Origin: Armatimonadota bacterium
Lineage (GTDB): Bacteria > Armatimonadota > Zipacnadia > UBA1398 > JAKPQA01
Length of the DNA stretch: 59,273 bases
Direction: 5' to 3'
Assembly: GCA_029547025.1 (NCBI GenBank)
Contig: JAKPQA010000256.1
Location: 1 to 59,273 of the forward strand
Numbering within the stretch: position 1 is the stretch's first letter; each line of letters opens with the position of its first letter. The notes below the pieces were generated by a model. The model was given only the letters and a program-made list of their open reading frames with translations, searched no databases and was not told the DNA's origin. The position numbers and the translations under genes are program-made. Shown one piece after another: positions 1-59,273 of the stretch.

Positions 1-139
1 CTTAGGGTCGGCACCCACGCACACCCAACCGTAGGCGAGGCTTCAGCCTCGCGCGAAGTGGCTCTACAGGCCATTGTGAGCCGAGGCTAAAGCCCCGGCT
101 ACAGAGGTGATGCGACATACGCCTCTGGCATTGGGCTTA

Positions 140-213
140 AGTGCGTGCCATTCGTGACAGTCACCTGCTTCATGGGCCTGAGAGATAGGTGACCGTCACG
201 CATAGTACGCACT
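140..213. repeat. Imperfect inverted repeat, 32-nt arms
   Basis: Left arm 140-171 and right arm 182-213 match at 25 of 32 positions when one is reverse-complemented, with a 10-nt loop. The core of each arm is GTGACRGTCACC, itself palindromic. A third, single copy of the core lies at 460-482. It looks like a REP or MITE-type palindrome; no coding function is visible. Confidence 0.6.
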
Positions 214-266
214 GGGCACAGACGGAGCCCCGAGGTAGCCCGGAACGCTGCGCGATACGACGAGCC

Positions 267-408
267 AGGGTGTCATACTGAGGAGCGTCAGCGACGAAGG
301 ATCCCGACCGGCAGCGGCCTGCGAAATGCCGGCATAGGCTAGTGCCTTCGGCGCTCGGCCTGTTCGAGCCAAGATCCTTCACTCCGCAGATGCTACGCTC
401 AGGATGAC
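267..408. repeat. Inverted pair of GTCATNCTGAG...GAAGGATC elements
   Basis: The sequence around 271-304 (TGTCATACTGAGGAG, then GAAGGATCC) recurs inverted at 373-408 (GATCCTTCACTCCGC, then CTCAGGATGAC). Elements of the form GTCATCCTGAGCG...AAGGATC are a familiar dispersed palindrome in many environmental bacterial genomes; that familiarity is from memory. The pair encloses about 70 bp with no convincing gene. Confidence 0.55.
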
Positions 409-459
409 TCCCTTACTCGGGCTCTGAGGTAGGCCTCCGGGTCGGCCTGGGCGTCAGGC

Positions 460-482
460 GCGTACCGTTCGTGACGGTCACC
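460..482 (+). repeat. Third copy of the GTGACRGTCACC repeat
   Basis: The 23 nt match positions 143-165 at 20 sites. It lies about 45 nt before the first gene, so it could be inside that gene's 5' untranslated region. Confidence 0.45.
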
Positions 483-525
483 GGCTCCCGAGGGTGGGTG
501 CGAGAGTGAGGAGCGAGTGCAAGCC

Positions 526-1374
526 ATGGGAGACACACCGTTTGGGCTATGTGTGAACTCGAGCACACTGTGGTGTGGTGACGTGCCGCTGGTTGAGATG
601 ATCCGCGTGGCCTCGGAGGCCGGCTATCAGGGCTACGAGCCGTGGGTAAAGGAGCTCGACGCCTACTGCGCCGGCGGTGGAACGCTGGCCGAGCTGGCGC
701 TGCGCTTCTCGGACGCCGGCCTGCGGGTGATGAACCTGATCGGCTTCTTCGCCTGGGCGGTCGACGACCCGGCGGAGCGGGCTGAGGGGCTGGAGGAGGC
801 GCGGCGCAACTTCGCTCAGGCGCAGGCGCTCTCGTGCCCTTTCGTTGCCGCGCCGCCGTGGCACCTGGTCGACGAGCGCGTCGTCGACCTGCTGCCCATC
901 GCCGAGCGCTACGCCGCGCTGGTCGACATCGCCCGCGACTTCGGCGTGGTGCCCCTGCTCGAGTACTGGGGTCACTCGAAGACGCTCTGCCGTCTGGGCG
1001 AGGCGCTGCTGGTGCTGGCCGAGTCGGGGCGCAGCGAGGGGCGCATCCTGTCGGATGTGTTCCACACCTATAAGGGCTCGGGCAGCACCGACGCCATGCG
1101 GCTGCTCTCGGGCGATTCGCTCGGGCTGCTGCACCTAAACGACTACCCGTCATCTCCGCCGCCGGCCACGATCACCGACGCGGCCCGCGTCTACCCCGGG
1201 GACGGGGTGGCGCCGCTCGAACGCATCCTCGGCGACTTGGCGCGCAATGGCTACCGCGGCATGCTGTCGCTGGAGCTGTTCAACGAGACTTACTGGGCCC
1301 AGACGCCGGAGACGGTGGCGCGCACCGGCATCGCCAAGGTCCGCGCGGTGGTGGCCCGGGCGCTGGCGGAGTAG
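526..1374 (+). CDS. Sugar phosphate isomerase/epimerase-like TIM barrel protein
   Basis: A 282-residue soluble protein of the AP-endonuclease-2/xylose-isomerase-like TIM barrel superfamily, which isomerises or epimerises sugars and related hydroxy-ketones using a divalent metal. Candidate metal ligands sit where the family places them: the Glu in PLLEYWG, the Asp and His in SDVFHTYKG, the Asp in HLNDYP and the Glu near the C-terminus in LSLELFN. No signal peptide is seen, so it should be cytoplasmic. The start is ambiguous: GAGGAG at 508-513 is 3 nt from a GTG at 517 and 12 nt from the ATG at 526; the ATG is preferred. Substrate is not readable from sequence; inosose or hydroxypyruvate-type substrates are typical of relatives. 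It stands alone, convergent with the alpha-galactosidase downstream. Confidence 0.8.
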   Translation: MGDTPFGLCVNSSTLWCGDVPLVEMIRVASEAGYQGYEPWVKELDAYCAGGGTLAELALRFSDAGLRVMNLIGFFAWAVDDPAERAEGLEEARRNFAQAQALSCPFVAAPPWHLVDERVVDLLPIAERYAALVDIARDFGVVPLLEYWGHSKTLCRLGEALLVLAESGRSEGRILSDVFHTYKGSGSTDAMRLLSGDSLGLLHLNDYPSSPPPATITDAARVYPGDGVAPLERILGDLARNGYRGMLSLELFNETYWAQTPETVARTGIAKVRAVVARALAE

Positions 1375-1701
1375 GGGAGCTGGGGCTCAGGGCCAGCGGG
1401 TTGTGGGCGGAACGGCGCGTGTCCTCACCTGCCTGCGGGTCCCGAGGGGCGCGGGCGTAGGTCGGTTCGAGGCAGCCGAGACGGCTGCCCCACTTGCCGC
1501 TCGGCGGCAGGCCGTGGAGCGCGCCCGGTCGCCTGGGGCTATCTCCGGAGCGCGGAGCGCCTGCTCCGCGCACTTCGGGTGCGCCGCCCGCTGGCCTTCG
1601 TCCCGCCGTCAGAGCCACGAGCTGAGGTCTGCTGCGCCCGACTGAAGTCGGGCCTCCGACCGGGTTGGCGGTTCGCGGCGGAGTGCCTCTGTCAGCCCTT
1701 C
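1375..1701. other. Convergent intergenic region with small hairpins
   Basis: No gene is seen in these 327 bp. It holds a 7-bp hairpin GGCAGCC/GGCTGCC near 1471-1489, a repeat unit at 1480-1513 that recurs at 33341-33374, and the hairpin GCCCGACTGAAGTCGGGC near 1638-1655. The last two may help end transcription from the two convergent genes, but there is no U-tract. Confidence 0.4.
1480..1513 (+). repeat. Dispersed repeat copy 1
   Basis: These 34 nt match 33341-33374 at 26 positions, with the shared stretch CGGCTGCCCC, one variable base, then CTTGCCG. Both copies lie just downstream of a stop codon, as REP-like elements often do. Confidence 0.35.
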
Positions 1702-4179
1702 CTACCTCCGCCTGTAGTACACGACCGCTGCCGACTCAGGCTGGGCCAGCGTGACGGTCAGACCCGGTTCCATGAGCTCGCGGCCGAGGATCTCCCTCTC
1801 GCCCGGCGTGTCGGCATCGCGGATCAGATAGCGCCGGTAGGGATCCAGGCCGCGGAGCTTCACCTGGATCGAGCCGGTCGGGCACTGCGCGCGGCGGAAG
1901 GCCTGGATGACACCCTCGCCGTTATCGGGCTGGTGGAACTGCCAGGCCATCCAGGCATCCTCGGCCAGGCTGTAGGGCGTGAGCGGGTAGAAGTCGCCCC
2001 ACATGTGGCGCTGGACCTCGTGGCACTCGGCGATCATGCGCTGGAGCAGGTCGTAGTCGAGCGCGGGGTCACGTGCGTCGCAACCGACGCGGGCTGCGGG
2101 GAAGATGCAGCTCCGGTACCAGTAGACACTGCCCATACCCATGCCCGAGCCGAAGTAGGGCATCCACGGGGCGATGCCCATGGTCTGGGCTTGCTGGGCC
2201 GTGGTCGTGCCGAAGTAGTCGGAGCGCAGCAGCGGCACGGCGCGGCGCAGTGTCTCGAGATCGTTGCGGCGGCCGCCACTGGCGCAGGTGTCGATCCAGA
2301 GGTTCGGGTGACGGCGCAGGAGCTCGTCCCAGAAGGCCAGATAGCCCATGACATGCTGGATCTCAGTGATGCCCTGGCGATCCTCGGCGTCATTGGCGCG
2401 CCAGTAGCTTAGCGGGTCGATGTTGAAGTCCTGGCGGTAGACATCGATGCCCTCCGAGGTCAAGAGGCTGTCGACGCGGTCGACCACCCACTGCCAGGCC
2501 TCGGGATTGCCCAAGTTCACCAAGCCGCCATCGGCGCCGCCGAGGACCCACTCGGGGTGGTTCTCGGTGATCCAGGTGCCGCCGGCGCAGCGCTCGGGCT
2601 CGAACCAGACGACGAGCTTCATTCCATGGTCATGCAGCAAGTCGGCGACCTCTCGCAGGCCGTTGGGAAAACGCGTGGTGTCGACTTCCCAGGTGCCCGT
2701 GACGGGCCAGTTCCCCCTGTCGGGGTACCATCCGGCATCGATGAAATAGTAGTCGAGCCGGATGCCCTCGCGGATGAACCCCCGGATGACGCCGATCTCC
2801 TCTTCGGCGAGCGGCTGCAGGTTGCCGAAGCAGGAACCGTAGTGCATCGGGACGAGTTTCCCGCCCGGGCGCGGGATGTTGTGGGCGATCATCCAGCGAC
2901 GCCAGGTGTTCTGGGCGCGGATCCAGTCGCCGCCGCACCAGAACTGCAGAACGACGAGCGGCGTGCGGATCTCCTCGCCCGGGTGCAGGACGAAGTGCGT
3001 CAGCTCCTGCCCGGCGACGACGCGGAGCGCGCCATCGTCCTCGCGGAGGAACTGGGCCGACCACTGGCCCGGCCAGCCCAGGGCGAGGATGAGGCCCTCA
3101 TTCACCGCGTCCAGGTTGAAGTAGCACAGGTCGCTGTTGGTCGGCCGCCCACCGGCGGCGCTGATACGCTTGTTGGCACCGGGGCCGAGCGGCGTCTCGA
3201 GCGGCTCGTAGTCGTTGGGTTGGCAAGGGCTGCCCACATTGTGATGGAGCAGGAACTCCCCGCCCCGCGTGGACCGGAAGCGCGTGTCGAGCGCCTGCAA
3301 GTTCTCGACGATAGGCGTGTCGGCCGCTCCCGTGTTCCGGAAGTAGATGGTCCACTCGACGACGGGAAAGTCGGCGTACTCGACGGCCACGCAGCGGAGT
3401 TCGAGACCGGTCGCGGCATCGGTGTAGGTCTGAACCCGTCGGGTCCGTTGGGCATCGAGCTCCTCGGACGACTCCACGAACGTCCAGATCGGCAGTAGAT
3501 CGTCGGAGTGCTTCCCACCGTAGGTGAAAGAGAACGGCGGTACTGAGCCCGCGCGTGGCGACGGCTCCGGCTCGAGCAATGGCAGGTCGGATAGGCGCAG
3601 CTCGGAACCATCGGCCAACATGACCGTGGCCTCTGCCCAGTCGGCGTGGTCGCAGGCGATGCCATCGCCGGCGTCGCCTGCGGCTATCGTGAACTCGGTC
3701 GCACCACCGAGGTCGATCGAAACCGGCAGGCCGGCGCCTCCGCCGACGAGGACGCCGGTCCGGAGCGCCTCCCTGCCCTCCACACGGACGCTGAAGACGA
3801 TGCTCCCCCCGCCGGCGTTGGCGTCGACGCCAACTGTGGCGGAGAAGCTCCGGCCGCGAGAGGGCAGGCGCACGATGACCGTGCTGGGTGCGTGGCAGAT
3901 GAGGCCGTGTTCGAACTCCACATCGCCGAGCTTGAGCCGGCGTCCATCGGGGCGGCCGTTGATGAGGACCCCGCCGTGGTTGGCAAGGACCACGAGGCCG
4001 GGCCTTCGGGCGGCAGGGGGCTGAGCCGCGGTAGGGACCGGAGGCCGGCGGAGGTGCTCCGCAGCCCATTGCCGGGCGCGAGCGATCTCAGCCGCGGTGG
4101 GAGTCGGATCGTCAGTGACGGCACCCAAGGACGCACACGTCAGTGCCGTGAGGACCAGAATGCTTGGTTCCACGACCAT
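1702..4179 (-). CDS. Exported alpha-galactosidase-like glycosidase with NPCBM domain
   Basis: An 825-residue exported glycosidase, GH36/GH27 clan. The start chosen is the ATG at 4179, preceded by GAAGGGG and followed by a signal peptide (VVEPSILVLTALTCASLGAV). Residues of roughly 40-180 form an NPCBM carbohydrate-binding domain, recognisable from GLICHAPSTVIVRLP and GDGIACDHADWAEATV. The catalytic barrel follows. The likely nucleophile is Asp584 in VYRQDFN and the acid/base Asp654 in LLRSDYF, downstream of the family motif CASGGRRNDLE. It should remove terminal alpha-galactose or a similar sugar from oligo- or polysaccharides outside the cytoplasm; exact specificity is inference. It has a close paralogue at 12590-15082 and a decayed fragment at 55981-56229. 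Confidence 0.88.
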   Translation of the reverse strand: MVVEPSILVLTALTCASLGAVTDDPTPTAAEIARARQWAAEHLRRPPVPTAAQPPAARRPGLVVLANHGGVLINGRPDGRRLKLGDVEFEHGLICHAPSTVIVRLPSRGRSFSATVGVDANAGGGSIVFSVRVEGREALRTGVLVGGGAGLPVSIDLGGATEFTIAAGDAGDGIACDHADWAEATVMLADGSELRLSDLPLLEPEPSPRAGSVPPFSFTYGGKHSDDLLPIWTFVESSEELDAQRTRRVQTYTDAATGLELRCVAVEYADFPVVEWTIYFRNTGAADTPIVENLQALDTRFRSTRGGEFLLHHNVGSPCQPNDYEPLETPLGPGANKRISAAGGRPTNSDLCYFNLDAVNEGLILALGWPGQWSAQFLREDDGALRVVAGQELTHFVLHPGEEIRTPLVVLQFWCGGDWIRAQNTWRRWMIAHNIPRPGGKLVPMHYGSCFGNLQPLAEEEIGVIRGFIREGIRLDYYFIDAGWYPDRGNWPVTGTWEVDTTRFPNGLREVADLLHDHGMKLVVWFEPERCAGGTWITENHPEWVLGGADGGLVNLGNPEAWQWVVDRVDSLLTSEGIDVYRQDFNIDPLSYWRANDAEDRQGITEIQHVMGYLAFWDELLRRHPNLWIDTCASGGRRNDLETLRRAVPLLRSDYFGTTTAQQAQTMGIAPWMPYFGSGMGMGSVYWYRSCIFPAARVGCDARDPALDYDLLQRMIAECHEVQRHMWGDFYPLTPYSLAEDAWMAWQFHQPDNGEGVIQAFRRAQCPTGSIQVKLRGLDPYRRYLIRDADTPGEREILGRELMEPGLTVTLAQPESAAVVYYRRR

Positions 4180-4593
4180 GCCAGCCCCTTCGTCTGCGTT
4201 GCCGACCGTCGGCCACCGGTGAAGGACGTCACGTGGACGCGAGCCGAACCGCCAAGCGCGGTCGCGCGGCATCCATGCGGTCTCCTCCGCGCATGGAAGA
4301 ACAACCCCCAAGGCTCACGGTGTGGTACCCTGCTGGGCGAGTCTAGCGCGGCCCCTCGACGGAGCGCGAGTCAGGGCTCGACGCGCGAATGGCCGGATTG
4401 CCTACAATACCAGCGCGACGGCCGCGATAGGCATCGGCCACCAGGGACAGCGAGCGGAACAAACCGGCGAGCACGTCCGGATGCTCCCCTGATGGCACGT
4501 GAGTAGCATCGGCGAGACGCTGGGGACATTCGCGCCAGCAGTGCTGAGGTCCTCTGACCCGGGTACCGGGACCTCTGCGGGACGGGGGCGGCC
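4180..4593. other. Divergent intergenic region
   Basis: These 414 bp separate two divergently transcribed genes and should hold both promoters. The only promoter-like element noticed is TACAAT at 4403-4408, on the forward strand, without a convincing -35 box. No small gene with a credible start and ribosome binding site was found. Confidence 0.4.
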
Positions 4594-6321
4594 ATGGGTA
4601 TGAGAGATGACGGGGAATCCCGCGTACGCCGGGCGTTCCGCCTGATGCGCCGCGCTCAGGGGAGTACCGTCGAGCCGTCGCAGGCGTCCGAATCCGCGGC
4701 GGATGTGCCCACGACGGGCACCGAGGACCTCCGGGAAGCCCACCAAGCCCTGCTCCTGGAGATCGAGGAACGGAAACGGTGCGAGGCCGAGTTGGCTCAG
4801 GAGCGTGAACTCACCCGGGCGCTGATCCACTCCTCTCCCGCCGGGGTCCTCCTTATGGACCGCCAAGGGCAAGTGCGCGACTGCAATGAGCGCTGTGCCG
4901 AGCTACTTCATGTGCCGCGTGCCGCCATCGTGGGGCAGAGCGCCCTGTCACTGACAATGGACATGGCACTGCGCTCCGCTCTCACCCGAGCGCTGGTGGG
5001 ATTCGGCACCGAACAGGATGGTACCGTCGCTGGACACCCCGACGCTCCCTCATCGTTCGTTCGGGCGTCCTTCGTGGCCATCCGTGGAAACGGAGGCGAG
5101 TTCCTCGGGGCCGTGGGTTTCCTGACGGATCTCTCGCGGAGCCATGATGAGGCGTCTCTGAACGCGCGTCTGCTTGCACTGGTGAAGTCGGCCGAGGATG
5201 GGGTTGTGGGCCTCACACCGGAGGGGGTGGTGGCGAGCTGGAGTCCTCGGGCCGAGGCGATCCTGGGGCCGCGGCCGGGCGAGGCCATCGGGAAGCCCTT
5301 CGTCGCGGCGGTGGCATGGGATGACCCGGGCCAGGTGCGCAGTCTCGTCGACACGGCCCATGGCGGGAGTGAGTCGCGGGGAGAGGTCCGATGGCGGGCG
5401 CCGAATGACGAGCGGCACGGCGCGCGCCTGACCTTGGCCCCCGTCGTTGGAGCCGGCGGTGTGACGCTGGGGTCGATCGTGTGGGTGCGCGAGGCACCCC
5501 TCTCGGGCGCCAGGGTGCCGTCGGCTGAGTGCCCAACCGTGCCTCGGGCCATCCGATGGGAGCCCGGTGTGCCCGCAGCTCCGGGCGAGCCCCTCGGGGC
5601 CTCAGAGGGACCGGTCGAGACGGCCGACACGGCATCGCCGCCCGCCCCGGCTGAGCCGGCTTCGGAACCGGCGCCGAGCCCGGAGAGCCCGCCTGAGCTC
5701 GAGCGCGCCGCGGGAGAGGCGCCCGAGGGGACACCGCAGTCCCCGCCGCAGCCCGAGCCACCTCAGCCCCGCCGCTTGACCGACGAGGAGCTCGAGGCCC
5801 AGCTCTCTGACCGCGACGGGCTGATGCGTGCCGAGGCTGCGGTGGGGCTGTTCCTCCGCGGGTACGGGACCCACACCCTGCCGGTGCTCGTGGAGTGCCT
5901 CACGAGCCCCGACGCCCATGTGCGCGGATACGCCGCGGCGGCCCTGGGGCGCATGGGCGCCGCGGCCGAGCCCGCGGTACCGGCACTCGTAGCGCGCCTT
6001 ACCGACCCGGATCAGTGGACGCGCACCTACGCGTGCAGCGCCCTCGGCCGTCTGGCAGGGGCCGCAGCCAGCGCGGTGCCCAGCCTGCTCGAGCGCCTGG
6101 GCGATGATGATCCGTTGGTACGGAGCTGCGCCCTCGAGGCTCTCGGCCGCATCGGCGACCCGCCCGCGACGGCAGTCGCTGCCGTGCTGCGCATCGCGGA
6201 CCATCCGCACCCTGACGTGCAACAGGCGGCGCGGGCGATGCTACGCCGCCTGGAGAGCACTCCAAGCCCGAGTCCCGATCCTACTCGCCCAGCCAGCGAT
6301 GGAGCAGATCCTCGCAGTTGA
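4594..6321 (+). CDS. PAS-domain and HEAT-repeat protein without a kinase
   Basis: A 575-residue cytoplasmic protein. Residues about 40-70 form a charged, probably coiled-coil helix (EAHQALLLEIEERKRCEAEL) of the type that links sensory domains. Residues about 70-180 read as a PAS domain (IHSSPAGVLLMDRQGQVRDC) and about 190-300 as a second PAS-like domain (ALVKSAEDGVVGLTPEGVVA). A Pro/Glu-rich linker of about 75 residues leads to four or five HEAT/PBS-lyase-type repeats at 396-560 (AAAALGRMGAAAEPAVPALV). No histidine kinase, GGDEF, EAL or DNA-binding domain is seen, so it probably senses through PAS and relays by protein contact. Its last 41 bp overlap the end of the opposite-strand gene. Confidence 0.8.
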   Translation: MGMRDDGESRVRRAFRLMRRAQGSTVEPSQASESAADVPTTGTEDLREAHQALLLEIEERKRCEAELAQERELTRALIHSSPAGVLLMDRQGQVRDCNERCAELLHVPRAAIVGQSALSLTMDMALRSALTRALVGFGTEQDGTVAGHPDAPSSFVRASFVAIRGNGGEFLGAVGFLTDLSRSHDEASLNARLLALVKSAEDGVVGLTPEGVVASWSPRAEAILGPRPGEAIGKPFVAAVAWDDPGQVRSLVDTAHGGSESRGEVRWRAPNDERHGARLTLAPVVGAGGVTLGSIVWVREAPLSGARVPSAECPTVPRAIRWEPGVPAAPGEPLGASEGPVETADTASPPAPAEPASEPAPSPESPPELERAAGEAPEGTPQSPPQPEPPQPRRLTDEELEAQLSDRDGLMRAEAAVGLFLRGYGTHTLPVLVECLTSPDAHVRGYAAAALGRMGAAAEPAVPALVARLTDPDQWTRTYACSALGRLAGAAASAVPSLLERLGDDDPLVRSCALEALGRIGDPPATAVAAVLRIADHPHPDVQQAARAMLRRLESTPSPSPDPTRPASDGADPRS

Positions 6322-8533
6322 TGACCTTCTCCACCAGATCCAGCGGCACGTAGAAATAGTGATTCGAGGCCTCGAAGCCGATCCGCGAGTCGCGTGATTG
6401 GATGGCATGAAGCCGCTTGGCCGTGTCGATCTCGGCCCGCAGGAGGCGAGCCAGTTCGGCGCGGCGCGTTGCCGTGAGACCGCCCGAGGCATCGGCAACG
6501 GCCTCATTGCGCAGCAGGTTGAAGTGCACCAGATTGGCGCATGTGAGGAAATGCAGATAGGCGGCCTCAGCAACGTCGGCCTCCTGCTCGAGTGCGGCGC
6601 GGTGCTTGGGGAGAGCCGCGCGCGCCGCAGCACGGAGCTTCGCGACGCCCGGCTCCCACCCCTGGCAGATTTTCTCGAACTGCTCGGCGAACACATCGGC
6701 GGGGTAGATGGTGCGCCAGCCGTCCACATCATCGTAGGGAAATCCGGTCATGGTAGCGGAGTAGCCCGTGGGTTTCTCATAGACGAGCACCGACGGCCCG
6801 TACTGCATGGGCGCACTGTAGACCGTGCCGCAGCTATAGGGGAACTCGGTGAAGGCCCTGCTGAATGCACGCCAGGCCTCGATGACCGCATCGGCGTTCT
6901 CGGGCCCGAACCGTCGCGCTGCAACGCGCCGCATGGCCTCCTCGGGATCGGGCCGCAACATCGAACTGATCTCGCACGTCAGCTCGACATTCGGCGAAGG
7001 GTATCCTCCCAACGTCCACCCGAGCTGCACGCCATCGACGCCGGCCTCAGCCAGGTTGCAGATATGGCGCGCCACCAGTTCGAGCGCGGGGATGTAGGGC
7101 ACGGCCGAGAGCTCCCAGGTGTTGCCGACCTGGAGTTTGGCCATGGTCCGCAGGCCTCGCGCGCGCGCCAGCGCCCAGTGCCGCGTCGCGCGCGGCCCCG
7201 GCCCAACCGCCGAGATCGCGTACTCGCCGATCTCGCTCTTCACGCCCCCTCGCTCGATGGGTAGGCTCCACTCGCTGACGCTCTGAAGGGCCACATCAGT
7301 CGGCAGCCTCTCGATAACGTCGCCGGCCCACGCATCTTGCCAGCCCCAGTCCCAAACGATCATGCGGCCATGGCCGTCGCCCGCGCGGACGCCCTCGGCA
7401 AAGAGCGTGTTCACCTCGGCAATGACCTCTCCCGGAGTGCGCTGGCCGCATCGCGGACATGAGGCGCCCTGGTGGTGCGACCAGCAGTTGGTGAGATTTT
7501 CAGAACCCGAGATGCTGAAGGCGCCCGCGAGTCTGGGCACGGCCCGGAAGACGCTCGCCACCGACTCGCGCAGGTAGTCCTGCACTTCGGGCACACTGGT
7601 GCACAGTGCAGCATGGTCGCCCTCAACGACACCCCTCAGCTCCGGATGCGCGTCGTAGAAGGCCAGCGGCATGGCACGAGGCTCGTTGAGGTACAAGTAG
7701 ATCCCAATGCCGTGGCGAGCCGCCCGGTCGACGAGCGTCTGCAGGTTGGCCAGGCGGGTCTCCCATCCCTGGCTGAGCTCGGGGTCCCAAGGGAAGGGCG
7801 CCAGCTTGTAGAGCACCGCCTGCAGCCACACGCCGTCCACGCCCAGGGCGGCCAAGCGGGCAAGATAGCCGTCGGGGAACGGATCCAGGGACGGGTTCAT
7901 CAGCGGATCGCCGTACAGGGCGAAGTAGGAGTAGCAAAAGCGCGGGCTGAAGCGGTCGCCGGCCCGCTTGGGCGCCGCCGGGACCCCCTCGGGGCGACAG
8001 AGGTCTTCCAGGAACGCGAAGAGGGGCTCATCCGGATGGGTCAGACCCCCGGGAAAGTGGCGCTGAAGCACCGACCGGATCTCGGCCGCCCGCTCCCGCT
8101 GTGCGGCGTCGGGCTCCACATAGCGGATCGGCTGACATCTGGGTTTGTGCATGCCGAGCTTAACGTAGAGAAAGTCATCTTCTCTCAGGTCGAAGGCCAG
8201 CTCGTCCGCCGTGCATCCAAGAAGCGTCAACAACTGCTCGTACGGCAGGAGGTGCCAGTTCCGCCGGATGACAGTGATGCGGCTCCGCCGTACTTGCTCA
8301 TCGGTGATCCGGGGAGGGTCGGGCAGACCCATCGACTTCGCCAGCGCCACAATCTGCTGCCGCGACGCGCCCACAACCTCAGCAATGCGCTCAACGGGCA
8401 CGACCTCGTAGTTCCGCCACACGTAGGCGTGCAGGCGGCTCGGAAAGTGGGGCACCGGCACCGGCTCGGGTTCATTCCCCACCGGTAACTCGGCACCCAC
8501 CGAGACGAGTGCCAACAGCAAAGACGCGCTCAA
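6281..8533 (-). CDS. Exported TIM-barrel glycosidase-like protein with HTH-like segments
   Basis: A 750-residue protein starting at a TTG whose last base overlaps the helicase stop codon (TTGA), so the two are translationally coupled; AAGGGG lies about 5 nt upstream. A short hydrophobic N-terminus (SASLLLALVSVGA) suggests export, though it lacks a basic n-region. Residues about 40-120 contain two helix-turn-helix-like stretches (RIAEVVGASRQQIVALAKSM and YEQLLTLLGCTADELAFDL). The middle resembles a GH20-like or GH42-like barrel (DGYLARLAALGVDGVWLQAV; a candidate acid in SISGSENLT) and includes CPRCG. The last 200 residues are helical. I do not recognise a named family; glycoside hydrolase function is inference. 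Confidence 0.65.
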   Translation of the reverse strand: MSASLLLALVSVGAELPVGNEPEPVPVPHFPSRLHAYVWRNYEVVPVERIAEVVGASRQQIVALAKSMGLPDPPRITDEQVRRSRITVIRRNWHLLPYEQLLTLLGCTADELAFDLREDDFLYVKLGMHKPRCQPIRYVEPDAAQRERAAEIRSVLQRHFPGGLTHPDEPLFAFLEDLCRPEGVPAAPKRAGDRFSPRFCYSYFALYGDPLMNPSLDPFPDGYLARLAALGVDGVWLQAVLYKLAPFPWDPELSQGWETRLANLQTLVDRAARHGIGIYLYLNEPRAMPLAFYDAHPELRGVVEGDHAALCTSVPEVQDYLRESVASVFRAVPRLAGAFSISGSENLTNCWSHHQGASCPRCGQRTPGEVIAEVNTLFAEGVRAGDGHGRMIVWDWGWQDAWAGDVIERLPTDVALQSVSEWSLPIERGGVKSEIGEYAISAVGPGPRATRHWALARARGLRTMAKLQVGNTWELSAVPYIPALELVARHICNLAEAGVDGVQLGWTLGGYPSPNVELTCEISSMLRPDPEEAMRRVAARRFGPENADAVIEAWRAFSRAFTEFPYSCGTVYSAPMQYGPSVLVYEKPTGYSATMTGFPYDDVDGWRTIYPADVFAEQFEKICQGWEPGVAKLRAAARAALPKHRAALEQEADVAEAAYLHFLTCANLVHFNLLRNEAVADASGGLTATRRAELARLLRAEIDTAKRLHAIQSRDSRIGFEASNHYFYVPLDLVEKVINCEDLLHRWLGE

Positions 8534-11190
8534 CCCGACCCCTTCTCTCCCTGACTGCGGTGCTGACGTTCCCGTGCTCGTTTTCGAAGTTCATGAGTGA
8601 AGGCCTTCATCTCAGCGATGCGGGCCGATACGTCCGACTTCTCGAGGCGCTCCCGCGGCTGCGGGGCCGGCTCCGCGGAGGCCAGCTCCTCCCCCGGTAC
8701 GACGGGGTGCTCCGTCTCCGACTCGCGCATCCGCTCGAGCCGTCGCCGGAGCAGTGTCTCGATGCGCACCTCCTCGCTGGCATGAATGCCCGCCAGCGTG
8801 CGCGTCTCGGGGAGCTCCAGCCGACTGCCGTCACCGAGGATGCCGTCGAGCATCGCCAGGCTGGCGGCCTTGCTGGGGATCGATGCCTCTCCCCGCTCCA
8901 CATTCCACGTCGTGAACTGCCGCAGGGGCTTGCCCACACATGAAGGGCACCCGTCGACGCACGGGCACTGCCGAACGTGGTCGCGGACCGCGGGCATGAG
9001 GGTGCCTAGCATCTCGTAGGCCTTCTCGGTGAAGCCAAGCCCGAGCGGATAGCGCTCGTAGATGAACACCGTGTGCCACGGCGAGTTGGCGCTGCCCACG
9101 GTGTGCGAGAAGTCCAGTGTCTGGCAGGTCATGAACATGGGCAGCAACATGCGGGTGGCGTACCCGATCCCGCGCAGACCGGTGTGGGGGTTCAGCCCCA
9201 TCTGCGCCACGGTGCGCACCAGATGCTCAGGGGCCTCGATCCAGAACGCCATGGTCTCGAGCAGGTAGTGCGGCAGGTCGAGTGGGTGCCGCGATATGGC
9301 ATCGAGAGTGTAGAAACGGATCCGCTCATAGCCCACGTTCTGAAAGTGTGCCGTCACCTCACCCCAGCAAGCTCGCCCGGCGCCAAATGGACGCTCCCGG
9401 AGGATGTGGTCGATGTGGTGCACATCCGTCCCGCCGAGCGGCTGCGTGTAGTAGTCCACCTCGACCTTGCGCACGAGCGCCCGATTCCGCACCATGTCCA
9501 GCGACTCCACATAGTACGTGTCGCCGCGGTGCATGTAGATGGCCTCGGGGTGGACGATGGGCGGAGCATCGAACTGGTTCAACTCGCCGATGGTCTCCTG
9601 GGTCTCGATGTCCTGGATCAGGATGTTCCGGTCGGCGCAGTCGCGCAGCGAAACCTCGTGCTGTGGGATCTCGCTGGACGCGTGGTACCACCGATCACCT
9701 CTCCGGCGGAGCTTGCTGTTCCCCTCCAGAACGCGCAGCACAACTCCCGCGTAGGGCCCGAACTCGGAGAGCTCGGCGGCATCGATGGGGCTCTCGTGCG
9801 CGGCGCAGCGGAGCTGCCCCAGCAGGACGAATGGGTTGTCGGGATCGACCACGGTCCGCTCGACCGGCCGGTCGAAGATGAACTCAGGGTGAGCCATCAC
9901 ATACTGGTTCACGGCCGTATCCAGGCCGACGAGGATCACCAGTGAGTCGCGATCTCGTCGCCCGGCCCGGCCGGCCTGTTGGTAGAACGACGACAGCGTA
10001 CCCGGGTAACCGACAATGATCGACGCATCGAGGCCTCCGATGTCGATGCCCAGCTCGAGCGCCGGTGTAGTACTGACGCCCAGGAGCTCTCCGGCAAAGA
10101 GCCGCCGCTCGATCTCACGACGCTCCTCGGGTAGATACCCGCCGCGGTAAGTGGTGATCTTGTCCGCCAATCCGGGGGCGTCTGCGGCGAGTCGTTCGCA
10201 GACGTAGCGCCGGATCATCTCCGCCGTCATCTTGGCTTTCGAGAAGGTGATAGTGGGCACGCCTTGTCGCACAAGTCGTGCCATGAGCTCGTGGGCCTCG
10301 ACGTTGGCACTCCGCCGCGAGCGCCACCGCCGATGGCGCTCCTGCGGCGGGTTCCAGAACACGAAGGTCCGGCTGCCGTGTGGACTGCCATCGTCGTCGA
10401 CGAGCTCGAATGGTTCGCCGGTGAGGTGCTCGGCCAGCTCCCGCGGGTTCCCCATGGTGGCCGAGCATGCGATGATCTGGGGCGAGCTGCCATAGCGGGC
10501 ACAGACGCGGAAGAAGCGCCTCATCAGGTTCGCGACGTTCGAGCCGAACATCCCGCCGTACGTATGCAGCTCATCGATCACGAGCCAGCGCAGTTGCTGC
10601 AGGAAATGGCCCCAGCGCGCGTGCTGGGGCAGGATTCCCGCGTGGAGCATGTCGGGGTTGGTGAAGAGCACCCGGGCCGAGTTGCGCAGCTTGCGGCGCA
10701 GGTCGGGAGGCGTGTCGCCATCGTAGACGCCGGCCACCGGTGCCGGAAGCTCCGCGGCATCGAGCCCGCCGAGGAACGCGCGGCACTGATCCTGGGCCAG
10801 CGCCTTGGTGGGGAAGAGCAGCATCGAGGCCGTCGCCGGGCTGATCGATAGCGTCTCGATGATCGGGATCAGATACGCCAGGGACTTCCCGGAGGCCGTG
10901 CCGGTGGCCAGCACGACATTGTGTCCGGCGCGGACCAAGTCGAGTGCCTGGGCCTGGTGGCTGTAGAGCCCCGCCACGCCTTGCGCTTCGAGGAAACGCA
11001 AGGCGCAGGCGTGGAACGGCTGGCGTGGCTCAGCCATGCGCGCGGCCTGGGCAGCAAACTGGCGCACATGGACGATCTGCCCGCTGTAGCTGGGATCGGC
11101 CCGCAGCGCATCGAGAAACGCCGCCACATCCAGCCGTGGAGCCAGCCGGACCACCTCCTCCCAGGGGAACTGGTTCGTGGGACGAGCCAA
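8530..11190 (-). CDS. mrfA: MrfA/YprA-type DEAD/H-box DNA repair helicase
   Basis: An 886-residue superfamily 2 helicase of the YprA/MrfA group, which in Bacillus acts in repair of mitomycin C damage. Walker A is TGTASGKS at 96-103, the Walker B box is the variant DELH at 206-209, and the C-terminal DUF1998-type cysteine cluster is CPCVDGCPSC, Cys742, 744, 748 and 751. The start is the TTG at 11190, chosen because GGAGG lies 4 nt upstream and homology begins here; the open frame runs further up but that part looks non-coding. A charged helical tail of about 100 residues follows the cysteine cluster. Its stop overlaps the start of the downstream exported protein. Confidence 0.9.
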   Translation of the reverse strand: MARPTNQFPWEEVVRLAPRLDVAAFLDALRADPSYSGQIVHVRQFAAQAARMAEPRQPFHACALRFLEAQGVAGLYSHQAQALDLVRAGHNVVLATGTASGKSLAYLIPIIETLSISPATASMLLFPTKALAQDQCRAFLGGLDAAELPAPVAGVYDGDTPPDLRRKLRNSARVLFTNPDMLHAGILPQHARWGHFLQQLRWLVIDELHTYGGMFGSNVANLMRRFFRVCARYGSSPQIIACSATMGNPRELAEHLTGEPFELVDDDGSPHGSRTFVFWNPPQERHRRWRSRRSANVEAHELMARLVRQGVPTITFSKAKMTAEMIRRYVCERLAADAPGLADKITTYRGGYLPEERREIERRLFAGELLGVSTTPALELGIDIGGLDASIIVGYPGTLSSFYQQAGRAGRRDRDSLVILVGLDTAVNQYVMAHPEFIFDRPVERTVVDPDNPFVLLGQLRCAAHESPIDAAELSEFGPYAGVVLRVLEGNSKLRRRGDRWYHASSEIPQHEVSLRDCADRNILIQDIETQETIGELNQFDAPPIVHPEAIYMHRGDTYYVESLDMVRNRALVRKVEVDYYTQPLGGTDVHHIDHILRERPFGAGRACWGEVTAHFQNVGYERIRFYTLDAISRHPLDLPHYLLETMAFWIEAPEHLVRTVAQMGLNPHTGLRGIGYATRMLLPMFMTCQTLDFSHTVGSANSPWHTVFIYERYPLGLGFTEKAYEMLGTLMPAVRDHVRQCPCVDGCPSCVGKPLRQFTTWNVERGEASIPSKAASLAMLDGILGDGSRLELPETRTLAGIHASEEVRIETLLRRRLERMRESETEHPVVPGEELASAEPAPQPRERLEKSDVSARIAEMKAFTHELRKRARERQHRSQGEKGSG

Positions 11191-11413
11191 CGACCCTCCG
11201 GAACGAGACCGCGGGGTCGCACTCCATTCGCGCCACGTTGAAGATGAGAGCGTGTTGCGGGGGGCCCGACCCGAAACCCGTTGGTGGGCTTGGTCGGTCT
11301 GGCGGACGTGGCGGTGCTGGAGCGTCTGCTCCGCGGCAGTTCGGGAGACGTCGGCGGCTCCATCTGTGGCACACTGTTGTTGAGTGCCCACCTCAGACGG
11401 CGAGGGATGCGGG

Positions 11414-12385
11414 ATGAGAGTGTTTGGGCTTGTGTGCGGTTGCGCGGCAGTACTGGCCACGACGTCTTGTGCCCAGCAGAACGCGGGCCCGGCGGGTGGC
11501 GACAACCACGGTGGTGGGAACCTGTTCGTGGGGTCGCCCACGATTGAGGGCGTGCCCATCTTTCCAAAGGACAACCCGTGGAACACCGACATCTCGGGCT
11601 ATCCGGTACACCCGAACTCCGAGGCCTACATCGCGTCCATCGGTGTTGACGGGCACCTGCACCCGGACTTCGGCTCCTTCTGGGAAGGCGGGCCCATGGG
11701 CATCCCCTTCATAGTGGTGCCGGGAAACCAACCCAGAGTTCCCGTGGCGTTCGAGTACGCCGACGAGAGCGATCCCGGTCCATACCCCGTCCCGCCTGAT
11801 GCGCCCATCGAGGGCGGCGCTGACTCCGAGGGCGACCGGCACGTCCTCGTGCTCGACAGGGACAACGCCAAGCTCTATGAGCTCTTCTCCGCCTACCCCG
11901 AGGGAGACGGCTGGCGTGCCGGATCCGGCGCCGTCTTCGACCTGACCCGCAATGATCTGCGGCCCGAGGGCTGGACGTCAGCCGACGCAGCTGGGCTGCC
12001 GATCCTGCCCGGCCTGGTCCGGTTCGACGAGGTACAGGCCGGCGAGATCCGGCACGCTCTGCGGTTCACCGTCCAGCGCACTCAGCGGGCCTACATTCAT
12101 CCGGCGACACACTGGGCCAGCCACTCGACCGATCCCTCCCTCCCTCCGATGGGGTTGCGACTCCGGCTCAAAGCCGGATACGACATCAGCGGCTTCCCGC
12201 AGCCGGTGCAGGTGATCCTGCGGGCGTTGAAGACCTACGGCATGATCGTGGCCGACAACGGGTCGAACTGGTACATCTCGGGCGAACACAACGCCGCCTG
12301 GCACAACGAGGAGCTCGATGCGCTCAAGTCCGTGCCGGGCAGTGCATTCGAGGCCGTCGACACCGGGCCGCTGGTGACGGAGTAG
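11414..12385 (+). CDS. Conserved secreted protein of unknown function
   Basis: A 323-residue protein with an N-terminal export signal (MRVFGLVCGCAAVLATTSCA). The Cys at 19 could be lipidated, but the preceding TTS is not a canonical lipobox. The mature part is rich in Trp, Pro and Gly and contains phrases I associate with a widespread secreted family (IFPKDNPWNTDIS, EYADESDPGPYPVPPDAPIE, GDRHVLVLDRD, GLVRFDEV, FTVQRTQRAYIHPATH, KTYGMIVADNGSNWYI), but I cannot name a domain or activity. The conserved Asp, His and Trp residues would suit a carbohydrate-acting or binding fold; that is a guess. The ATG at 11414 has GAGGG about 4 nt upstream. It diverges from the helicase across 223 bp. Confidence 0.75.
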   Translation: MRVFGLVCGCAAVLATTSCAQQNAGPAGGDNHGGGNLFVGSPTIEGVPIFPKDNPWNTDISGYPVHPNSEAYIASIGVDGHLHPDFGSFWEGGPMGIPFIVVPGNQPRVPVAFEYADESDPGPYPVPPDAPIEGGADSEGDRHVLVLDRDNAKLYELFSAYPEGDGWRAGSGAVFDLTRNDLRPEGWTSADAAGLPILPGLVRFDEVQAGEIRHALRFTVQRTQRAYIHPATHWASHSTDPSLPPMGLRLRLKAGYDISGFPQPVQVILRALKTYGMIVADNGSNWYISGEHNAAWHNEELDALKSVPGSAFEAVDTGPLVTE

Positions 12386-12589
12386 GGCACGAAGCAGATG
12401 GCGGACGGCAGATGGTAGATGGCGGAGCGGGGAGGATGGAAGCCAGGAATCGGGACGCCCTCCCTGCCGGGCTATCCTCAGGCGGCGCGAGCGCTGCGTC
12501 TCGCCCCGAGAGGTCCGCGCCATCTCGGGGCGAAGTTCCTCGCCTCCCTCCATGGGACACTCACACGCGCGATCACGGAGGCCCAATCC

Positions 12590-15082
12590 ATGGGATACCG
12601 CACCGTCTGCCTCGTGCCCGTTCTCGTCACCGGTTCGGCCGTGCAGGCCGTCATCGCGCCTTCGGAGATGCTCGAGCGCGACCGGTGGGTCGCCGCGGCG
12701 TTCGCGGGCTGTGCTCTCGAGACACAGCTCGGCGCCTCCCTTGCTGTCGAGGCGAACCACGGGCCGGTGCTCCAGAACTCGTGGTGCGGCGAGCCCATGC
12801 GCATCGGTGGTCAGACCTACGACCGTGGCCTCTTCTGCCACGCCACCAGTCGCGTTCGCGTATCACTGCTGGCTCCCGCTCGTCAGCTCACGGCCCGTGT
12901 GGGCATCGTGAGCAACTTCATGACAACAGGCGGGCAGGGCTCCATCGTGTTCACCGTCGAGGCCGCGGGCCACGAGCTCTTCCGTTCGGGCATCATGCGC
13001 GAGGGCATGGCTCCCGCCGTCGTCTCGGTCCCGCTCGAGGGCGCCCGTGAGCTCGTTCTGGGCATTGAGGACGGTGGCGACGGCATCGCGTGTGACCAGG
13101 GCGCATGGGCCGACGCCAAGGTCACGCTGGTCGACGGGTCTGTCGTGTGGGTGGGCGACTTGCCCATCATAGCAGGCCAGGAGCCGCCTGCGCTGGCAAC
13201 AGCATTGCCCTTTTCGTTTACCTACGATGGCCGCGCGTCAGCCGACTTCCTCGGCGCTTGGACGAGCCACCGAGAGGACGTCGACCTCGATGGGGCGCGG
13301 CACAAGACGATGCTGGCATGGACCGATCCGGCCACACGGCTTGAGGTGCGGTGCGACGTGGTGCAGTACCGCGACTTCCCGGTGGCCGAGTGGGTGCTGC
13401 ACTTCGCCAACCGAGGCGAGCAGGACACACCCATTCTCGAGGGCATCGAGGCCATCGACACCGCCTTCCATCGACGGCCCATCGAACGTCCACCGCTGGG
13501 CGAGTTCATCCTGCACCGCAACCGCGGCGATGACCTGAACGTGCACAACTACGAGCCATCGGCCCAGGTGGTCGGACCGAACGAGACGGTGCGAATCGCC
13601 GCTGTCAACGGTCGGCCAACACAGTATGTCTTCCCTTACTTCAACCTCGAGTGGCAGAGCGAGGGCGTCATCGCCGTTCTCGGTTGGCCCGGTCAGTGGG
13701 CCGCCGAGTTTGCTCGCGAGGGCGAGACCGGTCTGCGCGTGCGCGGCGGGCAGGAGATTGTCCGCGCACGGCTGAGGCCGGGCGAAGAGATCCGCTCTCC
13801 TCTGGCCGTGCTCCTGTTCTGGAAAGGCGACGCGGTGCACGCCCAGAACGTGTGGCGGGCATGGATGCGTGATCACAACCTCCCCAAGCCTGGCGGCAAG
13901 CCCCTGGGCTCGCAGTGGAACGCCAATCTGCTCGGCCAGACCATGGAGAAGTCCGATGCGGCCAGCCAGATGCGGTTCATCGACGGCTATGCCGCCCACG
14001 ACCTGAAGATCGACTACTGGTGGATGGACGCCGGCTGGTATGAGGGCTCGCACGAGCACGGTTGGCCCCATGTAGGCACCTGGCAGGTCGAGCGCACGCG
14101 GTTCCCCGGCGGGCTCCGGGAAGTCTCGGAACGCGCCCACAGCCATGGCATGAAATCCCTCGTTTGGTTCGAGCCCGAGCGGGTGGTCGCGGGCACGTGG
14201 CTGTGGGAGGAACACCCCGAGTGGCTGCTCGGGACCGACGGCGGCACCCGGCTGCTCAACCTGGGTCACCCCGAGGCCCGAGCATGGGTGACTCAGCATA
14301 TCGGCGACCTGATCGAGAGCGAGGGCATCGACCTCTACCGGCAGGACTACAACATCGATCCCCTGGGTTTCTGGAGGCAAGGCGAGCCCCAGGACCGGCA
14401 GGGCATCACCGAAAACCACTACGTGACCGGCTATCTTGCTTTCTGGGACGCGCTGCTCGACCGCTTCCCGGCACTGGTCATCGACAGCTGCGCCTCGGGC
14501 GGCCGGCGGAACGACCTCGAGACGATGCGACGGTCGATCCCCAAACACCGAAGCGACTACATCTTCGAGCCGACGTCGCAGCAGTGTATGACCTATGCCC
14601 TCTCATCCTGGTTCCCCATCCACGGATCCGGCACGCTGTCGATGGATCGGTACGAACTTTGGAGCACTGAGGCGCCATCGAACACGACCGCGTGGGACGT
14701 GACAAACCCCGATCTGCCTTACGACGAACTGAGGCGCTTCGGCGAGGAGTTCCGACTCGTCGCGGCCCTGCAGATCGAGGGCGACTTCTACCCGCTGACG
14801 CCCCACACCACCGACGACGCCCACTGGATCGCCTGGCAGTTCCACCGGCCAGAGACGGGCGAGGGGCTCCTGCAGGTGTTCCGGAGACCGAACAGCATCT
14901 ACGAGGCCGCCTCCCTCCCCCTGCGCGGCGTCGAGCCCGACGTCGAGTACCGCGTACGCGTGCTTGGCGAAGAGGCCGAGCGGGCTATGCTGGGCGAGGA
15001 GATGCGCCAGGCCGGCGTTCCCGTCTCGATCGACACGCGCCCCGGCGTGGCTAACATCGTCTACGAGCCTGCCAAGCGGTAG
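12590..15082 (+). CDS. Exported alpha-galactosidase-like glycosidase with NPCBM domain
   Basis: An 830-residue paralogue of the enzyme at 1702-4179, with the same order: signal peptide (GYRTVCLVPVLVTGSAVQAV), NPCBM domain at about 45-185 (RGLFCHATSRVRVSLL, GDGIACDQGAWADAKV), beta-sandwich, GH36/GH27-like barrel and C-terminal beta domain. The predicted nucleophile is Asp586 in LYRQDYN and the acid/base Asp656 in KHRSDYIF, after CASGGRRNDLE. The ATG at 12590 was chosen because the signal peptide begins there and GGAG lies about 10 nt upstream; the frame upstream is non-coding in character. The pair probably cleave related but different alpha-linked sugars, since the loops after DYNIDPL differ. 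An unusually strong hairpin follows the gene. Confidence 0.88.
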   Translation: MGYRTVCLVPVLVTGSAVQAVIAPSEMLERDRWVAAAFAGCALETQLGASLAVEANHGPVLQNSWCGEPMRIGGQTYDRGLFCHATSRVRVSLLAPARQLTARVGIVSNFMTTGGQGSIVFTVEAAGHELFRSGIMREGMAPAVVSVPLEGARELVLGIEDGGDGIACDQGAWADAKVTLVDGSVVWVGDLPIIAGQEPPALATALPFSFTYDGRASADFLGAWTSHREDVDLDGARHKTMLAWTDPATRLEVRCDVVQYRDFPVAEWVLHFANRGEQDTPILEGIEAIDTAFHRRPIERPPLGEFILHRNRGDDLNVHNYEPSAQVVGPNETVRIAAVNGRPTQYVFPYFNLEWQSEGVIAVLGWPGQWAAEFAREGETGLRVRGGQEIVRARLRPGEEIRSPLAVLLFWKGDAVHAQNVWRAWMRDHNLPKPGGKPLGSQWNANLLGQTMEKSDAASQMRFIDGYAAHDLKIDYWWMDAGWYEGSHEHGWPHVGTWQVERTRFPGGLREVSERAHSHGMKSLVWFEPERVVAGTWLWEEHPEWLLGTDGGTRLLNLGHPEARAWVTQHIGDLIESEGIDLYRQDYNIDPLGFWRQGEPQDRQGITENHYVTGYLAFWDALLDRFPALVIDSCASGGRRNDLETMRRSIPKHRSDYIFEPTSQQCMTYALSSWFPIHGSGTLSMDRYELWSTEAPSNTTAWDVTNPDLPYDELRRFGEEFRLVAALQIEGDFYPLTPHTTDDAHWIAWQFHRPETGEGLLQVFRRPNSIYEAASLPLRGVEPDVEYRVRVLGEEAERAMLGEEMRQAGVPVSIDTRPGVANIVYEPAKR

Positions 15083-15098
15083 CGGCGCCGGGCGCGTC

Positions 15099-15148
15099 GG
15101 GCAGGTGGGACCCGGGGCGCTTCGGGCCGAGCAGGGTCCCACCTGCCC
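15099..15148. terminator. 15-bp perfect inverted repeat after alpha-galactosidase
   Basis: GGGCAGGTGGGACCC at 15099-15113 is repeated as its exact reverse complement at 15134-15148, with a 20-nt loop containing CGCTTCGGGC. It starts 16 nt after the stop codon. There is no U-tract, so it may be an mRNA 3'-end stabiliser or a weak terminator rather than a classical intrinsic one. Confidence 0.5.
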
Positions 15149-15212
15149 CCAGCTGACCCAACCTGGTCGGCCCGGTGTTCGCGACCGAGAGGTGCCTGCG
15201 AGGTGACAATCG

Positions 15213-15998
15213 GTGACCATCGACAGCCACACCCACGTATTCCCCGAGCATGTGGCCGAACGCGCCATGGAGTCGCTGTCGGCGCGGTACGGCGCGCGGC
15301 CTGTGGGGCGAGCCAGCCCCAGTGGCCTTCTCGAGCACATGGACGCGTGCGGGGTCGAGCGCGCCGTGCTGGCCCCCGTAGCCACGCGCCCCGGCCAGGT
15401 CGCGTCGATCAACGCATGGCTCGCCGAGATCCGCAGTGACCGGCTCGTGCCCCTGGGGGCGCTGCACCCCCACCTGCCCGATCCGGCCAACGAGATCCAG
15501 CGGCTGCTCGATGCCGGCTTCCGCGGCGTGAAGCTGCACTGCCACTTCCAAGGGTTTGCCATGGACGACCCGGCTCTGGATCGGCTATTGGAGCTGGTTG
15601 GCGATCAGCTGGTCGTGCTGATGCACTGCGGGGACGAGATCGCGCCTCTGGAGCACGTGGAGCCCACGCCGCCGCGGATCCTGGCGATGCATCAGCGCCA
15701 CCCCGAGGTGCAGCTCATTCTCGCCCATCTTGGGGGCTACCAGGAGTGGGATGAGGCCGAGGCGCTCCTGTGCGGGCGGGACGTCTACCTCGACATATCC
15801 TACGTGTTCGGCCACTGCTCCGACGAGCAGGTCAAGCGCATGGTCCGCGCCCACGGTGCCGACCGGATCATCTGGGGCAGTGACTTCCCGTGGCAGAGCG
15901 AGTGCGATGCGCTGGCCGGCCTCGATCGGCTAGGGCTGAGCCCCGCGGAGCGCCAGGCCGTGCTGTGCGGAAACGCACGGCGCGTGCTGGGGCTGTAG
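15213..15998 (+). CDS. Amidohydrolase family 2 protein
   Basis: A 261-residue cytoplasmic metal-dependent hydrolase or decarboxylase of the Amidohydro_2 (ACMSD-like) TIM barrel family. It shows the N-terminal HxH (DSHTHVFP), a His in KLHCHF, the His in LAHLGGYQEW and the terminal Asp in WGSDFPW. The GTG at 15213 is preceded by GAGGTGA about 6 nt upstream, an excellent ribosome binding site, so the start is well supported. The length is typical. The family covers decarboxylases of aromatic acids and lactonases; with glycosidase neighbours a sugar-lactone or similar substrate is possible, but this is inference. Confidence 0.83.
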   Translation: MTIDSHTHVFPEHVAERAMESLSARYGARPVGRASPSGLLEHMDACGVERAVLAPVATRPGQVASINAWLAEIRSDRLVPLGALHPHLPDPANEIQRLLDAGFRGVKLHCHFQGFAMDDPALDRLLELVGDQLVVLMHCGDEIAPLEHVEPTPPRILAMHQRHPEVQLILAHLGGYQEWDEAEALLCGRDVYLDISYVFGHCSDEQVKRMVRAHGADRIIWGSDFPWQSECDALAGLDRLGLSPAERQAVLCGNARRVLGL

Positions 15999-16656
15999 CA
16001 CACCCGTCGGGCGGGCCGGGGAGAGTGACCCTGGACCCTATTGGCGGCGACTTGGGGCCCCATCGGTCCATGGACCTGTTTGCAGACGGGCGCCGTGGGG
16101 GGAACCACGCGGGCGTGGCAAGCCCCCAGTGTGCCCTGGTCAGCCGTCGGCCGCAGGCCGACCGTCCCGGTCGGCTATGAGGTGTTGGACGAGGCGCTAG
16201 ACCCACGCGCCATTCGGGCGCAACCCGGTGCGCCCCCACCACCAGACAGGGCAGTGCGGTGCACGGGCTTTGCGCATACCGCCCTGGCCTTGGTTACCGT
16301 CAGTGCCCCGAGCCCTGCTGCCGCCTGCGCCGAGGGAACGGTGATGCCCTGCCCGCTCACCACGGCCCTGCTGGCCGGGCGACGCCGCGACGGCGGGCGC
16401 CCCTGCGCCCCTCGCTCGATCGCGGCGACCTCCGGGGTCTCCGCACCTCCGCATCTGACCGAAGACCTCGACGAGATGGCGCGCCGTGAGGAGGTGACGG
16501 CCGAGGGGTTGGCGAGTGGGCTGGGTTTCCGCGTCCGCAGCCGTGGTTGGGAAGCTGGGTGTCGTGCGGCAGGGCAGGGCCATGGTGCTAACGAAGTGCG
16601 CTTGTCGGCCCTACCCTGCAGGGCAAGCGCTTTCAGTGAGCACCGGGAGGCATACG
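15999..16656. other. Intergenic region, 658 bp, no gene seen
   Basis: No open frame here has a credible ribosome binding site and conserved motif; the long frame running through it belongs to non-coding sequence fused to a shadow frame of the next gene. It contains the hairpin GTCGGCC/GGCCGAC near 16147-16163, GCGCCATTCGGGCGC near 16208, and a LacI-type operator near its end. Confidence 0.45.
16622..16635. promoter_or_regulatory. Possible LacI-family operator
   Basis: GGCAAGCGCTTTCA matches the general LacI/CcpA-type consensus TGWAANCGNTNWCA at 12 of 14 positions with the central palindrome AAGCGCTT intact. It ends 21 nt before the start codon of the DUF6067-type gene, overlapping where RNA polymerase or the early leader would be, a position suited to repression by a sugar-responsive LacI protein. 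No LacI gene is in the window. Confidence 0.4.
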
Positions 16657-19600
16657 ATGACCAACTCGAGCCGCCGCGCCGCATGGCTCACGCTTGTCTC
16701 GGGCGCGGCCATTGGTCTGAGCGCGGTCCCGCCCAACCTGGCGGCCGAGGAGCCGCCCCGCGAAGTGGCCGAGTGGCCCGACGGTCTGGGGAACCACCGG
16801 GCGGTCATTCAGGTCTCCGAGCCAGCGGAGGCGGTGCGGGCGCGCATCCCGTGGCGCCGCCGGGACCCGGATCCCGAAGCCAAGCGCGTCATCGTCGTCG
16901 AGGCTGCCTCGGGTCAGCCAGTAGCGAACACCGTGGCGGCGTCCGTCACACGCGAGGCCGGAGATCTCGTCTTCGAGGCGCGTACGGCCGGCGAGTACTA
17001 CGCCTACTACATGCCCTTCGAGACCACCGGGTGGGAGTACTCGCCCACATGCACGTATCTCAAGCCCGAGGACACCGCCGATCCGACATGGCGGCAACGC
17101 GTCGCCGGCGGGGTCGGGCTGCTCCCGGAGGCTCGGGTCACGGCCATTCAGGCACGGACCGACTTCCATCGGTTCGACCCGATGGAGGTGATCGCGACCG
17201 AGGCCGAGACCCAAGCCCTGCTCGCGGCGCATCCCGGCAAGCCGTACCTGGTCTTCCCGGAGGACCGACTGCACCCCATCCGCATGGCCTCTGACCTGCC
17301 GCTCCGCTGGATCGAAGCGGGTCCGAGCACCTCGTTTCGGTGCGAGGCGAAGAGGGGCGAGCTCCTGGCATTCCAGATTGGCCTCTACGCCGCACGCCAG
17401 GCCATCGAAGGTCTCACCGCCGAGCCCGCTCCGCTGGCCGGAGGTGGCGGGGCGTTCCTCCCCGCCCGAGGCCTGACGTGCATCAACACGTCGGGCTCAG
17501 ACTGGCTCGGCCGGCCGATCGCGAAGACGGTGAGCGTCGACCAAGGCCGGGTGCAGGCGCTATGGTTCGTCTTCGCCGTGCCCCGTGATGCCCGCCCGGG
17601 CGCCTACGAGGGGCCGTTGACCCTGAAGCCCGCCAACGCACCGTCGACGCAGGTCACGCTTCGCCTCACCGTGCTCGACGAGGTATCGCCCGACGGCGGG
17701 GTAGGTAATGTTTCGAATCACTCACGACTGGCCTGGCTCAACTCGCGTATCGGCCTCGACGATGAAGTGGTCGCCCCCTACACCCCCGTCGAGGTCTCGG
17801 GCAACACACTGCGAGTGCTGGGCCGGTCGGTGACACTCGATCACACCGGCCTCCCCGCGCAGATCCACTGCCCCGGCGGCGATCTACTCGCCCGGCCGAT
17901 GGCCTTCTCCGTCGAGCGGCGGGGGGTGGAGGGCCGGTGGACCGGCGGGCTGCCAAGGCTCGTGAACCAGGCCCCGGGCAAGGTCGCCTACCATGCCGCC
18001 AGTGCGGGTTCGGGTCTGGCCCTCTCCTGCGATGTGGATGCCGAGTGCGACGGCTACCTCAACTACCGCCTCGTCCTGCGCGCGGACCGGGATACCGAGG
18101 TGTCGGATGTGCGCCTCGACATCCCATTCCGTCGCGACCAAGCCACGTACATGATGGGACTGAAGCGCAAGGGCGGCTTCCGGCCGGACCGATGGGAATG
18201 GAAGTGGGAGACCGCGCCGCACAACAGCTTCTGGATCGGCACGGCCCAAGCCGGGCTTCACTGCCGGCTGAAGACCTCGGACCAAAGCTGGGACCTGGGA
18301 AACTCGGGGTTCCCGCCATCGTGGCACAACGAGGGCAAGGGCGGGGCGTCAGTGTTCGAGGAGGGCGACACCGTTGTCGCCCGAGTCTACACCGGACGGC
18401 GGAGCCTGAGGGCTGGCGAGGAACTGGAGTTCCGCTTCGGCCTGCTGATCACACCGGTGAAGCCACTCGACCCGGCCCATTGGAACCAGCGCTACTACCA
18501 CATGTACGCCCCTCCCGAAGAGGCCGTTGCCAACGGTGCCACCGTCATCAACATCCACCATGGCAACGATCTGAACCAGCACATCAACTACCCCTTCCTC
18601 CAGACGCGGGAGCTGAGCGACTACGTGACACGGGCTCACGAGAAGGGGCTGAAGGTGAAGATCTATTACACCGTAAGGGAGCTGAGCGACTTCTGCGCCG
18701 AGATCTGGGCCCTGCGCAGCCTGGGCGACGAGATCTTTGTCGACGGTCCGGGCGGTCAGAAGGACTCCTGGCTACAAGAGCATCTGATTGACCACTACAT
18801 CCCCGCCTGGCATCAACCTCTCGGCCCCGCGAGGATCGACGCCGCCATCGCCACCGTCGGCCTGTCGCGCTGGCACAACTACTACCTCGAGGGGCTGGCG
18901 TGGCTCATCCGCAACGTGGGCATCGACGGCCTCTACCTGGACGGCATCGGCTACGACCGTGAGATCATGAAGCGTGCGCGCAAGGCCATGGACCGGGCGA
19001 GGCCTGGATGCCTCATCGACTTCCACTCGGGCAATGACTACGTCTACATGGACCGCAAGGTCAGCCCGGCGTGCCTCTACGCGGAGCACTTCCCCTACGT
19101 GAACAGCCTGTGGTTCGGCGAGATGTACGACTACAACGAACCGCCCGACTACTGGCTCGTCGAGGTGTCCGGCATCCCCTTCGGCCTCTATGGCGAGATG
19201 CTCCAGGACAACGGCAATCCGTGGCGCGGAATGGTCTACGGCATGACGGCGCGGTACTACTCGGGGGCCGACCCGAAGCACATCTGGAAGCTCTGGGACG
19301 AGTTCGGCATCCAGGACAGCGAAACGTTGGGCTACTGGGACCCGCGATGCCCCGTTCGCACCGGGCGGGACGACATCCCCGCGACCGCCTATCGGAAGAA
19401 GGGCCGCACACTCATCGCGCTGGCGAGTTGGGCCCAGGAGCGTGCCAAAGTTAGGCTCGCCATCGACTGGTCCGCCCTCGGGCTCAAGGCGGAGCGAGCC
19501 TGCCTCTATGCGCCGGCGATCGAGGGCTTCCAGCGAGAAGCGGTGTTCAGGCCCGGTGATGAGATCCCCGTGGTACCAGGTCGCGGCTGGCTGCTCGTCG

Positions 19601-20226
19601 TCGACGAATCCGAGCGGGAGGCGCCGGCACGGGAGGACGCCACTGCGGGGCTGCGGGTCCTTCTCGAGGACGACTTCGATGGCACGGCACTCAGCCCCGA
19701 GTGGAAGACAAAACTCTCCATGCGTCCGGGAACCGCACTCTCCGTCGCTGACGGAACCATGCAGATCCACGCCATGGCGAACGTCTGCGCCCTGACGGAG
19801 CGGCCACTGCCCCCTGGAGCGACCCTCGTGCAGTGCCGGGTCTTCTCGGGCACCGATGCCGGCGCATCGTGGGGGCCTGGGCTCGGACTGGTGTGGCCGA
19901 ACGGATGGTGGCGCGTGAACGTGCGCGCCGAGGGCCGGTTCGGGGCCGACAACGGTCAGGCGCAGACCTTCGGCGGATGGTCCGCGCCCCGGCGGTGGTA
20001 TGACCTACGTATTCGCCTGGCGGGCGACACGTGGGTGGCCGAGGTGGGCGAGGACGGCGAGTACTGGGAGATCATCGGCACGCGGCCGGCGGCCGAACTC
20101 GATGGTTTGCCCACCGCGGTCCGCATCGGCAAGATGGCGGGCGACGGCAGCAATACGGACTACGAGGTCTTGGGGCCCGAAGGTGACTGCCAGATTGACA
20201 CGCTGCGGGTCTGGGGGCGCCAGTAA
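16657..20226 (+). CDS. Exported DUF6067-type glycosidase-like protein
   Basis: A 1189-residue exported protein. The ATG at 16657 has GGGAGG about 7 nt upstream and begins a signal peptide (TNSSRRAAWLTLVSGAAIGL). Residues 45-600 are beta-rich. From about 620 to 900 there is a TIM-barrel-like domain of the DUF6067 type (INIHHGNDLNQHINYPFL, KGLKVKIYYTVRELS, VGIDGLYLDGIGYDREIM, PFGLYGEMLQDNGNPWRG), typical of glycosidases related to GH123 or GH-H-like clans. The last 190 residues look like a concanavalin-type beta sandwich (DFDGTALSPEWKTKLSM). It is a close paralogue of the protein at 51837-55436. A LacI-type operator lies just upstream. The substrate is unknown. Confidence 0.8.
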   Translation: MTNSSRRAAWLTLVSGAAIGLSAVPPNLAAEEPPREVAEWPDGLGNHRAVIQVSEPAEAVRARIPWRRRDPDPEAKRVIVVEAASGQPVANTVAASVTREAGDLVFEARTAGEYYAYYMPFETTGWEYSPTCTYLKPEDTADPTWRQRVAGGVGLLPEARVTAIQARTDFHRFDPMEVIATEAETQALLAAHPGKPYLVFPEDRLHPIRMASDLPLRWIEAGPSTSFRCEAKRGELLAFQIGLYAARQAIEGLTAEPAPLAGGGGAFLPARGLTCINTSGSDWLGRPIAKTVSVDQGRVQALWFVFAVPRDARPGAYEGPLTLKPANAPSTQVTLRLTVLDEVSPDGGVGNVSNHSRLAWLNSRIGLDDEVVAPYTPVEVSGNTLRVLGRSVTLDHTGLPAQIHCPGGDLLARPMAFSVERRGVEGRWTGGLPRLVNQAPGKVAYHAASAGSGLALSCDVDAECDGYLNYRLVLRADRDTEVSDVRLDIPFRRDQATYMMGLKRKGGFRPDRWEWKWETAPHNSFWIGTAQAGLHCRLKTSDQSWDLGNSGFPPSWHNEGKGGASVFEEGDTVVARVYTGRRSLRAGEELEFRFGLLITPVKPLDPAHWNQRYYHMYAPPEEAVANGATVINIHHGNDLNQHINYPFLQTRELSDYVTRAHEKGLKVKIYYTVRELSDFCAEIWALRSLGDEIFVDGPGGQKDSWLQEHLIDHYIPAWHQPLGPARIDAAIATVGLSRWHNYYLEGLAWLIRNVGIDGLYLDGIGYDREIMKRARKAMDRARPGCLIDFHSGNDYVYMDRKVSPACLYAEHFPYVNSLWFGEMYDYNEPPDYWLVEVSGIPFGLYGEMLQDNGNPWRGMVYGMTARYYSGADPKHIWKLWDEFGIQDSETLGYWDPRCPVRTGRDDIPATAYRKKGRTLIALASWAQERAKVRLAIDWSALGLKAERACLYAPAIEGFQREAVFRPGDEIPVVPGRGWLLVVDESEREAPAREDATAGLRVLLEDDFDGTALSPEWKTKLSMRPGTALSVADGTMQIHAMANVCALTERPLPPGATLVQCRVFSGTDAGASWGPGLGLVWPNGWWRVNVRAEGRFGADNGQAQTFGGWSAPRRWYDLRIRLAGDTWVAEVGEDGEYWEIIGTRPAAELDGLPTAVRIGKMAGDGSNTDYEVLGPEGDCQIDTLRVWGRQ

Positions 20227-20611
20227 GCGCCATCCCGGCGACAGTGAGGTGCGTCATCGTCATCGCGAGTCTCCGAGCCGGGCGGCGGCGCACTGCGACG
20301 TGTGCTGCGGCAGGTCGAGCCGGCAGACGTGCACATCCCCTCGGGACCGCGCGATGCGGCCCGAGCGGGCCAGTTCCGCCGGATCCAGGGCACGACGGCG
20401 TACGTCGCCGGCCTGGGCGCGAGGCTCGCGAAGCCGCATCCGTTCGAGCCGATCATCGGCTGGTCGGAGGGGCACTGGAACGGCCACGCGTGGAGGGTAG
20501 CGTTCGGGAACCACTCGACCTGCGGCGGCCGGATGCGCATCGTCCCCGGGGTGCCTCCGCATCAACCTGGGCCTTGAGTGCGTACCGCTCGCTCCTGACC
20601 CCTTCTCGCCC
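20227..20611. other. Convergent intergenic region
   Basis: 385 bp between convergent genes. A 91-codon open frame from the GTG at 20302 to 20577 (containing HPFEPIIGWSEGHWNGHAWR) reads more like protein than its neighbours but has no clear ribosome binding site and no family I recognise; it may be a gene fragment. GTGCGTACCGCTCG near 20577-20590 partly matches the repeat at 140-213. Confidence 0.35.
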
Positions 20612-21556
20612 TCAGGGACGCGCGTCGCACACCACCCGGAAGCCCACGTTGTAGACGCGGAAGTCCGGCAGATAACTGAGGCGGAAGGCCGAGCGCACGC
20701 GACGCGGGCGGTCGTCGAACGACCCTCCGCGGACGACCCTCGGCCCGGCGGCCTCGGGGCTCTCGTGGGCATTGTCGGCCGCGTACGGGTAGGGGAGATA
20801 CACGCTGGAGGTCCACTCCGCCACGTTGCCGTGCATGTCCCGCAGGCCCCACGCGTTCGGCTCGAACTGGCCCACAGGCGCGGTCACGGCCTGCCCGTCG
20901 CTGTGGTCGGGATCGCGCAGAGCCCAGGGCTTGATCGTCTGCAGCGTCGCATCGGCGTAGTTGGCGAAGCGGAAGAGCTCCTCGCCGGGGCACGACCAAG
21001 GCGTGTCGGTGCCGGCCCGGCACGCCCACTCCCATTCGGCCTCGGTCGGCAGGCGAAATGCCGCGCCGGTGGTCTGAGCCAGCCACCTGCAGAAGTCGAC
21101 GGCCTGCAACCACGAGACGCGCACGACGGGCTGCGTGTCGCCGTTGAGCGAGGGCCCGGGACCGACGCGGTCCTTCCAGTAGGTGTCCATGAAACGGCTG
21201 TCGTGGGCGGGGTCGAACACCCGGTACTGCTGGTTCGTGACCTCGCAGCGCGCCATCCAGAAAGGGGCCGCTATCGACACTCGCACCGGTGGCGACTCAT
21301 CGGGGTCGAGCGGCGACTCGTCGGCCGGCGCGCCCATGTGGAACTCGCCGGCGGGCACTAGAACGAGCGAGAGCGTCAGCCCGCCGGGCAGGTCGACGGT
21401 GCGCTGGGCGGCGACGCCGAGCTCCGCGGCGGCAGCCTGCTGGAGCGCATGAGCCTGCGCCGCGTCGAACGGCCAGGACTGAGCCTGGGCAAAGCTGGGC
21501 GCGACACCCACAGCGCCGAGACACACAGCACATAGCCCAGCACGGAGAGCCCTCAT
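20612..21556 (-). CDS. Exported SUMF1/formylglycine-generating-enzyme-like protein
   Basis: A 314-residue exported protein with signal peptide (RALRAGLCAVCLGAVGVAPS) and a complete FGE-sulfatase (C-type-lectin-like) fold: VPAGEFHMG, RCEVTNQQYRVF, RLPTEAEWEWACRAG, GLRDMHGNVAEWTSS, RVVRGGSF and NVGFRVV. Formylglycine-generating enzymes bind copper through two cysteines shortly after the GGSF motif; here that stretch reads DDRPRRVRSAFRLSYLP with no Cys, so it is unlikely to make formylglycine. It may be a structural or non-haem-iron-type relative. Its ATG overlaps the stop of the upstream dihaem protein gene (ATGA), so the two are translated together and probably act together. Confidence 0.85.
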   Translation of the reverse strand: MRALRAGLCAVCLGAVGVAPSFAQAQSWPFDAAQAHALQQAAAAELGVAAQRTVDLPGGLTLSLVLVPAGEFHMGAPADESPLDPDESPPVRVSIAAPFWMARCEVTNQQYRVFDPAHDSRFMDTYWKDRVGPGPSLNGDTQPVVRVSWLQAVDFCRWLAQTTGAAFRLPTEAEWEWACRAGTDTPWSCPGEELFRFANYADATLQTIKPWALRDPDHSDGQAVTAPVGQFEPNAWGLRDMHGNVAEWTSSVYLPYPYAADNAHESPEAAGPRVVRGGSFDDRPRRVRSAFRLSYLPDFRVYNVGFRVVCDARP

Positions 21557-24500
21557 CGGCCCGCCTCCGCCATGGCGGCCCGCGTCTGCGCATCCTGGTC
21601 GCGCAGCTCCTTGCGCCGGGCGATGAGCGACTCCGGCGGCGCCTGGGCGGTATCGGACCAGTCGCCGGCATAGGGCACGTTCAGGTCGATCCAGGTGATG
21701 AGGCGATCCCAGTCCTCCGGCGTGAGGATCACTCCAGCGTGGCCCTTACGCAGCATCTGCACGAGCTGGCTCGTGCTGGCCTCGAACTCGCGCGGCGGGA
21801 GTGGGTGGATGTCCGACTCCAACCCCGGCCGGCGCACATAGGGGTGGAGGGACTGGTAAGCCGCGCTGAAGGCCCCGGCCGGTGCCCCCGGCTGCGAGCA
21901 CCCGCGTAGATCGAGCGGCGGTGCAGCGTGACAGCTCACACACAGCCGGTCGAGCACGGGCTGCACCTCGCGCTCGAAGGAGAAGCCCCGGGCCTCCCCG
22001 AGCCACGGCTCGATACTCGACGCCTCCCGCCGCATGGCGAGCGAGGGCGCACCATCGGCGGGTCCGGCCGGCGGGCCGTCGCGGCGCTGCTCGTGGCAGC
22101 CGACGCACGAGACGAACTCGCCGGGCATGGCGGTGAACCAGCTCCGCATCTGCTGTTGGGCCATGCCCTCGGCGTTCAGCGGCTGAACGATGATGGGGGT
22201 GTTGGCGGGCACCCGAAAGAACGCCGACCCATCTTCTTCCACCGGCACGGTCCCCAGGATGCGCTTCACATCCCAAGTGCCATCGATCGAGGCGCTGTAG
22301 GTCTCGCCATTCCCCCAATAGCGGTACACGGGCTCCACGAGCCGGAGGGACTTGATGGTCCCTCGGGGCACACCATCCAGCCCGCCGCCGCGGTACACGT
22401 CATACAGGTAGACCAGCGCATCCTGCTTGGCGTAGTTCACTGCCTTCGGGATCACCGGTGGCACCGCGCGCGGCGCCAGGATGATCGGCTCCATCAACGC
22501 GGCCTCCGGGTCCACGAGGATCGGAACCAGGTTGTCGAAAACATCGACCAGGTAGATGCCCCAGGGCTCATCGGGTGAAGGTTTGCACGACACGACGAAG
22601 TAGCGCTCCGAGAGCGGGTGTGGCTGAACGAACTGCGGCCACTTGCCGGTGGCGTACTGGTCGACGATGACGGGCTCGACCTCGCGGTGGCGCTCGGGCA
22701 GGATCTGCGCCACACCCGCGGCCTCGCGGTCGCCCCGGGCGAGATCAAGGATGGCAACCTCGCCGCCTCGTGGGTTGCCATGGTGCCCCGATATGATGCA
22801 GACCAGTCTCGAGTCAGCCCCGGGGATCGGCGTCGCGTACATCATCGTGTTCGGGAAGTAGGAGCCGGAGCCGTAGAGTGCCGCCTGCCCGGTGCCGTCG
22901 GGGTTCATTCCGAACAGCATCCGGCTGAAGTAGTGCGGCGTGTCGTTATACTCCCAGCGCGTGTAGACGACGCGGCCGTCGTTCATCACGGTCGGATTCC
23001 AGCTGTGGTCCTGGTCGAACGTGAGCTGCCGCACGTGGCTGCCGTCGGCGTCCATGACGTAGATCAGGCCAACGTGATCGCCGCCGGTGCAGGGCACGGC
23101 CTGGTAGCAGCGGGTCGAGCAGAACATGATCTCGCCGTTCGGCAGGTAGCAGGCGTCGTAGTTGTCGTAGTCGTTGTCACTGGCAGCCGTGACCATCCGC
23201 AGGCCGCCGCCATCCGCGCCGATCTCCCACACCTGGTAGGTGTCGCCCTTCTCCTCCGCGGGCATCGAGAACAGGAGATGCGAGGCATCGAACGAGAGGC
23301 ACAGGTCGCCCACGAAGCGCGAGTCGGAGTGGAAGAGGGTAGTGACCTCTCCATCGGGGCGTACCGGGAACAGCGTGTTGATCGAGGTGTCCCACCCGGT
23401 GCGGCCCATGCTGGAGTTGCCCTGCCAGTTCTGAGGAAGACCGGGAAAGCCGCCTCCCGGCCGGCGCCTGAGGAACAGCAGCCGGGAGGACGAGAGCAGC
23501 GGGTTATCCCGCACCAGCGCGACTCGCTGCAGCTCGTCGATGCTCGCCGCCAAGCCCGCGGCGCCAGCCAGGTCGACGGGACGGGCAGCTAGCAGCGCCT
23601 GGGCGGTGACCGACAGGGCACGGGCGCGCGCGGCGTAGCCGCCAGCACCGACGTAGGCGGCGCCGTAGGTGCTGGCCAGGTCATCGACGGCCATGCCGGT
23701 GCTGACGATCCTGGCCCATTGGTTCAGCACAGCACTCACGCCGCGCGTGGCGTGGTACGCGCGGGCAGCGGCATCCGGGTCGGAGCCCGGCAGAGCAGCG
23801 CGCTCCGTCGCCGCCCACTCGACGGCACTCATGGCGCCGGCCGTGGCCTTGTCGCCGAGGTCGTCTGTCAGCCCTCGAACGCACGCCCTGGCCTGCGATA
23901 GATGGGCGTCCGCGGCGGCAGTGTAGCGTGAGATCAGAGCGCCCACATCGTCCGCGCGCCAATCGGCAGGCCACAGACCGTCGGCGATCTCCGCGTCCAT
24001 CTGCTGCTGGTCGGCGGGGGAGGGAAAACCAGCGCGGACCTGGGCCCAGATGGCCGAGAGACGCCGCACGTGCTCGGGATTCCCCTGAGGCGGCCCGCCC
24101 CCGGGCTTGGTGTGGAAGTAGAAGGCCCACCCGCCCAGGCGGTTGGCGATCTTGAGCAGCAGATGGTTCTCGCCCTGGCGTAGCGCAAGCGCTGCCTGGT
24201 CCTGATCCGGTCCCGGCCCGCGAGGCACATCATTGCTGATAAGCTTATCGCCATTGAGCCAAACGGCCAAGCCGTCATCACTGCCGAAGTAGCCGCGGAT
24301 CTCGACTGCCCGTTCGGCGGTGATGACGCGGTACAGGTACGCGATGCCCGCATCCGGACTGGGGTAGAGCCCCCGCAGGTCGTTGACTTGGCCGTCGACG
24401 AAGCGGTCCATGCGCACCCAGACTGCCTCGACGCCCTCGGCACCCGTGTAGGCCCTGTCCAGCAAGAGCTCGGTCTCGGGCGGGTAAGCCGCGGCGAAGC

Positions 24501-24750
24501 CCTGGCCGCCGGTGTTGTCGAAGGGCCCGATGGCGTACCAGGGCCCGAGCGTGACGCCGTTCTCGTCGACGCAGGGCGCGGCGGCCCGCTCCTGGTCCTC
24601 CAGCCTCTGCAGATTGGCCCACGACGCCCGGAGTGTGGCCTGCCAAGTCGGCCGGCGGGAGTAGAGACCGGTCTCCTCGATGGCCTGCGTCGGAGCCGCC
24701 CACAGGGCCAGTATGGGCACGAAACCGATCCACCAGGGCACTCGGAACAC
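21553..24750 (-). CDS. Exported HzsA-like beta-propeller dihaem cytochrome c
   Basis: A 1065-residue exported protein starting at the GTG at 24750, 7 nt after GGGGGAG, with signal peptide (VPWWIGFVPILALWAAPTQA). Residues about 50-230 form a beta domain typical of planctomycete exported proteins (WYAIGPFDNTGGQGF, GYFGSDDGLAVWLNGDKL). Residues about 440-880 read as a TolB/WD40-like propeller (DASHLLFSM, MDADGSHVRQLTFDQDHSWN, MNPDGTGQ) continuing into the middle domain of the hydrazine synthase alpha family. Two c-type haem motifs follow, CVGCH at 882-886 and CVSCH at 937-941. The true hydrazine synthase partners are absent, so this is a relative of unknown reaction. Loss of a stand-alone start further upstream supports the GTG. 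Confidence 0.82.
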   Translation of the reverse strand: MFRVPWWIGFVPILALWAAPTQAIEETGLYSRRPTWQATLRASWANLQRLEDQERAAAPCVDENGVTLGPWYAIGPFDNTGGQGFAAAYPPETELLLDRAYTGAEGVEAVWVRMDRFVDGQVNDLRGLYPSPDAGIAYLYRVITAERAVEIRGYFGSDDGLAVWLNGDKLISNDVPRGPGPDQDQAALALRQGENHLLLKIANRLGGWAFYFHTKPGGGPPQGNPEHVRRLSAIWAQVRAGFPSPADQQQMDAEIADGLWPADWRADDVGALISRYTAAADAHLSQARACVRGLTDDLGDKATAGAMSAVEWAATERAALPGSDPDAAARAYHATRGVSAVLNQWARIVSTGMAVDDLASTYGAAYVGAGGYAARARALSVTAQALLAARPVDLAGAAGLAASIDELQRVALVRDNPLLSSSRLLFLRRRPGGGFPGLPQNWQGNSSMGRTGWDTSINTLFPVRPDGEVTTLFHSDSRFVGDLCLSFDASHLLFSMPAEEKGDTYQVWEIGADGGGLRMVTAASDNDYDNYDACYLPNGEIMFCSTRCYQAVPCTGGDHVGLIYVMDADGSHVRQLTFDQDHSWNPTVMNDGRVVYTRWEYNDTPHYFSRMLFGMNPDGTGQAALYGSGSYFPNTMMYATPIPGADSRLVCIISGHHGNPRGGEVAILDLARGDREAAGVAQILPERHREVEPVIVDQYATGKWPQFVQPHPLSERYFVVSCKPSPDEPWGIYLVDVFDNLVPILVDPEAALMEPIILAPRAVPPVIPKAVNYAKQDALVYLYDVYRGGGLDGVPRGTIKSLRLVEPVYRYWGNGETYSASIDGTWDVKRILGTVPVEEDGSAFFRVPANTPIIVQPLNAEGMAQQQMRSWFTAMPGEFVSCVGCHEQRRDGPPAGPADGAPSLAMRREASSIEPWLGEARGFSFEREVQPVLDRLCVSCHAAPPLDLRGCSQPGAPAGAFSAAYQSLHPYVRRPGLESDIHPLPPREFEASTSQLVQMLRKGHAGVILTPEDWDRLITWIDLNVPYAGDWSDTAQAPPESLIARRKELRDQDAQTRAAMAEAGR

Positions 24751-24895
24751 AGCACACTCCCCCGTACGTGGCCGGAAGGCGAACCGACCCGAGTGTACCG
24801 GAGACGACCCCGGGCCACAACGGCCAGCGGAACGCGAGGCATTGCAGAGCCTGAGGCCGAACCTGGAGACACCCCACATCCAAGGAGACTGCCCG

Positions 24896-25984
24896 ATGAC
24901 GCCCAGGGAACGCTTCAACGCCGTCATGTTCTACGAGGAGTTCGACCGAGTCCCCGTGTGGCACTGGACCGAGTGGCCCGAGACCCAGCAGCGCTGGGCG
25001 CGTGAGGGACTGCCCGCCGACGGTAACCGCTACGAGTACTTCGGCTGCGAACCAATGACCGCGGGCATCCCACTCCATCTGGGGCTCCTACCGGGATTCG
25101 ACGAGGAGACCGTCGAGGAAACGGACGAGTACCGGATCTTCCGTCAGGCCGACGGCGTCATCGCGCAGCACTGGAAGGCCAAGAGCTGCATCCCCCACTA
25201 CGTGGACTTCATCCTCAAGGACCGGCAGAGCTGGCCCGAGTACAAGAAGCGCCTTCAGCCCGACCCGGCGCGGCTGCCCCAGGACCTTCCCAGGATCGCG
25301 ACCGACCTGGAAGCCACGAACTTGCCCATTGCCGTGCCCACCGCGAGCCTCACGGGATGGATCCGCGACTGGATGGGCGTCGTCGGGTTCTCCTACATCC
25401 AGCATGATGATCCCGACCTGCTGGGTGAAATGGTCGACACGATCGCGGACCTGGTGTGCTGGGGGCTCGACCAGGTGCTGCCCCACTGCCACGCGGATCT
25501 CGGATGGGGTTGGGAGGACATCTGCGGCAAGAACGGTCCGCTCGTGAGCCCGCCGATCTTCGAAGAGTACGTGGTACCCGGCTACCGCAAGATCTCGGAC
25601 AAGCTGGCCGAGCACGGCACCCAATTGCACCTGACAGACTGCGATGGCGACATCCGCGCCCTGGTTCCCGGATGGCTGCGTGGCGGCGTGAATGTGATGT
25701 TCCCCATCGAGATCGGCACCTGGCACGCCGACCCCATGGCCTTTCGGCAGCAGTACGGGCGCGAGCTGCGTGTCATTGGCGGCATCGACAAACTGGAGAT
25801 CGCCAAGGGGCCGGAGGCGACGAAGGCCGAAATCCGTCGGCGGCTGCCGCTGATGCGCGATGGAGGGTTCATTCCGCTGCCCGATCACCTCATCGTGCCC
25901 GAGACCTCACTCGCCGACTACCGCTTCTATATCGAGTGTATGAAGCGCCTCGACCTGTCGAAGGAGAATGGGGGGCTCGACTGA
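24896..25984 (+). CDS. Uroporphyrinogen decarboxylase (UroD) family protein
   Basis: A 362-residue cytoplasmic protein of the UroD/methyltransferase superfamily. The N-terminus TPRERFNAVMFYEEFDRVPV is the family signature, and the C-terminal half has GDIRALVPGWLRGGVNVMFP and RVIGGIDKLEIAKG. In the true HemE enzyme the substrate sits on a conserved N-terminal RQAGR motif, which is missing here, so this is not HemE. Relatives include corrinoid-dependent methyltransferases and many uncharacterised proteins next to sugar genes. AAGGAG lies 10 nt before the ATG. Its stop overlaps the next gene's start (TGATG), and it diverges from the dihaem cytochrome gene across 145 bp. Confidence 0.85.
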   Translation: MTPRERFNAVMFYEEFDRVPVWHWTEWPETQQRWAREGLPADGNRYEYFGCEPMTAGIPLHLGLLPGFDEETVEETDEYRIFRQADGVIAQHWKAKSCIPHYVDFILKDRQSWPEYKKRLQPDPARLPQDLPRIATDLEATNLPIAVPTASLTGWIRDWMGVVGFSYIQHDDPDLLGEMVDTIADLVCWGLDQVLPHCHADLGWGWEDICGKNGPLVSPPIFEEYVVPGYRKISDKLAEHGTQLHLTDCDGDIRALVPGWLRGGVNVMFPIEIGTWHADPMAFRQQYGRELRVIGGIDKLEIAKGPEATKAEIRRRLPLMRDGGFIPLPDHLIVPETSLADYRFYIECMKRLDLSKENGGLD

Positions 25985-27270
25985 TGCGTCGCGTCACGCG
26001 CAGAGAGTTCGTAGGCTATGGCGTGGCCGGTGCGACTGCCGGCCTGACACTGAGAGCAAGGGGTGCCGACATGCAGCGTTGGGGGTTCATCGGAACCGGT
26101 GGCCGCGGGACGTACCTGATGGGGCAGGCGCTGGCGATCCCTGAGGTGGACGTCACCGCGGCCTGCGACATCAACGAGGCTCACCTCAACGGGGCGCTCG
26201 AACTGGTCGAGAAGGCGCGCGGCCATGTTCCCCAGGGCTATTCGTCGGGCCCCAAGGCGTACCGGGAGCTCCTCAAGCGCGATGACGTGGACGCGGTGGT
26301 TATCGCCACCCCTGTGCCGCTCCACGCGCGAATGGCGGCCGACGCCATGCGGGCGGGCAAGCACGTGCTGAGCGAGGTCGGCGGCGCATACACGCTCGAC
26401 GACTGCTGGGACATCGTGGACGCCCAGAAGGAGACTGGCTGCACGTACATGCTGGCCGAGAACTGCTGCTACTACCGCCAGAACCTGATGGTCCTCGACA
26501 TGATCGCCCAGGGCCTGTTCGGCGACCTGACTTACGCGGAGTGCGGCTATGTGCATGACTGCCGGTGGTTGTACTTCGACCCGTCCGGCAACCTGACATG
26601 GCGGGGCGAGCTCTGCCGCGACGCGCGGAGCAACTGGTACCCGACACACGCCATCGGTCCGGTAGCCCAGTGGTTGGGGATCAACCGGGGGGACCGGTTC
26701 GAATCGTTGGTCGCAGTCCAGAGCGATGAGCGCTCCCTGAGCAAGTACGTGCTCGATCACTTCGGCGCCGATCACCCCCTCGCGAAGACCAAGTTCGCCC
26801 TGGGAGACTCGACGACCGTGCTGCTTCGGACGGCCCGAGGTGCCGTGGTGGACTTGCGGTTCGACGTCTGTTCAGCCCGGCCAGTAGTGATGACAACATA
26901 TTTTCAACTGCAGGGCACGCGAGCGGCCTATGAGGACCGTCTCGGCGAGCGCATCTGGATCGAGGGCCGATCACCTGAAAACACGTGGGAAGACCTCGCC
27001 AAGTATCAGGACGAGTTCATGCCCGCTCTCTGGGCACGCTGGGGCGACGAGGCGGCAGCCACCGGCCACGGAGGCGCCGATTTCTTCGTGATTCGGGAAT
27101 TCTTTGAACTGCTGCGTGATGGCAAGCCATCCCCCATCGACGCCTGCGACTCCGCCACGTGGAGCTGCATTACGCCGCTGTCGGCGAAGTCCATTGATCG
27201 CGGCGGCGAGCCCGTCGATCTCCCCGACTTCACGCGCGGGGCCTGGAAACGCACGTCGCGCCCACACTAG
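25984..27270 (+). CDS. TAT-exported Gfo/Idh/MocA family oxidoreductase
   Basis: A 428-residue NAD(P)-dependent oxidoreductase of the Gfo/Idh/MocA family. It opens with a twin-arginine-type leader (RRVTRREFVGYGVAGATAGL), then the Rossmann motif GFIGTGGRGTYLM, the family motif ATPVPLHARMAADAMRAGKH, and a catalytic-type region EVGGAYTLDDCWD. Export of folded cofactor-bound enzyme by TAT is common for this family in planctomycete-like bacteria. The usual EKP lysine motif is replaced by SEVGG, so catalysis may differ or be lost. It is coupled to the UroD-family gene by a one-base stop-start overlap, suggesting a shared pathway, perhaps in modified sugar metabolism. Confidence 0.85.
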   Translation: MRRVTRREFVGYGVAGATAGLTLRARGADMQRWGFIGTGGRGTYLMGQALAIPEVDVTAACDINEAHLNGALELVEKARGHVPQGYSSGPKAYRELLKRDDVDAVVIATPVPLHARMAADAMRAGKHVLSEVGGAYTLDDCWDIVDAQKETGCTYMLAENCCYYRQNLMVLDMIAQGLFGDLTYAECGYVHDCRWLYFDPSGNLTWRGELCRDARSNWYPTHAIGPVAQWLGINRGDRFESLVAVQSDERSLSKYVLDHFGADHPLAKTKFALGDSTTVLLRTARGAVVDLRFDVCSARPVVMTTYFQLQGTRAAYEDRLGERIWIEGRSPENTWEDLAKYQDEFMPALWARWGDEAAATGHGGADFFVIREFFELLRDGKPSPIDACDSATWSCITPLSAKSIDRGGEPVDLPDFTRGAWKRTSRPH

Positions 27271-27345
27271 GACCACACCCGCAACCACAGCCCACGCCGA
27301 ACGGACCCACCGGACGCGTCGTTGGTAGGTCGCGCAGCCGGCCAA

Positions 27346-27373
27346 CTTACGATTCGTGTGTACCTGCTTACGA
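27346..27373. promoter_or_regulatory. CTTACGA direct repeat upstream of pseudopilin genes
   Basis: CTTACGA occurs at 27346-27352 and again at 27367-27373, exactly 21 nt apart, two helical turns, about 100 nt before the first pseudopilin-like gene. Such spacing suits a dimeric activator. There is no further support, and chance is possible. Confidence 0.2.
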
Positions 27374-27473
27374 CCCGATGTCTGTCGTGGAATGATTCCG
27401 GCAAGAGCGTGGATAGTCCGTCCCAACCTACGACGGCCGCGCCGACCACTAGAGGCGAGGGAGGTGCGTGCGT

Positions 27474-27857
27474 ATGTGCCGAGACCTTCGGCGTCATACC
27501 CGGGGCATGACGCTGATCGAGCTCCTGCTGGCCATCCTGATCCTGGCCATCGGGCTCGTCGCCAGTGCTGAGCTCATGCTCCTGGCTGCAGAACTCAACA
27601 CGCGAGCGCGGGATACCCAGACGGCGGTCGATGTGGCCACCCGCCGAATCGAGGAAATCCGCTCTCGCCCATACGACCTCATCGTCGATGAGGAGTTCAC
27701 CGAGAACGTCGCCAGCCGTAGTCCCGTTCACGTCGCCGTGGATGTCAGCCTCCATCCCACATACGAGAACGTCAAGGTCGTGAAGCTCGAGGCCACGTGG
27801 GATGAGCGAAGCAAGGGCAGCCTGGTCCTGGACACTCTGGTGTCCAGGGACGAGTGA
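27474..27857 (+). CDS. Type IV pilin-like prepilin (PilV/GspI-like)
   Basis: A 127-residue prepilin. The class III signal is clear: a basic leader ending RHTRG, cleavage between Gly11 and Met12, Glu at mature position 5, then a long hydrophobic helix (TLIELLLAILILAIGLVASA). The C-terminal part is a short soluble domain. Minor pilins of this type prime pilus or type II secretion pseudopilus assembly in the inner membrane. The ATG at 27474 was preferred to the GTG at 27468 because GGGAGG is 10 nt away rather than 4. First of three co-directional genes. Confidence 0.82.
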   Translation: MCRDLRRHTRGMTLIELLLAILILAIGLVASAELMLLAAELNTRARDTQTAVDVATRRIEEIRSRPYDLIVDEEFTENVASRSPVHVAVDVSLHPTYENVKVVKLEATWDERSKGSLVLDTLVSRDE

Positions 27858-27887
27858 GCGAGGCCGGCTCCGAAGGGGGGAGCCACC

Positions 27888-28673
27888 ATGGTGTGCCGAG
27901 CAACGAGAGGCTTCACGATGATTGAGGCCCTGACGGTCATCGGAGTCATCGCGCTGATCGGAGGCGCGATCCTGTCCATGCTAACCCAGGCCTCGCACAC
28001 CTACGCCGCCACGGTAATGAACGGCGTGGCGCAGCGCGAGGCGAGCTCCATCACCGACCTTGTCCGCGACCTGGTGCGGATGTCTGTCGAGATCACGACC
28101 AATCGCGAAGACGAGATCAAGTTCCAGCTGGTGCCGTGGGATACCACGGAGGGCGCGGCCAAGCTCCAGCCGACCAACGACACCGACTACGGGCCGGAGG
28201 TGTGGATCCATCTGGCCGACAGCCACGGGTCCCAGGGTACCACCGGGACGAATCTGTGGCTGGCGGTCAAGCAAAGAGGCGCTTCGGGGTACGGTCGGAA
28301 GACGCTCCTGTCGTCGCGGATCGAGGACTTCGAGCTGGCGTACTTCTACGCGGAGAACACAACGGACTCCGGTCCCATCTACTTCCAGATCCCGGCCGGC
28401 ACACCGCAGCGCGACATGCGGCGACGGATCAACGCGGTCCGTGTCAGGATCACGGCGTTTGGCAGCGATGTGAGTGACCCGTCGCTGGGTGGGGCCGCCA
28501 GCTACAGCCGCTTCACCACATCGACCGTGGTCTACCTGAGGAACGCGAAGTACATGCCCGGCGCCTACCAGCTGCTGGACCCCAACAACTCGGACGTGGA
28601 CGAGCGTCCACGCACCTATCTGGTGGATCACGGCCTCGGCCAGTCGCTGGGCCTGATTCCGCTCTCTCCTTGA
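27888..28673 (+). CDS. Type IV pilin-like prepilin (PilW/GspJ-like)
   Basis: A 261-residue prepilin with leader VCRATRG, cleavage after Gly8, Phe at mature position 1 and Glu at position 5 (FTMIEALTVIGVIALIGGAI). The larger soluble domain, with a region resembling GspJ/PilW (RRRINAVRVRITAF), fits a minor pseudopilin at the filament tip. GGGGGAG lies about 6 nt before the ATG. It sits 30 nt after the previous gene. Confidence 0.82.
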   Translation: MVCRATRGFTMIEALTVIGVIALIGGAILSMLTQASHTYAATVMNGVAQREASSITDLVRDLVRMSVEITTNREDEIKFQLVPWDTTEGAAKLQPTNDTDYGPEVWIHLADSHGSQGTTGTNLWLAVKQRGASGYGRKTLLSSRIEDFELAYFYAENTTDSGPIYFQIPAGTPQRDMRRRINAVRVRITAFGSDVSDPSLGGAASYSRFTTSTVVYLRNAKYMPGAYQLLDPNNSDVDERPRTYLVDHGLGQSLGLIPLSP

Positions 28674-28690
28674 GGCAGGAGGTGAGATCC

Positions 28691-30352
28691 ATGACTGACT
28701 ATCGTGCGAGACAGCGCGGCTCGAGGGGCCAGGTGCTGGGCGGCGCCCTCCTGGCGCTCATCATCGTCGCCAGCGCCGGAGCGGTGCTGGTCGCGCTGGG
28801 CGAACAGTCGGTCCGCGCGGCCGAACGGAGCAAGCGTCGCCTCGTCTCCGGCTTCCGGGCCGACGCGGGACTGGTCGCAGCCCGCCTCGAGCTCGAACAG
28901 GCAATGGTCGACTCGGACGGCAGCGACGCACGCGACGGCGCCACGGCGCAGGGTGAGGTCCCGAGCTTCCTCAACGACGGCGACGCCCGTTGGGAGTGGG
29001 AGGTCCGCGTTATCCGTGACGGCGCCTACTGGCGAACCACCAAGTTCATCCGGGGCTACGGGAGCTACCGCGGTCAGAGTCAGGTTGTCTGGGAGCGCCA
29101 GCTGCGATCCTACAGCCTGCTCAACTACTCATGGTTCACCCACACGGGCAGCCAGTCGTTTGGTGTGGCCTTCCGAAGCAATGGGGCCATCTACGCGGGC
29201 GGCGACCTGAACTTCAACCACAACGCGAACCAGTACTTCGGATCACGGGTCGAGGCGAGCGGAGGCCTGCTCAACCGCGGCAATGACGAGAGTGAGTCAC
29301 GCACGTTCGCTCTCGCCAGTATGCCTCGGTCCGGGGTACCCCAGGTGGTGCTCGATACCGACGTCGACTGGTTCCAGAACACCTACGACACGGCCAGCCA
29401 TGGCGGGATCGTACTTCCGACGGGGTACGACTACGCCATTGACTTCACGGGGGCCGATCTGACCCAGGCGGGCACACTCACCATCAAGCGACGTGCTCGC
29501 CAGTCCACGGACAACTCGCTCAGCACCGTCCGGACGAGCAATTCGGGTACCTGGACTGACTACACCATGACCATCCCGAGCAACTTCAACGGGGTGATCT
29601 TCGCCGGGGCCGTTGGCAGCAACGGAAACCCGACTGCATACAGCAGCGTCAAGGTCAAGGGAACCCTGCAGCGCATGTCAACCACGGTGGTGGCCACCGA
29701 CGATGCGTTCATCTGGGGCAACACCTATGGCGGCACCACCAACGGGGACTTCAACCGCGACGGGCGGCACCCGGAGAACGACAGCGCGGGCACGGGCGAT
29801 CCCGTGAACCTGGCTCTGGTGGCCATGCACCACATCCGCATCGCCAAGGATGCGCCACGTATCCTCGAGTTCGAGGTCGCGTCCTGCGCGGTTGAGGGAA
29901 CCATCAAGGAGGAGTACTACAACTCCAGCTTCAACGACTCCGACACCAACTGCAACCCGATCGTCAGCCCGTATGACGCCAATGGAACGCTCACGGGCTG
30001 GGACCTGGACATGAACGGAACCATCGAGACATCGAACTCCGAAGGATGGAACGAGCGCACCCTGGCGCCGACGCATGGCGGGCAGACCGTCGGCTCGAAG
30101 ATCTACCATCTGGAGACCAGCGGTCCACTCATCGGCAACGGTGCGCCGAGCATGAACCCGTGGGCCTACTACCCGCAACTGTACAACAGCCGGCCGCACA
30201 ACCGGGACTACAACTACAATCCCTCCATCCTGCGCTACCCACCTCCGGCCTTCCCGGCCGCCCTCAACCTGAACACGCCCTCAGCATGGGTTGAGCGCAA
30301 GCCGGTCTACGGCACCATTGAGGGCCTCGAGTTCCTGGCGCCGCAGAGCTGA
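28691..30352 (+). CDS. PilX-like membrane-anchored protein with large beta-rich domain
   Basis: A 553-residue protein with a short basic N-terminus (TDYRARQRGSRG), one hydrophobic helix (QVLGGALLALIIVASAGAVL) and a long Ser/Thr/Asn/Gly-rich domain with alternating beta-strand pattern (NGAIYAGGDLNFNHNANQYF; SNFNGVIFAGAVGSNGN). This arrangement resembles PilX/GspK-type minor pilins, although the Glu at mature position 5 is absent, as is normal for GspK. GGAGGTGAG precedes the ATG by 4 nt. Third gene of the cluster. The domain is far larger than in typical minor pilins and may form a beta-helix adhesin or a surface polymer-binding tip. Confidence 0.72.
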   Translation: MTDYRARQRGSRGQVLGGALLALIIVASAGAVLVALGEQSVRAAERSKRRLVSGFRADAGLVAARLELEQAMVDSDGSDARDGATAQGEVPSFLNDGDARWEWEVRVIRDGAYWRTTKFIRGYGSYRGQSQVVWERQLRSYSLLNYSWFTHTGSQSFGVAFRSNGAIYAGGDLNFNHNANQYFGSRVEASGGLLNRGNDESESRTFALASMPRSGVPQVVLDTDVDWFQNTYDTASHGGIVLPTGYDYAIDFTGADLTQAGTLTIKRRARQSTDNSLSTVRTSNSGTWTDYTMTIPSNFNGVIFAGAVGSNGNPTAYSSVKVKGTLQRMSTTVVATDDAFIWGNTYGGTTNGDFNRDGRHPENDSAGTGDPVNLALVAMHHIRIAKDAPRILEFEVASCAVEGTIKEEYYNSSFNDSDTNCNPIVSPYDANGTLTGWDLDMNGTIETSNSEGWNERTLAPTHGGQTVGSKIYHLETSGPLIGNGAPSMNPWAYYPQLYNSRPHNRDYNYNPSILRYPPPAFPAALNLNTPSAWVERKPVYGTIEGLEFLAPQS

Positions 30353-30382
30353 GCATCCCGCGGGAGCGCGAGAGCGGGAGAC

Positions 30383-30412
30383 GGGCCTGGCGGGCCTATG
30401 CCCGCCGGGCCC
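30383..30412. terminator. 13-bp hairpin after pseudopilin cluster
   Basis: Arms 30383-30395 and 30400-30412 pair over 13 positions including one G-U, with a CTAT loop, 30 nt past the stop codon. No U-tract follows, so it is terminator-like rather than a textbook intrinsic terminator. Confidence 0.45.
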
Positions 30413-30544
30413 GCGCGTGTGCGGAGTCCCCTGGCAGCGCGCCCTGGCGCAGGCAGCCGCCGTGCTTCGACGAGGGCTAGGTCTGGCGGACCATCGAGCC
30501 GAACAGAACCCGTCACTTCGACAGTCCGGAGAGGACGGTGTCCC

Positions 30545-33301
30545 ATGGGCGGTCTGGCGGCCGTGTCGCTGCTGGCTTTGGGGTCGGTCGCGGCCGTAGC
30601 TTCGGATCCGCGTCTCGATGCGCTCAACATCATCTGGGATTCACCGAGCACCGATCACCACGGTTCCATGCCACTGGGCAACGGGGAGATCGGGGTGAAC
30701 GCATGGGTCGATCCGTCTGGCGACCTCCAGTTCTACGTTGGCCGGATCGATAGCCTGAGTGCCGGCGGCCAGCTTCTCAAGGTCGGAAAGGTGCGTATTC
30801 ACCTGGACCCCAACCCCCTGCCGGATGCCCCGAGCTTCCGGCAGGAGCTGGATCTGGCGCGCGGCCAGATGCTCGTCTCGTTCGGCGGCGCGAACCCGGC
30901 GAGGCTGCGGCTGTGGGTCGACGCCAACCACCCCGTGGTGCAGGTCGATGTCGACAGCGGCCGGCCGCTGCAGGCTACCGCCAAGCTCGAGCTGTGGCGG
31001 AAGACACCCACCGAGCCACCCCCCGATACGCGTGTCAGCGACCCCTACTCCCCGCGCGTCGCGCTGATCCAGCCCGATGTCGTGCTGCACGACCAGCCCG
31101 GCCGCATCGGCTGGTACCACCACAATGCCGAGTCCTTTGGGGCCGTGGAGTCCATGGCCTACCAGGGCCTCGATGGCTATCCCGGCTTCGTCGACCCCAT
31201 GTTGCACCGCACCTTCGGCGGCGTAGTCGCCGCCGATGACGGCCAGCGCATCGACGATGAGACGCTGCAGGCCGGCCCCGGCCGGCACGTGTCGATCCGC
31301 GTGTTCAGCATCGCGCGTCACCCCTCGACGCCCGAGAGCTGGCTGGCCGACATGGACTCGACCATCCGCGAGATCGAGGCGGTGCCCGAGGCCGATCGCT
31401 ACCGCGCGCACTGCGAGTGGTGGGAGGCCTTCTGGGACCGTAGCTTCATCTACATCAACGCGGACGACGAGACCCGGGAGTTGCGGTCACCAATCCCGCC
31501 CAACACGCACCCACTGCACGTCGGCTTCGACCAGAGCGGCGCGAACGTCTTCCGCGGCCAGCTGGGTCGCGTGGCCGTCTACAACCAGGCCTACCCGACC
31601 GAGCGCATCAAGCAGCTCGCCGCGTGCCCGCCGGAGAGGCCATCGCCCGAGTGGTCGGACCCAGTGTTCTCGGGCACCCCGGCCCCACAGACGGAGCTGC
31701 CGGACTCGACCGACTGGGACCAGAGCCCGGGCTTCACGGTTGAGGCGTGGGTGAAGACGGCGGGGCCGGATATGGTCGGCCGCATCTTCGACAAGATCAC
31801 GCCCGGCGGGACCGACGGGTTCCTGCTCGACACTCACCCGGGTGATGCCCTGCGGCTCATCGTGGGGAGCGACACAATGCACGCGAGTCGGCCACTGCCT
31901 GCGGGCCAGTGGGTGCACGTGGCCGCCTCCATCTCTGGGGCCGCGATACGGCTCTACCAGGACGGCAGTGTGGTGGCGGAGCGGGCTTCTGCTCCCACCG
32001 ACGACGCGCTCACGGTCAGCCGCGCCTATGCCCTGCAACGTTTCATCAACGCATGCGCGGGCCGGGGCCGGTACCCGATCAAGTTCAACGGGTCGATCTT
32101 CACCGTCCCTCACGAGGGGCGAGGGGGCGACGCCGACTACCGGGCCTGGGGGCCCGGCTACTGGTGGCAGAACACACGGCTGCCCTACATCAGCATGTGC
32201 GCCTCGGGCGACTTCGACCTGATGCAGCCGCTGTTCCGGATGTACGTCGACGACATCTTCCCGCTGTGCGAGTACCGGGTGCGGAAGTACTTCGGCTACG
32301 ACGGGGCCTACTTCGTCGAGTGCATGCACCAGTGGGGGGCTGTCTTCCCCGACAGCTACGGGCACGAGGCGCCGATGTCAGAACGGAAGGACCCGCTGCA
32401 GTCGCTCGGCTACCACAAGTGGGAATGGGTCGCCGGCCCGGAGCTTGTGTACATGATGCTCGACTACGGCGAGTACGCGGGCGACTGGGAGTTCATCCGG
32501 ACGAAGGCGCTGCGGGTGGCGCACTCAGTGGCACGCTTCTTCGAGAACTACTACCGGCAAGGCGCGGACGGGAAGCTCGTCATGCACCCGTCGCAGGCGC
32601 TCGAAACATGGTGGGATGTCACAAATCCCATGCCCGAGGTGGCGGGCCTCCGTGCCATCGCGGAGCGCATCCTCGCACTGCCCGAGGGTGTGGTGACGGG
32701 GGAGCAACTCGCCTTCTGGCGCGCCTTCGTCACGAAGCTCCCCGACTTGCCCCTGCGGGACACGCCCGATGGGCCGGCGCTTGCACCTGGCCGCGAGTTC
32801 GCGCAGAAGTCCAATGTCGAGAACCCGGAGCTGTATGCCGTCTTCCCGTTCCGGCTGGTGGGTGTGGGCCGGCCGCACCTGGAGTGGGGGATCAACGCCC
32901 TGCGCCACCGTTGGGACAGCGGCGCCGGTGGCTGGCGCCAGGATGACATCTTCATGGCCTACCTCGGCCTCGCTGACGAGGCCCGGGCCAATGTGGTTCA
33001 GCGCGCGCGCACGTGGCACAGCGGGTCGCGCTTCCCCGCCTTCTGGGGACCCAACTACGACTGGATTCCGGACCAGGACCACGGCGGCGTCCTGCTCAAG
33101 GCGGTCCAGTCGCTGCTCATGCAGGTCGACGGTCGCGCCATCTTCCTGCTGCCCGCATGGCCCAAAGGGTGGAACGCCGACTTCAAGCTCCATGCACCGT
33201 ACCAGACCACGGTGGAAGCCACCGTGCGCGATGGCAAGATCCGCGAGCTGAAGGTGACGCCGCCGGAGCGCGAGAGGGATGTGGTGGTGCTCGGGCGGTA
33301 A
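30545..33301 (+). CDS. Exported GH95-like glycosidase with inserted LamG-type domain
   Basis: A 918-residue exported protein. The ATG at 30545 starts a signal peptide (GGLAAVSLLALGSVAAVA) and has GGAGAGGA upstream. The N-terminal beta domain (WDSPSTDHHGSMPLGNGEIG) and the later alpha/alpha-toroid-like region (RAYALQRFINACAGRGRYPI, FNGSIFTVP, PLFRMYVDDIFPLCEYRV) are of the GH95/DUF5703 type, which acts on alpha-L-fucose or related sugars. Between residues about 313 and 485 a LamG-type beta sandwich is inserted, and its usual C-terminal half (HPLHVGFDQSG, GQLGRVAVYNQAYPTERI) comes before its N-terminal half (FTVEAWVK, LPAGQWVHVAASISGAAIRL). No transcription link to neighbours is clear. Confidence 0.8.
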   Translation: MGGLAAVSLLALGSVAAVASDPRLDALNIIWDSPSTDHHGSMPLGNGEIGVNAWVDPSGDLQFYVGRIDSLSAGGQLLKVGKVRIHLDPNPLPDAPSFRQELDLARGQMLVSFGGANPARLRLWVDANHPVVQVDVDSGRPLQATAKLELWRKTPTEPPPDTRVSDPYSPRVALIQPDVVLHDQPGRIGWYHHNAESFGAVESMAYQGLDGYPGFVDPMLHRTFGGVVAADDGQRIDDETLQAGPGRHVSIRVFSIARHPSTPESWLADMDSTIREIEAVPEADRYRAHCEWWEAFWDRSFIYINADDETRELRSPIPPNTHPLHVGFDQSGANVFRGQLGRVAVYNQAYPTERIKQLAACPPERPSPEWSDPVFSGTPAPQTELPDSTDWDQSPGFTVEAWVKTAGPDMVGRIFDKITPGGTDGFLLDTHPGDALRLIVGSDTMHASRPLPAGQWVHVAASISGAAIRLYQDGSVVAERASAPTDDALTVSRAYALQRFINACAGRGRYPIKFNGSIFTVPHEGRGGDADYRAWGPGYWWQNTRLPYISMCASGDFDLMQPLFRMYVDDIFPLCEYRVRKYFGYDGAYFVECMHQWGAVFPDSYGHEAPMSERKDPLQSLGYHKWEWVAGPELVYMMLDYGEYAGDWEFIRTKALRVAHSVARFFENYYRQGADGKLVMHPSQALETWWDVTNPMPEVAGLRAIAERILALPEGVVTGEQLAFWRAFVTKLPDLPLRDTPDGPALAPGREFAQKSNVENPELYAVFPFRLVGVGRPHLEWGINALRHRWDSGAGGWRQDDIFMAYLGLADEARANVVQRARTWHSGSRFPAFWGPNYDWIPDQDHGGVLLKAVQSLLMQVDGRAIFLLPAWPKGWNADFKLHAPYQTTVEATVRDGKIRELKVTPPERERDVVVLGR

Positions 33302-33340
33302 GATCCGGCCGGGGCTCTGGCCGACTCGGTGGCCCGCGGC

Positions 33341-33374
33341 GCCGGCTGCCCCCCTTGCCGGACTGCGGCACTGC
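33341..33374 (+). repeat. Dispersed repeat copy 2
   Basis: Matches 1480-1513 at 26 of 34 positions. It lies 40 nt after the stop codon of the GH95-like gene. Next to it, 33385-33420 is a locally AT-rich stretch that might hold a promoter for the following lipoprotein gene, but no convincing box pair was found. Confidence 0.35.
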
Positions 33375-33528
33375 AGAAGGCGAAGTTCATCAGTTTTAGC
33401 CTCAACTTTATGCAGTTTCCCGGAACCTGGCCCTGCCGCCACACGCTCGTCTAGATGCAGTTGCAGTCCACTCGGGCGATTGCCCGTGGCCGGCGAAGAG
33501 CGTCCGGCGCGAGCGAGGCGGGATCAGG

Positions 33529-34395
33529 ATGCAGCGCAGATTGGCCACAAGCATAACGCTAGCTCTGGCAGGGCTCGGCCTTCTCACGGCTTGCTCGACG
33601 CGGTCCGATGCACTCCCCGCGGTACAGAACGTGGCGGGGGTCTACAACGGCTACTTCGACAGCGCGCTGCCTGACGGGAATCGTGGCGAGATCCAGATCA
33701 CCATCGCCGAGCAGCGCGGCCGCCGGGTGGTGGGGAGCGTGTCGGGGCCGGGCCTCCTGCTGCCCGCCGTACAGCAGATCGAGGGAACCATCACGCCGCG
33801 AGGGGTCCTTCGGCTGCGGGGTCTCGACCGCAACCTTCGAGCGGGAGACGGGAGCGTCCGGGTCTTCTGCGACGGCAGCGTCCGCGTGTTCGGCGATGGG
33901 TCCGTTCGACTGCTCGCCCTCTACCGGACCGAGGTCTGGCCCGGCCGGGCCGGGCGCGGCAGGCCCGCCGTGGATGTCGGCGTTCTGGCGTTGCTCAGGG
34001 ACTCGGCGGGGACCGGCCTTCCCGCTGTCCAGGGCACGTGGTGCGGGAGGTCCATGCCCAACCCCGGCCCGCCTGAAGCCGAGCCGGGTCCGCTGACCCT
34101 TGGCATCCTGTACCAGGCGGGGTCGCTCTTCAGGGGCACCATCAGCCCGGGTGAGATCGTCGGCCTGCTTCCGGCCACGCCCCCATTCGAGGTCGTCGGC
34201 GACATCGGCCTGCCGACCGCGGAAGCGCCCGGGTGGCCCTTCCACATCGTGGGCTTGGGCGAAGCGGGGTGGCTCTTCGCCGAGGGCACGTTCGACTACC
34301 CACCCAACCCGTGCGTGGGGCGGTACCACGTGCTGTACTTCGATGGGACGTGGGAGACCGGCACCTTCGAGCTCACGATGGAGCCGCGCACCTAG
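33529..34395 (+). CDS. Lipoprotein of unknown function
   Basis: A 288-residue protein with a canonical lipoprotein signal: basic N-terminus, hydrophobic helix and lipobox LLTAC with Cys22. The mature protein is Gly/Pro-rich and probably all-beta. In the middle DGSVRVF-type units are repeated three times in a row (GDGSVRVFCDGSVRVFGDG), a short tandem duplication. VYNGYFDSALPDGNRGEIQI and GPLTLGILYQAGSLFRG suggest two related beta modules around it. I do not recognise a family. It ends 30 nt before the trp promoter, so it is not part of that operon. Confidence 0.7.
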   Translation: MQRRLATSITLALAGLGLLTACSTRSDALPAVQNVAGVYNGYFDSALPDGNRGEIQITIAEQRGRRVVGSVSGPGLLLPAVQQIEGTITPRGVLRLRGLDRNLRAGDGSVRVFCDGSVRVFGDGSVRLLALYRTEVWPGRAGRGRPAVDVGVLALLRDSAGTGLPAVQGTWCGRSMPNPGPPEAEPGPLTLGILYQAGSLFRGTISPGEIVGLLPATPPFEVVGDIGLPTAEAPGWPFHIVGLGEAGWLFAEGTFDYPPNPCVGRYHVLYFDGTWETGTFELTMEPRT

Positions 34396-34424
34396 AGCCC
34401 AAAGCCAGCCGAGTCTGCTGGTTG

Positions 34425-34454
34425 TTGACACCGGCACCGCCTCCGCCCTATACT
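34425..34454 (+). promoter_or_regulatory. trp operon promoter
   Basis: A perfect -35 box TTGACA at 34425-34430 is followed after 18 nt by TATACT at 34449-34454, one base from the -10 consensus. Transcription would start near 34461 and produce a leader of about 300 nt before trpE, carrying the attenuator. Confidence 0.85.
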
Positions 34455-34489
34455 CACCGCCAACATCGACCGATTGGGAGGTGACCGAG

Positions 34490-34597
34490 GTGCCTGTGGG
34501 CCCTAGCGTTCGCTATCGCGCATGTTCCGCGTCAGTCTTGTCCTGCTGGCGTTGGTGGCGTAGCTCTGGCCGGGCACTCCGGGCTCACCTGCCTTAG
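34490..34597 (+). CDS. trpL: trp leader peptide
   Basis: A 35-codon open frame starting at the GTG at 34490, placed 7 nt after GGGAGG (34476-34482 region), and ending TAG at 34595-34597. The peptide contains CWRWWRSS: Trp codons at 34547-34549, 34553-34555 and 34556-34558, three in four codons, in a peptide of 35. Trp is rare, so this density is diagnostic for a leader that senses charged tRNA-Trp. It lies between a strong promoter and a terminator upstream of trpE. GTG codons at 34481 and 34496 are alternative in-frame starts but fit the ribosome binding site less well. Confidence 0.88.
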   Translation: MPVGPSVRYRACSASVLSCWRWWRSSGRALRAHLP

Positions 34598-34638
34598 CAC
34601 CGTCACCAACAGGCCGAGACCCAATCGCCGGGGTGCCC
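34551..34638 (+). promoter_or_regulatory. trp attenuator: leader pairing and antiterminator
   Basis: Two competing structures are readable. The stretch 34551-34560, which overlaps the Trp codons, pairs over 10 positions (one G-U) with 34601-34610. The stretch 34572-34582 pairs over 11 positions (one G-U) with 34628-34638, which is the 5' arm of the terminator. A ribosome stalled at the tandem Trp codons would cover roughly up to 34570, leaving 34572-34582 free to form the antiterminator. A ribosome reaching the stop codon would cover that region and allow termination. Confidence 0.85.
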
Positions 34639-34664
34639 TAGAGAGGGCCCTCGGCTTTTCGTTT
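34627..34664 (+). terminator. Intrinsic terminator of the trp attenuator
   Basis: Arm 34627-34638 pairs with 34645-34655 over 11 base pairs with one bulged T and one G-U; the loop is TAGAGA. A U-rich tail TTTTCGTTT follows at 34656-34664. It lies about 95 nt before trpE. Confidence 0.88.
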
Positions 34665-34758
34665 GCCGCTACACCACCGCGAGGGCCCGCCAGGTCAGCC
34701 GGCACCGATCGCCCCCTCAGGGGCCGACCAGCCAGACCGACGGACGGAGATGCCCTCG

Positions 34759-36264
34759 ATGACCACCCCCAGCCGTGAGGAGTTCCGCCAGCTCTGCCAA
34801 CGCGGCAACCTGGTCCCGGTCTACCGGGAGATCATCGCCGACACAGAGACCCCCGTATCGGCACTACGGCGGCTCGGAACCACCGGGTATGCCTTTCTCC
34901 TCGAGAGCGTGACCGGCGGCGAGAACCTGGCCCGCTACTCGTTCCTCGGCGTCGACCCCCAGGCCGTGGTCACCGTCAGGGGCCGCCAGGTGGTGGTGAA
35001 CGCCGGCGGCCTTCAGCAGCGCCACGAGGTGCCGAAGGACCAAACGCCCCTCGATGTGCTGCGCGGCCTGCTCGCGCACTATCGCTACGTGGCGCTGGAG
35101 GGCCTGCCTCGCTTCTGCGGCGGGCTGGTTGGGTACCTCTCATACGACATCGTCCGCCACTTCGAGGACCTCCCGAACGCCCCGAACGACGACTTGGACC
35201 TGCCCGAGAGCACGCTCATGCTCGCCCACTCGCTGGTCATCTTCGACCATGTCTCGCACACCATGAAGATCCTGGTGAACGCCCACGTCGATGGCGATCC
35301 GGACACCGCGTACAGCATGGCTGAGGCGAAGATCGATGACCTGACGCGCCGACTGGCACAGCCCCCCGAGAACCTCCGGCCCCTCTCGGTTCTTGCGCGC
35401 GATGTGGCCGTACCGAGTACCCTCCCCGAGGGGGTGACCTCGAGCATGAGCCGCGAAGCCTTCGAGGCCGCCGTGACGAAGTGCAAGGAGTACATCGCGG
35501 CCGGCGATGTGATTCAGGTGGTGCTCTCTCAGCGGCTCACGGTCGACGACCCCGGCGATCCGTTCGATGTCTACCGCTGCCTGAGGTGTGTGAACCCGTC
35601 ACCCTACATGTACTACCTCTCGCTCGGATCGGTGCACATCGTGGGGTCCTCGCCCGAGATCCTGGTGACCTGCGACCAGGGAAAGGCCCGTGTCCGGCCC
35701 ATCGCCGGCACTCGACCCCGCGGCAAGACCCGCGAGGAAGATCTTGAGCTCGAACGCGACCTGTTGGCCGACGAGAAGGAGCGTGCCGAGCACATTATGC
35801 TCGTGGACCTGGGGCGCAACGACCTCGGGCGAGTATGCGAGTACGGGACCGTGCAGGTCACCGAGAGAATGGTGGTGGAGCGGTACTCACACGTCATGCA
35901 CATCGTCTCGGACGTGACCGGCCGCCTTCGTAACGGCCAGGACCAGTTCGACGTGCTCGCCGCCACGTTCCCGGCCGGTACGGTCTCGGGTGCCCCCAAG
36001 ATCCGGGCCATGGAGATCATTGACGAGCTCGAGCCGGTCCGCCGGGGCCCTTACGCTGGCGCGGTCGGCTACTTCGGCGTCTCAGGCACGATGGATACCT
36101 GCATCACTATCCGTACCCTCGTGTTCGCCGGCGGCCGAGCCTATCTGCAGGCCGGAGCCGGGATCGTGGCCGACTCGGTGCCCGAACGCGAGTACCAGGA
36201 ATGCCTCAACAAGGCGCGCGCCCTGCTGCGGGCGATCCACATGGCCAAGGAGTCTGCCCAATGA
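34759..36264 (+). CDS. trpE: Anthranilate synthase component I
   Basis: A 501-residue enzyme that, with TrpG, converts chorismate and glutamine to anthranilate, the first step of tryptophan synthesis. The feedback-inhibition motif LLES is at 47-50 ([18 protein letters not shown]). The chorismate-binding half has [35 protein letters not shown] and [20 protein letters not shown]. The length is typical. The ATG at 34759 is preferred to that at 34750 because GGAG is 9 nt away rather than immediately adjacent. Its stop overlaps trpG by 4 bp (ATGA). Expression is controlled by the attenuator upstream. Confidence 0.96.
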
Positions 36265-36848
36265 TCGTCGTCATCGACAACTACGATTCGTTCACGTACA
36301 ACCTCGTGCAGTACCTGGGCGAGCTGGGCCAGGAAATCCGCGTGTTCCGCAACGACGCCGTCACGGTGGACGAGATCGCGCGACTCGAACCGGACCACAT
36401 CGTGGTGTCGCCCGGGCCCTGCACGCCCAAGGAGGCCGGGGTCTCCAACGATGTGCTCCGCGTCCTCGGCGGCGAGGCGCGGATCCCGACCCTCGGAGTA
36501 TGCCTCGGGCACCAGTGCATGGGCCACGTGTTTGGAGGCAATGTCGTCCGGGCGCGACGCCTCATGCACGGAAAGACCTCCGCCATATACCATGACCGCC
36601 AAGGGCTGTTCGAGGGGCTCCCGTCACCCTTTGAGGCCATCCGTTACCACTCGCTGCTCGTCGAGCGCTCGTCTCTTCCAGACTGCCTCGAGATCACGGC
36701 CGAGACCATGTGGGAGGAGCGGGAGATCATGGGACTCCGGCATCGCGAGTTCCCCATCGAGGGAGTGCAGTTCCACCCGGAGTCGATCGCCACCGAGCAC
36801 GGCCACGATCTGCTGCGGAACTTCCTCCGCATGAAGCGCGGCGGATGA
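36261..36848 (+). CDS. trpG: Anthranilate synthase component II (glutamine amidotransferase)
   Basis: A 195-residue class I glutamine amidotransferase that supplies ammonia to TrpE. The catalytic triad is Cys81 in [10 protein letters not shown], with His172 and Glu174 in FHPESI. The start [14 protein letters not shown] is standard. Its ATG overlaps the trpE stop, coupling the two subunits. It could also serve PabB, as in bacteria with a shared subunit; no pabB is present here. Confidence 0.95.
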
Positions 36849-36862
36849 GGGAGGGCTCGCCC

Positions 36863-37873
36863 ATGACCATGCTCGAAGCGCTGGAGACTGTCGCGGCAGG
36901 GGGGAGCCTGACTCGCGACCAGGCTCACACCGTAATGGGGCTCATCATGGACGGCGGCGCGACTCCGGCACAGGTGGGAGCCCTTCTGATGGGGCTCCGG
37001 CTCCGAGGCGAGACGGTGGACGAGGTGACCGGTTTCGCCTTGGCGATGCGCGAACACGCCACCCACGTCCAGTGCCAACGGACCCCGCTCGTCGATACAT
37101 GTGGCACGGGGGGCGACGGGCTGGGAACGTTCAACATCTCGACGACCGCCGCCTTCGTTGCCGCCGGTGCGGGCGCCGTCGTCGCCAAGCACGGAAACCG
37201 CGCGGCATCGAGTCACTGCGGAAGCGCCGACGTGTTGGCCGAACTCGGAGTACGGCTGGACCTGGCGCCAGACGATGTGGCGCGATGCGTGGACGACATC
37301 GGCATCGGTTTCCTGTTCGCCCAGGCGCTACATCCGGCCATGAAGCACGCCGCGGGCCCACGCCGGGAACTGGGCGTGCGCACCGTCTTCAACATCCTCG
37401 GGCCCCTCTCGAACCCCGCGGGTGCCACGCGACAGGTGCTGGGCGTGGGGTCGGCATCGCTCATGGCTCTGGTGGCTGAGGTCAGTGCGGCCCTCGGGAC
37501 GGAACGCGCCTTCGTGGTGCACGGTGGCGGGATGGACGAGATCACCACGCTGGGCCCCACAACGGTGGTCGAGGTCCGCGACGGCATGACGCGCCAGTAC
37601 GACCTATGCCCCGAGGACCTGGGCCTGGCACCCGCGACGCTGATGGACCTGGCGGGGGGCACTCCTGCCGAGAACGCCGACATCCTGCTCCGCGTTCTCT
37701 CGGGCGAGCCCGGACCTCGGCGCGATGTCGTGTTGCTGAACGCGGCGGCCGCCATCGCCGCCGCAGACCTCGCCAGCAGCCTGGCTGAAGCCGTCCCCAT
37801 AGCCCAAGAGAGCATCGACTCGGGCGCCGCGCTGGCCAAGCTCGAGGCACTAAGGAGGTTTGCCGCTCCGTGA
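36863..37873 (+). CDS. trpD: Anthranilate phosphoribosyltransferase
   Basis: A 336-residue enzyme that joins anthranilate to PRPP. It shows DTCGTGGDGLGTFNIST, the PRPP-binding region and KHGNRAASSHCGSADVL, and NPAGATRQVLGV. The ATG at 36863 has GGGAGGG 7 nt upstream; an in-frame ATG at 36845 overlaps the trpG stop and would add six residues. The stop overlaps trpC (GTGA). Confidence 0.95.
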   Translation: MTMLEALETVAAGGSLTRDQAHTVMGLIMDGGATPAQVGALLMGLRLRGETVDEVTGFALAMREHATHVQCQRTPLVDTCGTGGDGLGTFNISTTAAFVAAGAGAVVAKHGNRAASSHCGSADVLAELGVRLDLAPDDVARCVDDIGIGFLFAQALHPAMKHAAGPRRELGVRTVFNILGPLSNPAGATRQVLGVGSASLMALVAEVSAALGTERAFVVHGGGMDEITTLGPTTVVEVRDGMTRQYDLCPEDLGLAPATLMDLAGGTPAENADILLRVLSGEPGPRRDVVLLNAAAAIAAADLASSLAEAVPIAQESIDSGAALAKLEALRRFAAP

Positions 37874-38652
37874 TCCTCGATGACATTGTGGCTCACAAGC
37901 GAGACGATCTGGCACGGCGGAAGCTGGAGGCCCCGCTCGGCGCGCTCAACGCGCCGACCAGCCTGGCGCCCCCGAGCCTCGCCGCGGCCCTGGCGGGCCC
38001 CGGTGTCTCGCTGATCGCCGAACTCAAGAAGGCATCGCCATCGAAGGGGCTCCTGCGGCCAGACTACGATCCGCAGGCGCTCGCCCGGGCCTACCAGCGG
38101 GGAGGGGCTGCCGCGCTCTCGTGCCTGACCGACGAACGCTTCTTCCAGGGGCATGCCGATCACCTGGAGGCGGCTCGTGCCGCCAGCGGCCTGCCGGTAC
38201 TGCGGAAGGACTTCACGCTCGACGCCTACCACGTGCACGAAGCCCGGGCCATGGGAGCTTCGGCCGTGCTGCTCATCGCTGCCATCCTGACCGACGCCGA
38301 GTTGGCGCAGTTGCTCGGCGTGGCCCGCGGTCTCGGACTGGACGCGCTGGTCGAAGCGCACGATGTTTCCGAAGCCAGACGCGCTCTCGACTGCGGCGCC
38401 CAGATGCTGGGCATCAACAACCGCGATCTGCGCGACTTCTCGGTCGACCTACACACCACCGAGCGCATCCTCGATGCATTGCCCAGCCGCCCGCCCATCG
38501 TCGTGGCCGAGAGCGGCATCCACACAGCGGCCGACATGGCCTATCTGCGCCAGCTCGGCGTGCAGGCCGCCTTGGTCGGCGAGGCGCTGGTGACGGCCGC
38601 CGACCCCGCCGCCAAAGCGCGCGAGCTGGTCGAGGGAGGCCGGCCGCTATGA
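37870..38652 (+). CDS. trpC: Indole-3-glycerol phosphate synthase
   Basis: A 260-residue TIM barrel that closes the indole ring. Catalytic motifs include ELKKASPSKG, LRKDFTLDAYHVHEARAMGA, LGINNRDLRDFSVDL and VAESGIHTAADM. It starts at a GTG overlapping the trpD stop and is separate from TrpF, not fused as in enteric bacteria. Confidence 0.95.
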   Translation: MILDDIVAHKRDDLARRKLEAPLGALNAPTSLAPPSLAAALAGPGVSLIAELKKASPSKGLLRPDYDPQALARAYQRGGAAALSCLTDERFFQGHADHLEAARAASGLPVLRKDFTLDAYHVHEARAMGASAVLLIAAILTDAELAQLLGVARGLGLDALVEAHDVSEARRALDCGAQMLGINNRDLRDFSVDLHTTERILDALPSRPPIVVAESGIHTAADMAYLRQLGVQAALVGEALVTAADPAAKARELVEGGRPL

Positions 38653-39281
38653 CGCGGGTGAAGATCTGCGGCCTGACCCGAGCCGCGGACGCCGAGACTG
38701 CCCTCGACGCGGGCGCGGACGCGCTGGGCTTCGTGTTCGCCAAGAGCCCACGCCAGGTTCCTCCCGACCTCGTGCGGTCGATCGTGGCCGATCTCCCGCC
38801 GTTGGTTGCGACGATCGGCGTGTTCGTCGATGCGCCGCCCGATGACGTGCGCCGGGTGCTGGATGAGTGCGGCCTGAGCGGCGCCCAGTTGCACGGGTCT
38901 GAGAGCGAGGAGGATATCCGCGCCGTGGGCGCCGGGCGCGTCATCAAGGCCTTCCGCATCTGCCACTCGGCCGAACTCGAGTCGGTCCGTGATTGCCCGG
39001 CGGGCCTGGTGCTCATCGAACCCTACGTCGCCGGCAAGCTCGGCGGTCCCGGCGTCCCTCTCGACCTGGATCTTGCCGGCCAGGCCGTGGCGACGGGCCG
39101 GCGCGTTGCGCTGGCGGGCGGGCTCTCGCCCGCGAATGTACTCGACATCGTCCGCCGAGTGCGGCCGCACGCGGTCGACGCCAGTAGCGGCGTCGAGCAA
39201 GCACCCGGCGTCAAAGACCATGCCAAGATCCGTGACTTCATCGCCGCCGTCCGCGAGGCCGACGGCATGGCCGCCGGCTGA
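38649..39281 (+). CDS. trpF: Phosphoribosylanthranilate isomerase
   Basis: A 210-residue TIM barrel that performs the Amadori rearrangement between TrpD and TrpC steps. The catalytic Cys is Cys7 in KICGLTR and the general acid is the Asp in [18 protein letters not shown]. The ATG overlaps the trpC stop by 4 bp. The order C-F follows the pathway closely. Confidence 0.94.
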
Positions 39282-39312
39282 CCGGCCGGAGGCCAACAAG
39301 GGAGGCAGGGAG

Positions 39313-40533
39313 TTGCCGAACGCAAGTGTTGCCAGTCATCCCGGCAGCCGGCCGGGCTACTTCGGCGAGTTCGGGGGGCGGTTCGTCCCCGAGACGGTCA
39401 TGGCCGCTCTCGACGAGCTGGCGGAGAGCTACGCCCGCGCCAAGGCCGATCCCCAGTTCCAGACGGAGCTCAGTGAGCTGCTGCGCGAATACGTCGGGCG
39501 CCCCACGCGGCTCTATCTGGCCGAACGTGTCACCAGGGACCTCGGCCTGGGCGCGGTGTTCCTCAAGCGCGAAGACCTGTGCCACACCGGGTCACACAAG
39601 CTCAACAACGCCATCGGCCAGGTGCTTCTCGCGAAGAAAATGGGCAAGAAGCGCATCATCGCCGAGACCGGAGCCGGGCAGCATGGCGTCGCCACCGCCA
39701 CGGCCGCGGCACTGCTCGACCTGCCGTGCGAGGTCTACATGGGCGAAGAGGACATGCGGCGGCAGGAACTCAACGTCTTCCGAATGCGCCTGCTGGGCAA
39801 ACAGGTGATCCCCGTCTCCTCCGGCACGAAAACGCTCAAGGATGCCATCAACGAAGCGTTCCGCGACTGGGTCACCAACGTCGAGCACACACACTACGTC
39901 ATCGGGAGTGTCGTCGGTCCCCACCCATACCCTGAGATGGTGCGCGACCTCCAGTCCGTCATCGGGCGTGAGGCGCGGGAGCAGTGCCTCGACCGGGTGG
40001 GGAGACTGCCCACCCACGTCATCGCGTGCGTGGGCGGAGGATCCAACGCCATGGGGATCTTCCATCCGTTCGTCGGGGACCACCAGGTCGAACTCATCGG
40101 CGTCGAGGCCGGTGGACGCGGGGACGCGCCTGGGCTCCACGCGGCCACCCTGTGCCTGGGAGAACGTGGCATGCTCCATGGAGCTCGCACTTACGTCATC
40201 CAGGACGAGTCCGGGCAGATCATGCCCACACACTCGGTCTCGGCTGGCTTGGACTACCCCGCCGTCGGGCCCGAGCACAGCTACCTCAAGGACTCGAAGC
40301 GTGCGCGGTACATCTCGGCCGACGACACCCAGGCACTACACGCGTTCCGCTATCTCTCCGAAACCGAGGGCATCATCCCCGCGCTCGAATCGGCCCATGC
40401 CGTAGCGGGACTGCTGCGCATGGCGCCCGACCTGGGGCCCGATGCCGTCGTCATCGTCAACCTCTCGGGGCGAGGCGACAAAGACGTGCAGGAAGTGGCC
40501 GCCATCATGGGCACGAGCAGGGGGGTGGCGTAG
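39313..40533 (+). CDS. trpB: Tryptophan synthase beta chain
   Basis: A 406-residue PLP enzyme of the trpB1 type that condenses indole with serine. PLP lysine lies in [18 protein letters not shown]; other signatures are [44 protein letters not shown] and [10 protein letters not shown]. The start is a TTG at 39313 with GGGAGG 7 nt upstream; homology begins 16 residues later at [15 protein letters not shown] and no ATG or GTG fits. It follows trpF after 31 nt. Confidence 0.94.
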
Positions 40534-41337
40534 ATGGGACGCCTCGCATCGCGGTTCGCGGAGCTGAAGGCCCGCAACGAGGGGGCCCTGGTGGCCTATG
40601 TCACCGCAGGCGATCCTTCCATCGGGCGATCCCTCGATGTCGCGAGAGCCATCGTGGACTCGGGAGCGGACATCCTCGAACTCGGCGTGCCGTTCAGCGA
40701 CCCCGTGGCCGATGGGCCGACGATCCAGGTGGCGAGCCAGAGAGCACTAGAGGCGGGCACCACCCCGAGGAAGGTCCTCGACCTCGTGGCGAGGCTCCGG
40801 GAGGACACTCAGGTACCCGTGTGCCTGTTGGCATACGGGAACATCGTCCACCGGTATGGCTATGCGCGGTTCGCCGCCGATGCGGCCGCCGCCGGCGTGG
40901 ATGGCGTACTCGTGTGTGACCTGCCGCCCGCCGACGATGACGAGTGGTCGACCAGCGCCGCAGGGGCCGGCATCGACACCATCTACATGGTGGCACCGAC
41001 GAGCACCACGCTCACGCTGGAACAGGTAGGTCGCCGGGCCTCCGGCTTCGTATACTGTGTGTCGAGAACCGGCACCACGGGCACGCGCGCCGAGCTGCCG
41101 CCCGATCTGGAGCAACTCGTCCGGCGAGTGCGCGAACGCGCCGCGGTCCCGGTCTGTGTGGGGTTCGGTATCTCGACGCCCGACCACGTGCGCGCGGTGT
41201 GCCGCATGGCTGATGGCGCCATCGTGGGCAGTGCGGTGGTACGGGTCGTCGAGGAACACGGCACGTCTGCCGACCTGCCCGAGGCCGTGGCATCGCTGTG
41301 CCGGCAGTTGAAGGAGGCCACGCGCGGTGGGCGCTAG
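40534..41337 (+). CDS. trpA: Tryptophan synthase alpha chain
   Basis: A 267-residue TIM barrel that cleaves indole-3-glycerol phosphate to indole, channelled to TrpB. The catalytic Glu is in DILELGVPFSDPVADGP and the catalytic Asp in CDLPPADDDEW; VGFGISTPDHVRAV and GAIVGSAVVR bind phosphate. It begins directly after the trpB stop with no gap. No terminator follows; the toxin-antitoxin genes start 21 nt later. Confidence 0.95.
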   Translation: MGRLASRFAELKARNEGALVAYVTAGDPSIGRSLDVARAIVDSGADILELGVPFSDPVADGPTIQVASQRALEAGTTPRKVLDLVARLREDTQVPVCLLAYGNIVHRYGYARFAADAAAAGVDGVLVCDLPPADDDEWSTSAAGAGIDTIYMVAPTSTTLTLEQVGRRASGFVYCVSRTGTTGTRAELPPDLEQLVRRVRERAAVPVCVGFGISTPDHVRAVCRMADGAIVGSAVVRVVEEHGTSADLPEAVASLCRQLKEATRGGR

Positions 41338-41358
41338 GCGGCCGGGAGGTCGAGGCTG

Positions 41359-41670
41359 ATGGGTGTCGATGCTCTGCGGGTGGTGCCAGAGGCCGAGCTC
41401 GCAGCCCTACGCGAACGCTACGGCGTGCGCTCGCTCCGTCTGTTCGGTTCGGCTCTCCGTGGCGCACTCCGCTCCGACAGTGACCTGGATGTCCTCGTCG
41501 AGTTCCGCCCGGACCAGCGGACAGGCTTCTTCCGGTTCATGCGGCTTCAGGCGGAACTGACCACGCTGCTGGGACGTCAAGTCGACCTTCACACGCCGGC
41601 CAGCCTGAGCCGCCACTTCCGCGAGGAGGTTCTCCGCACTGCGGAGGTCATCTCTCATAACCCCAACTGA
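41359..41670 (+). CDS. mntA: MNT-type nucleotidyltransferase antitoxin
   Basis: A 103-residue minimal nucleotidyltransferase. It has the motif GSX10DXD with Gly30-Ser31 and Asp42/Asp44 (FGSALRGALRSDSDLDVLVE), the pattern of MntA antitoxins that neutralise HEPN toxins by adenylylation. GGGAGGTC precedes the ATG. It sits 21 nt after trpA and 19 nt before the HEPN gene. MNT genes also occur as lone, non-toxin modules, but the HEPN neighbour settles the reading. Confidence 0.85.
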   Translation: MGVDALRVVPEAELAALRERYGVRSLRLFGSALRGALRSDSDLDVLVEFRPDQRTGFFRFMRLQAELTTLLGRQVDLHTPASLSRHFREEVLRTAEVISHNPN

Positions 41671-41689
41671 CCGCGTTCGCCTGGAGCAT

Positions 41690-42007
41690 ATGCTGGAGTC
41701 CGCTCTGGCGGCGATGCGCGACCTCGGTGGCATGTCGGCAGAGCAGCTTCGGGCGAGCCCGGCAGTCGCGCGGTCGATCATCCGCTGTCTCGAGATAGTG
41801 GGCGAGGCAGCCGCGCAAGTCTCACCAGAGACACGCGCTAGCGCGGACCACGTGCCCCGGGCCGACGTGGTGGCGATGCGGAACCGCCTGGTCCACGCCT
41901 ACTGGGATGTCGATCTGGATATCGTGTGGGACACAGTCACTATGCACTTGCCTGACCTGCAGCGCCAGCTTCCTGGCCTTCTCGAGGACGAGGGCGAGGG
42001 GCCGTGA
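41690..42007 (+). CDS. hepT: HEPN-domain RNase toxin (HepT-like)
   Basis: A 105-residue helical protein with the HEPN RNase motif RX4HXY: Arg64, His69, Tyr71 in MRNRLVHAYWDVDLD. The Tyr is the residue AMPylated by MntA-type antitoxins in characterised pairs. Related proteins often begin a few residues earlier (DRVRLEHML is in frame upstream) but no usual start codon is there, so the ATG at 41690 is used. The stop overlaps the next gene by 4 bp (GTGA). Confidence 0.82.
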   Translation: MLESALAAMRDLGGMSAEQLRASPAVARSIIRCLEIVGEAAAQVSPETRASADHVPRADVVAMRNRLVHAYWDVDLDIVWDTVTMHLPDLQRQLPGLLEDEGEGP

Positions 42008-43245
42008 TCCTCACCCGCCGCCAACTCATCCACGCGGGCGCCGGCGCCCTGGGGCTCTCTGCATTGGGCGGGCGTCCGCGCGCGTGTCATGCTCAGAGCA
42101 CTGCCAGTGGGGAGCCCGCCATGGAGTTCGCTGAGGTGAAGTACCAAGACCCGGCCACCAAGACCTACCTCGGCAGTCCAAGCTTGCTGAAGCTCGACAA
42201 CGGCGACCTGCTGGCCACACACGACTACTTCGGCCCGGGATGCCCGCGAAACCACGAGGACGAAGAGCACCTGACCAGCGTCTACCGATCCTCCGACGGG
42301 GGGGGCACGTGGACCAACGTAACCCACATCGCTGGGGCGTTCTGGAGTAGTCTCTTCCTCCACCGTGGGGCCATATACCTGCTCGGGACGTCGCAGCAGT
42401 ACGGCTCCATCGTCATCCGCCGGAGCGACGACGGCGGCAACACGTGGACTCACCCCAAGGACAGCAAGCACGGCTTGCTGCTCCGGGGCGGGCCCTATCG
42501 CGACCCGCCCAACTACCACTGCGCTCCCGTGCCGATCTGCCTCACAAACGGGCGCATCTACCGCGCATTCGAGGACTGCACCCCCTGCAAGTGGCCGCAG
42601 GGGTTCCAGTCGCTGGTCATCTCGGCGCCGGAGGACGCCAACCTCCTCGATGCAGCGAGTTGGACCGCCAGCAACAAGCTCCCATTCGACCCCGCATGGG
42701 TCCCCACTGAGTGGGGCCAGCTCGACGCGCCCGGCTGGCTCGAGGGGAATGTGGTCGAGACGCCCTCGGGCGAGCTGTGGAACATCCTCCGGCTCAACTC
42801 GGCGCCCCTGGTCGACCGCGCCGCCGTGGTGAAGGTCGAAGACGAGGGCCGCCGCGTCTCGTTCGACCCGGCCACCGGCTTCATCGACTTCCCGGGCGGG
42901 ATGAGCAAGTTCACCATTCGGCGGGATCCGGTGACAGGACTCTACCTGACGCTGTGCAACAACAACACCGATCCCGCACACCCGACGCAGCGCAACGTAC
43001 TCTCGTGCTACACGTCGCCGGATCTGCTGCACTGGGAGCATAGGCGCACACTACTGACCGACGACTCCGGCCTCGATGCAGAGGAATCCATCCGCCTCAC
43101 GGGCTTTCAGTACGTGGACTGGCACTTCGACGGCGAGGATCTGATCTACCTGGTCCGCATGGCCTATCGGGGCGCGCACAACTTCCACGACGCGAACCGC
43201 ATCGCGTTCCTTCGGTGGCGGAGCTTCCGCGCCGAAGCCGGGTAG
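42004..43245 (+). CDS. Exported sialidase-fold (BNR/Asp-box) protein
   Basis: A 413-residue exported protein starting at a GTG that overlaps the HEPN stop. The leader has a twin-arginine-like start (LTRRQLIHAGAGALGLSALG). Asp-box repeats SSDGGGTWTN and SDDGGNTWTH mark a six-bladed sialidase-type propeller (exo-alpha-sialidase family). Whether it cleaves sialic acid or another sugar cannot be told. It is the last gene of the run from the trp promoter; an 8-bp hairpin follows. Confidence 0.82.
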   Translation: MILTRRQLIHAGAGALGLSALGGRPRACHAQSTASGEPAMEFAEVKYQDPATKTYLGSPSLLKLDNGDLLATHDYFGPGCPRNHEDEEHLTSVYRSSDGGGTWTNVTHIAGAFWSSLFLHRGAIYLLGTSQQYGSIVIRRSDDGGNTWTHPKDSKHGLLLRGGPYRDPPNYHCAPVPICLTNGRIYRAFEDCTPCKWPQGFQSLVISAPEDANLLDAASWTASNKLPFDPAWVPTEWGQLDAPGWLEGNVVETPSGELWNILRLNSAPLVDRAAVVKVEDEGRRVSFDPATGFIDFPGGMSKFTIRRDPVTGLYLTLCNNNTDPAHPTQRNVLSCYTSPDLLHWEHRRTLLTDDSGLDAEESIRLTGFQYVDWHFDGEDLIYLVRMAYRGAHNFHDANRIAFLRWRSFRAEAG

Positions 43246-43251
43246 GCAGAC

Positions 43252-43280
43252 TCCGCTCCTCAACGGAGCAATGGAGCGGA
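43252..43280. terminator. 8-bp hairpin after the sialidase-fold gene
   Basis: TCCGCTCC at 43252-43259 and GGAGCGGA at 43273-43280 are exact complements with a 13-nt loop, 7 nt past the stop codon. No U-tract; a possible end of the long trp transcript. Confidence 0.35.
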
Positions 43281-43343
43281 CTTGCTTACAAAACACCCGG
43301 AAAAGAGACGATCTCACAGCCCGAGGGGTGGCTCGGCTCGCTC

Positions 43344-43373
43344 TTGACGAACAACCATCGGTGCCGGCATAAT
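43344..43373 (+). promoter_or_regulatory. tRNA-Gln promoter
   Basis: TTGACG at 43344-43349 and CATAAT at 43368-43373, each one base from consensus, with an 18-nt spacer like the trp promoter. The tRNA begins 16 nt after the -10 box, so transcription starts a few bases before it. Confidence 0.75.
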
Positions 43374-43388
43374 CTTCAAGACAACCGC

Positions 43389-43462
43389 TGCCGGATCGTT
43401 CAACGGCAGGACGGCTGACTCTGGATCAGTTAATCTAGGTTCGAATCCTAGTCCGGCAGCCA
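43389..43462 (+). tRNA. tRNA-Gln (anticodon CTG)
   Basis: A complete cloverleaf of 74 nt with CCA encoded. The acceptor stem pairs TGCCGGA (43389-43395) with TCCGGCA (43452-43458). The anticodon stem pairs GCTGA with TCAGT around the loop CTCTGGA, giving anticodon CTG. The T-loop GGTTCGAATCC is standard. A terminator follows at 43490. Confidence 0.95.
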
Positions 43463-43489
43463 CCCGCTCCAGGAGCCCGTCCAGACATG

Positions 43490-43517
43490 AGCCCGCGACC
43501 GATTGGTCGGGGGCTTT
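43490..43517 (+). terminator. Terminator after tRNA-Gln
   Basis: AGCCC, a G-G mismatch, then CGACC pair with GGTCG and GGGCT around a GATT loop; TTT follows. It is 28 nt past the tRNA. Confidence 0.7.
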
Positions 43518-43754
43518 GCTGTGTCTCGGTCACAGCGACCGGGTGTCGCGCGCCCCAAGCCCAAGTGAACACCCCTCGCGCCCCGGAACAGACGGCCGCC
43601 ATCCGGCCCAACTGGAAGCGCGCAGGCCACGGCAGACTCCGGGCCGGATAGGGTCCCACCAGCCTGCGCCGGGTTCACGCAGGCCTCCGACAGGCCAGGC
43701 CGTGTGGTGTACGGGCCCCCGCACGGCACGTCCCGGCTCGTCCAATGCCGCACG

Positions 43755-45956
43755 CTATCTTTGGGGCATCCACTCCGGGAGGTCGGAGATGGAGGCCTTG
43801 GCCTCGACCGAGACGGGTACTCCCCAGGATTCGAAGAACGGCCCGAGGTTACGTCCCACCTCGCGTGAGAAACGCACCATCCACTGGTCGCGCTTCTCGG
43901 CGTCTGATCTCGGCAGTGTGGCGGGGTCGGCCGCTGCGTAGGCCGCGAAAACGCGCGTGAAAGCGCCCCAGCCGAACTCGCGCTGGAGCTGGATGTACAT
44001 GGCCAGCGCCAGGAACGGATCGGCCTTCCACTTCTCGAAGTCGGGCGCCGCCCGGTACGCCTCGACGCGGGTCCAGAGCTCGTCGGCCACGGCCGGATGG
44101 GCCGGCGCCTGCAGATGGCACGCGCGCTCCGAGACGTACAGCGAGAACAAGTTCACGGTCACCTCACCGGTACCATCGAAGGTCCAGTGCCCCGATTGGT
44201 GGTTGTGGCCCATTTCGTGGAAGTGCCCCCACGAACCGAGGCTCTTGAGCTTCGCCACGTCGACCGACAGGGGCGCCGCGTCTAGGTGAGTCATGATGGG
44301 GTAGCCCGAGTGCATGTACCCGGCGCTGATCTGTACGTCGGCCACGTACCGCTCCGGGCGCTCCCGCTCGCGCGGGATGGCCGCCAGATCGGCGCAGCAG
44401 TCCATCACATGATTCCAGAAGCCGAGCAGGGCTTCGGGGTCATCGAGTTCGCGGATGACCGATGACGGCACCGTGATGACCACGCGGTCGGTGGCCAACT
44501 CGGCCCACGGGCCCGGGGCGTGGCGGAGGGTGTCGCGCCACGCCGACCGGCCGGTGCGGCCGTACACATACAGCGGCGCCTCGACGGCTCCCTCGATGGC
44601 GACCTCGATGTGGCCGAGAGCACAGCCTCGCGGAACCACGATGTAGACCAGCCCGCCGAAGGCGTTCGCGGCCCGCGTGGTCGGATGATCCATGGCGAAT
44701 GCGCGGGTGATCTCCGGGAACCGCTTCCAGGCGTCGAGGTGCCAGATCTCGTCGGTGTGGCAGCCGATGCGGACCTGTAGTCCCCGTCCCGCCGCGCTCT
44801 CGGGGACGGTCACGTCGATGACCTCGCCCGGAGCGGCATAGAGACCGGTGCTATGCCAGTCGGGCACCGCGGTGTCGACGTCCAGGACCCGCCGCACCCG
44901 GGGGGCGTCGGCCGGGACGGCGCCCGGGAAGGCCTCGGCCGACGGGTGTGCCGCAACCGCCTCTGGGCGCGCCTCCGCCAGCTCGGCCGCCAGGAGAGTC
45001 GCCGCGATGCGTGCCAGTGGCTGGTCCAGCGTGACCGGGACATCGGGAGCCGGGACGCACCGAGCCGCGGGCGACTCGCACAACGCCTTGATCCGGGGGA
45101 GGAACAGCGTGTCACCCGGCGGCACGGCCCGAGCCGCGGTGCCGAGGGTGGTGGAGACCTGGTTCAGGTCCTCCTGGCTCAGCGCGGCCCGACCGGCCGC
45201 GTGGTCTTCGAGCGCTTCCAGCGCCCGGCCCGCGTGCGCGAGCTCGAGACCCACCCGATCGGCGAGGTAGCCCTTCGGCCCGGTCTCTCCGAGCATGCCA
45301 TCGGCCAGCATGAGCCCCGCCGCCGCCAGCACCTGGTTCCCGCCGAGGTCGGCACGCAGGTTCCTGCCGGTCACCTGCTCCCAACCCCACGGACAGACGC
45401 CGGTGATGAACCCTCCGCCCTGGCGGACGAAGGTCAGGACGGCGCCCACGAGGTCCGCCCCGATGGAGCCGGGGTGCGCGATGAGCACATCGACGTCCGC
45501 CAGGCCGGCCGGTAGGTCACCGGGAGCCAGGCGCTGAGGCGCGAGTCCGGCCCCAGTCACCGTCTCGACCAGGCCACCGAGGCCGCAAATCGCCACCCGC
45601 CCGGGAACACCACCCCCGCCCGAAGCCCAACCGATCGCATTGACCAGGAGTCGCAGGCCGTCGGCGCCATCGGGCGCTCCGCCCATCAGGCCCTCGTGCC
45701 CATACGCCACCACTCGCCCCTCGCCGAGCCGAGACGCCCCGACCACGGCCAGCCGGGCCCGCCCGCTGGTGCCCGCGATGACGCAGAAAGCATCCGGACC
45801 GAAGGCGCACACAGGCCCGGGGATACTGCCGGGTGCGGCAATCTCCCGGACGCCATCGAGCAGGGCGTCCAGGTCATCCGGTGCAGCCCAGGAGGGCATC
45901 GTAAGCGCTGCCACCACGACGGGCAGAGCCAACGCGGACACGCGAGCGGGTCTCAT
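43755..45956 (-). CDS. Exported M60-family (enhancin-like) metallopeptidase
   Basis: A 733-residue exported protein with signal peptide (RPARVSALALPVVVAALTMP). The zinc site is HEMGH at 580-584 with a downstream Glu at 598 in FHEMGHNHQSGHWTFDGTGE, matching the M60 pattern HExxHx(8-28)E. M60 enzymes cut mucin-type glycoproteins next to O-glycans. The N-terminal 330 residues contain a region resembling a glutamine-amidotransferase-like domain (RVVAYGHEGLMG, VLIAHPGSIGADLVGAVLTF) as in many M60 proteins. GGAGG lies about 10 nt before the ATG at 45956. With the sialidase-fold and other glycosidases nearby, it suits breakdown of host or algal glycoproteins. Confidence 0.88.
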   Translation of the reverse strand: MRPARVSALALPVVVAALTMPSWAAPDDLDALLDGVREIAAPGSIPGPVCAFGPDAFCVIAGTSGRARLAVVGASRLGEGRVVAYGHEGLMGGAPDGADGLRLLVNAIGWASGGGGVPGRVAICGLGGLVETVTGAGLAPQRLAPGDLPAGLADVDVLIAHPGSIGADLVGAVLTFVRQGGGFITGVCPWGWEQVTGRNLRADLGGNQVLAAAGLMLADGMLGETGPKGYLADRVGLELAHAGRALEALEDHAAGRAALSQEDLNQVSTTLGTAARAVPPGDTLFLPRIKALCESPAARCVPAPDVPVTLDQPLARIAATLLAAELAEARPEAVAAHPSAEAFPGAVPADAPRVRRVLDVDTAVPDWHSTGLYAAPGEVIDVTVPESAAGRGLQVRIGCHTDEIWHLDAWKRFPEITRAFAMDHPTTRAANAFGGLVYIVVPRGCALGHIEVAIEGAVEAPLYVYGRTGRSAWRDTLRHAPGPWAELATDRVVITVPSSVIRELDDPEALLGFWNHVMDCCADLAAIPRERERPERYVADVQISAGYMHSGYPIMTHLDAAPLSVDVAKLKSLGSWGHFHEMGHNHQSGHWTFDGTGEVTVNLFSLYVSERACHLQAPAHPAVADELWTRVEAYRAAPDFEKWKADPFLALAMYIQLQREFGWGAFTRVFAAYAAADPATLPRSDAEKRDQWMVRFSREVGRNLGPFFESWGVPVSVEAKASISDLPEWMPQR

Positions 45957-46287
45957 GACGGAACGCCTCCACCAGAGGATCCAAGGCGCCAGGGCACCCC
46001 TCCAGCATACGGCACCTCGCCCGGCCGTGCCATGGACGCACCCGAGGCGTCTGGAGGGGCAGAGTGTTACCCGTGTCCCGGGCGCCTTCTGCTACCGATG
46101 TGCCCGGTGCGTGCCTTTGGCCTGGGGGCACCCAACGCGCCCTTCGGGCGCACCCCTGTGCGGCCCCTCGGAACGCCTCTAGCCCAGACCATGCATGAGC
46201 AAGTGGAGGAACAGAGGCAGTGAAGTCGCTGGATCCCCTGGTGCCATGGGTCTGTGCGAGCTCTTCGGAGAGCGGAGTCGACTTCCC
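45957..46287. other. Intergenic region before the transposase remnant
   Basis: 331 bp with no credible gene. It holds the hairpin GCGCCCTTCGGGCGC near 46138-46152. It may include one end of a decayed insertion sequence, but no terminal inverted repeat could be delimited. Confidence 0.3.
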
Positions 46288-46530
46288 ATGTCCACCGTTT
46301 GCTATCGGCAGGCCGAGCTCGATCTCCGGCAAGCCAAGCCTGGGGTGGCCGGTCTCGACGGCGGCGATCTGACGTCCGACGCGGGCATGCTCGCGCAGTT
46401 CGGTTCCCCATCATGGAGCTGCTCCGCCAACGCATCTTCGGCCTGGCCGCGGGCTATGCGGATGTCAACGACCCCAACACCCGACGCGCCGATGCGGCCC
46501 CCCAGGTCGCCGCCCACGTCCACCCAGGTG
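46288..46530 (+). pseudogene. IS1380-type transposase remnant, frameshifted
   Basis: Two pieces in different frames read as the N-terminal part of an IS1380-family transposase. The first, from 46288, contains VAGLDGGDLTSDAGMLAQF. The second, from about 46413, contains ELLRQRIFGLAAGYADVNDP. Intact transposases have about 30 more residues between SDAG and the RQR motif, so a deletion of roughly 100 bp with a frame change is implied. The rest of the transposase is missing. Between 46530 and 46893 nothing further is recognisable. Confidence 0.7.
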
Positions 46531-46893
46531 TTCGCCGGGCCAAGTGCTCTCTCCCCACTGCCTCCCCATGGACAAACATGGGGATCGACGCGGCCCACGG
46601 CGCCGGGGCGACCGCGTGACCTCGCCTCCACAACCATCGCAGACTGCCCCAGCCGACCGCTGCAGCCCCCTCCACCGGTTCCGGCCTCCCCTCCGCACCC
46701 CAACACCCGATTCCGCAACGCTCCAAATCGGATACCCACCTGACACCTATGCTTCATGCATAACCCAGGCCAGGATGGAGGACTGGATCCCCCGTGCGGC
46801 AGACGCCACTCAGAGACGGGCCCCAAATCGCGCCCGGGCAACGAGATGAAGCCGTCCGTGGCGCCACAACCAGGCTCGTTCGCCCCGCCGGCC

Positions 46894-47748
46894 CTACTCG
46901 CCCAACAGCACCGCAATGCCCTCGATGGCCTCACGAACGGCCGCTGGAGCATCGGCGCCCACCAGAGGCAAGCCCTGGTCGGCCCGGCTCACGATCTCTG
47001 CCGACAGCGGCACACGTCCCAGGAACGGGACGCGCATCTTCTTGGCCATCTGCTCGCCGCCGCCGCGGGCGAACACATCGGTGGCCTGCCCGCAGTGCGG
47101 ACACACGAACCCGCTCATGTTCTCCACGATGCCCAAGCACGGCAGCTTGACCGAGTGCAAGAAGTTGACCGCCTTGCGGCAGACCGACAGGCTCGCCTCC
47201 TGGGGCGTTGTCACGATCACGCCGCCATCGGCATCGGGGAACATCTGGGCAACGGTGAGTGGCTCATCACCCGTGCCCGGCGGCAGATCGATGACCAGGT
47301 AGTCGAGCGGGCCCCACTCGACGTCGGCCACGAACTGCCGGATCACACCGCCTTTCAGCGGCCCCCGCCATATCGTTGGCGTGTCCGGGCTGTTCAGGAA
47401 GAACGCGATGGACAGCACGCCGAGGTTCGGCAACACCTGCACGGGCTCGAACCCAACCGTGCCCGTGCCAACTCGGTCCTGCAGCCCGACCATCAGTGGG
47501 ATGCTGGGCCCGTTGATGTCCGCGTCCAGTAGCCCCGTCTGGTGACCGCGCCCGGCCAGAGACCAGGCCAGATTCGTCGCCAGAGTGCTCTTGCCGACCC
47601 CGCCCTTGCCGCTCATGACGAGAATCTTGTGACGGATCAGTGCCGACTGCGCGCGTAGCCGTTGCTCCTGCTGCTCATACTGCTCATCGCGGCTCATGGC
47701 GGGGCATTCGCCCTGGGCCTGTTGGTCTGTCATCGAGCCTTGTGACAT
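46894..47748 (-). CDS. mrp: Mrp/NBP35-type iron-sulfur carrier ATPase
   Basis: A 284-residue P-loop ATPase of the Mrp/ApbC/NBP35 group, which carries and transfers [4Fe-4S] clusters to target proteins. The deviant Walker A is GKGGVGKS at 47-54, and the cluster-binding CPHC is at 216-219. LLDADINGPSIPLMVG, VIDLPPGTGDEPLTVAQ and PQEASLSVCRKAVNFL are typical. It is 18 nt downstream of the radical SAM gene on the same strand and probably shares its promoter; cluster delivery to that [4Fe-4S] enzyme is a natural pairing. Confidence 0.93.
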   Translation of the reverse strand: MSQGSMTDQQAQGECPAMSRDEQYEQQEQRLRAQSALIRHKILVMSGKGGVGKSTLATNLAWSLAGRGHQTGLLDADINGPSIPLMVGLQDRVGTGTVGFEPVQVLPNLGVLSIAFFLNSPDTPTIWRGPLKGGVIRQFVADVEWGPLDYLVIDLPPGTGDEPLTVAQMFPDADGGVIVTTPQEASLSVCRKAVNFLHSVKLPCLGIVENMSGFVCPHCGQATDVFARGGGEQMAKKMRVPFLGRVPLSAEIVSRADQGLPLVGADAPAAVREAIEGIAVLLGE

Positions 47749-47766
47749 CGGATCCCCTCTTCATAC

Positions 47767-48777
47767 TCATACCCATTCCACCGGCCCATGTTCGCCGGAC
47801 GGGTGCGTTGCGGCATAGTGGTCGCGGCCACCGTGTCGAGTGACCGTCACTTTCCCCTCGCGAACCAACCCGGGGAGCACCTTGAGGATCGCGTTTGGGT
47901 GGGCATTCAGGGCCTCAGCCATTGCCAGCAGATGGCAGGGCCGACGGGCCAGCAGGTCGAGAAGGCGCTGAACCTCCGCCCCGCCCCCGGCGGCTCTCTC
48001 CACCGCCGGCCGCTCGGCAACCACTTCCGCCAGAGCCCCAAACGCGCCAGCCAAGTCGTCGAGCACCGCCGGGTCCACCGGCAGCGCATCCCCCTCGGCG
48101 GGTGGCCGGGCCACCGTGTTGAGCTGCACGCGCTCCGGGCCGATCTGCCGCGCCAGGGCGGCAATCCTCCCCACATGGTCCAGGCTGTCATTGTAGCCCC
48201 GAACCAGGAACACCTCGAGCCAGATGCGCCCTCCATAGTCCTGGCCGAACTCGATCAGGCCGTCGACCATCGCCTCGAACCCAATCGACGGGTCAGGCCG
48301 GTTCACGCGCTGGAATGCCTCAGCCGTCCCCGCGTCAAGCGACGGCACCACCAGGTCCGCGCCAGCCAACTCCCGGCGCATCTCCGGCCGGAAGAGCAGC
48401 GAGCCGTTCGTGAGCACCGCGATGGGGACTCCCGTCCGGGCCTTGAGTGCGGCGATCAGCTCATCGAGCCGCGTGCAGAGAGTGGGTTCGCCTGAACCTG
48501 ACAACGTGATGTAGTCCGCTGGCCCCGAGATCTCCAGTGCCCTCAGTGCATCCTCGACCACGCGCGCCAGGGGCGCGAACTGCGACCGGACGGCTGTCAG
48601 CCGTGTCGTGCGCCCCAGTTGGCAGTAGATGCAGTCATACGAGCAGGTCTTGTAGGGGACGAGGTCGACTCCGAGCGAGCGCCCCAGGCGACGAGACACT
48701 ACGGGGCCAAACGCATACCGCCGACCATCCCCACGGGCAGACCCAGTTACCGCGTCGGACACGGACAATCCCACCAC
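47767..48777 (-). CDS. COG0731-like radical SAM protein with C-terminal winged helix
   Basis: A 336-residue radical SAM protein. The [4Fe-4S] site is Cys45, Cys49 and Cys52 in KTCSYDCIYCQLG, and FGPVVSRRLGRSLGVDLVPY is the signature of the COG0731 group, relatives of the wybutosine enzyme TYW1. ITLSGSGEPTL is the SAM-binding strand. Residues about 270-330 resemble a winged helix (ALNAHPNAILKVLPGLVREG). It starts at one of two adjacent GTG codons, 48777 preferred, with GGGAG close upstream. Its substrate is unknown. Confidence 0.85.
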   Translation of the reverse strand: MVGLSVSDAVTGSARGDGRRYAFGPVVSRRLGRSLGVDLVPYKTCSYDCIYCQLGRTTRLTAVRSQFAPLARVVEDALRALEISGPADYITLSGSGEPTLCTRLDELIAALKARTGVPIAVLTNGSLLFRPEMRRELAGADLVVPSLDAGTAEAFQRVNRPDPSIGFEAMVDGLIEFGQDYGGRIWLEVFLVRGYNDSLDHVGRIAALARQIGPERVQLNTVARPPAEGDALPVDPAVLDDLAGAFGALAEVVAERPAVERAAGGGAEVQRLLDLLARRPCHLLAMAEALNAHPNAILKVLPGLVREGKVTVTRHGGRDHYAATHPSGEHGPVEWV

Positions 48778-48817
48778 TGGCTCCCGGGTCGCGTGACGAA
48801 CGGCCCGCTGCGATGAC

Positions 48818-48836
48818 TATATGTCTGACGCATATA
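48818..48836. promoter_or_regulatory. TATATG-N7-CATATA operator candidate
   Basis: A perfect 6-bp inverted repeat with a 7-nt spacer overlaps the -10 box and start point of the radical SAM promoter. In GC-rich DNA this AT-rich palindrome is unlikely by chance. The position suits a repressor site; no regulator gene is adjacent. Confidence 0.45.
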
Positions 48837-48862
48837 ATCAGGCATACTGCCGCGGCTGTCAA
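48834..48862 (-). promoter_or_regulatory. Promoter for the radical SAM/mrp operon
   Basis: On the reverse strand TTGACA (48862-48857) is followed after 17 nt by GATTAT (48839-48834), four of six consensus -10 bases. Transcription would start near 48826, about 50 nt before the GTG. This is one of the few AT-rich spots in the window. Confidence 0.6.
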
Positions 48863-49370
48863 CTCGCCCGTCTCCGCAGGGTCTTGTCGTTATCACAGTT
48901 TGGCGGTAACGCACCTGTCTCATGCCCATACGCCGCCACTACATCCACCCCGGCCACCTGGTCCCCATGGAGACCCCGAAGGCTCTTCCTGTAGTGCACC
49001 CCAATGAGTAGACAGGGGTAGAGGCGAAGCTGGGGGTACGGGTCGATGGAGACCGGGCCGGGTACCGGCCCAAGGGCCGAGTGCGACGCGGGACCCCCAA
49101 CCGGGCCGGATGGCGCCCTTCCCGCCGCGCGGGCCCCTTCCATTCGGCCCCTCCTCCTGGCACGTGTGCTGCACGCGTGATTCGGACTTCGGCGGGGCGC
49201 CCGCCAGGCCCGGGCAACGCCCGAGCCTCGGGCGCGAACCCGCGCGGCGGCGCCCTCGCCAACGTCCGCGGTGCGACAAGGGACCGAACCGGATCAGAAC
49301 TGCCCGATCGGGTCCCGAAGCCCATGTCGCGCAGCCTCAGGCCACCGCCACGGCACGGGCCTGGCGGCGG
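48863..49370. other. Intergenic region, no gene seen
   Basis: About 508 bp between genes. No open frame here shows a conserved motif. It includes the hairpins GGGCCGG/CCGGCCC near 49053 and CGCCCGAG/CTCGGGCG at 49218-49234, either of which may mark the end of the transcript arriving from the small membrane protein gene. Confidence 0.4.
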
Positions 49371-49580
49371 TCATCGGCGGAACAACCGTTGGGCGGCGCC
49401 GAGGACTCCGATCAGCACGATGATCAGAGCCGCCTCGATCAGCCCGATGCGCCGGAACGGAAGGATCTTTACCAGCACGATATTCCAGATGACCATCAGG
49501 ATCGCAGCCAGAAGCAGCACGCTGCAGCAGCACCCGCAGCCCGACTGCTCCTCGCCTGGTGTGTCGACGTAGCGCGCCAT
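49371..49580 (-). CDS. Small Cys-rich double-spanning membrane protein
   Basis: A 69-residue protein: a short polar N-terminus, the cysteine cluster CGCCCS at 15-20 immediately before a hydrophobic helix (VLLLAAILMVIWNIVLVKIL), a PFRR turn and a second helix (GLIEAALIIVLIGVLGA). The ATG at 49580 has GGGGGCGG upstream. It lies head to head with the TPR protein gene (199 bp apart), inside a much longer non-coding-type open frame. The cysteines could bind metal or be lipidated; that is a guess. Confidence 0.6.
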   Translation of the reverse strand: MARYVDTPGEEQSGCGCCCSVLLLAAILMVIWNIVLVKILPFRRIGLIEAALIIVLIGVLGAAQRLFRR

Positions 49581-49779
49581 GCCATCCGCCCCCTGGCCAT
49601 CCTGATTGGTGCGTCTGTCTGGTTGACGGCCGGCCGGCCCAGGGGTTGCGGTTCGTTCGGGCCAGCGCGCGGCTTCACCGCCGGCCGGTAAACATCCGGC
49701 GCTGCCCGAACGTTCCAATCCCGACACGCAAGTTCCTCGCCGGAGAAGAGAGGACCGATTCCGGCGGAAGGAGTCACCG

Positions 49780-51540
49780 TTGACCAGCGGCACCTCGAGT
49801 CGACTCCGGCCCTGGCCCCTCCTGACATGGGCCCTGATCCTGGCGGGCACGGTGCTTGGGGCGGAGGATACATGGGACCTGTCCCTGAGCCTGTGGCGCG
49901 CCACGCCCGTGCTGCTGCCTCTGCGCGGGGACGCCGAGGTACCCGCCATCTGGCTCCGAGCCTCGGGCTCGGGTCTCGCGGCCTTCGCGGCCAAGAAGCT
50001 AGCCGCGCCTGTCCACGGCTCGCACCTGTCGGTCCTCCTATACCGCGCGGGGGGCGGCCCGGACGAGGTCATCACGCTGCGGGCGAAGAGCGGCACAGGG
50101 CATCTATTCGTGTCACCGCCGATGCCGTGTCCCCCCGACAGCTGGCTGTCCATTGCGGTGCCTCTCTGCGCGGCGCCGCCCACACCCACCGAGCCCACCG
50201 AGCTCGTGGATCTCCAGCTCTTCGACACAAACCGCTCACCCCATGACCTGCTCATTGTGTCACTCGAGGTCTCCGACCAGCTGTCGCCCGCAGCCGACCG
50301 CGTTCTATACCCCGAGCAGTGGGTGTCACGGCTCGAGGAGCGTCGGAAGGCGGCCGACGGGACTCCCGAGGCACCGGTGCTCGAGCTGGCGCTGGCCCGT
50401 GCGTGCGCGTGGGCAGGGGACCTCGCCCGAGCCGAGATGCTCTACGGCGGCCTGCTGGCGGCCCAGGCCCTCACCGACGCGGAACCGGCCATGGACCTTG
50501 AACGGGCCGAACTCACCATCGAAGGACGCCAGCCCACCGACCGCATCCGCGCCCTCCAGGCCATCTCGGCGAAGTACGCCGGGACGCCCGAGGCTGCATG
50601 GGCCTCGCTGGCGCTCGCCGCCCTCAGCCGCCAGACCGGCGACGTGCAACAGGCAGTCCGAATGGCCGGATCGGTCCTGAACACGTTCAACACGGGACCG
50701 TTTGCCGGCATGGCCATGGAAGAGGCCGCACGCGTTCGAGCGGCTCAGGGCGACTTCCCCGCCGCCGCGGACATCTGGAAGCAGAGCCTGCCTCTATGGA
50801 CCAACACCTACGATCTGGTCGCCGGCCGCGAACGGGGCCGACGGTTCATCGCCGACCTACTGGCACCCCGCGGCGACGCTACCCCAAACCCCGCCGCGGC
50901 CGTCTGGCCCGCCGCAGCCCTGTTCCTGGCACCCACATCCACCGACGCCGACCTCCGCCGCATCCAGTCTGAGTTTGCCGACTCGCTCTTCGCCGCCCCT
51001 GCCGCCGTGAAGCTCGGCCGATCGCTCAAAGCGGCGAACGACACGGCCGGCGCGCTGGCCCAGTATGCCCTGACGACCAAGCAGTACCCCTTCGACACCG
51101 AGGCGTGTGCTCAAAGCCGTCTGTACACCGCCTATGCGCTCACCGATGACACCAAGCGACTCGCCGAACTCCAGCGGGCCATCGTCGACTACCCGGACCA
51201 GCCACGCGTCGTCGGTGCGGCCTACCTGAACATCGGCATCCGCCAAACGGCCCAGGGCAAGCGGGCGGAGGCTCTCGGCACTCTCGTACAAGTCGCCCAG
51301 GCGCGGTCGGGCGTTGGCGAGTTCGACCTCCGCGCGTGCTGGCTGCTCGCGGAGAACTATGAGGCTCTCGGCGAGACAGCCGCGGCCCTCGAACACTGGC
51401 GACGGGTCGCCAGCATGGCCGCCAGCCGCAGCGGCATCGCGCCCTTCGACGAGGCGGGCGCCCAAGCTCGCGAGGCCATCCAACGCCTGGCGCCGAGCTC
51501 CGCGACTGCCCCCCTGCCCGACACGATGAGGAGACCATAG
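49780..51540 (+). CDS. Exported TPR-repeat protein
   Basis: A 586-residue protein starting at a TTG with AAGGAG 7 nt upstream. It has a signal peptide (PWPLLTWALILAGTVLGAED), an N-terminal beta domain of about 150 residues, and from about residue 180 helical pairs of TPR type (LARACAWAGDLARAEMLYGG; AARVRAAQGDFPAAADIWKQ; AYLNIGIRQTAQGKRAEALG; LLAENYEALGETAAALEHWR). It probably scaffolds protein contacts outside the cytoplasm. One nucleotide separates its stop from the following gene. Confidence 0.78.
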   Translation: MTSGTSSRLRPWPLLTWALILAGTVLGAEDTWDLSLSLWRATPVLLPLRGDAEVPAIWLRASGSGLAAFAAKKLAAPVHGSHLSVLLYRAGGGPDEVITLRAKSGTGHLFVSPPMPCPPDSWLSIAVPLCAAPPTPTEPTELVDLQLFDTNRSPHDLLIVSLEVSDQLSPAADRVLYPEQWVSRLEERRKAADGTPEAPVLELALARACAWAGDLARAEMLYGGLLAAQALTDAEPAMDLERAELTIEGRQPTDRIRALQAISAKYAGTPEAAWASLALAALSRQTGDVQQAVRMAGSVLNTFNTGPFAGMAMEEAARVRAAQGDFPAAADIWKQSLPLWTNTYDLVAGRERGRRFIADLLAPRGDATPNPAAAVWPAAALFLAPTSTDADLRRIQSEFADSLFAAPAAVKLGRSLKAANDTAGALAQYALTTKQYPFDTEACAQSRLYTAYALTDDTKRLAELQRAIVDYPDQPRVVGAAYLNIGIRQTAQGKRAEALGTLVQVAQARSGVGEFDLRACWLLAENYEALGETAAALEHWRRVASMAASRSGIAPFDEAGAQAREAIQRLAPSSATAPLPDTMRRP

Positions 51541-51541
51541 C

Positions 51542-51829
51542 ATGACGCGCGCGCACTGGACTCGCTGGGCTCTGGCGGCCGCACTGCTGGCCGGAGGCGG
51601 CTGGTTCGTCTCGACACCACGTCCCGCTCAGGCCGACGCGGCCGATGACCTCGTCCGCCAGGTGGCCCAAGTGGCGCGGACCCTCGAGGACACCAATCGA
51701 GAACTCGAGAGCCTCCGACGCGAGGTGGAGGGCTTGCGCAAGGCAGTCGAGAGCGCCCGGCTGCTGCAGGTGGACCCCACCAGTTCGTCCGACGGCCCCG
51801 GCATCCCCGTCGTCATCCAGAACCCATAA
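51542..51829 (+). CDS. Small exported coiled-coil protein
   Basis: A 95-residue protein with a signal peptide (WALAAALLAGGGWFVSTPRP) and a heptad-type helix at about 35-72 (LEDTNRELESLRREVEGLRK). It follows the TPR gene after one base, so they are co-translated and may form a complex. It ends 7 nt before the end of the opposite-strand DUF6067-type gene. Confidence 0.68.
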   Translation: MTRAHWTRWALAAALLAGGGWFVSTPRPAQADAADDLVRQVAQVARTLEDTNRELESLRREVEGLRKAVESARLLQVDPTSSSDGPGIPVVIQNP

Positions 51830-51836
51830 CCCTCGG

Positions 51837-54800
51837 CTAACCAGCGTAGACCCAGACGTGCTCGACGTGGCAATCGCCCTCGGGCGACTCGAGGCCCGCG
51901 TCCTCGTTCCGGCCTGCGCCACTCATCTTGCCCACCCGCACCGATGTGGGCGCCCCCGGGTAGGCCTCGCGGGGCAGCGTTCGAACGGGGAACCACAGCT
52001 CGCCGTCCGCCGAGAGCTCGAGGAAGATGAGGTCGGACTCCAGCCGGATCCGCAGATAGACCGGCTGGCGTGGTTCGACGAACGAGGGGAAGAGCCACTG
52101 GTCCTGGCCGGTGTCGATGCCGACCCTCTTCTCGGTCGCTCGAATGTTAATACGGAGAAACCGGTCTGGCCAGGCGAGGCCCAGACCGATCCCCCACGTC
52201 TCGCCACGGTCGGTTCCAGGACTTACCAATGCTTCCACCATCGTGGCGCCCTCTGATAGGGTTCTCTCAATGAAAGCGCTTCGATGAGCCTCGCAATGGA
52301 TGTGCAACTGGCCATCTGATATGCTCATATGAGCAGTGGGCTTCGCGGTCACATGGGCCGTCCATCCGGCCGGCAGATCACCGCCATCGAAGCCTTGCTC
52401 CCATGCCAGCTGGCGGGCATCCCGCGCCGTGTCGTGGACGTCCCCTGTCCACCGCGGGGCTCCCTCGTGCGGCAACTCATCGGCCACCAACACCCAGCCG
52501 CGGCCCGGCATCACCACGAGAGCGTCGTCGGGCCCGAAGAGCATCTCGTCCTGGAAGTCCTTGATGGCCGGCGCATAGAAGTGAGCCTCGGCGGCGTCGA
52601 TGCCCAGGGCTTCCCAGTCGACGGTGAGCCGCACCCGGACCGGCAACGTGGCCCAACTGGCCACGGCGACCATGGTCCTGCCCTCCCGGACATAGGCCGT
52701 CGCCAGCACATCGTCGTGGTCTGTCCGCACCGGGCACTCGGGATCCCAGTAGCCCACCATGCGGGCCTCGGCGATGCCGAAGTCGTCCCACGCCTTCCAC
52801 ATCGGCCCGGGTTGGCCTGACCACGGCATCCGGCCGGTCATGCCGTAGATCATGCCGCGCCACGGATTGCCACCATTCTGGAGCATGTCGCCCATGAGGC
52901 CGTAGGGAATGCCGCAGATCTCGGTGAGCCAGTAGTCGGGTGAGCGATCGTAGTCGAAGGACTCGCCGAACCAGAGCCGATCGATAAAGGGGAAGAACTC
53001 CATGTACTGTATGGCCGGATTGCGGGAGAAGCCGGTGTTCGAGTGGAGGTCGACCAAGCAGCCCTCGCGGTTGCGGTCGAGGATCTTGCGGACGCGCCGC
53101 ATGATGCGCCGGTCGTACGAGACGTCATCGACATACAGCCCATCGATGCCGACATACCGCACCAGCCACTGAAGGCCCTCGAGGTAGTAGTTGTACCAGC
53201 GCGAGGCCCCGCTGTTGACGATGGACGCGCAGTCTTCTCGGTCGGGGAAGATGGGCGAGTACCATGAGGGTGCGTAGTCTGACCCGAGGTGCTCCCGAAG
53301 CCAGGGGTAGTTCCCGCCGGGGCCGGGGGCCAGCACCTCGTGGCCCAGGCTCCGCAGGGCGGGAAGCTCGGCCACGTGGTTGGTGAACTCCCGGAGGGTA
53401 TAGTAGATTTTGACCTTCATGCCACGGTCATGGGCGGCCTGGACGTACTCGCCCAGCTCCTTGGCCTTCAGGAAGGGGTAGTTGATGTACGGGTTGATCT
53501 CCGTGGCGTGGTGGATGTTGATGATGTTGGCGCCGTAGCTGGCGACCTGCTCGACGGGCTCGTACGCGTGGAAGTAGCGCTCCGAGAAGTGCCGTTTCGT
53601 GTCCAGTGGCCGGACGGGCGTGATGAGCAGAGCGAACTCGAATGTCAGCTCTTCGCCCGCCCTAAGCTGCCGGGGCCCGGTATAGGCGCGGGCCAGCACG
53701 ACTTCATCGCCGGTCTCGGAGACCGTGCAGCCGCCCTGGCCGCCGTTGTTCCACGACGCCGGAGGCTGGAGCTGGCCGAGCGACCAGTAGAGGTTGACCA
53801 TGGGCCCGGAGTAGCTCGTGCCCCGCAGTTCGCACTGCAGGCCGGCTGGCACGTCGCCGATCCAGAAGCTGTCGTAGTAGAGCTGGCCGCCCCACTTCCA
53901 CGACCAGTCTTTGGGCCGATAGCCACCATCGTGACCAATCCCCATGAGGTACTTGGCGACCTCGCGGCGGAAGGGCAGCTCGAGGGCCATGTCGGTCGCG
54001 TCCAGGTCCTCGTTGGCCCTGAGCGTGAGGGTGTAGTGGACCCAGCCGTCGTACTCCATTCGGGCCTGGCAGGCGAGCGACGCGGCTTGCGCCACAGCAC
54101 TGCTCCGCCACTCGACCGCCCCTCCGGACTGGTGGCCGAGCTGGGCCTCGTCCGGCTGCCACGCGACTTCGCCAGCGGCAGTGCTGACGGCGAAGCGCAT
54201 GGGCTGTGCCAGAATGTCGCGCCCGCCCGACCGGATGCGTCCAGGCAGGCCACCGGGTCCAAAGTCCACCTCGCGGCCGAGGCAGCGGACCGTGGTGCCG
54301 TCGACCTGGAGCGGCGTGTAGGGTGCGGTGACCTCTTCATCCTGCGCGATGGTCGAGTCAAGCCACGCGAGGCGTGCCTGGCGCTTGAGGTCGTTGTAGC
54401 CGTGGTTGTCGGCCGTGCGGTCGAGGACGGTGATCCGGAGCTCGACGTCGCGTGCGGGTGCGTTGCGCGGGCGCACACGGGCGCGACCCGTGTAGAGGCC
54501 GGGGGCGGCGTCCGGCGGCACGGCAACGCCGCACCAGAGCGCGCCGACGGCCCCCTGCGGGACGTGGACCTCCTTGGTCAGGGGCTCGCCAGTCCAGTCG
54601 ATGCCGCCGAGCGTCATACACCGCAGTCGGTCGGCGGTGATGGCGTTCCCATCGCCGTGCCGGAGGTCGGTGAAGTCGATCTCGAGACGCTCGAGTCCTT
54701 GGCGCGCGGCAAACAGGCCGATCTGGAAGACGTAGAACTCGTCTCGCTCGGCGAGCCCTTCGATGGCACTGACGGGCCCACGCTGCACCCAGCGCAGGGG

Positions 54801-55436
54801 CAGGTCGTCGTTCATCCAGATGGGATGCTCGCGGTCCTCGGCGAACACCAGGTAAGGCTCGTCAGGATAAGCGTCGACCACTTCCGCGACTTCGGCCTCG
54901 GTGGCAACGACCTCCATGGGGTCGAGGCGGCTGAACTCGGTGCGGGCGTCGAAGGCGACCATCTCGGCCCTCGGTAGCGAGCGCCAGGCATCGTCGGCGA
55001 GTTGATCGGCGGCCAGGCCGTTGTCGGTTCGCCACTGGGCATCGGCTGTGTCATCGGGGGCAAGGTAATCGCCGCCATACCAGCCATAGGCGTCCTGGAC
55101 GACGAACGGGAGGTAGTAGACGCAGTACTCGCCCGGGCCTTCGGTGGGACGGAACGCGATATCGCCGGCGATGCGGTTGATGCGGAGGGCTACGGCATCG
55201 TTGACCCGCTGGCCGCTGGGGGCCATGACGATGATGCGTTTGCGTTCGGGGTCGCGATCGCGCCGCCGCCAGGGGATGTGCGCCCAGACAGCCGGCGCGT
55301 CGGCCGCGACTCGGACCCGGGCCCGGTGGTTGCCGAGCCCCTGCTCCCAGGGCTCGGCCGCCACCGCATAGGGCACGGGCTCCTCGGAAAGCGTGACTTG
55401 GGGGCTGACCGCCGCCAGCCAGAGCACATTGAGCAT
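51837..55436 (-). CDS. Exported DUF6067-type glycosidase-like protein
   Basis: A 1199-residue paralogue of the protein at 16657-20226. The ATG at 55436 has GGGAGG about 8 nt upstream and begins a short signal peptide (LNVLWLAAVSPQVTLSEE). N-terminal GLGNHRARVRV and HIPWRRRDRDPERKRIIV match the paralogue closely, as do INIHHATEINPYINYPFLKA, YVGIDGLYVDDVSYDRRIMR and PYGLMGDMLQNGGNPWRGMI in the barrel. The C-terminal concanavalin-like domain (AWEQGFDGGDLPAGWTA) is also shared. The two enzymes are about 31 kb apart and in opposite directions, so they arose by an old duplication or came in separately. Confidence 0.8.
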   Translation of the reverse strand: MLNVLWLAAVSPQVTLSEEPVPYAVAAEPWEQGLGNHRARVRVAADAPAVWAHIPWRRRDRDPERKRIIVMAPSGQRVNDAVALRINRIAGDIAFRPTEGPGEYCVYYLPFVVQDAYGWYGGDYLAPDDTADAQWRTDNGLAADQLADDAWRSLPRAEMVAFDARTEFSRLDPMEVVATEAEVAEVVDAYPDEPYLVFAEDREHPIWMNDDLPLRWVQRGPVSAIEGLAERDEFYVFQIGLFAARQGLERLEIDFTDLRHGDGNAITADRLRCMTLGGIDWTGEPLTKEVHVPQGAVGALWCGVAVPPDAAPGLYTGRARVRPRNAPARDVELRITVLDRTADNHGYNDLKRQARLAWLDSTIAQDEEVTAPYTPLQVDGTTVRCLGREVDFGPGGLPGRIRSGGRDILAQPMRFAVSTAAGEVAWQPDEAQLGHQSGGAVEWRSSAVAQAASLACQARMEYDGWVHYTLTLRANEDLDATDMALELPFRREVAKYLMGIGHDGGYRPKDWSWKWGGQLYYDSFWIGDVPAGLQCELRGTSYSGPMVNLYWSLGQLQPPASWNNGGQGGCTVSETGDEVVLARAYTGPRQLRAGEELTFEFALLITPVRPLDTKRHFSERYFHAYEPVEQVASYGANIINIHHATEINPYINYPFLKAKELGEYVQAAHDRGMKVKIYYTLREFTNHVAELPALRSLGHEVLAPGPGGNYPWLREHLGSDYAPSWYSPIFPDREDCASIVNSGASRWYNYYLEGLQWLVRYVGIDGLYVDDVSYDRRIMRRVRKILDRNREGCLVDLHSNTGFSRNPAIQYMEFFPFIDRLWFGESFDYDRSPDYWLTEICGIPYGLMGDMLQNGGNPWRGMIYGMTGRMPWSGQPGPMWKAWDDFGIAEARMVGYWDPECPVRTDHDDVLATAYVREGRTMVAVASWATLPVRVRLTVDWEALGIDAAEAHFYAPAIKDFQDEMLFGPDDALVVMPGRGWVLVADELPHEGAPRWTGDVHDTARDARQLAWEQGFDGGDLPAGWTAHVTAKPTAHMSISDGQLHIHCEAHRSAFIERTLSEGATMVEALVSPGTDRGETWGIGLGLAWPDRFLRINIRATEKRVGIDTGQDQWLFPSFVEPRQPVYLRIRLESDLIFLELSADGELWFPVRTLPREAYPGAPTSVRVGKMSGAGRNEDAGLESPEGDCHVEHVWVYAG

Positions 55437-55639
55437 GGTGAGACCTCCCGGCGCTGAGCCGCGCATCGCGTGCGGCGCTGAACTACAACGTTACGCCGCC
55501 GTGCGGCGAACACCTTCGGTGCATTGCCGCGGACCTGCACGAGAAGGCTGTCTTCCCGGGGCCCGTTCCGCTGCCACACCGCCCTCGCGGCGCCCCGTCC
55601 ATGAAGTCCCTCCACGCGCGGCGAAGGACCCCGGGGCTG
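55437..55639. other. Region upstream of the DUF6067-type gene
   Basis: No gene is seen. This should include the promoter of the reverse-strand gene, but no clear box pair was found. Confidence 0.3.
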
Positions 55640-55778
55640 GGTGGGCTCTGGTTCCTCTGGGACGGGCAGCGACTGCTCCACGAGACCGACTCCGACGGCA
55701 CGACGCCGGCGCAATGCGCGGCCGGTCTCAGCGCATACGGCCCGATGCTCTTGCGGCGGCGGAGCGGGGCCTCGGCCG
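55640..55778 (+). pseudogene. Rhs/YD-repeat protein fragment
   Basis: A 46-codon stretch reads WFLWDGQRLLHETDSDGTT, then SAYGPMLLRRRSGAS, which matches the conserved core repeat end of Rhs proteins (typically YxWDGxxLLxETDxxGTT). Neither flank continues the repeat series. It is a remnant of a polymorphic-toxin-type or cell-surface gene. Confidence 0.6.
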
Positions 55779-55819
55779 GCAGCACCGCGAACCCGCAGCG
55801 CGTGGAACGCCCTGAAGCT

Positions 55820-55935
55820 CGCATGGGAGATAGTCAAAACGGTCATTACCTATATAGCCATGCCTGGTGGCGCCTTGCATAATATAAAGCGATTACGAAT
55901 GTTTGCGACTGAGCCCCGGACAGAGTATGCATCAG
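55820..55935. other. AT-rich island
   Basis: The sequence around 55835-55910 (with CCTATATAGCC and GCATAATATAAAG) is clearly less GC-rich than everything near it. It lies between two gene fragments, suggesting a leftover of inserted DNA. Confidence 0.4.
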
Positions 55936-55980
55936 GACACCGCAGTGCCTTGAGGGGCTCTCTGACGAGGAGGTCGATGC

Positions 55981-56229
55981 GATGACTACGAGTCCGCGCT
56001 GGGCCGGCAGATGATCGTGCCGGGGCGTCGCGCGTCTGGCCCGCTGACCTATGGGGACTACTCCCGCTGCCGCTGTTCGACCGCAGCGGGGAGCAGTGGG
56101 TCGCGTGGCAGTCCGACCGGCCGGAGACGGGTAACGAGCGGCTGATGACCGGCGAGGCGCTCGAGGCCGAGGGCCTAACGGTGTCGCTGCCGGCCCGCGA
56201 GGGAGGCGTCTGGTTCTGCCGGTGCGCGT
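55981..56229 (+). pseudogene. Decayed alpha-galactosidase C-terminal fragment
   Basis: Pieces of the C-terminal part of the window's alpha-galactosidases can be read in shifted frames. YESALGRQMIV and LTYGDYS correspond to the region before GDFYPLTP. After a frame change EQWVAWQSDRPETG corresponds to HWIAWQFHRPETGEG. Then GEALEAEGLTVSLP matches the terminal strand GRELMEPGLTVTLA of the enzyme at 1702. About 40 residues are missing between the last two. The original sequence is gone from the N-terminal side. Confidence 0.65.
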
Positions 56230-56293
56230 AGATCGAGCGTCCCACCCAGCGCATCCCCTGAGCCGACTGAGACGGCCCGCCCACGCGCCCACC

Positions 56294-58153
56294 CTACTCC
56301 CCCTCGCCCAGCTCGATCACCAGCCGCGGACGCATGGCCGGGTTTGGGTGCTCCTTGGCCGCGATCGACTTGTTGGCTGGCTCCGTCGAAGCCAGCGAGA
56401 CCATCAGGCCGTAGTTCGGCGCTTTCCCCGCGAGCCACTCGCGGCATAGGGCGCTGATGTTCCACTCGATGGCCTCGCCCGGCTTCACGGGGCCGACGAT
56501 CGTCGTCGCGTACGGCCCTGCTGCATCGCCGCCCGGCTGCTCCCAGTCTGCGGTAAGCGTCCGCGCCCGCCACGTTGCCGCGTGCTCCTGCCATGGGGTG
56601 GTGACGCGGTACACGTTCACCGCTACCGTCGAGGCATCGCCGTAGTCGATGAAACTGTGGAGCGTCAGCGTCGCCGATCTGAGAGCCCGACCAGCCGGCA
56701 GGCGGTCCAGAGGAAATCGGATCAGCGTCCGCTGTGTCTGCCCGCCCTCGACCACCGCCATCTCCGGGTCCCAACCCTTGATCGTGTCGGGGAAGCTCCC
56801 CATCAGCCGCGTGTCGGCGTTGGGGGTGAGCTCGTACCGCCCCGGCTCCAGCTGGCGCACAGAGCCGATGCCGCAATCAGAGGGGTCGGGGGGCTCGCCC
56901 GTGCCGCGATAGTGGCGGAGGGCCGCCGCCGCTCGCGCGAACTCGGCATAGGTTGGCGAGGGCGTGGTGTGGTCCGCCTCGAACAGCCAACTCGACCAGG
57001 TGAGGTCGACACCCCGAAGGCTGTAGGCGCACACGATCTGAGCCAGCCACATGGGGTCGCGCCCGGCGTTCTCGACGCCCGCGTTCTCTGCCCACATTGC
57101 CGAGCAGTCGGGGACGCCGCGAGCCTTCAGCTTGGCGACGATGCGCGCCACTTCGAGCGCGTTCTCTGCCCCGGTGTACTGCAGCAGGCACCCCTTCGCG
57201 AGGGCCTGGTCGATGAGCCAGTCTGTGTCGACCATCAGCCGAACGGACCCCGAGCCGCCAGCTGTCGCGACCGCCTGGTCCCACTCCTCCTCCCCGAACG
57301 CCGTGCCCGGGAGGTAGATGATCGCCTTGGCGCGGTCGCCCAGGTACCTGCGAGCAATGCGGACGGTGTTGTCGATCAGGAACTCCATCATCCTGCGCTT
57401 TGCCTCACGGTACCACGTGAGCATGTCCTCCCAGAACGGCCCGCGCGCCCAGGGCGTCCCTGGCTGCGGGATCCGCACCTCATTCCAGGCGGCGAAGCGC
57501 GTCGCGCCAGTGAGCCGCCACGCGTCATCGGCGGCCGCTACTGAGTCGTACTTGGCCTGCATGGCCGCACGGAAGTCGGCCTGCGCCGCGTCGGAGTAGC
57601 ACCGGAAGGCCTCCTCGCCGTCCCGGCCGAGGGTCCAGTTGGCGGGATAGATGCCCTCGCCCGCAGGGCCGAGATCGGCGACCACTTCGTCGATGCGGTC
57701 CAGCACGCCCAGGGCCTTCAGACGCTCCATCTGCTGCTCGGCGCTCCGGGTCACGATCTCGGGCAGCTCGCGGTGCCACGGCCCCAGGTGCCAGTCGGTC
57801 TGGCCCTGCTCGTCCACCATGGCTTCGCCGGCATGCTCGGCGCCGTACCCGGGTGGGATCCCCAGAACATAGAGGATCAGCTTCACCCGCAGATCGGTGC
57901 GCATCAGCTCTGCCGGCAGCGCCCCGTTCTCCCAGCCGGGCTCCACCCGCAGCATCTCGACGCCGAGCTGCCGGTAGCAGTCGAGTCGCCGCCGGATGAC
58001 CTCTGCCGGGTCTCCGTAGTAGCCGCCGGGCTCCGTCACGCACACGAGCGGCGTCGGCCCGCCCTCCGGGGTCGTGCCTTGCGCCAGGACGCTGCCGGCC
58101 AGCACGGCGACGCACCCGAGCGCGGCCACGGTCACTGCCCGCATGAGGATCAT
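56294..58153 (-). CDS. Exported TIM-barrel glycosidase-like protein with DNRLRE-type tail
   Basis: A 619-residue exported protein starting at the ATG at 58153, at a signal peptide (LMRAVTVAALGCVAVLAGSV). Residues about 30-420 look like a GH42/GH5-type barrel (RLDCYRQLGVEMLRVEPGWE; ADLGPAGEGIYPANW; WAENAGVENAGRDPMWLAQI), with candidate acids in GPAGEG and WAENAG. The last 170 residues resemble a DNRLRE beta-sandwich (LIRFPLDRLPAGRALRSATL; YRVTTPWQEHAATW). The barrel has a GH42-like feel but I cannot assign a family. A divergent exported gene lies 218 bp upstream. Confidence 0.7.
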   Translation of the reverse strand: MILMRAVTVAALGCVAVLAGSVLAQGTTPEGGPTPLVCVTEPGGYYGDPAEVIRRRLDCYRQLGVEMLRVEPGWENGALPAELMRTDLRVKLILYVLGIPPGYGAEHAGEAMVDEQGQTDWHLGPWHRELPEIVTRSAEQQMERLKALGVLDRIDEVVADLGPAGEGIYPANWTLGRDGEEAFRCYSDAAQADFRAAMQAKYDSVAAADDAWRLTGATRFAAWNEVRIPQPGTPWARGPFWEDMLTWYREAKRRMMEFLIDNTVRIARRYLGDRAKAIIYLPGTAFGEEEWDQAVATAGGSGSVRLMVDTDWLIDQALAKGCLLQYTGAENALEVARIVAKLKARGVPDCSAMWAENAGVENAGRDPMWLAQIVCAYSLRGVDLTWSSWLFEADHTTPSPTYAEFARAAAALRHYRGTGEPPDPSDCGIGSVRQLEPGRYELTPNADTRLMGSFPDTIKGWDPEMAVVEGGQTQRTLIRFPLDRLPAGRALRSATLTLHSFIDYGDASTVAVNVYRVTTPWQEHAATWRARTLTADWEQPGGDAAGPYATTIVGPVKPGEAIEWNISALCREWLAGKAPNYGLMVSLASTEPANKSIAAKEHPNPAMRPRLVIELGEGE

Positions 58154-58371
58154 GGTTGCCCCATCGCCATTCGCTCCGCCTTGGCTCCAACGCCGCCTGT
58201 GGGTGTCGGCTCCGCGTCTAGCTTCCTCACGGGCCAGGCTGCCACTTGCCTGCGGCCGGAGAGGTCGCTGCGAGCCGACGATGGAAGACGCCGCGCCGTG
58301 GGGCATCGGTCCGAACCAGGGAGAGTGTGCGACGATGCCCAAGGCCCGGATGACGGAGGGGGGGAGCGGCC

Positions 58372-59273
58372 ATGGGGACGCGACCTGACTGTCGCCGCAG
58401 ACCGTCGGCGGTACGGGCGGTGGCGGCGTTGCTTGGCGCGGTCTCGGTCCCAGCGGCCCGGGCCGCGCCGACGGTGGCGATCTTCAGCGACCCCGGCTTC
58501 CCCTACTTCTCCGCACCCTACCTGTCGGGGCCCGATGTGCAGGCATGGTTCGCACGGCTGGGCGTGACGGCCGATCTGCTCAGCGCTGGCGACCTGGCTG
58601 ATCCGCGAGTGTTCCGTATTGGCCGATACGGGGTGCTCATTCACCTCTATGGCAACACCTTCCCTGAGGCGGCGGCCGGGAACCTGCGCCGCTTCCGCCA
58701 GTACGGCGGCGGCATTGTGTCGGCCGGCGTGCCCTTCTGCCACCCGTGCCGGCAGACTGGGGCAGCTGGGTGGCAGTGGGTGGCAAGCGCAGGGGATGCG
58801 GCCGAGGTTACTGCCGAGGCGGCCCACAGCGGGTCGTGCGGCGCCAAGCTCGCCAAGGGCGGGCCGGGATGGTCCGGGCTCGTGCAGCAAACGCGCATCC
58901 CAGCGGTCGCTGGCGAAACATTCACCCTCGGCGGCTGGGCCAAGACGCGCGACACCAGCGGCGGGCCACAGGCCGACGCGCTGCTCCTGCGGTCCTTCGA
59001 TGCCGGTGGTAACTTCCTGGGGCAGGCCGGGCCGGATCTGCCCCCGCCCGGCGGCGACTGGACTTTCGTCTCGGCTCAGGTGACCACGCCGCCAGGGACG
59101 GCGGAGGTGGACACCATCGTCGCTCTCTGGAAACCGCCGGCGACGGTGTGGCTCGACGACTTGGCGCTGGTGCGTGGGGAGCTGACGCCCGCCGCGACGA
59201 ACCTGCTACCGAACGCGAGCTTCGAGCAGCTCGGAGGCGAATGGAAGGACCTGGGGCACACCCCCTACTTCGG
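58372..59273 (+). CDS. Exported protein with CBM-like domain, truncated by window end
   Basis: The frame opens at the ATG at 58372, behind GGAGGGGGGGAG, and runs 300 codons to the end of the window without a stop. It begins with a basic stretch and hydrophobic helix (AVRAVAALLGAVSVPAARA). Residues about 40-130 resemble a ThuA- or beta-galactosidase-trimerisation-like fold (AIFSDPGFPYFSAPYLSGPD; YGVLIHLYGNTFPEAAAGNL). From about 145 to 265 a carbohydrate-binding jelly roll follows (HSGSCGAKLAKGGPGWSGLV; GETFTLGGWAKTRDTSGG; VWLDDLALVRGEL). The rest probably holds a catalytic domain. Confidence 0.75.
   Translation, partial: MGTRPDCRRRPSAVRAVAALLGAVSVPAARAAPTVAIFSDPGFPYFSAPYLSGPDVQAWFARLGVTADLLSAGDLADPRVFRIGRYGVLIHLYGNTFPEAAAGNLRRFRQYGGGIVSAGVPFCHPCRQTGAAGWQWVASAGDAAEVTAEAAHSGSCGAKLAKGGPGWSGLVQQTRIPAVAGETFTLGGWAKTRDTSGGPQADALLLRSFDAGGNFLGQAGPDLPPPGGDWTFVSAQVTTPPGTAEVDTIVALWKPPATVWLDDLALVRGELTPAATNLLPNASFEQLGGEWKDLGHTPYF

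Follow-up and report, generated by a model that had tools for sequence, protein, structure and literature searches.

A probable ribosome-mediated transcription attenuator of the trp operon in an Armatimonadota bacterium and related trp leaders across the phylum

In this work, we analyzed the region preceding trpE in a stretch of 59,273 nucleotides of DNA from an Armatimonadota bacterium (contig JAKPQA010000256.1 of assembly GCA_029547025.1; hereafter, the window). A ribosome-mediated transcription attenuator of the trp operon is the best explanation of this region, and we put its probability at roughly 0.93. The computational evidence comprises (i) the elements of the attenuator, (ii) the competition among them and (iii) their recurrence across the phylum. 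As far as we have seen, it is a classical trp attenuator with a leu-like layout that is new for Armatimonadota.

Leader anatomy and the downstream operon

The elements read by eye in the initial annotation, namely the promoter, the GGGAGG ribosome binding site, a 35-codon leader with W-R-W-W, both pairings and a U-tailed terminator, were all recovered where it had placed them (Table 1). The expectation given for the promoter is the mean over 50 shuffles of the region, and the interval from 34300 to 34800 yielded no second promoter-like site. The predicted leader peptide, up to its stop codon, is MPVGPSVRYRACSASVLSCWRWWRSSGRALRAHLP, with Trp codons at 34547, 34553 and 34556. The first pairing (34551-34560 with 34601-34610) and the antiterminator (34572-34582 with 34628-34638) consist of 10 and 11 consecutive pairs, respectively, each including one G.U; the 5' arm of the latter begins 16 nt past the first base of the last Trp codon and lies 13-23 nt before the stop codon. 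The terminator hairpin has a folding energy of -22.5 kcal/mol and is followed by TTTTCGTT. It was absent from the list returned by a simple terminator scanner, the probable reasons being the short T tail and the bulge in the stem. Further downstream, the segment at 34680-34688 is weakly suggested, by a complementarity that falls within chance, as a possible counterpart of segment 5 in the tandem-terminator relatives described below; no second terminator follows it in the window.

Directly 3' of the leader lies the cognate biosynthetic operon, trpE-G-D-C-F-B-A. Among the genes from trpG to trpA, the profiles TIGR00566, TIGR01245, NF001377 (TrpC), TIGR00263 and TIGR00262 were matched over their cut-offs, and the best match of trpF (NF002298) was slightly under its own (198.6 vs 215). 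No Trp-rich leader was found near the second trpE-like gene of the same genome (contig C327). After trpA, at 41359-42007, two short ORFs resemble by eye a nucleotidyltransferase (MNT) and HEPN-type pair.

Table 1 Features of the trp leader and operon in the window
Feature	Position	Strand	Remarks
Sigma-70-type promoter, TTGACA-N18-TATACT	34425-34454	+	11/12 consensus; 0.0 expected from shuffles
Shine-Dalgarno sequence of the leader ORF, GGGAGG	34476-34481	+	8-nt spacer to GTG at 34490
trpL-like leader peptide ORF	34490-34597	+	GTG start, 35 codons plus TAG (34595-34597); W20-R21-W22-W23
Control codons TGG CGT TGG TGG	34547-34558	+	Such clusters also precede trpE elsewhere in the phylum
First pairing, 5' arm (segment 1)	34551-34560	+	Holds Trp codons 22-23
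First pairing, 3' arm	34601-34610	+	
Antiterminator, 5' arm (segment 2)	34572-34582	+	Within the leader reading frame
Antiterminator, 3' arm (segment 3)	34628-34638	+	Most of the terminator 5' arm
Intrinsic terminator (segments 3:4)	34627-34659	+	Bulged GC-rich hairpin 34627-34655, U tail
CGAGGGCCC	34680-34688	+	Perfect 9-bp complement of terminator 3' arm 34645-34653; p 0.106 vs shuffles
trpE, anthranilate synthase component I	34750-36264	+	First operon gene; TIGR00564, 579.9 bits (cut-off 517.7)
trpG, trpD, trpC, trpF, trpB, trpA	36255-41337	+	Profile matches

Competing helices and the predicted switch

We compared the two exclusive helices of the leader with those arising when the spacer was shuffled 5000 times with its dinucleotides preserved. 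The shuffles equalled the first pairing in 1.5% of cases, the antiterminator in 0.28%, and both together in none; on a looser measure, in which the terminator arm may pair with anything upstream, the window was not significant (p 0.23). We also folded growing transcripts from which the ribosome-covered RNA had been removed from the 5' side, with textbook values as footprint lengths. When the RNA was exposed from 34566, 34569 or 34572, as would be left by a ribosome sitting at the last Trp codons, the probability of the antiterminator was 0.9 at RNA ends from 34639 to 34645 and of 0.65-0.89 at RNA end 34651, and the terminator prevailed only from 34654 onward. With exposure from 34577, the antiterminator reached 0.31 and 0.16 at two lengths and otherwise 0-0.01, and with exposure from 34580 it was 0; the terminator formed in both cases. 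With the Trp codons uncovered (RNA from 34540 or 34547), the first pairing had a probability of 0.99 and the terminator of 1.0. In the untranslated RNA (34461-34660), the probability of the first pairing was 0.02, as it was mostly displaced by other 5' structure, and that of the terminator was 1.00.

In folding, the antiterminator and the terminator thus exclude each other, and the former is released when a ribosome occupies the control codons. Both the proposal that a ribosome stalled at the tandem Trp codons would expose the antiterminator 5' arm and the expectation that this helix would compete with the terminator are borne out by these folds, the competition being effective at RNA ends from 34639 to 34651 when the Trp codons are covered. 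At full-length equilibrium, the terminator state (-36.5 kcal/mol) is favored over the antiterminator state (-32.4 kcal/mol); since the finished terminator is the stronger, the switch depends on the order of synthesis. As modelled, the logic is the classical one: a stalled ribosome gives the on state, whereas a ribosome that has passed, or an untranslated leader, gives the off state.

From these elements we infer the following course of transcription start, leader translation, stalling and termination in the cell. RNA polymerase would start near 34461, and a ribosome would translate the 35-codon leader behind it. Under a shortage of charged tRNA-Trp, this ribosome would stall at Trp 20, 22 or 23, masking segment 1 of the first pairing and leaving 34572-34582 free to pair with 34628-34638 as soon as the latter is made; the 5' arm of the terminator would thus be removed before its 3' arm exists, and trpE-G-D-C-F-B-A would be transcribed. 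With ample Trp, the ribosome would reach the stop codon at 34595, where it would still cover part of 34572-34582, and after its release the first pairing would enclose that segment in a hairpin. With the ribosome at the stop codon or released, the terminator would form and transcription would end near 34660.

Recurrence across Armatimonadota and tandem terminators

For the comparison with relatives, up to 900 bases before trpE were taken from 131 Armatimonadota genomes. A short ORF with at least three Trp in five codons was present in 30 of the 131 upstream regions and in 2 of the 131 antisense controls; under a weaker criterion, at least two Trp in five codons, the counts were 76 and 38. For further analysis, 47 leaders were chosen by eye on their Trp clusters and position, with terminators and sequences already seen and antiterminator helices left out of the choice. 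A scored terminator lay downstream in 44 of them. Among these 44, a TTGAC-type promoter was found at most 170 nt before the Trp codons in 34, compared with 1 of 44 control stretches further upstream; in those 34 leaders it lay 62-122 nt before the first Trp codon.

With each of 34 genera represented by a single leader, the best helix formed by the spacer with the 5' arm of the terminator exceeded that of shuffled spacers with a Fisher p of 3e-8, and the first pairing exceeded its shuffles with a Fisher p of 1.7e-4. Singly, 11 genera fell below 0.05 for the antiterminator and 5 for the first pairing, so that the signal is strong at the level of the phylum and many single leaders are not significant. 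The antiterminator arm started at a median of 19 nt past the last Trp codon (interquartile range 16-24.5), and in 76% of cases at 9-26 nt, compared with 37% in shuffles (highest of 400: 59%), a contrast that is somewhat flattered because the range was set once the distances had been seen. This arm and the stop codon were 6-57 nt apart. The arm follows the stop codon, as in E. coli trpL, in a set of families that is mostly f6, f7, f10 and f24, and in others it lies within the reading frame (f1, to which the window belongs, f4, f22, f25, f28, f38, f39 and f43-f45). What these layouts share is the length of RNA that would be masked by a ribosome in the stalled position.

The tandem Trp codons, promoter, antiterminator and terminator thus recur across the phylum, as the initial annotation would require of a genuine attenuator, and its guess of an Armatimonadota-like genome was correct, the relatives including named Armatimonadota. 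This conservation is seen at phylum level, the family of the window consisting of one genome. Among its order-mates, G001 has a different leader with unsupported helices, and no convincing Trp leader was seen upstream of trpE in G002, where a divergent trpG-like start (reverse complement MILVIDN) lies just before trpE (L002). An alignment of seven leaders from f43-f45 had its terminators misaligned by a base and most pairs invariant. These leaders (L031, L123, L125, L137, L139, L141 and L153) share the peptide pattern W-x-W-R-x-S-N-x-S-G-A; the underlying DNA contains CTCCA...GTGGAG, which could allow segments 1 and 2 to pair in a compact hairpin right behind the Trp codons. The contig of L031 also carries a group II intron match on the reverse strand (RF02005, 165.7 bits, positions 400-620).

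These data bear on the alternative that the window holds a plain terminator and a chance frame with Trp codons, trpE being driven by a promoter further downstream. High-GC DNA readily yields helices and TGG-rich frames, as the 38 antisense controls passing the weaker Trp criterion illustrate. However, the strict Trp clusters (30 vs 2) and the promoters (34 vs 1) exceed their controls, the two exclusive helices were never matched together in the shuffles, the spacing of the antiterminator arm holds phylum-wide, and the leader promoter is the only promoter-like site in the 34300-34800 interval. We consider this alternative very improbable.

Beyond the single-terminator form of the attenuator, a second strong terminator precedes trpE in 16 of the 44 leaders (G005, G006, G036, G043, G007, G028, G032, G033, G045, G244, G250, G256, G258, G259, G065 and G051). 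The 3' arm of the first terminator paired with the 5' arm of its own second terminator at a mean of -20.0 kcal/mol, compared with -17.5 kcal/mol for the second terminators of other genomes (permutation p 0.0003; 0.004 with ten representatives); f45 and G065 are exceptions, in which the pairing with the own arm is no better. In the equilibrium fold of G244, the probabilities of the first terminator and of the 4:5 pairing were 0.00 and 0.96 in the stalled state, and 0.99 and 0.00 with the ribosome at the stop codon. Similar relay-like switching was obtained for G250, G256, G258, G065, G036, G006 and G028; the stalled-state folds of G007, G032, G045 and G259 did not show it, and in G005, G043, G033 and G051 the 4:5 pairing formed in both states.

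The folds suggest that the tandem terminators possibly act as a relay. A stall at the Trp codons would let 2:3 form, freeing the 3' arm of the first terminator (segment 4), which could then pair with the 5' arm of the second (segment 5); one stall would in this way disable two terminators, and the off state could terminate twice. Plain duplication would also give two similar terminators, and the relay is thus a lead. It is tempting, though somewhat less than an even bet, to speculate that Armatimonadota combine attenuation in the absence of a Trp repressor with two architectures, and with a tandem-terminator relay in a third of the examined leaders. In this tentative scheme, the window would represent the variant with a single terminator, its stop codon displaced far downstream and its antiterminator arm locked by a pairing. 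If confirmed, the tandem-terminator form of the relatives would be a new architecture.

Other regulators and known attenuators

We also considered whether the leader is read not by a ribosome but by a TRAP-like protein, a tRNA (T-box) or a Trp repressor. T-box matches occurred in 44 of the 46 genomes of the class, several of them just before leuA, so that other operons here use tRNA sensing. Nevertheless, the T-box model (RF00230) had no match at the leader of the window, the TRAP protein was found in none of the 46 genomes, and TrpR was found over the cut-off in none of 255 Armatimonadota genomes, including 46 of the class; that search, with E. coli as control genome, returned a single partial match below the cut-off (G222). 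Sensing by protein or tRNA would moreover leave the order of promoter, Shine-Dalgarno sequence, ORF and Trp codons unexplained, and we regard it as highly unlikely. The Rfam Trp_leader model (RF00513) had no match in 501 bases of the window (E up to 10), nor did it or the T-box model match at the leader in nine related loci (E up to 1). In S. meliloti, peTrpL has been reported to act in trans (PMC7298713), but a leader that mainly affects trpE translation, or whose peptide acts in trans with attenuation minor, has an equally slim chance here given the U-tailed terminator between leader and trpE, which competes with the antiterminator as attenuation requires.

In the genome of the window, the sequence points to tRNA sensing at leuA-type genes and ribosome sensing at trp. 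The coexistence of trp leaders with T-boxes at leu genes suggests that the means of sensing is selected separately for each operon. No convincing leader with Leu or His runs was found in the leuA and hisG upstream regions of the class. Two T-box matches of this genome, both below the gathering score, adjoin leuA-type genes (C361, 69681-69987; C72, 52886-53158).

No earlier report of trp attenuation in Armatimonadota was found in the open-access literature, and to that extent the initial annotation was right to call such a leader undescribed in the phylum. The authors of a survey of 2010 knew of no leader-peptide system shown outside Proteobacteria and Actinobacteria, to which they added a Firmicutes his leader (PMC2965389). 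The trp leaders in many Armatimonadota genera widen the range of these systems. Classical trp attenuation outside Proteobacteria is also found in Corynebacterium and Streptomyces, whose attenuators have double or triple UGG and GC-rich terminators (PMC1262725); these belong to another phylum, and a gGCC-rGCy-GGCC triple is described for them.

The E. coli trpL leader shares with the window the tandem Trp codons, an antiterminator that uses the terminator 5' arm, a U-tailed terminator and a distance of 16-17 nt from the last Trp codon to the antiterminator arm. In contrast, this arm lies 5-9 nt after the stop codon in trpL and 13-23 nt before it in the window, which thus departs from the enteric trp layout. 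The claim that the design is unlike the enteric one holds against trpL but not against E. coli leuL, in which the arm is likewise part of the leader reading frame and precedes the stop codon by 26-31 nt; leuL differs in having Leu codons and in heading the leu operon, with leuA next. The same code placed the arms of both E. coli leaders 17 nt past the last control codon. The layout of the window is therefore a known one, here used for trp, and its topology is only partly new.

The his attenuator of Salmonella has His codons and an extra hairpin (PMC1183508), in the place of which the window has its first pairing, which encloses the antiterminator arm and would serve the same end. In the same work, Elf and Ehrenberg proposed a far-downstream stop codon or a blocking structure as means to low basal read-through, and related the presence of TrpR in E. 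coli to the high read-through of its trp attenuator. E. coli possesses this repressor, whereas none was found in Armatimonadota, including the families with a trpL-like layout. The late stop codon and the locking pairing of the window, in a phylum without detected TrpR, are in agreement with that model, although they do not constitute a test of it. Because TrpR was not found in the phylum, Armatimonadota offer a natural test of the idea that an attenuator working with no repressor needs either a late stop codon or a hairpin that locks the arm.
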